A program made the translations under genes and the position numbers. This document shows positions 1-18,051 of a stretch of DNA of 18,051 nt, piece after piece. Each line of letters begins with the position of its first letter. Position 1 is the first letter of the stretch. The stretch is from Ramlibacter sp. (lineage in GTDB: Bacteria > Pseudomonadota > Gammaproteobacteria > Burkholderiales > Burkholderiaceae_C), in the NCBI GenBank assembly GCA_025351615.1, contig JANXVP010000064.1:1-18051 (forward strand), given 5' to 3'. The notes beneath the pieces are model-generated. The model saw only the letters and a list, made by a program, of their open reading frames with translations. It made no database searches and had not been told where the DNA came from.

Positions 1-450
1 GCCGACGTCGACGGCTCGCACATCCAGGTGCTGCTGCTGACGCTGTTCTTCCGCCATTTTCCCAAGCTGATCGAGACCGGCCATCTGTACGTGGCGCGGC
101 CGCCGCTGTTTCGCGTCGACGCGCCGGCCCGGGGCAAGAAGCCCGCGTCCAAAAGCTATGCACTGGATGCAGGCGAGTTGACGGCAATTCTCGACAAATT
201 GCGCAAGGAAGGGGTGAAGGAAGGCGCGTGGAGCATCAGCCGCTTCAAGGGCCTGGGCGAGATGAGCGCGGAACAATTGTGGGAAACCACACTCAATCCG
301 GATACCCGACGCCTGCTGCCGGTGCAGCTGGGCGCAACCGATTTCCTGCAGACCGAGAACCTGATCACCAAGCTCATGGGCAAGGGCGAAGCCGCCTCGC
401 GCCGCGAGCTGATGGAATTACACGGGGACGCCGTGGAAGTCGATATCTAG
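1..450 (+). CDS. parE: DNA topoisomerase IV subunit B, C-terminal part (5' end outside window)
   Basis: This is the last 149 residues of the ATPase/TOPRIM subunit of topoisomerase IV, which with ParC decatenates daughter chromosomes. The frame is open from base 1. It opens in the TOPRIM acidic motif (D-V-D-G-S-H, residues 2-7 of the fragment; the DxD pair binds the catalytic Mg2+), followed by the hydrophobic LLLTLFFRHFPKLIE segment typical of type II topoisomerase B subunits. The C-terminal signature SRFKGLGEMSAEQLWETTL lies at about residues 79-97. The stop is TAG at 448-450. parC lies 2 kb downstream on the same strand, which favours ParE over GyrB. The domain residues seen are intact; nothing suggests a broken gene. 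Confidence 0.96.
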   Translation, partial: ADVDGSHIQVLLLTLFFRHFPKLIETGHLYVARPPLFRVDAPARGKKPASKSYALDAGELTAILDKLRKEGVKEGAWSISRFKGLGEMSAEQLWETTLNPDTRRLLPVQLGATDFLQTENLITKLMGKGEAASRRELMELHGDAVEVDI

Positions 451-466
451 AACCCACTCGCAACTG

Positions 467-1027
467 ATGACCGCCGCCAACTTTGCAGCCAGTTCACCCT
501 CACGCACTTCCGTGCGCGTGCGATTGCGTCCCACCATGAGCAGCGACCTCGAATTCGTGGTGTCGCTGGAAAGCGATCCGGCCAATCTGCCGTTCATCAC
601 GCCGTGGGAGCGGACCCAGCACGAAGCCGCGATTCGCTTCCCGGATTTCCGCCACTTCATCATCGAGGGCGGCGATGGACTGGACGCGGTCGGCTTCGTG
701 ATCCTGATCGGCTGCCGAAGCCAGCACCAGTCGCTCGAACTCAAGCGGATGGTCATCAACAACAAGGGGGCGGGGTTCGGTCGCGCTGCCCTGCGGGTGG
801 CCAAGAAGGTGGCGTTCGACGACCTCGGCGCGCATCGCCTGTGGCTGGACCTGAAGGCCGGCAACAGCCGGGCGCAGGCGCTTTACGACAGCGAGGGATT
901 CGTCGTCGAAGGCCGGTTGCGCGACGCCGTGAAATCCGGTGCGGGATTCGAGTCGCTGCTCGTGATGTCGATGCTGCAATCCGAGTTCGCCGGCCGGCGT
1001 GGCCTGGGCCTGGAGATGCACGCATGA
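467..1027 (+). CDS. GNAT family N-acetyltransferase (RimJ/RimL type)
   Basis: A 186-residue single-domain GNAT protein that should transfer an acetyl group from acetyl-CoA to an amine; the acceptor is unknown. Seen: the RimJ/RimL-like start VRLRPTMSSDLEFVVSLE (residues 16-33), an FITPWER motif (43-49), the acetyl-CoA loop in KGAGFGRAAL (100-109), and the C-terminal NSRAQALYDSEGF motif (133-145). It starts 17 bp after parE and its TGA overlaps the next gene's ATG (ATGA at 1024-1027), so the two are probably translationally coupled. No clear Shine-Dalgarno precedes ATG 467; in-frame GTG codons at 512 and 518 would still keep the whole domain, so the true start may be later. The family assignment is firm, the substrate is not. 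Confidence 0.88.
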   Translation: MTAANFAASSPSRTSVRVRLRPTMSSDLEFVVSLESDPANLPFITPWERTQHEAAIRFPDFRHFIIEGGDGLDAVGFVILIGCRSQHQSLELKRMVINNKGAGFGRAALRVAKKVAFDDLGAHRLWLDLKAGNSRAQALYDSEGFVVEGRLRDAVKSGAGFESLLVMSMLQSEFAGRRGLGLEMHA

Positions 1028-1887
1028 CGGTGGCGGTGCGCGCGCGGTCCCTGCTGGTGGGGGGACTGCTGCTGGTGGCCGGCCTGGTTCCCGCGGCTGC
1101 GCATGCGGATGTCTGGGGCTACATCGACGACAAAGGCGTCGCCCATTTCGCCGTGGACAAGGTGGACGAGCGCTACCAGCTCTTCTACCGCGGCGGCGAA
1201 AGCTTCGACACCTCGCGCGGCATCGCTATCGGCAAGCCCGTCGCGACGCCGGCCGCGCCGCCTCGCCTGCTCGCCTTCTTCGAGGCGGCGCCCGGCTACC
1301 AGCAGGTGCGCAAGCACCTGCACGATGCGTCGAGCGCGCACGGCATCGACTACGAACTGCTGCAGGCACTGATTGCGACGGAGTCAGGCTTCGATAGCGC
1401 CGCCGTGTCGCCCAAAGGCGCGATCGGGTTGATGCAGGTGCTGCCGGCGACCGCCCAACGCTATGGCCTGGCGGGCGACCGCAAGATGTCCCTGCAACAG
1501 AAGCTGGCCGATCCGCGCACCAACATCCGCGCCGGCACCCGCTACCTGAGCGACCTGCTGCGGCTGTTTCCGGGCCAGCTGGACTTGGCGCTGGCCGCTT
1601 ACAACGCGGGCGAAGGCGCGGTGCAGCGGGCTGGCAACCGCATCCCGAATTTTCGCGAAACGCAGAACTACGTGAAGACCGTGATGCAGCTGTATGGAGT
1701 GCTCAAACCCCGATCGACACTGCAAGCGGTGGCTGGCCGCGCGCCGGTGCGCATCAGGATGGAGTTGCCGGTCGGCGGCGGGTACGCGGAAACGGCGCCG
1801 GTCGGCGGCGCCGTGGGCCGAGGCAACCTGCCGCGGTCGATGCCGCTCGCGGCCGCGACCAGCGAATCGTCGTTCGAGCGTGATTGA
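1024..1887 (+). CDS. Lytic murein transglycosylase (SLT family) with N-terminal DUF4124-like region
   Basis: A 287-residue exported enzyme that would cleave the MurNAc-GlcNAc bond of peptidoglycan, releasing 1,6-anhydro products. Start ATG 1024 is chosen because it overlaps the upstream stop (ATGA) and is followed at once by a signal peptide (hydrophobic residues about 10-25, likely cleavage after AHA, residue 28); the frame is open further upstream, but that part lies over the GNAT gene. Residues 29-60 (DVWGYIDDKGVAHF) look like a short DUF4124-type module. The SLT domain spans about 95-225: catalytic Glu120 in ATESGFDSAAVSPKGAIGLM, the AAYNAGEGAV motif (191-200), and the ETQNYVKTV segment (212-220). 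The last 60 residues are a low-complexity tail. The family's catalytic residues are all present. Confidence 0.93.
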   Translation: MTVAVRARSLLVGGLLLVAGLVPAAAHADVWGYIDDKGVAHFAVDKVDERYQLFYRGGESFDTSRGIAIGKPVATPAAPPRLLAFFEAAPGYQQVRKHLHDASSAHGIDYELLQALIATESGFDSAAVSPKGAIGLMQVLPATAQRYGLAGDRKMSLQQKLADPRTNIRAGTRYLSDLLRLFPGQLDLALAAYNAGEGAVQRAGNRIPNFRETQNYVKTVMQLYGVLKPRSTLQAVAGRAPVRIRMELPVGGGYAETAPVGGAVGRGNLPRSMPLAAATSESSFERD

Positions 1888-1929
1888 CAGCGCTCGTTCG
1901 ATTCGGACCGGCGTGAGCGTGGCGTGCAC

Positions 1930-1933
1930 GGAG
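1930..1933 (+). promoter_or_regulatory. Shine-Dalgarno GGAG deciding the GTG start at 1942
   Basis: GGAG lies 8 nt before GTG 1942, a good ribosome-binding distance. The alternative GTG at 1924 has no such sequence upstream. Confidence 0.5.
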
Positions 1934-1941
1934 CGGTCGTC

Positions 1942-2391
1942 GTGATCGCCGGCATCGACTTCGGGCGGTTCGACCAGTCCATTGCGTTGGGCCTGCTCAC
2001 CGGCGCCAAACTGCGCGACCTGGTCTCGCATGTCGGTGCGATCCGCACCCAGCGCCTGTGGCTGTTCCGCGTGAGCGCGTGGCTGCTTCCCCTGCTTGCC
2101 GCGGTGAACGCAGCCAGTATTCGCGTGCATGCCCGTGGCACGTTCGATCCGCTGACCGGGCTGGCGACGCCGCTGGTTTTCCATCAACGTGTTCACGCCG
2201 TGCGCAACCTGATCCGACGCCATGGCCGTCCGAGCGTGCTGCTGCTGGTGGACATCGAAAACCTGGCCGTGCCGGTCAACGATGTTCCGGCGCAGCGTTT
2301 GCTGCAGCGGATGGCGGCGCGGCTCGACGCGGAGCTGGAGAAGGCCAGCGAACGGCGGATCGTCACAATCACGGCGGACGACCTGAGCTGA
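1942..2391 (+). CDS. Small degenerate GGDEF-like protein, truncated at the signature motif
   Basis: A 149-residue protein (155 if GTG 1924 is used) between the transglycosylase and parC. GC-rich third positions throughout support real coding. Residues about 40-60 ([16 protein letters not shown]) form a moderately hydrophobic stretch that could be one membrane helix. After it comes FDPLTGL, a good match to the DPLTGLPNR start of diguanylate cyclase domains, then a predicted helix, [10 protein letters not shown] (the GGDEF beta strand with its metal-binding Asp), a VND, and a LLQRMAARL helix. The GHxxGD stretch is missing. The protein ends with [12 protein letters not shown], where TADDL stands at the place of GGDEF and a stop follows directly. 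It therefore cannot be an active cyclase. Inference: a decayed or repurposed GGDEF fold; a lineage-specific hypothetical protein is the alternative. Confidence 0.62.
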
Positions 2392-2437
2392 GCCTTCGCA
2401 GTCCGTCCAGTTTCGACTTTTTCATTTCCGGCCATCC

Positions 2438-4783
2438 ATGGACCAAGACCTGCTTTCCACCGACATCGACGACACCGGGCTCGACCTCGCGACCTACGCG
2501 CAGCGCGCCTATCTCGAATATGCGCTGAGCGTCGTCAAGGGCCGGGCCCTGCCCGACGTCTGCGACGGCCAGAAGCCCGTGCAGCGGCGCATCCTGTATT
2601 CGATGTCCCGCATGGGGCTGGGCTTCGGCGGCGCCACCGGCGCCAGGCCTGTCAAGTGCGCGCGCGTGGTCGGCGACGTGCTGGGCCGCTTCCACCCGCA
2701 CGGCGACCAGGCCGCGTACGACGCGCTGGTGCGGATGGCGCAGAACTTTTCGCAGCGCTATCCGCTCATCGACGGCCAGGGAAACTTCGGCAGCCGTGAC
2801 GGCGACGGCGCTGCTGCGATGCGCTACACCGAGGCGCGGCTGGCGCGCATCACCAGCCTGCTGCTCGACGAGATCGACGAAGGCACGGTCGATTTCATTC
2901 CCAACTACGACGGCAGCACGCAGGAGCCGCAGCAGTTGCCGGCGCGCCTGCCGTTCACGCTGCTCAATGGGGCCAGCGGCATCGCGGTTGGCCTGGCCAC
3001 GGAGATTCCCAGCCACAACCTGCGTGAGATCGCCGACGCTTGCGTCGCGCTGATCAAGACACCCAAGCTCACCGACGACGAATTGTTCGCCATCGTTCCG
3101 GGTCCGGACTACCCTGGCGGCGGCCAGATCATCAGCCCTGCGATCGACATCGCCGAAGCGTACCGTGGCGGGCGCGGATCTCTCAAAGTCCGGGCCCGCT
3201 GGAAGATCGAGGATCTGGCGCGCGGCCAGTGGCAGCTGGTGGTGACCGAGCTGCCGCCCGGCGTCAGCTCGCAGCGGGTGCTGGAGGAAATCGAGGAACT
3301 CACCAACCCGAAGGTGCGGGCCGGCAAGAAGGCGCTGTCGACTGAACAGACCCAGCTCAAGCAGACAGTGCTTTCGGTACTCGACGTCGTGCGCGACGAA
3401 TCGAGCAAGGACGCTGCGGTGCGGCTGGTGTTCGAGCCCAAGACCAGCCGCATCGAGCAGCAGGAGCTGATCACGATCTTGCTCGCGCACACCAGCCTCG
3501 AAAGCTCTTCGCCGATCAACCTGACCATGGTCGGCCTCGATGGCCGGCCGGTGCAGAAGTCGATGCGACAGATGCTGGCCGAGTGGATCGAGTTCCGCCA
3601 GCAGACCATCCAGCGCCGCTCGCAGCACCGGCTGGGCAAGGTGCTGGACCGCGTGCACATCCTTGAGGGCCGGAAGCTGGTGCTGCTCAACATCGACGAG
3701 GTGATCGCGATCATCCGCCGCAGCGACGAGCCGAAGGTGGCGCTGATCGCGCGCTTCAAGCTCAGTGAGCGGCAGGCTGAAGACATCCTGGACATCCGGC
3801 TGCGCCAGCTCGCGCGGCTGGAGGCCATCAAGATCGAGCAGGAGCTCAAGGAGCTGCGCGACGAGCAGAAAAAACTCGAGGAAATCCTGGGCAGCCCCGC
3901 GGCCTTGCGGCGCTTGATGGTCAGGGAGATCGAGGCTGACGCAAAGCTGTTCTCCGATCCCCGCCGCACCCTGATCCAGGCGGAAAAACGGGCTGTGGCG
4001 GAAGTCAAGGTCGTCGACGAGCCCGTCACCGTGGTGGTCTCGCAGAAGGGCTGGGTCCGGGCCCAGAAAGGCTGGGTGCGCGATCGCAACGCAGGCGCAG
4101 CGGCGGCACCGCCCGACTACGCGTTCAAGGCCGGCGACGAGCTGTACGGAGCCTTTGAATGCCGGACGGTCGACATGCTGCTGGCCTTCGGCAGCAATGG
4201 CCGCGTCTATTCCGTGCCAGTTTCGATGTTGCCCGGCGCACGAGGCGATGGCCAGCCGGTGACGACCCTGATCGAGCTGGAGCCTGGCACGCACCTGACG
4301 CATTACTTTGCGGGCGCTGCGGGAGCCTGGCTGCTCCTGAGCGGTTCGGGCGGCTACGGCTTTCTCGCGACTGTGGAGAACATGGTGTCGCGGCTGAAGG
4401 CGGGCAAGGCGTTCGTCAGCCTCGGCGAAGGCGAGACGGTGTGCCGGCCGTCGGCAGCCAACGTCCCGCCACAGGTGACAGCCACGCATGTGGCCTGCGC
4501 CTCGACGGGAGGCCGGATCCTGACGTTCGAGATCGGCGAACTCAAGCCGATGGCCAACGGCGGCCGGGGCCTGATGCTGATCGACCTCGAGCCCAGGGAC
4601 ACGCTCGCCGGCGCCGCCGCGTACAGCCGCAGCGTGAAAATTTCCGGGATCGGCCGCGGCGGCAAGCAGCGCGAGGAGACGCTTGAAATCCGGTCTCTCA
4701 ACAACGCCAGGGCGGCCCGTGGAAGAAAGGGCAAGGCTGCCGATCTCGGCTTCAAGCCGCTCGCGATCGAACGGGTCGAGTAG
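2438..4783 (+). CDS. parC: DNA topoisomerase IV subunit A
   Basis: A 781-residue breakage-reunion subunit of topoisomerase IV; it cuts and reseals DNA for ParE-powered strand passage. Seen: the N-terminal [35 protein letters not shown] block (20-54), the QRDR segment [17 protein letters not shown] (87-102), catalytic Tyr130 preceded by Arg129 in [23 protein letters not shown], then a coiled-coil arm (about 405-500) and a beta-pinwheel C-terminal domain (about 515-760). The two quinolone-contact positions equivalent to E. coli ParC Ser80 and Glu84 are Gln91 and Asp95. Shorter C-terminal domain and proximity to parE separate it from GyrA. Start ATG 2438 lacks a clear Shine-Dalgarno; no better in-frame start was seen. 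A 1017-residue open frame on the opposite strand is only a codon-bias shadow. Confidence 0.97.
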
Positions 4784-4813
4784 CGTGCCGCTGAAAGGCT
4801 GGCGGTCCGGCAG

Positions 4814-5515
4814 GTGACAATCACGGCAATGAGCGGACCACGGCTGAAAGTCATCGAGAGGGATACGTTGTGGGACCGGGCCTATCTCGCGCTGCGGTCC
4901 GCGCTGCTGGCCGGGCGTTTTGCGCCGGGCGACCGGGTGGTGCTGCGCGAAGTTGCGGACGAACTTGGGATCAGCCTCACGCCGGTCCGCGACGCGGTGA
5001 ACCGCCTGATCGCGGAGAAGATTCTTGCGCGCGGCGGCGTCGGGCCAGGCGGCGGTGCGACGGTGCCGCTGCTCGACGCCAACCAGTTCAGCCAGTTGAT
5101 GACGATTCGCAGCAGCCTCGAGCCGGTCGCCGCTGCAGCGGCCGCGGCCTACGCCACCCCGGCGGAACTTGACGCTGTAGAGGCTTGTCTGGTGGCGATG
5201 AGGCGCTCCGTCAAGGAGAAGCGCACGCCAACTTACCTCAGCGCGCATCACCAGTTCCACTTCAGCATCTACCGCATGTGCCGGATGCCGATCATCGAGG
5301 AGATCATCGAAAGCGCGTGGCTGCGGTGCGCGCCGACGCTCACCCTGGCGTTGCCGGAATACGTCCCGGGCCTGCAACGATTTCCCTCCCACGTGGCGAC
5401 ACTCGAAGCCCTGCGCAGCCACGATGGTGAGGCGGCTGCCGCTGCCATCCGGGGCGACATCGAGAGCGCGCGCCAGGACATCTGCGCATTGCTCGATAAG
5501 TCCACGCAGCGCTGA
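4814..5515 (+). CDS. GntR family transcriptional regulator, FadR/FCD subfamily
   Basis: A DNA-binding regulator, 233 residues from GTG 4814 or 228 from ATG 4829 (neither has a strong Shine-Dalgarno). Residues 15-85 form the GntR winged helix: LWDRAYLALRSALLAGRFAPGDRVVLREVADELGIS, then TPVRDAVNRLIAEKIL with the recognition-helix TPVRDA. Residues about 90-225 are an all-helical FCD ligand domain; SAHHQFHFSIYR (143-154) and FPSHVATLEALRSHDGE (190-206) carry histidines at places where FCD proteins bind metal and ligand. The gene sits 30 bp after parC and 68 bp before the catabolic operon on the same strand. A palindrome of GntR operator form lies in that 68-bp gap, so this protein most likely controls the operon, its inducer being the pathway acid. 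That control is inference. Confidence 0.92.
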   Translation: MTITAMSGPRLKVIERDTLWDRAYLALRSALLAGRFAPGDRVVLREVADELGISLTPVRDAVNRLIAEKILARGGVGPGGGATVPLLDANQFSQLMTIRSSLEPVAAAAAAAYATPAELDAVEACLVAMRRSVKEKRTPTYLSAHHQFHFSIYRMCRMPIIEEIIESAWLRCAPTLTLALPEYVPGLQRFPSHVATLEALRSHDGEAAAAAIRGDIESARQDICALLDKSTQR

Positions 5516-5532
5516 GGCGGCTGACCTGTGCT

Positions 5533-5559
5533 AGCATTGTTGTTTGTTATAACAATGCT
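5533..5559 (+). promoter_or_regulatory. Candidate GntR operator and promoter region of the catabolic operon
   Basis: The 68-bp gap between the regulator and the binding-protein gene holds a perfect 12-bp palindrome, TTGTTATAACAA (5544-5555), nested beside a 9-bp inverted repeat AGCATTGTT (5533-5541) / AACAATGCT (5551-5559). TTGT-N-ACAA half sites are usual for FCD-type GntR regulators. The AT-rich core includes TATAAC (5548-5553), a plausible -10 box, so bound regulator would block RNA polymerase. No convincing -35 box was found. The sequence stands out sharply from the GC-rich surroundings. Confidence 0.7.
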
Positions 5560-5570
5560 CAGCCCCAACT

Positions 5571-5576
5571 GGAAGG
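5571..5576 (+). promoter_or_regulatory. Shine-Dalgarno GGAAGG of the binding-protein gene
   Basis: GGAAGG ends 7 nt before ATG 5584 and fixes the start of the first structural gene of the operon. Confidence 0.65.
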
Positions 5577-5583
5577 TGACACG

Positions 5584-6570
5584 ATGGCGCTCGATTTGAC
5601 ATTCAGGATAGTTGTCCGACTGGCAGCGGCCTGCCTGGCGGCGGCTTGCGTTGCGGGCGGAGCCGCGGAGCCGTTTCCGCACAAGGAAATCCGCTTCATC
5701 GTGCCCTGGAACGCGGGGGGCTCCAACGACATCGCCGCGCGCACGCTCGGCCATCTCCTCGCCGAACAGGGGGTGCGGGTCATCGTAGAAAACGTCCCCG
5801 GGGCGACTGGATCCATCGGCATGGCGAAAGTTGCCAACGCCGAACCGGACGGGTACACGATCGGCATGGGGACCAGTTCCACACTCGCGCTGGTGGCCCA
5901 GAACCTCACCACTTTGCGCAACGAGCAGTTCGCTCCTATTGCGCGGGTCACGATCGACCCGCTGATCCTGCTCGTTCCGGCGGGCAGCCCCTACGGCACC
6001 CTGGAAGCTTTCATCGGCCACCTGAAGAAGAATCCGGGCAAGGTGTCGATCGGCACGCCTGGCAACAACAACCTGAATCACATCTTCGCGGTGATGAGCG
6101 GGCGAGCCGCCGGCGTGGATGTGCTGGCCGTGCCGTATACCGGCGGTTCCAAGGTGATCGCGGACCTTTCCGGCAAGCAGATCGATGCCGCGGTCCTGAA
6201 ACCATCCGAAAGCAAGGCACAGATCGATGGCGGCCTGGTCAAGCCGATCGCGGTGTTCGCCAACGAGCGGCTGAAGGCGCTGCCCGACGTGCCGACCTTC
6301 AAGGAGAAGGGCTTCGACATTTTCCCTTACGGGCCGTTGGTGCAGATGGCGTACATCGTCGCTCCGGCCGCGACGCCATCAGCGGTCCGCGAACGCCTGA
6401 TCGCCATTTTCGGCAAGGCGATCCAGAGCGAGAAGTTCAAGGCCTCCGCCGAAGCAGGAGGCGCGGTGGTGGACGACCTCACCGGCGCGGCACTGGTGCG
6501 GGAAATCAACAGCGTTCAGAAGTCGCTGAACGAAGTCGGAAAAAAAGTGTTTGTCGCGGAGAAAAAGTGA
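5584..6570 (+). CDS. Tripartite tricarboxylate transporter (TctC/Bug family) periplasmic substrate-binding protein
   Basis: A 328-residue solute receptor that would bind a small carboxylate in the periplasm. A signal peptide is seen (RIVVRLAAACLAAACVAGGAA, likely cut near residue 28). The mature part begins with the family hallmarks: IRFIVPWNAGGSNDIAAR (36-53), VIVENVPGATGSIGMAKVANAEPDGYTIGMG (67-96), later NNNLNHIFAVMSGRAAGVDVLAVPYTGGSKVIADLSGKQIDAA and ALPDVPTFKEKG. Length is normal for the family. No TctA or TctB membrane subunit is encoded nearby, so it is an orphan receptor, common for Bug proteins; it may use a transporter elsewhere or act as a sensor. It is first in the operon and its TGA overlaps the GTG of the next gene. 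The ligand is presumably the acid processed by the downstream enzymes. Confidence 0.93.
   Translation: MALDLTFRIVVRLAAACLAAACVAGGAAEPFPHKEIRFIVPWNAGGSNDIAARTLGHLLAEQGVRVIVENVPGATGSIGMAKVANAEPDGYTIGMGTSSTLALVAQNLTTLRNEQFAPIARVTIDPLILLVPAGSPYGTLEAFIGHLKKNPGKVSIGTPGNNNLNHIFAVMSGRAAGVDVLAVPYTGGSKVIADLSGKQIDAAVLKPSESKAQIDGGLVKPIAVFANERLKALPDVPTFKEKGFDIFPYGPLVQMAYIVAPAATPSAVRERLIAIFGKAIQSEKFKASAEAGGAVVDDLTGAALVREINSVQKSLNEVGKKVFVAEKK
6558..6561 (+). promoter_or_regulatory. Shine-Dalgarno GGAG deciding the GTG start at 6567
   Basis: GGAG lies 5 nt before GTG 6567, and that GTG overlaps the previous stop as GTGA. The nearest ATG (6579) would sit 17 nt away, too far for this site. Confidence 0.6.
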
Positions 6571-7721
6571 ACGCAGCCATGAGCCCCATCAAGAAAGTCA
6601 GCTGCCACGTAGTCTCAGCGCCGGTGGAACGTCCCTTCACCTCGTCGCGCGGCTGGCTGTACAAGACCCGCGGCTCGTGCATCGTCGAGATCGAGACCGC
6701 CGACGGCATCACCGGCTGGGGCGAGTGCTATGGCCCGGCCGCGGTGGCCAAGGCCTACATCGAGACGCAGTTCGCGCCACGCATCATCGGCCGCGACGCC
6801 TTCGACGTGGAGGTGATCTGGGAGGACCTCTATAACCGCATCAAGGACTACGGCGGACGCGGCATGGCGACGTCGGCCTTGAGCGGCATCGACATCGCCT
6901 TGTGGGACATCATCGGCAAGTCCTGCGGCAAGCCGATCCACAAACTGATCGGCGGCGCCCAGCGGACCGAAGTGACGGCCTACGCCACCGGCCTGTATTT
7001 CATCGACATGGACCGCCTCGTCGAGGAGGCGGTGGAAGAAGCGCGCGAGTATGTGGAGCAGGGCTTCGTCGCCGTCAAGATGAAGATTGGCCTGGGCGAC
7101 CAGAAGCTGGACATCCGACGCGTTGCTGCCGTGCGCGACGCGATCGGCGCCGACGTGCGCTTGATGGTCGACGCCAACCATTGCCTGACGGTGCCGCAGG
7201 CGATCCGGATCGGCCGTGAACTCGAGAAGCTCGACGTCGAGTGGTTCGAGGAGCCGATCTCGCCGGAGGACGTCGATGGCTACGTCGAAGTCACGCGGGC
7301 GCTGGACATGGCGGTGGCCGGCGGCGAAAACGAATTCACGCGGTGGGGCTTCCGCGACCTGGTGGTGCGCAAGGCGATGGACATCATCCAGCCGGACGTG
7401 TGCGCCGCCGGCGGCATCAGCGAATGTCGCAAGATCGCCACGCTGGCAAGTGCCCATGGCGTCGAATGCGTGCCGCATGCCTGGGGTTCGGCCATCGGCC
7501 TGGCTGCCACGCTGCAGTTCCTGGCGGCGCTGCCCGACCAGCCGCCGAGCTTCCGTCCCACGCCGCCGCTGCTCGAATTCGAGCAGTGCGAGAACCCGTT
7601 TCGCGACCATCTGTCACGCGAGCCGATCGTGCAGCACCGCGGCAAGGTGCAGATCCCGACCGGCCCAGGCCTGGGAATCGAGATCGACCGGGCTATCCTC
7701 GATCGCTACCGCGTCGCCTGA
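6567..7721 (+). CDS. Enolase-superfamily acid dehydratase/racemase, mandelate racemase subgroup (KxK type)
   Basis: A 384-residue enzyme (from GTG 6567) expected to remove the alpha proton of a carboxylate, then dehydrate or epimerise it. An N-terminal capping domain (about 8-130, with WGECYGPAAVAKAYI) precedes the (beta/alpha) barrel. Catalytic features seen: Lys171-x-Lys173 in AVKMKIG, metal ligands Asp202 (VDANH), Glu228 (WFEEP) and Glu254 (AGGENE), Asp277 in IQPDV and His304 in VPHAWGSAI, giving the Asp-His pair of the mandelate racemase subgroup. All expected residues are present, so it should be active. Known members of the subgroup mostly dehydrate sugar acids, but the substrate cannot be read from sequence. 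It is coupled to the binding-protein gene upstream and is followed after 9 bp by the FAH-family gene. Confidence 0.92.
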   Translation: MNAAMSPIKKVSCHVVSAPVERPFTSSRGWLYKTRGSCIVEIETADGITGWGECYGPAAVAKAYIETQFAPRIIGRDAFDVEVIWEDLYNRIKDYGGRGMATSALSGIDIALWDIIGKSCGKPIHKLIGGAQRTEVTAYATGLYFIDMDRLVEEAVEEAREYVEQGFVAVKMKIGLGDQKLDIRRVAAVRDAIGADVRLMVDANHCLTVPQAIRIGRELEKLDVEWFEEPISPEDVDGYVEVTRALDMAVAGGENEFTRWGFRDLVVRKAMDIIQPDVCAAGGISECRKIATLASAHGVECVPHAWGSAIGLAATLQFLAALPDQPPSFRPTPPLLEFEQCENPFRDHLSREPIVQHRGKVQIPTGPGLGIEIDRAILDRYRVA

Positions 7722-7730
7722 GCGCTCGCC

Positions 7731-8627
7731 ATGCGCTTCATCACGTTTTCGGATGCTCCTGGTCGCGCGGTCGCGGGGCTGCTCCGGGGGGACCAGGTCA
7801 TCGACCTCTCGCACCGTGCGTGCCGTGCGGTGATGGGCGACACTGCACCGGCTCTCGACGTGCTGGTGGAGCAGGGGCTGCAGGGCTGGTCACGGCGCTT
7901 GGCCGAGGCCGTGTTCGATGCGGATGCGATCCGGCCGCTGTCGCAGGTCCGGCTGCTGGCACCGTTGCCGCGCCCGGGCAAGATCGTCGGCGCCGCCTTC
8001 AACTTCACCGACGCGCTGGCCGAGCGCGGCATGGCGCTTCCGCCCGAGCCCGTGATCTTCGTGCGCTCAGGTTGCACTGTGATCGGGCCGGGGGAGCCGA
8101 TCCTGATTCCGCCGGACGTGGGCAATGTGGGGTATGAGGCCGAACTGGCCGTGGTGATCGGGCGGCGCGCGCTGCGGGTCGCACCCGAAACCTCCATGCG
8201 CTACGTAGCCGGCTACACCGCCCACAACGACGTGAGCGGCAGCGGGCTGGTCAGGCAGGACGGCGGCAACTTCGTGCGCGGCAAGAATCTGCCGGCGTCG
8301 GCGCCGCTGGGTCCCTGGCTGGCGACGCCGGACGAAGTGCCGGACCCGTACGCGGTCGGCATCCGTCTCGACGTCGACGGGCGGCTCTTGCAGAATGGCT
8401 CGACTGCGACGATGCTGTTCAATATCGCCCACCTGATCTCCTACATTTCGTACCGCATGCCGCTGGAGCCCGGTGACGTGATCGCCACCGGGACGCCCGC
8501 GGGCGTGGCGGCGATGCACGAGCCGCCTGGCTGGCTGATGCCGGGTTGCACCGTGTCGATCGAACTCGAGGGGCTGGGCCGCCTGTCCAACCCGATCCAC
8601 GCCGGAGCGCCATTCCTTGACCAATAA
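7731..8627 (+). CDS. Fumarylacetoacetate hydrolase (FAH) family protein
   Basis: A 298-residue metal-dependent enzyme. FAH-fold enzymes cleave C-C bonds in acylpyruvates such as 2,4-diketo-3-deoxy sugar acids, or dehydrate/decarboxylate 2-keto acids. A short N-terminal domain (1-75) precedes the catalytic fold, which opens with LLAPLPRPGKIVGAAFNF (75-92). Metal ligands seen: Glu136 and Glu138 in YEAELAVVIG and Asp167 in YTAHNDVS; also GKNLPASAPLGPWL (184-197) and the LEPGDVIATGTPAGV motif (245-259). In a sugar-acid pathway it would act after the dehydratases, either splitting a diketo acid to pyruvate plus a short acid, or as a keto-deoxy-acid dehydratase. Start ATG 7731 follows the previous stop by 9 bp; the 3' end overlaps the next gene by 11 bp. 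Confidence 0.92.
   Translation: MRFITFSDAPGRAVAGLLRGDQVIDLSHRACRAVMGDTAPALDVLVEQGLQGWSRRLAEAVFDADAIRPLSQVRLLAPLPRPGKIVGAAFNFTDALAERGMALPPEPVIFVRSGCTVIGPGEPILIPPDVGNVGYEAELAVVIGRRALRVAPETSMRYVAGYTAHNDVSGSGLVRQDGGNFVRGKNLPASAPLGPWLATPDEVPDPYAVGIRLDVDGRLLQNGSTATMLFNIAHLISYISYRMPLEPGDVIATGTPAGVAAMHEPPGWLMPGCTVSIELEGLGRLSNPIHAGAPFLDQ
8604..8607 (+). promoter_or_regulatory. Shine-Dalgarno GGAG deciding the TTG start at 8617
   Basis: GGAG lies 9 nt before TTG 8617, inside the end of the FAH gene. The next in-frame ATG is at 8845, past the first dehydrogenase motifs, so the rare TTG start is the best choice. Confidence 0.55.
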
Positions 8628-9573
8628 ACCACGGGTCCTGCTGACCAATCCGATTCACCCGCTGCTGCTGCCCCTGCTCGCGCAGCATTGCGACGTGGTG
8701 CTGGCGCCCGACACTACGGCGGCGACGCTGGCCCGGCTGGTCGTCGACGCCGATGCCCTGATCGTGCGGGCTCAGCTCGCACCCGACCTGTTCGAGCACG
8801 CCCAGCGGCTGCGCGCAGTGGTTCGCCACGGCGTCGGCCTGGACATGATCCCCGTCGAAGCAGCAACAGCGCGCGGGATCCCGGTGGCCAATCTGCCGGG
8901 CTCCAACACGCAGGCGGTGGTGGAATACTGCGTTGCCGCGATGCTGCACCTGCGGCGCAGGCTGGCCCCGATCGACGCGAAGTTGCGCAGCGAAGGCTGG
9001 GCGGCTGCGCGGCCACTTGCCGATAGCGGTACAGAACTCGGCGGCAGTGTCTGCGGCATTGTCGGCATCGGTGCCGTCGGCGGCCGGCTGGCACATATCG
9101 CTTCCGCGCTCGGCATGCGCGTGCTCGGTCTCACGCGCCGGCCGGGCGGCCTGCCCGCGCACGTCGAAGCGGCGGACAAGGCGCAGCTGTTCCGGCAGTC
9201 CGATGTGGTGGTGCTGGCCTGCCCGCTGAACGAGCAGACCCGCGGCCTGGTCGATGCTGAAACCGTCGCGTCGATGAAGCCCGGCGCGCTCCTGATCAAC
9301 GTGGCCCGGGGGCCGGTGATCGACACCGACGCCGTGCTTGCCGCGTTGCGGGATGGGCACCTCGGCGGGGCCGCGTTCGACGTGCATGACCGGCAGCCGT
9401 TGCGCGGCGACGAGTCGCTGTTCGGCGCGCCCAACCTGTTGCTGACGCCGCACGTGGCCGGCATCACGGCCACCAGCATGCGCGCCATGAGCGAGGGCGC
9501 CGTGGCGACGGTGCTCGCGCTGCTGCGCGGCGAAAGGCCGGCGAACGTCGTCAATCCGCAAGTGTTCCAGTAA
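8617..9573 (+). CDS. D-isomer-specific 2-hydroxyacid dehydrogenase with Gln in place of catalytic Glu
   Basis: A 318-residue NAD(P)-dependent oxidoreductase interconverting a 2-hydroxy acid and a 2-keto acid. The start is TTG 8617, supported by a GGAG and by an 11-bp overlap with the FAH gene. Seen: the substrate-domain motif RAVVRHGVGLDMIPVEAATARGIPVANLPGSN (66-97), the Rossmann glycines GIVGIGAVG (147-155), the CPLNEQTRGLV segment (202-212), catalytic Arg231 in NVARGPVI, and His279 in LTPHVAG. In the usual DVFxxEP motif the sequence reads DVHDRQP (255-261), so the Glu of the Arg-Glu-His set is Gln260. NAD-dependent formate dehydrogenase of the same fold also pairs Gln with His, so activity is not excluded, but the chemistry may differ. 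Likely an oxidation or reduction step of the pathway. Confidence 0.92.
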   Translation: MTNKPRVLLTNPIHPLLLPLLAQHCDVVLAPDTTAATLARLVVDADALIVRAQLAPDLFEHAQRLRAVVRHGVGLDMIPVEAATARGIPVANLPGSNTQAVVEYCVAAMLHLRRRLAPIDAKLRSEGWAAARPLADSGTELGGSVCGIVGIGAVGGRLAHIASALGMRVLGLTRRPGGLPAHVEAADKAQLFRQSDVVVLACPLNEQTRGLVDAETVASMKPGALLINVARGPVIDTDAVLAALRDGHLGGAAFDVHDRQPLRGDESLFGAPNLLLTPHVAGITATSMRAMSEGAVATVLALLRGERPANVVNPQVFQ

Positions 9574-9599
9574 CCGCACCTCCCCACCAGGCAGCTCCC

Positions 9600-10742
9600 A
9601 TGCGCATCGCAGACATCCGTGCCGTCCCGATTTCATTTCCGGTTCCCGCTGACAAATCCGTGACCCTGGGCATCGGCCGCAGTGTCAAGCGCGATTCGGT
9701 GCTGGTGCGGGTCGAAACCGACCAGGGCCATGTCGGCTGGGGCGAGGCGCACCACGGTCGCTGTCCCGGCGCGATCGCGAAACTGATCGACACGACGATT
9801 CGCGAGCTGGTGCTCGGCTTCGACGCGTATGACGTCGCCGGCGTGTGGGCGCGCGTCTACAGGATGCAGCTCGCCAGCCACGGAATGGGCGCGGCGGCGG
9901 CGCTGGCGCTGAGCGGGCTCGACATGGCCTTGTGGGACCTGCGTTGCCAGGCGACAGGCTGGCCGCTGTACCGCTTGCTGGGCGGAACCTCCAGGCCGAT
10001 CAAGGCCTATGCCGGCGGCATCGCGCTCGGCTGGCAGGAACCGTCCGCGCTGGTCGAGGAAGCGCTGCGGCACATTGCCGACGGCTACCACGCACTGAAG
10101 CTGCGCGTCGGGGACACGGCGGCGCGCGACATCGCCCGTGTGCGGGCGGTGCGTCAGGCCGTGGGCGCCGAGATCGACATCCTGGTCGACGCCAACACCA
10201 ATTACACCGTCGACGACGTGCGCAAGGTGATGCCGGCATTCGAGGAAGCGGTGGTCGGCTGGCTGGAAGAACCGTTTCCGCCGCAGGACAGGCGTGCCTA
10301 CCAAATTGCGGCCACATTGGGCCGGGTGCCGCTGGCTGCCGGCGAGAATCACTACACCCGCTACGAGTTCGCCACGCTGCTGGAAGATGGGCACGTTCAG
10401 TTCGTCCAGCCCGACCTCTCCAAAACCGGCGGCGTGACCGAGGCGATGCGGATTGCCGCCATGGCCAGCGCGCACAAGCTCACCGTCAACCCGCACACGT
10501 CGGCAACGGCCATCAACATGGCCACGACCATCCACTTCCTTTGCGGGGTCGACAACCCGGGCTATTTCGAGGGCGACGTCACCTCGCTGAATCCGTTCCG
10601 CGACCAGCTGGCGGACAAGGCGCCCTACGGCCTCGACGACAAGGGGTGTGTGCGGCCGCACGAGGGCGTCGGCATCGGCCTGAAAATCGACCTGGACTTC
10701 ATCGCCGAACACCCGCTGATCGAAGGGCCCTGCTACGTTTGA
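9600..10742 (+). CDS. Second enolase-superfamily acid dehydratase/racemase (KxR type)
   Basis: A 380-residue enolase-superfamily enzyme, clearly different in sequence from the first one in the operon. Capping domain about 1-130 (VGWGEAHHGRCPGAIAKLI); barrel residues seen are Lys167-x-Arg169 in ALKLRVG, metal ligands Asp197 (VDANTNY), Glu223 (WLEEPFPP) and Glu249 (AAGENHYTRYEF), Asp272 in VQPDLSKTGG, and His299 in VNPHTSATAIN. The second Lys of the usual KxK pair is thus Arg, a change that occurs in some sugar-acid dehydratases of the mandelate racemase subgroup and usually points to a different stereochemistry or substrate. It follows the dehydrogenase by 26 bp and is the last gene of the operon; 107 bp separate it from the envelope genes. 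Confidence 0.92.
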   Translation: MRIADIRAVPISFPVPADKSVTLGIGRSVKRDSVLVRVETDQGHVGWGEAHHGRCPGAIAKLIDTTIRELVLGFDAYDVAGVWARVYRMQLASHGMGAAAALALSGLDMALWDLRCQATGWPLYRLLGGTSRPIKAYAGGIALGWQEPSALVEEALRHIADGYHALKLRVGDTAARDIARVRAVRQAVGAEIDILVDANTNYTVDDVRKVMPAFEEAVVGWLEEPFPPQDRRAYQIAATLGRVPLAAGENHYTRYEFATLLEDGHVQFVQPDLSKTGGVTEAMRIAAMASAHKLTVNPHTSATAINMATTIHFLCGVDNPGYFEGDVTSLNPFRDQLADKAPYGLDDKGCVRPHEGVGIGLKIDLDFIAEHPLIEGPCYV

Positions 10743-10849
10743 CCCGGCGAAGCCAGATCGGGCGAAGCGCTGACCGTCGTCATCGGCGCAGGACGACAGG
10801 GCGCCCAGCCGCAGCGCGCCAAGGTAGGACATCTCTTCAATGGTGACGC

Positions 10850-11908
10850 ATGCACTTGCCGACGACACATCCACGCCAGTTTTTCCTGGCCCTGCTGGCA
10901 GCCGCAGTGCTGGCCGCAACGTCCTTCAGCGCCCAGGCAGCGCACTCGGGCGGCCACCGCCACAAGACAACGGCAGCAAAGCCCGCAAGCGTTCCTGCGG
11001 ACGCGGCTGATCACGCGAGCCGCCTGAACGCCGACATGGCCACGCCGCAGCTTGCTGTCGGCGCGCGCGGCGCTGCCGTGGTGCGTGCCCAGATTCTGCT
11101 GGACCGGTCGTGGTTCTCACCCGGAGAGATCGACGGCAGTTTCAGCAGCAACATGCAACGCGCGGTCTCCGGCTACCAGCTGTCACGCGGCCTGCCCACC
11201 TCCGGGAAGATCGACGCAGCCACCTGGGAGGCGATGGGCAACAACGCGCCGCCGCTGTTCGCCGCTTACACCCTCACGGCCGAAGACGTGGCGGGCCCCT
11301 TCGAGAAGCTGCCGGCCGACCCGATGGAGCGGGGCAAGCTGCAGGCGCTTGGCTACGAGTCGCTGCAGGAAGCGTTGTCCGAACGTTTTCACATGAGCCC
11401 CAGACTGCTGGCGGATCTGAACCGCGGGCGCTCCTGGGCAGCGGGAGACACGATCGTCGTGACCGATGTTGCCAATGGCGTGCAGAAGCTCGGCCCGGCC
11501 GTCTCTCTACGGATCGACAAGTCCGACAAGATGCTTTACCTGCTCGGCACCAAGGGCATGTTGATGGCCGGCTTTCCGGTCAGCTTCGGCGGCCTGAAGG
11601 ATCCGCTGCCGGTGGGCCGCATGAAAATCACCAGCGAGGTGAAGAATCCCCCGTTCACCTACAACCCCGAGCTGCTGAAGTCGGCCAAGCCAACGGACGT
11701 CAAGACGACGTTGCCGCCGGGCCCGAATAATCCGGTGGGTGTGATGTGGCTGGGTCTGAGCAAGCCGCACTGGGGCATTCACGGGACCAATGAGCCGTCG
11801 CAGATGGCCAGGGTGGACACCAACGGCTGCGTGCGGATGACAAACTGGGATGTCCTGCGAGTGGCTTCGCTGGCCAGGACGGGGCTGCCGGTGGATGTCC
11901 AGGAATAG
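10850..11908 (+). CDS. L,D-transpeptidase (YkuD) with peptidoglycan-binding and LysM-like regions
   Basis: A 352-residue exported enzyme expected to cross-link peptidoglycan 3-3 or to attach proteins to meso-diaminopimelate. A signal peptide is seen ([20 protein letters not shown], cut near residue 30). Residues 66-130 form a PG_binding_1 domain ([31 protein letters not shown] ... [13 protein letters not shown]). Residues about 166-206 ([33 protein letters not shown]) resemble a LysM module. The YkuD domain follows, with [13 protein letters not shown] (221-233), His311 in [10 protein letters not shown] and nucleophile Cys327 in TNGCVRM. The common SHGC motif reads TNGC, so the histidine before Gly-Cys is Asn. 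Start ATG 10850 has only a weakly placed GGTGA. Its 3' end overlaps the M23 gene by 14 nt, indicating a coupled envelope pair. Confidence 0.93.
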
Positions 11909-12659
11909 CCTTCTGCGTTGCGGCTGCGTGCTGCTCGTGGTGCTCTTGCACGGCTGTAGCCGCGAGCAGCAGCGCACTGTGGTGCTCGATCCATCGACGG
12001 GAAGGCCAGTGGCTTCTGCGCCTTCCGCATTCGCGCCTTCCGCTCACACGCAGCCGGCGCCGACACAACCGGTGCCCGCAGAACCGGCGTCATTGCAACC
12101 GCCGGCGATCCAGCCAGGTGCCCACACCAAGGCATCCGAGCCTGCATCGACTGATGCGGCCTTGTCTGCGCAGGCGCCCGACGGCACCGACGGCTATGCG
12201 TTGCTGGCCGCGCGCCGCCCGATCATCCCGGTGGAAGGGATTGCTGCAAGTGCTCTGCAGAACAACTATGACCAGGTTCGGGGCCCGCGTCGCCACGAAG
12301 CCATCGACATCATGGCGGCGCGGGGAACCCGTGTCTTGGCGGTGGACGACGGCAAACTGGTCAAGCTGTTCACCAGCGTCCCGGGCGGCATCACCGCCTA
12401 CCAGTTCGATCCGCAGGGACGGCTGGCCTACTACTATGCGCACCTCGACCGCTATGCGCAGGGCCTGCGGGAAGGCATGGAGCTGAAACGCGGCGACCTG
12501 ATCGGCTACGTCGGAAGCACCGGCAATGCCTCGGCCGAAGCGCCGCACCTTCATTTCGCGGTGTTTCGGCTCGGACCTGAGCAGCAGTGGTGGAAGGGCG
12601 AGCCGCTCAATCCCTATCCGGCGCTGCGTGCCGCGGGTGGTGCAACGGCGGCCAGATAG
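11895..12659 (+). CDS. M23 family metallopeptidase, probable lipoprotein
   Basis: A 254-residue putative DD-endopeptidase that cuts peptidoglycan cross-links. Start ATG 11895 is chosen because it opens a lipoprotein-type signal, [21 protein letters not shown], with Cys21 as likely lipidated residue (lipobox L-H-G-C, not ideal); an earlier in-frame ATG at 11850 would add a non-signal extension lying within the L,D-transpeptidase gene. Residues 41-95 are a Pro/Ala/Gln-rich linker. The LytM domain covers about 125-240, with HEAIDIMA (His134, Asp138), YYAHLDRY (His183) and PHLHF (His218, His220): all zinc and catalytic residues are present, so it should be an active enzyme rather than an EnvC/NlpD-type activator. 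It converges with the RidA gene, leaving only 9 bp between the two stops. Confidence 0.92.
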
Positions 12660-12668
12660 GGTCGCGAA

Positions 12669-13124
12669 TCAACCGATCTCGGCAATCAGTTCGATTTCCA
12701 CACACGCACCCATCGGGATCTGGGCCACGCCGAAGGCGCTACGCGCGTGCTGCCCGGCGTCGCCGAAGACGCTGCCGAACAGCTCGCTCGCACCGTTGGT
12801 CACGAGGTGCTGCTCGGTGTAGTCCCCGGTCGAATTGACCAGGCTCATCAGCTTGACGATGCGCTTGATCTTGTTGAGGTCGCCGATGGCTGCGTGCAGC
12901 GTGCCCAACAGGTCGATGGCGATGGCGCGTGCCGCATGCTTGCCTTCGTCAGTGCTCATGTTCTTGCCGAGTTGGCCGACCCAGGCCTTGCCATCCTTCT
13001 TGGCAATGTGGCCGGAGACGAACACCAGGTTTCCGGTCCGCACGAACGGCACATAGGCAGCAGCAGGGGCGGCCACTGGCGGCAAAGTGATGCCAAGGTC
13101 CTGCAATTTGTCGTAAACGCTCAT
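12669..13124 (-). CDS. RidA/YjgF/YER057c/UK114 family protein (about 150-residue subfamily)
   Basis: A 151-residue protein of the RidA superfamily, whose best known members hydrolyse reactive enamines/imines from PLP enzymes. Seen: YVPFVRTGNLVFVSGHIAKKDGK (24-46), GKHAARAIAIDLLGTLHAAIGDLNKIKRIVKLMSLVNST (61-99), VTNGASELFGSVFG (108-121) and HARSAFGVAQIPMGACVEIELIAEI (126-150). Arg128 sits where RidA has its active-site Arg105, and the acidic residues of the VEIE motif follow. Start ATG at 13124 has AAGGAAG 5 nt upstream on the minus strand. It lies 31 bp after the transglutaminase stop on the same strand, so it may be the last gene of that operon, though its own function could be general. Confidence 0.9.
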   Translation of the reverse strand: MSVYDKLQDLGITLPPVAAPAAAYVPFVRTGNLVFVSGHIAKKDGKAWVGQLGKNMSTDEGKHAARAIAIDLLGTLHAAIGDLNKIKRIVKLMSLVNSTGDYTEQHLVTNGASELFGSVFGDAGQHARSAFGVAQIPMGACVEIELIAEIG

Positions 13125-13155
13125 GAAAGCTTCCTTCGTGGATGAAAGCAGATTG

Positions 13156-14067
13156 TCAGCGGATTGCGTCGGCGGCGGCGCCTGCTTCGACTGGCGCCAC
13201 CGTCACCGCGACGTTGAGCGTGTGGTGGGCGCCGCCATGGATGACGCCGCGGATCGGCGAGACATCCGAGTAGTCGCGGCCGGTGGCGAGCCGGACGTAA
13301 TCTTCACCCGGCATGCGGTCATTGGTCGGATCGAGGTCGGCCCAGACGCCGGGCTCTGCCTGCGTGCCAGGCAGGTAGACCGACACCCACGCATGCGAGG
13401 CATCGCTCCCGACCAGCCTGGGCTGGCCCGGTGGCGGCTCCGTCAGCAGGTAGCCGCTGACGTAGCGCGCGGGCAGGCCCAGGCTGCGCAGGCAGCCCAG
13501 CATGATGTGCGCGAAGTCCTGGCAGACGCCCTTGCGCATCTCCAGCGCTTCGAGCGCCGGCGTGCTGATGTCGGTGGCCTCGGTCTCATAGGTGAAATCC
13601 TCGTGGATCCGGCGCATCAGGTCGCAGGACGCCTCCCACAACGGCCGGTCCGGCGCGAAACAGGGGCGGGCATAAGCCAGGAATTGCTCATGGCGCGGCA
13701 CATAAGGTGAGGCGAAGACGAATTCGCTGGCCGGGTCCCATGCGGCGCCGCGGTGGTAGCGCATCCGCTCGCGTGCGACTTCCCATGACACGCTGTCCCC
13801 CGGCTTTGAGGGCAACTGTGTCGCCACCACGCTGTCCGCCACCACGCTGAGTTCGTGGTGTGCCCCGGCCAGGCTGAAGAAAGCGCGGGTATTGCCGTAG
13901 ACGTCGGTGGTCTCGCTTTGTTGCGCGGGCTGCGGCACGACGATGAGGCGGTGGCTGAGCACCTGCTGCTGGGCGTCATGCCGCGGCTTCAGGTGGGCCA
14001 TGTGCTGCGCGGTCTTGACCGGCGGCAGGTAGTCGTAGGCGGTTTCGTGGATGACGCGTAGCAACAT
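13156..14067 (-). CDS. Transglutaminase-like family protein (bacterial transglutaminase N plus core domain)
   Basis: A 303-residue protein with an N-terminal bacterial transglutaminase-associated domain (MLLRVIHETAYDYLPPVKTAQHMAHLKPR, about 1-95) and a transglutaminase-like core (about 140-260). The papain-type triad is visible: Cys182 in RKGVCQDFAHIM, His225 in SDASHAWVSVY, Asp246 in WADLDPTND. Such proteins are probably proteases or amidases/transamidases acting on peptide bonds or isopeptides; the exact reaction is unknown. It has no signal peptide and so should be cytoplasmic. It starts 12 bp after the CP-ATP-grasp/alpha-E gene and precedes the RidA-family gene. Co-occurrence of transglutaminase, circularly permuted ATP-grasp and alpha-E genes is a recognised conserved cluster, proposed to make and cut a modified peptide. 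Confidence 0.92.
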   Translation of the reverse strand: MLLRVIHETAYDYLPPVKTAQHMAHLKPRHDAQQQVLSHRLIVVPQPAQQSETTDVYGNTRAFFSLAGAHHELSVVADSVVATQLPSKPGDSVSWEVARERMRYHRGAAWDPASEFVFASPYVPRHEQFLAYARPCFAPDRPLWEASCDLMRRIHEDFTYETEATDISTPALEALEMRKGVCQDFAHIMLGCLRSLGLPARYVSGYLLTEPPPGQPRLVGSDASHAWVSVYLPGTQAEPGVWADLDPTNDRMPGEDYVRLATGRDYSDVSPIRGVIHGGAHHTLNVAVTVAPVEAGAAADAIR

Positions 14068-14079
14068 GTTTGGTCCGGT

Positions 14080-16707
14080 TTACGCGCCGACGCTCTGACG
14101 GGCTTCGCCGGAGTGGGTGAAGTAGCGGGCGCCGAGATCGTCGGAGAGCTTGTACGCGGCGTCGCTGCACAGTGCGAGCAACTCGAGCAGCTTGCCGTAG
14201 CGGCCGTCTTCCTCGCGCTCGCAGATGTCCTGCAGCAGCCACATCTGCGGGTCCGGGACCGTCAGCGCGATCTCGGGCATCTTGCCGGGCGCGCTGCCGG
14301 CCAGCTTAGCCAGTCGCCCGCGCAGCGTCTGCGCGACCCAGCCGAGCGAGCGCGGGTTGTCGCGGTCCAGCACCAGCAGGTCGAGCAGAGCGGGGATGTC
14401 ATGGCGCTGCTGATACTGGGCATGGAAAGTGATGGTGCTGTCGAACAGCGCGATCAGCGCCTCGAAACCGCCTTCGTCGAACACCGACCCCGTGTCGAAC
14501 GCATGCGCCAGGGCCGAGGCCAGGAAGCCCAGCCGCTCCAGATGCCGGCCGCTGGACAACAGGCGCCAGCCGTCGTCGCGTGTCATGCGGTCGGTCTGCG
14601 CGCCGGTCATCGCGGCCGTGTGGCCCGACAGGCTTTCCAGCACACGCAGGGCATCGACCGAGGAGTAATCGCCGTCATTGGAGAGGCAGGCGCACTCCAC
14701 TGTGAACTGCTCTTCGGCCCGGACGATGACGTTCCACTGCTCCAGCGACAAGCGCTCACGCAACGCGGACGCGGCGCTGCGCAGGCCGCCGAGGTTGTAG
14801 CCGACGCTGGTGTGCTCCGGGTCGCACAGCGCCGCGATCAGGGACCGCTCGAAGACACGGCGCGCCTGCGTGGGTGGCGGGACCGCGGGGAGCACCAGCG
14901 CGTGCGCTACGGCCAGTTCGCCCAGCCAGGCCAGCAGCGGCTGCGAGCCCTGGTCTTCGCCATTGAGGCTTTCCAGCGCCAGTCGGGCCAGCCGGGTCGT
15001 GTTTTCGGTGCGCTCGGTGTAGCGTCCCAGCCAGAACAAGTTCTCGGCGGCGCGGCTGGTGGTGCTGTTGCGGCTGCGGTGCGAAATGGTGGCTGCCGGC
15101 TGCTCGTGCTGCAGCAGGCTGCTCGCATCGACCTCGCCTTGGGTCATTACCCAGGTGTCGGCGCTGCTGCCGCCGCGCTGCATCGACGCGATCTCGAGTT
15201 CGGGGCTGGCGATCCGCGTCAGGCCGCCGGGCAGCACGCGCCATGATTGCGGCCCGTCGGCCACGGCGAACACGCGCAGCATCGCCGAGCGGAGCACGAT
15301 GCGGTCCCCACCTTTGCTGCTTTCCCAGGTCGGCATCTGCGACAGCGGCAGGTAAGCCTGGACGGTGTATTGCTCACCCTCGCGAACAATGCGGCCGGCC
15401 CACTCGTCCAGCTCGCGCCGCGACAGCATCTTGCCGAGCACGGCGCCCGCACCGGGCGTTGCATAGGTGGGCTTGATCACGCAAACGGCCAGCTCGGGCA
15501 ACACAGATTCGGTCGCTGCCCGCTCGCCGCACCACCAGGTGGCCAGCGACGGCAACTCAAGCTCCTCGCCCAGCAGGTGGCGCGACAACTTGGGCAGGAA
15601 GCCCAGCATGGCTGTGGACTCGAGGAAGGCCGACCCCGGCGCGTTCGCCACCAGCAGGTTGCCGGCGCGCAGCACCTGCAGCAGGCCCGGCACGCCGAGA
15701 CGCGAATCGCTGCGCAGTTCGAGCGGGTCGAGAAATTCGTCGTCCAGGCGTTTGATCAAACCGTGCACCGGCTCCAGCCCCTTGAGGGTCTTGAGATACA
15801 GGCGCTGGTTGCGCACGGTGAGGTCGCTGCCCTCGACCAGCGTCAGGCCGAGATAGCGGGCGAGGTAAGCGTGCTCGAAGTAGGTTTCGTTGTACGGGCC
15901 GGGCGTCAGCAGCACGATGCGCGGTTCGTCCCGGGTGGGGCACATCTGCTTGATGCCGTCGATCAGGGCGCGGTAGCTGGCGGCCAGCCGCTGCACCCGC
16001 AGGTCGCTAAACGCTTCGGGAAACAAGCGCGATGCGATCAGGCGGTTTTCCAGCAGGTAGCCCAGCCCTGAAGGCGCCTGCGTGCGCTGCGACACCACCC
16101 ACCAGTGCCCATCCGGCCCGCGCGCCAGGTCGAACGCGACGATGTGAAGATGGGTGGCGCCGGGGGGCCGCACGCCGTGCATCGGCCGTAGGTAACCGGG
16201 GTGGCCGTGGACCAGCGCTGGCGGAATCAGGTTGCCCGCCAGCAGGGTCTGCGGACCGTAGACATCGGCCATCACGCTGTCCAGCAGTTTGACCCGCTGC
16301 AGCACGCCGGTCTCGATCTGCTGCCAGCTTTGCGGCGTGACGATCAACGGAAACAGATCCAGCGACCAGGGCCGTTGCGGCCCGTCGGACTCGGCGTAGA
16401 CGTTGTAAGTCACCCCGTTGTCGCGGACCTGCCGCTCGAGGTTGGTGGTGCGGCGGTTCAGGTCGAGGAAGCCGTCATGCCCGAGCCGCTCGAAAAAGCG
16501 CGACCAGGCCGGCGTCGGCAAGGCGTGGGGTGCGACTTCCAGCAGCGGCGCGTCGGTTGCGGCGGCCACAGGCACCGGGACGCCGCCACGCAACTCGTCG
16601 AAGTGACCCGGCGCAGCGGGTGGCGCCAGCGCGGCCGCAAGCGCCGGGGGCGTTTCGTCGGCCCCCTCAGCGAAGAGCGAGTCGGCTGTGTCGTTGGGTT
16701 TGTCCAC
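14080..16707 (-). CDS. Fusion protein: circularly permuted ATP-grasp (type 2) and alpha-E domain
   Basis: An 875-residue two-domain protein. The first part (about 80-500) is a circularly permuted ATP-grasp domain, seen in NRRTTNLERQVRDNGVTYNVYAESDG (85-109), MADVYGPQTLLAGNLIPPALVHGHPGYLRPMHG (146-178), VVSQRTQAPSGLGYLLENRLIASR (204-227), LTPGPYNETYFEHAYLARYLG (267-287) and the later VIKPTYATPGAGAVLG (410-425). The second part (about 550-865) is an all-helical alpha-E domain starting SRAAENLFWLGRYTERTENTTRLARL (551-576). In many bacteria these are two genes; here they are one chain. ATP-grasp enzymes join carboxyl and amine groups, so it may form a peptide or amide bond. Start GTG 16707 has GGGAG 10 nt upstream on the minus strand. 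An Ala/Pro-rich, unconserved N-terminus (1-60) leaves the precise start uncertain. Confidence 0.92.
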   Translation of the reverse strand: MDKPNDTADSLFAEGADETPPALAAALAPPAAPGHFDELRGGVPVPVAAATDAPLLEVAPHALPTPAWSRFFERLGHDGFLDLNRRTTNLERQVRDNGVTYNVYAESDGPQRPWSLDLFPLIVTPQSWQQIETGVLQRVKLLDSVMADVYGPQTLLAGNLIPPALVHGHPGYLRPMHGVRPPGATHLHIVAFDLARGPDGHWWVVSQRTQAPSGLGYLLENRLIASRLFPEAFSDLRVQRLAASYRALIDGIKQMCPTRDEPRIVLLTPGPYNETYFEHAYLARYLGLTLVEGSDLTVRNQRLYLKTLKGLEPVHGLIKRLDDEFLDPLELRSDSRLGVPGLLQVLRAGNLLVANAPGSAFLESTAMLGFLPKLSRHLLGEELELPSLATWWCGERAATESVLPELAVCVIKPTYATPGAGAVLGKMLSRRELDEWAGRIVREGEQYTVQAYLPLSQMPTWESSKGGDRIVLRSAMLRVFAVADGPQSWRVLPGGLTRIASPELEIASMQRGGSSADTWVMTQGEVDASSLLQHEQPAATISHRSRNSTTSRAAENLFWLGRYTERTENTTRLARLALESLNGEDQGSQPLLAWLGELAVAHALVLPAVPPPTQARRVFERSLIAALCDPEHTSVGYNLGGLRSAASALRERLSLEQWNVIVRAEEQFTVECACLSNDGDYSSVDALRVLESLSGHTAAMTGAQTDRMTRDDGWRLLSSGRHLERLGFLASALAHAFDTGSVFDEGGFEALIALFDSTITFHAQYQQRHDIPALLDLLVLDRDNPRSLGWVAQTLRGRLAKLAGSAPGKMPEIALTVPDPQMWLLQDICEREEDGRYGKLLELLALCSDAAYKLSDDLGARYFTHSGEARQSVGA

Positions 16708-17011
16708 TGTGGGGATTCTCCCATCCCTGCCTCGAGCGGGTCCATCGGGCTGTTGCAGGGGGACGACGGATGTGGACGCTGGTCCTCACGGTTCCTGGTC
16801 CCGGTAGGCCAGGCCTTGGCCGGTTCGCAGGACCTTGCGACGAGATTGATCGACCATCATCATGGCAAACAGGGTTCACCCGCACCGAACAACGCCGATC
16901 ACTCTTTCGGCAGCTTGCCTGCCGCTTGTACTGACTGGCGCTTCGGTGACGCTATCGGTCAGTCTCTTGCCGTTGAGGGGGAGTCCATGTAGGAAGGGTA
17001 AGGCGCGTTCA
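16708..17011. other. Gap of about 300 bp between the fusion gene and the acetyltransferase gene
   Basis: No convincing gene lies here; the open frames that cross it are extensions of antisense frames of the fusion gene. It should hold the promoter of the minus-strand fusion operon near 16708-16860, but no clear -35/-10 pair was recognised. The half near the acetyltransferase gene has lower GC and contains partial matches to integron core sites (see the weak attC candidate) and a short inverted repeat ACTGAC (16930-16935) / GTCAGT (16958-16963). Confidence 0.5.
16884..16978 (-). repeat. Weak candidate degenerate attC site after the acetyltransferase gene
   Basis: On the minus strand CCTCAAC (16978-16972) and GTTCGGT (16890-16884) each match six of seven positions of the integron core consensuses RYYYAAC and GTTRRRY, 95 bp apart, close to the 93 bp of the clear site at 17592-17684. 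The arms between them do not pair well and do not resemble the clear site. GCCTTAC (17004-16998, minus) is another one-mismatch box nearer the stop codon. Treat as speculative. Confidence 0.22.
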
Positions 17012-17569
17012 TTATTCGAGCGGAATGCGGAAACGCAGCCCAGGAACACTTCCGAACTGAGGCGGCTTTGTGAAGCGTTCTACGAGCACGCCACCATTGG
17101 CTTGAATCACCCGCTGCGAACCCAGGTTGTCTGGATCGGTGGTGATCTCGACGAACGCAAGACCGACAGCTTTCGCCTCCGGCAATAGCAAACGGAGTGC
17201 AAGTGTGGCGTAACCTTGGCCTTGCTTCCAGGGCACTATTGCATAGCCAATATGGCCCAGGCAGTGCGGCGGCAGCGCCGTGGTGCCAGGTGCCCAGCGA
17301 AAGCCGATGCTTCCACAAAACTCTCCATCCCACAGCCAGCGGCGAAACCCGGGGAGACGATTCACAACCGTACCATCTGGGAGCGGGACGGGAGGACCCT
17401 TTGCTTCGCGATCCACAAGGCTACTGAGAAATGCTGAGGAATTGGCGTTGATCTGTGCGAGTTCCTCACGGGCCGCGACTTCGCCACGCACGTTGTCGGC
17501 TGACCAACCTCGCTCGAGTGCTGCGACATAGCTCGGCAGGTGATCGGATGATGGCCAGACAAGTTGCAT
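17012..17569 (-). CDS. GNAT family N-acetyltransferase, probable integron cassette gene
   Basis: A 185-residue acetyltransferase. Seen: a substrate-side N-terminal half (MQLVWPSSDHLPSYVAALERGW, with PDGTVVNRLPGFRRWLWDGEFCGSIGFRW at 64-92), the acetyl-CoA loop GYAIVPWKQGQGYATLAL (108-125), and TTDPDNLGSQRVIQANGG (143-160), which matches the GNAT motif in which an Asn is followed by SxRV and a helix. The acceptor is unknown; small-molecule or antibiotic acetylation is possible but not shown. Codon use is visibly less GC-rich than the neighbouring genes. The ATG lies only 22 nt after the GTTAGGC core site of the attC at 17592-17684 on the same strand, the layout of an integron cassette, and GNAT genes are common cassette cargo. 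Confidence 0.87.
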   Translation of the reverse strand: MQLVWPSSDHLPSYVAALERGWSADNVRGEVAAREELAQINANSSAFLSSLVDREAKGPPVPLPDGTVVNRLPGFRRWLWDGEFCGSIGFRWAPGTTALPPHCLGHIGYAIVPWKQGQGYATLALRLLLPEAKAVGLAFVEITTDPDNLGSQRVIQANGGVLVERFTKPPQFGSVPGLRFRIPLE

Positions 17570-17591
17570 AGTGCGGCAGGGGTTTGGTAGC

Positions 17592-17684
17592 GCCTAACGT
17601 CGGACTTGACTGGCGACCGGCGGAGAGTGCAGCGGCGAAGCCGCGCAACGCCGCTGGGCGTCCGGGTCGATCGACCTGTTAGCC
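17592..17684 (-). repeat. Integron attC recombination site (93 bp)
   Basis: Read on the minus strand, the element starts with GGCTAAC (17684-17678, six of seven matches to RYYYAAC) and ends with GTTAGGC (17598-17592, full match to GTTRRRY; recombination would fall between G and T). Inside the core sites the arms show imperfect dyad symmetry, and the centre holds a perfect 8-bp inverted repeat, CAGCGGCG (17630-17637) / CGCCGCTG (17649-17656). The stop codon TAA of the upstream minus-strand gene lies inside the first core site, and the next minus-strand gene starts 22 nt past the second, exactly the cassette arrangement. A size near 90 bp suits chromosomal integrons of xanthomonads. Confidence 0.8.
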
Positions 17685-17912
17685 CTCGGCTCCCTCGAGC
17701 GTGCGCACAGCGATGACATCTCTATCACCGACATGGCGAATGTCTTCCGCGTGAAGCGTAAGCACGGCCTGCGTTCGGCCGAAAGCGGCAACAAACTCGA
17801 CCTCCATGGCGTCCGGTGCAAGCAATTCGACAATTGCACCCAAGTCGCCGCGACGCAGCCCAGCCTCGGCGATGTCATGAGTAAGAGCGACGGTATCAAG
17901 CAATTTGTCCAT
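17679..17912 (-). CDS. DUF4926 domain-containing small protein, probable integron cassette gene
   Basis: A 77-residue protein beginning MDKLLDTVALTHDIAEAGLRRGDLGAIVELL and continuing EVEFVAAFGRTQAVLTLHAEDIRHV. The pattern (VxLTHDLPExGLxxGDxGTIV ... EVEFxxxxGxTxAVxTLxxxDIR) is that of DUF4926 proteins, small beta-rich proteins of unknown function often found in integron cassettes and mobile regions. ATG 17912 has GGGGTAAG just upstream on the minus strand. The stop TAA overlaps the first core site of the attC, a hallmark of cassette genes. Function is not known; a role beside a toxin or as a stress/defence accessory is only speculation. Confidence 0.82.
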   Translation of the reverse strand: MDKLLDTVALTHDIAEAGLRRGDLGAIVELLAPDAMEVEFVAAFGRTQAVLTLHAEDIRHVGDRDVIAVRTLEGAEG

Positions 17913-17957
17913 GGCTTACCCCGGAAATACGGTCACTAGTAGATTGAATCATTGAAA

Positions 17958-17999
17958 TCAACGGTGTAGTCTTTATATGAGGAGGCATGACACCGTTGA
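17958..17999 (+). repeat. 10-bp inverted repeat flanking the promoter and start of the right-edge gene
   Basis: TCAACGGTGT (17958-17967) and ACACCGTTGA (17990-17999) are perfect inverted copies separated by 22 nt. The spacer holds a possible -10 box TATATG (17974-17979; TTGAAA at 17952-17957 is a possible -35, 16 nt away) and AGGAGG (17980-17985). It could be an operator, an mRNA hairpin presenting or hiding the ribosome-binding site, or part of a mobile-element end. Confidence 0.6.
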
Positions 18000-18051
18000 A
18001 ACTGAACGAACAAGAGGCGGCGGAGTTGCGAAGCGTGATGCGTAAGCAAAC
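17987..18051 (+). CDS. N-terminal fragment of a gene running off the window, possibly an IS630-type transposase
   Basis: From ATG 17987 the frame stays open to the window edge and encodes 21 full residues, starting MTPLKLNEQEAAELRSVMRK. A start of the type (K)L(T/N)xxExAELxxxxRxQ is typical of the helix-turn-helix part of IS630-family transposases, but 21 residues are too few to be sure. AGGAGG ends only 1 nt before this ATG, too close for normal use; a TTG at 17996 would be at a better distance (10 nt). The gene faces away from the cassette genes. Confidence 0.38.
   Translation, partial: MTPLKLNEQEAAELRSVMRKQ

Follow-up and report, generated by a model that had tools for sequence, protein, structure and literature searches.

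The 93-nt element at 17592-17684 is very probably a genuine attC site, lying outermost in an integron cassette array on a chromosome of the Ramlibacter group. The window, by which we mean the whole stretch of DNA analyzed, is an entire contig (C105) of 18,051 bases from a 3.86-Mb genome assembled into 583 contigs. The contig terminates at 18051, 367 bases past the attC site and inside the array. It carries no intI or attI, and a covariance model (R1, described below) found no second attC on it, leaving a single site before the contig end. The features of the right part of the window are listed here, by increasing coordinate.

14080..16707, minus strand: CP-ATP-grasp/alpha-E backbone gene flanking the array (PF14403, 5.6e-144)
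16725..17011, no strand: zone with the left edge of the segment missing in relatives (blastn)
16985..17004, minus strand: possible decayed R''-L'' half-site following the GNAT gene, weak and not accepted (R1, 6.8 bits)
17012..17569, minus strand: GNAT acetyltransferase gene, after the last attC (PF13302, 9.2e-12)
17592..17684, minus strand: attC site, 93 nt (R1 covariance model, 73.3 bits, E 5e-16)
17592..17598, minus strand: R' box GTTAGGC (sequence)
17678..17684, minus strand: R'' box GGCTAAC, containing the DUF4926 stop codon (sequence)
17679..17912, minus strand: DUF4926 gene, intact, 77 aa, candidate antidote or immunity protein (PF16277, 1.9e-19)
17916..17939, minus strand: 3' remnant of a DUF6883 gene, seven codons (LVTVFPG) and the stop (match to the genome G076)
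17940..18051, no strand: DNA interrupting DUF6883, to the contig end (10-bp inverted repeat, start of a plus-strand ORF)

An earlier sequence-only reading had described the element as having one full GTTRRRY box and a near-perfect RYYYAAC box, and the sequence agrees. The R' box is a full match to GTTRRRY, and the R'' box has a single mismatch to RYYYAAC, at position 2. The same reading had placed a gene stop codon in the first box and the next gene 22 nt from the second; the DUF4926 stop codon (17681-17679) does lie inside the R'' box and the GNAT start codon (17569) is 22 nt from the R' box. Pfam supports its naming of both flanking genes, and the GC content near the right end is lower, as it had said (0.58-0.62 in three 600-base blocks from 16801, versus 0.61-0.71 in the remaining window).

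Searched against Rfam, the attC element matches nothing at the gathering threshold, and its predicted DNA folding is unexceptional (an equally good fold arises in 53 of 200 minus-strand shuffles and in 13 of 200 plus-strand shuffles), so an independent attC model was required. BLAST with the element gave 77-85% identity over 85-94 nt, with at least nine same-genus genomes among the matches listed, and a regular-expression script run on the arrays of relatives matched by BLAST returned 113 attC-like rows. R1 is a genus-specific covariance model made for the present analysis from 45 diverse attC rows, with the window's own genome left out and the R and L pairings set by hand. Run on the window with filters off, it gives the minus strand 73.3 bits and the plus strand 8.9, which establishes the site and its orientation. 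This is the hit that the sequence-only reading had expected of such a model, and the orientation matches the two minus-strand genes as it had proposed. The alignment spans positions 1-91 of 91, including the L boxes and the attC structure. In the whole-genome search the same site has an E of 1.1e-13.

That the element is a chance inverted repeat, a repeat element or a terminator is extremely improbable. The blank Rfam result and the ordinary fold energy would suit such an origin, but the next-best R1 match within the window reaches only 10.5 bits (E 0.92) against the 73.3 of the attC, and the model is not indiscriminate, given that it finds nothing at E ≤ 0.001 in 15 of the 59 genomes of the genus. 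We consider this reading ruled out by the R1 score of the site. The attC is identified by its conserved boxes and the way they are arranged, and not by fold energy.

attC arrays are widespread in the genus, where an integrase platform recurs at a particular locus and other arrays lie away from it. Our sample has 59 genomes, the window's own counted, and the genus is Ramlibacter as defined by GTDB, which includes Caenimonas sedimenti (G076). attC sites (R1, E ≤ 0.001, stricter filters) were found in 44 of the 59 genomes and IntI (E ≤ 1e-40) in 33. attC is present in 14 of the 26 genomes without such an IntI, and absent in three of the 33 with one. The integrase adjoins an ABC transporter gene at 9 of 30 IntI loci, that of the window's genome included (flanks up to 1.5 kb). 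The genes beyond this genome's own platform, on contig C351, are syntenic in G012; the platform site is therefore common to both.

The genus arrays also carry a cassette signature. R'' is a perfect complement of the R' at the front of its own cassette in 50 of 78 neighboring pairs, whereas the R' of its own site is the perfect complement in 20 of them; in 2000 shuffles the count averaged 15.3 and never exceeded 26. Such complementarity is expected when cassettes are inserted as circles. Twelve of the 113 regular-expression rows were dropped before these counts and before the ungapped half-site controls given below (the site in the window, three likely false rows, and rows of 51, 60, 89, 99 and 100 nt), and some of the shortened rows may be real attC variants. 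Applied to the window, the pairing rule would predict GTTAGCC past the right edge, at the cassette front that lies off the contig.

The sequence-only reading had called for a search for further attC sites and an integrase, and the genome contains both. It had expected intI and attI, if present, beyond the right edge of the window; the integrase lies on another contig, C351, whose array is likewise cut by a contig end. The whole-genome R1 search (E ≤ 1) found eight attC sites on five contigs: one in the window and seven others, of which two are on C351, three on C3, and one each on C382 and C37. C351 encodes an IntI that scores about 438 bits against TIGR02249 (437.9-438.4; cut-off 265) and has no internal stop. 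A GTTAGGC that is attI-like in motif and position ends 7 nt ahead of the first cassette gene, and attC sites follow at 976-1062 and 354-431 in an array that runs off the left end of the contig. With IntI, the attI-like box and attC together, C351 appears from its sequence to carry a complete integron.

C3 has three attC sites (580-2083), and an integrase is absent from its 10.1 kb. The last R' of its array, GTTATGT, overlaps the start of the next gene and would fit insertion into a genomic site that is not an attC. On C382 an attC at 525-602, near the contig start, overlaps the end of an isochorismatase-like gene, with other genes next to it, and the locus looks like an array end. C37 has a lone divergent attC at 3873-3953, scoring 42.5 bits and with GTCTGAC and GTCAGGC as its boxes; it is flanked by a LysR-like regulator on one side and an aminotransferase-like gene on the other. 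The genes on C382 and C37 were named by eye.

An integrase like that of C351 would bind the folded bottom strand of the window attC, which is the plus strand of the window. Strand exchange would occur within the R' box (17592..17598) at G|TT, which we take from established integron knowledge to be the exchange point, and would insert or excise a cassette with DUF6883-DUF4926. We infer recombination at this attC from its sequence, and the C351 integrase is presumably the maker of the site.

On the left side, the CP-ATP-grasp gene occurs in all 23 same-genus relatives searched, and blastn similarity to the relatives extends to 16756 at most (16725 in the two closest). The sequence-only reading had held that the GNAT and DUF4926 genes are not backbone. 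GNAT, DUF4926 and IntI are all missing beside the CP-ATP-grasp gene in each of the 18 neighborhoods fetched from the 23 relatives (four of the upstream stretches are short, at 2.7 to 7.2 kb), and R1 finds no attC in these 18 neighborhoods, which total 293 kb. Conserved backbone beside the CP-ATP-grasp gene is thus rejected for the pair (0 of 18). The genes upstream of the CP-ATP-grasp gene differ between the two closest relatives, so the locus does rearrange and no clean empty site could be drawn.

The contig ends so soon after the attC that a link to C351 is unproven, and we slightly favor a separate array over the far end of the C351 array. The chances seem a little better than even that the window holds a CALIN-like array without its own integrase, in which IntI put cassettes into a secondary site beside the CP-ATP-grasp gene. 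The same genome has attC loci away from IntI on C3, C382 and C37, no attC lies beside the CP-ATP-grasp gene in the 18 fetched relatives, and nothing in the window matches the far-end ORFs of the platform arrays in G076 and G065, the two relatives whose far ends were compared. There is also a precedent in Xanthomonas, where the available text of PMC12444791 describes a sedentary chromosomal integron platform at ilvD and CALINs at other loci. Yet the one visible attC is below the default CALIN threshold of two attC sites without a nearby integrase (PMC9024848, available text), and the window contig and C351 are both cut within arrays, in orientations that permit joining. The cassettes of C351 read leftwards off its left end, and those of the window read leftwards from its right end. 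The window could accordingly be where the platform array of C351 ends, with a rearrangement having made the CP-ATP-grasp gene its neighbor, as the differing upstream genes of the two closest relatives would allow; we hold this possible, at clearly less than an even chance. The far ends in G076 and G065 are unlike the window, and C382, where an attC follows a cassette-like gene and other genes come next, competes for the role of array end.

The GNAT gene was proposed in the sequence-only reading to be the last cassette. It does come directly after the last attC, but no attC of its own was detected, so we infer, and do not observe, that it arrived as a cassette and then lost its attC. The gene has homologues in 14 of the 59 genomes of the genus, its own included. 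The closest (G078, 79% identical) likewise comes straight after an attC, the fifth and last in its array, and no further site was found beyond it. This G078 array (L168, 10336-13594) belongs to a genome in which IntI was not found.

The GNAT gene may instead be a resident with the array inserted immediately upstream, which we judge somewhat short of an even bet. The missing attC after the gene, in the window and in G078 alike, speaks for residence, as do the ~1.5-kb flanks of the genus homologues, which lack attC at 12 of 14 loci (in a longer stretch of the G030 locus an attC is ~4 kb away). In the same direction, among eight longer GNAT stretches compared, only G012 and G074 have long flanks in common. 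Set against this, the R' box before the gene is a full GTTRRRY (GTTAGGC) in both the window and G078, like the box at the front of a cassette. An intact cassette would be expected to have GCCTAAC after the gene, and the search gave one-mismatch forms only. One of these, GCCTTAC, stands 7 nt past the GNAT stop, close to the predicted R'' and so in favor of a cassette, though equally good 7-mers occur in 369 of 1500 controls.

A decayed attC at this position, first suspected by eye, was not accepted. The full-length R1 match after the gene (16917-17004) has 6.8 bits and an E of 7.5, with no GTT at the R' position. In a local-alignment control, the half-site score was reached in 239 of 600 random windows, which counts against such a site. 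In an ungapped in-register control, half-sites of 7, 10, 13, 16, 20 and 24 nt were equaled in 369, 26, 36, 96, 14 and 59 of 1500 windows, six lengths having been tried without multiple-test correction; these outcomes range from no support to suggestive. The two controls conflict.

As for the cassette upstream, the sequence-only reading had DUF4926 as its content. That gene is present, but the same cassette once also had DUF6883, of which seven codons are left. In G076, a DUF6883 gene (PF21814, 7.2e-29) lies immediately upstream of a DUF4926 gene with a 90% identical product. LVTVFPG matches the end of that DUF6883 ORF, and past 17939 the window is unrelated to it. An element was likely inserted into the DUF6883 gene after 17939. 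The DNA there includes a perfect 10-bp inverted repeat (TCAACGGTGT/ACACCGTTGA, 17958-17999) that spans the start of a plus-strand ORF; the 21 residues of this ORF before the contig end match no Pfam family. A comparison of 17940-18051 with 300 genomes of the order gave three short matches outside its own genome, judged to be chance, and searches of plasmids and of 37 other genomes gave nothing. An insertion sequence is our guess for this segment, and there may be a misjoin in the last 112 bases of the contig.

At 29 other DUF4926 loci of the order, a DUF6883 match is found beside DUF4926 at 14 (two of the 14 overlap and share one DUF6883). R1, which is tuned to Ramlibacter, finds no attC at these 29 loci, three of which are below the Pfam cut-off, and none in 12 kb around the G076 pair. 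DUF6883-DUF4926 was thus not seen as a regular cassette elsewhere, at the 29 loci or in G076.

We predict that the DUF6883 homologue of G076 (P0121) is a tRNase of the CdiA-CT Kp342 type. Its model (mean pLDDT 94.3) has the fold of PDB 6CP9, a CdiA-CT tRNase toxin with its CdiI immunity protein from Klebsiella pneumoniae 342 (PMC9086364, available text). K14, Y18, H24, R102 and T105 of P0121 align with the active-site residues K157, Y160, H170, R252 and T255 of that toxin (PMC9086364, available text), given a numbering offset derived in this analysis. Across 35 sequences K14, Y18 and H24 are invariant, T105 is conserved in at least 90% and R102 falls below the 90% level. In contrast to the K. 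pneumoniae toxin, which is the tail of a long CdiA, P0121 is a stand-alone ORF of 109 aa.

The DUF4926 model is poorer (mean pLDDT 73.7, last 14 residues below 50). Its structural matches are weak and SH3-like, with a best E of 0.033, and 6CP9 is absent from the 50 matches listed. The antidote role therefore rests on the gene pairing. PADLOC has no match for DUF4926, DUF6883 or GNAT. We tentatively suggest that DUF6883-DUF4926 might be a stand-alone CDI-type tRNase toxin-antidote pair made into an integron cassette. In the window the toxin would have been destroyed, and the retained antidote and attC could shield the host.

The window attC is ordinary integron biology, and the chief interest of the cargo is the probable toxin-antidote pair with its toxin half broken. 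Testable roles can now be proposed for two unstudied families, that of a CdiA-CT-like tRNase for DUF6883 and that of the matching antidote for DUF4926. As in Xanthomonas (PMC12444791, available text), the IntI platform recurs at one locus in some members of the genus, attC arrays are present at other places in the same genome, and some genomes have attC with IntI not found. The platform differs from that of Xanthomonas in lying, at 9 of the 30 IntI loci, beside an ABC transporter gene and not at ilvD, and one attC is visible in the window. The Vibrio cholerae superintegron has toxin-antitoxin cassettes (PMC11023631, available text). If DUF6883-DUF4926 has been read correctly, the Ramlibacter arrays would likewise carry toxin-antidote genes, although the window pair would be of the CdiA-CT tRNase type and has a broken toxin gene. 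In the open-licence literature searched, none of the papers that mention both integrons and Ramlibacter, PMC11662351 among them, appears to have Ramlibacter integrons as its subject; this literature does not mention DUF6883 and mentions DUF4926 once (subscription papers were outside its scope).

Away from the array, consecutive genes at 4814-10742 likely form a catabolic cluster. They encode a GntR regulator, a tripartite tricarboxylate receptor, two mandelate-racemase-like enzymes, an FAA hydrolase, and a 2-hydroxyacid dehydrogenase.
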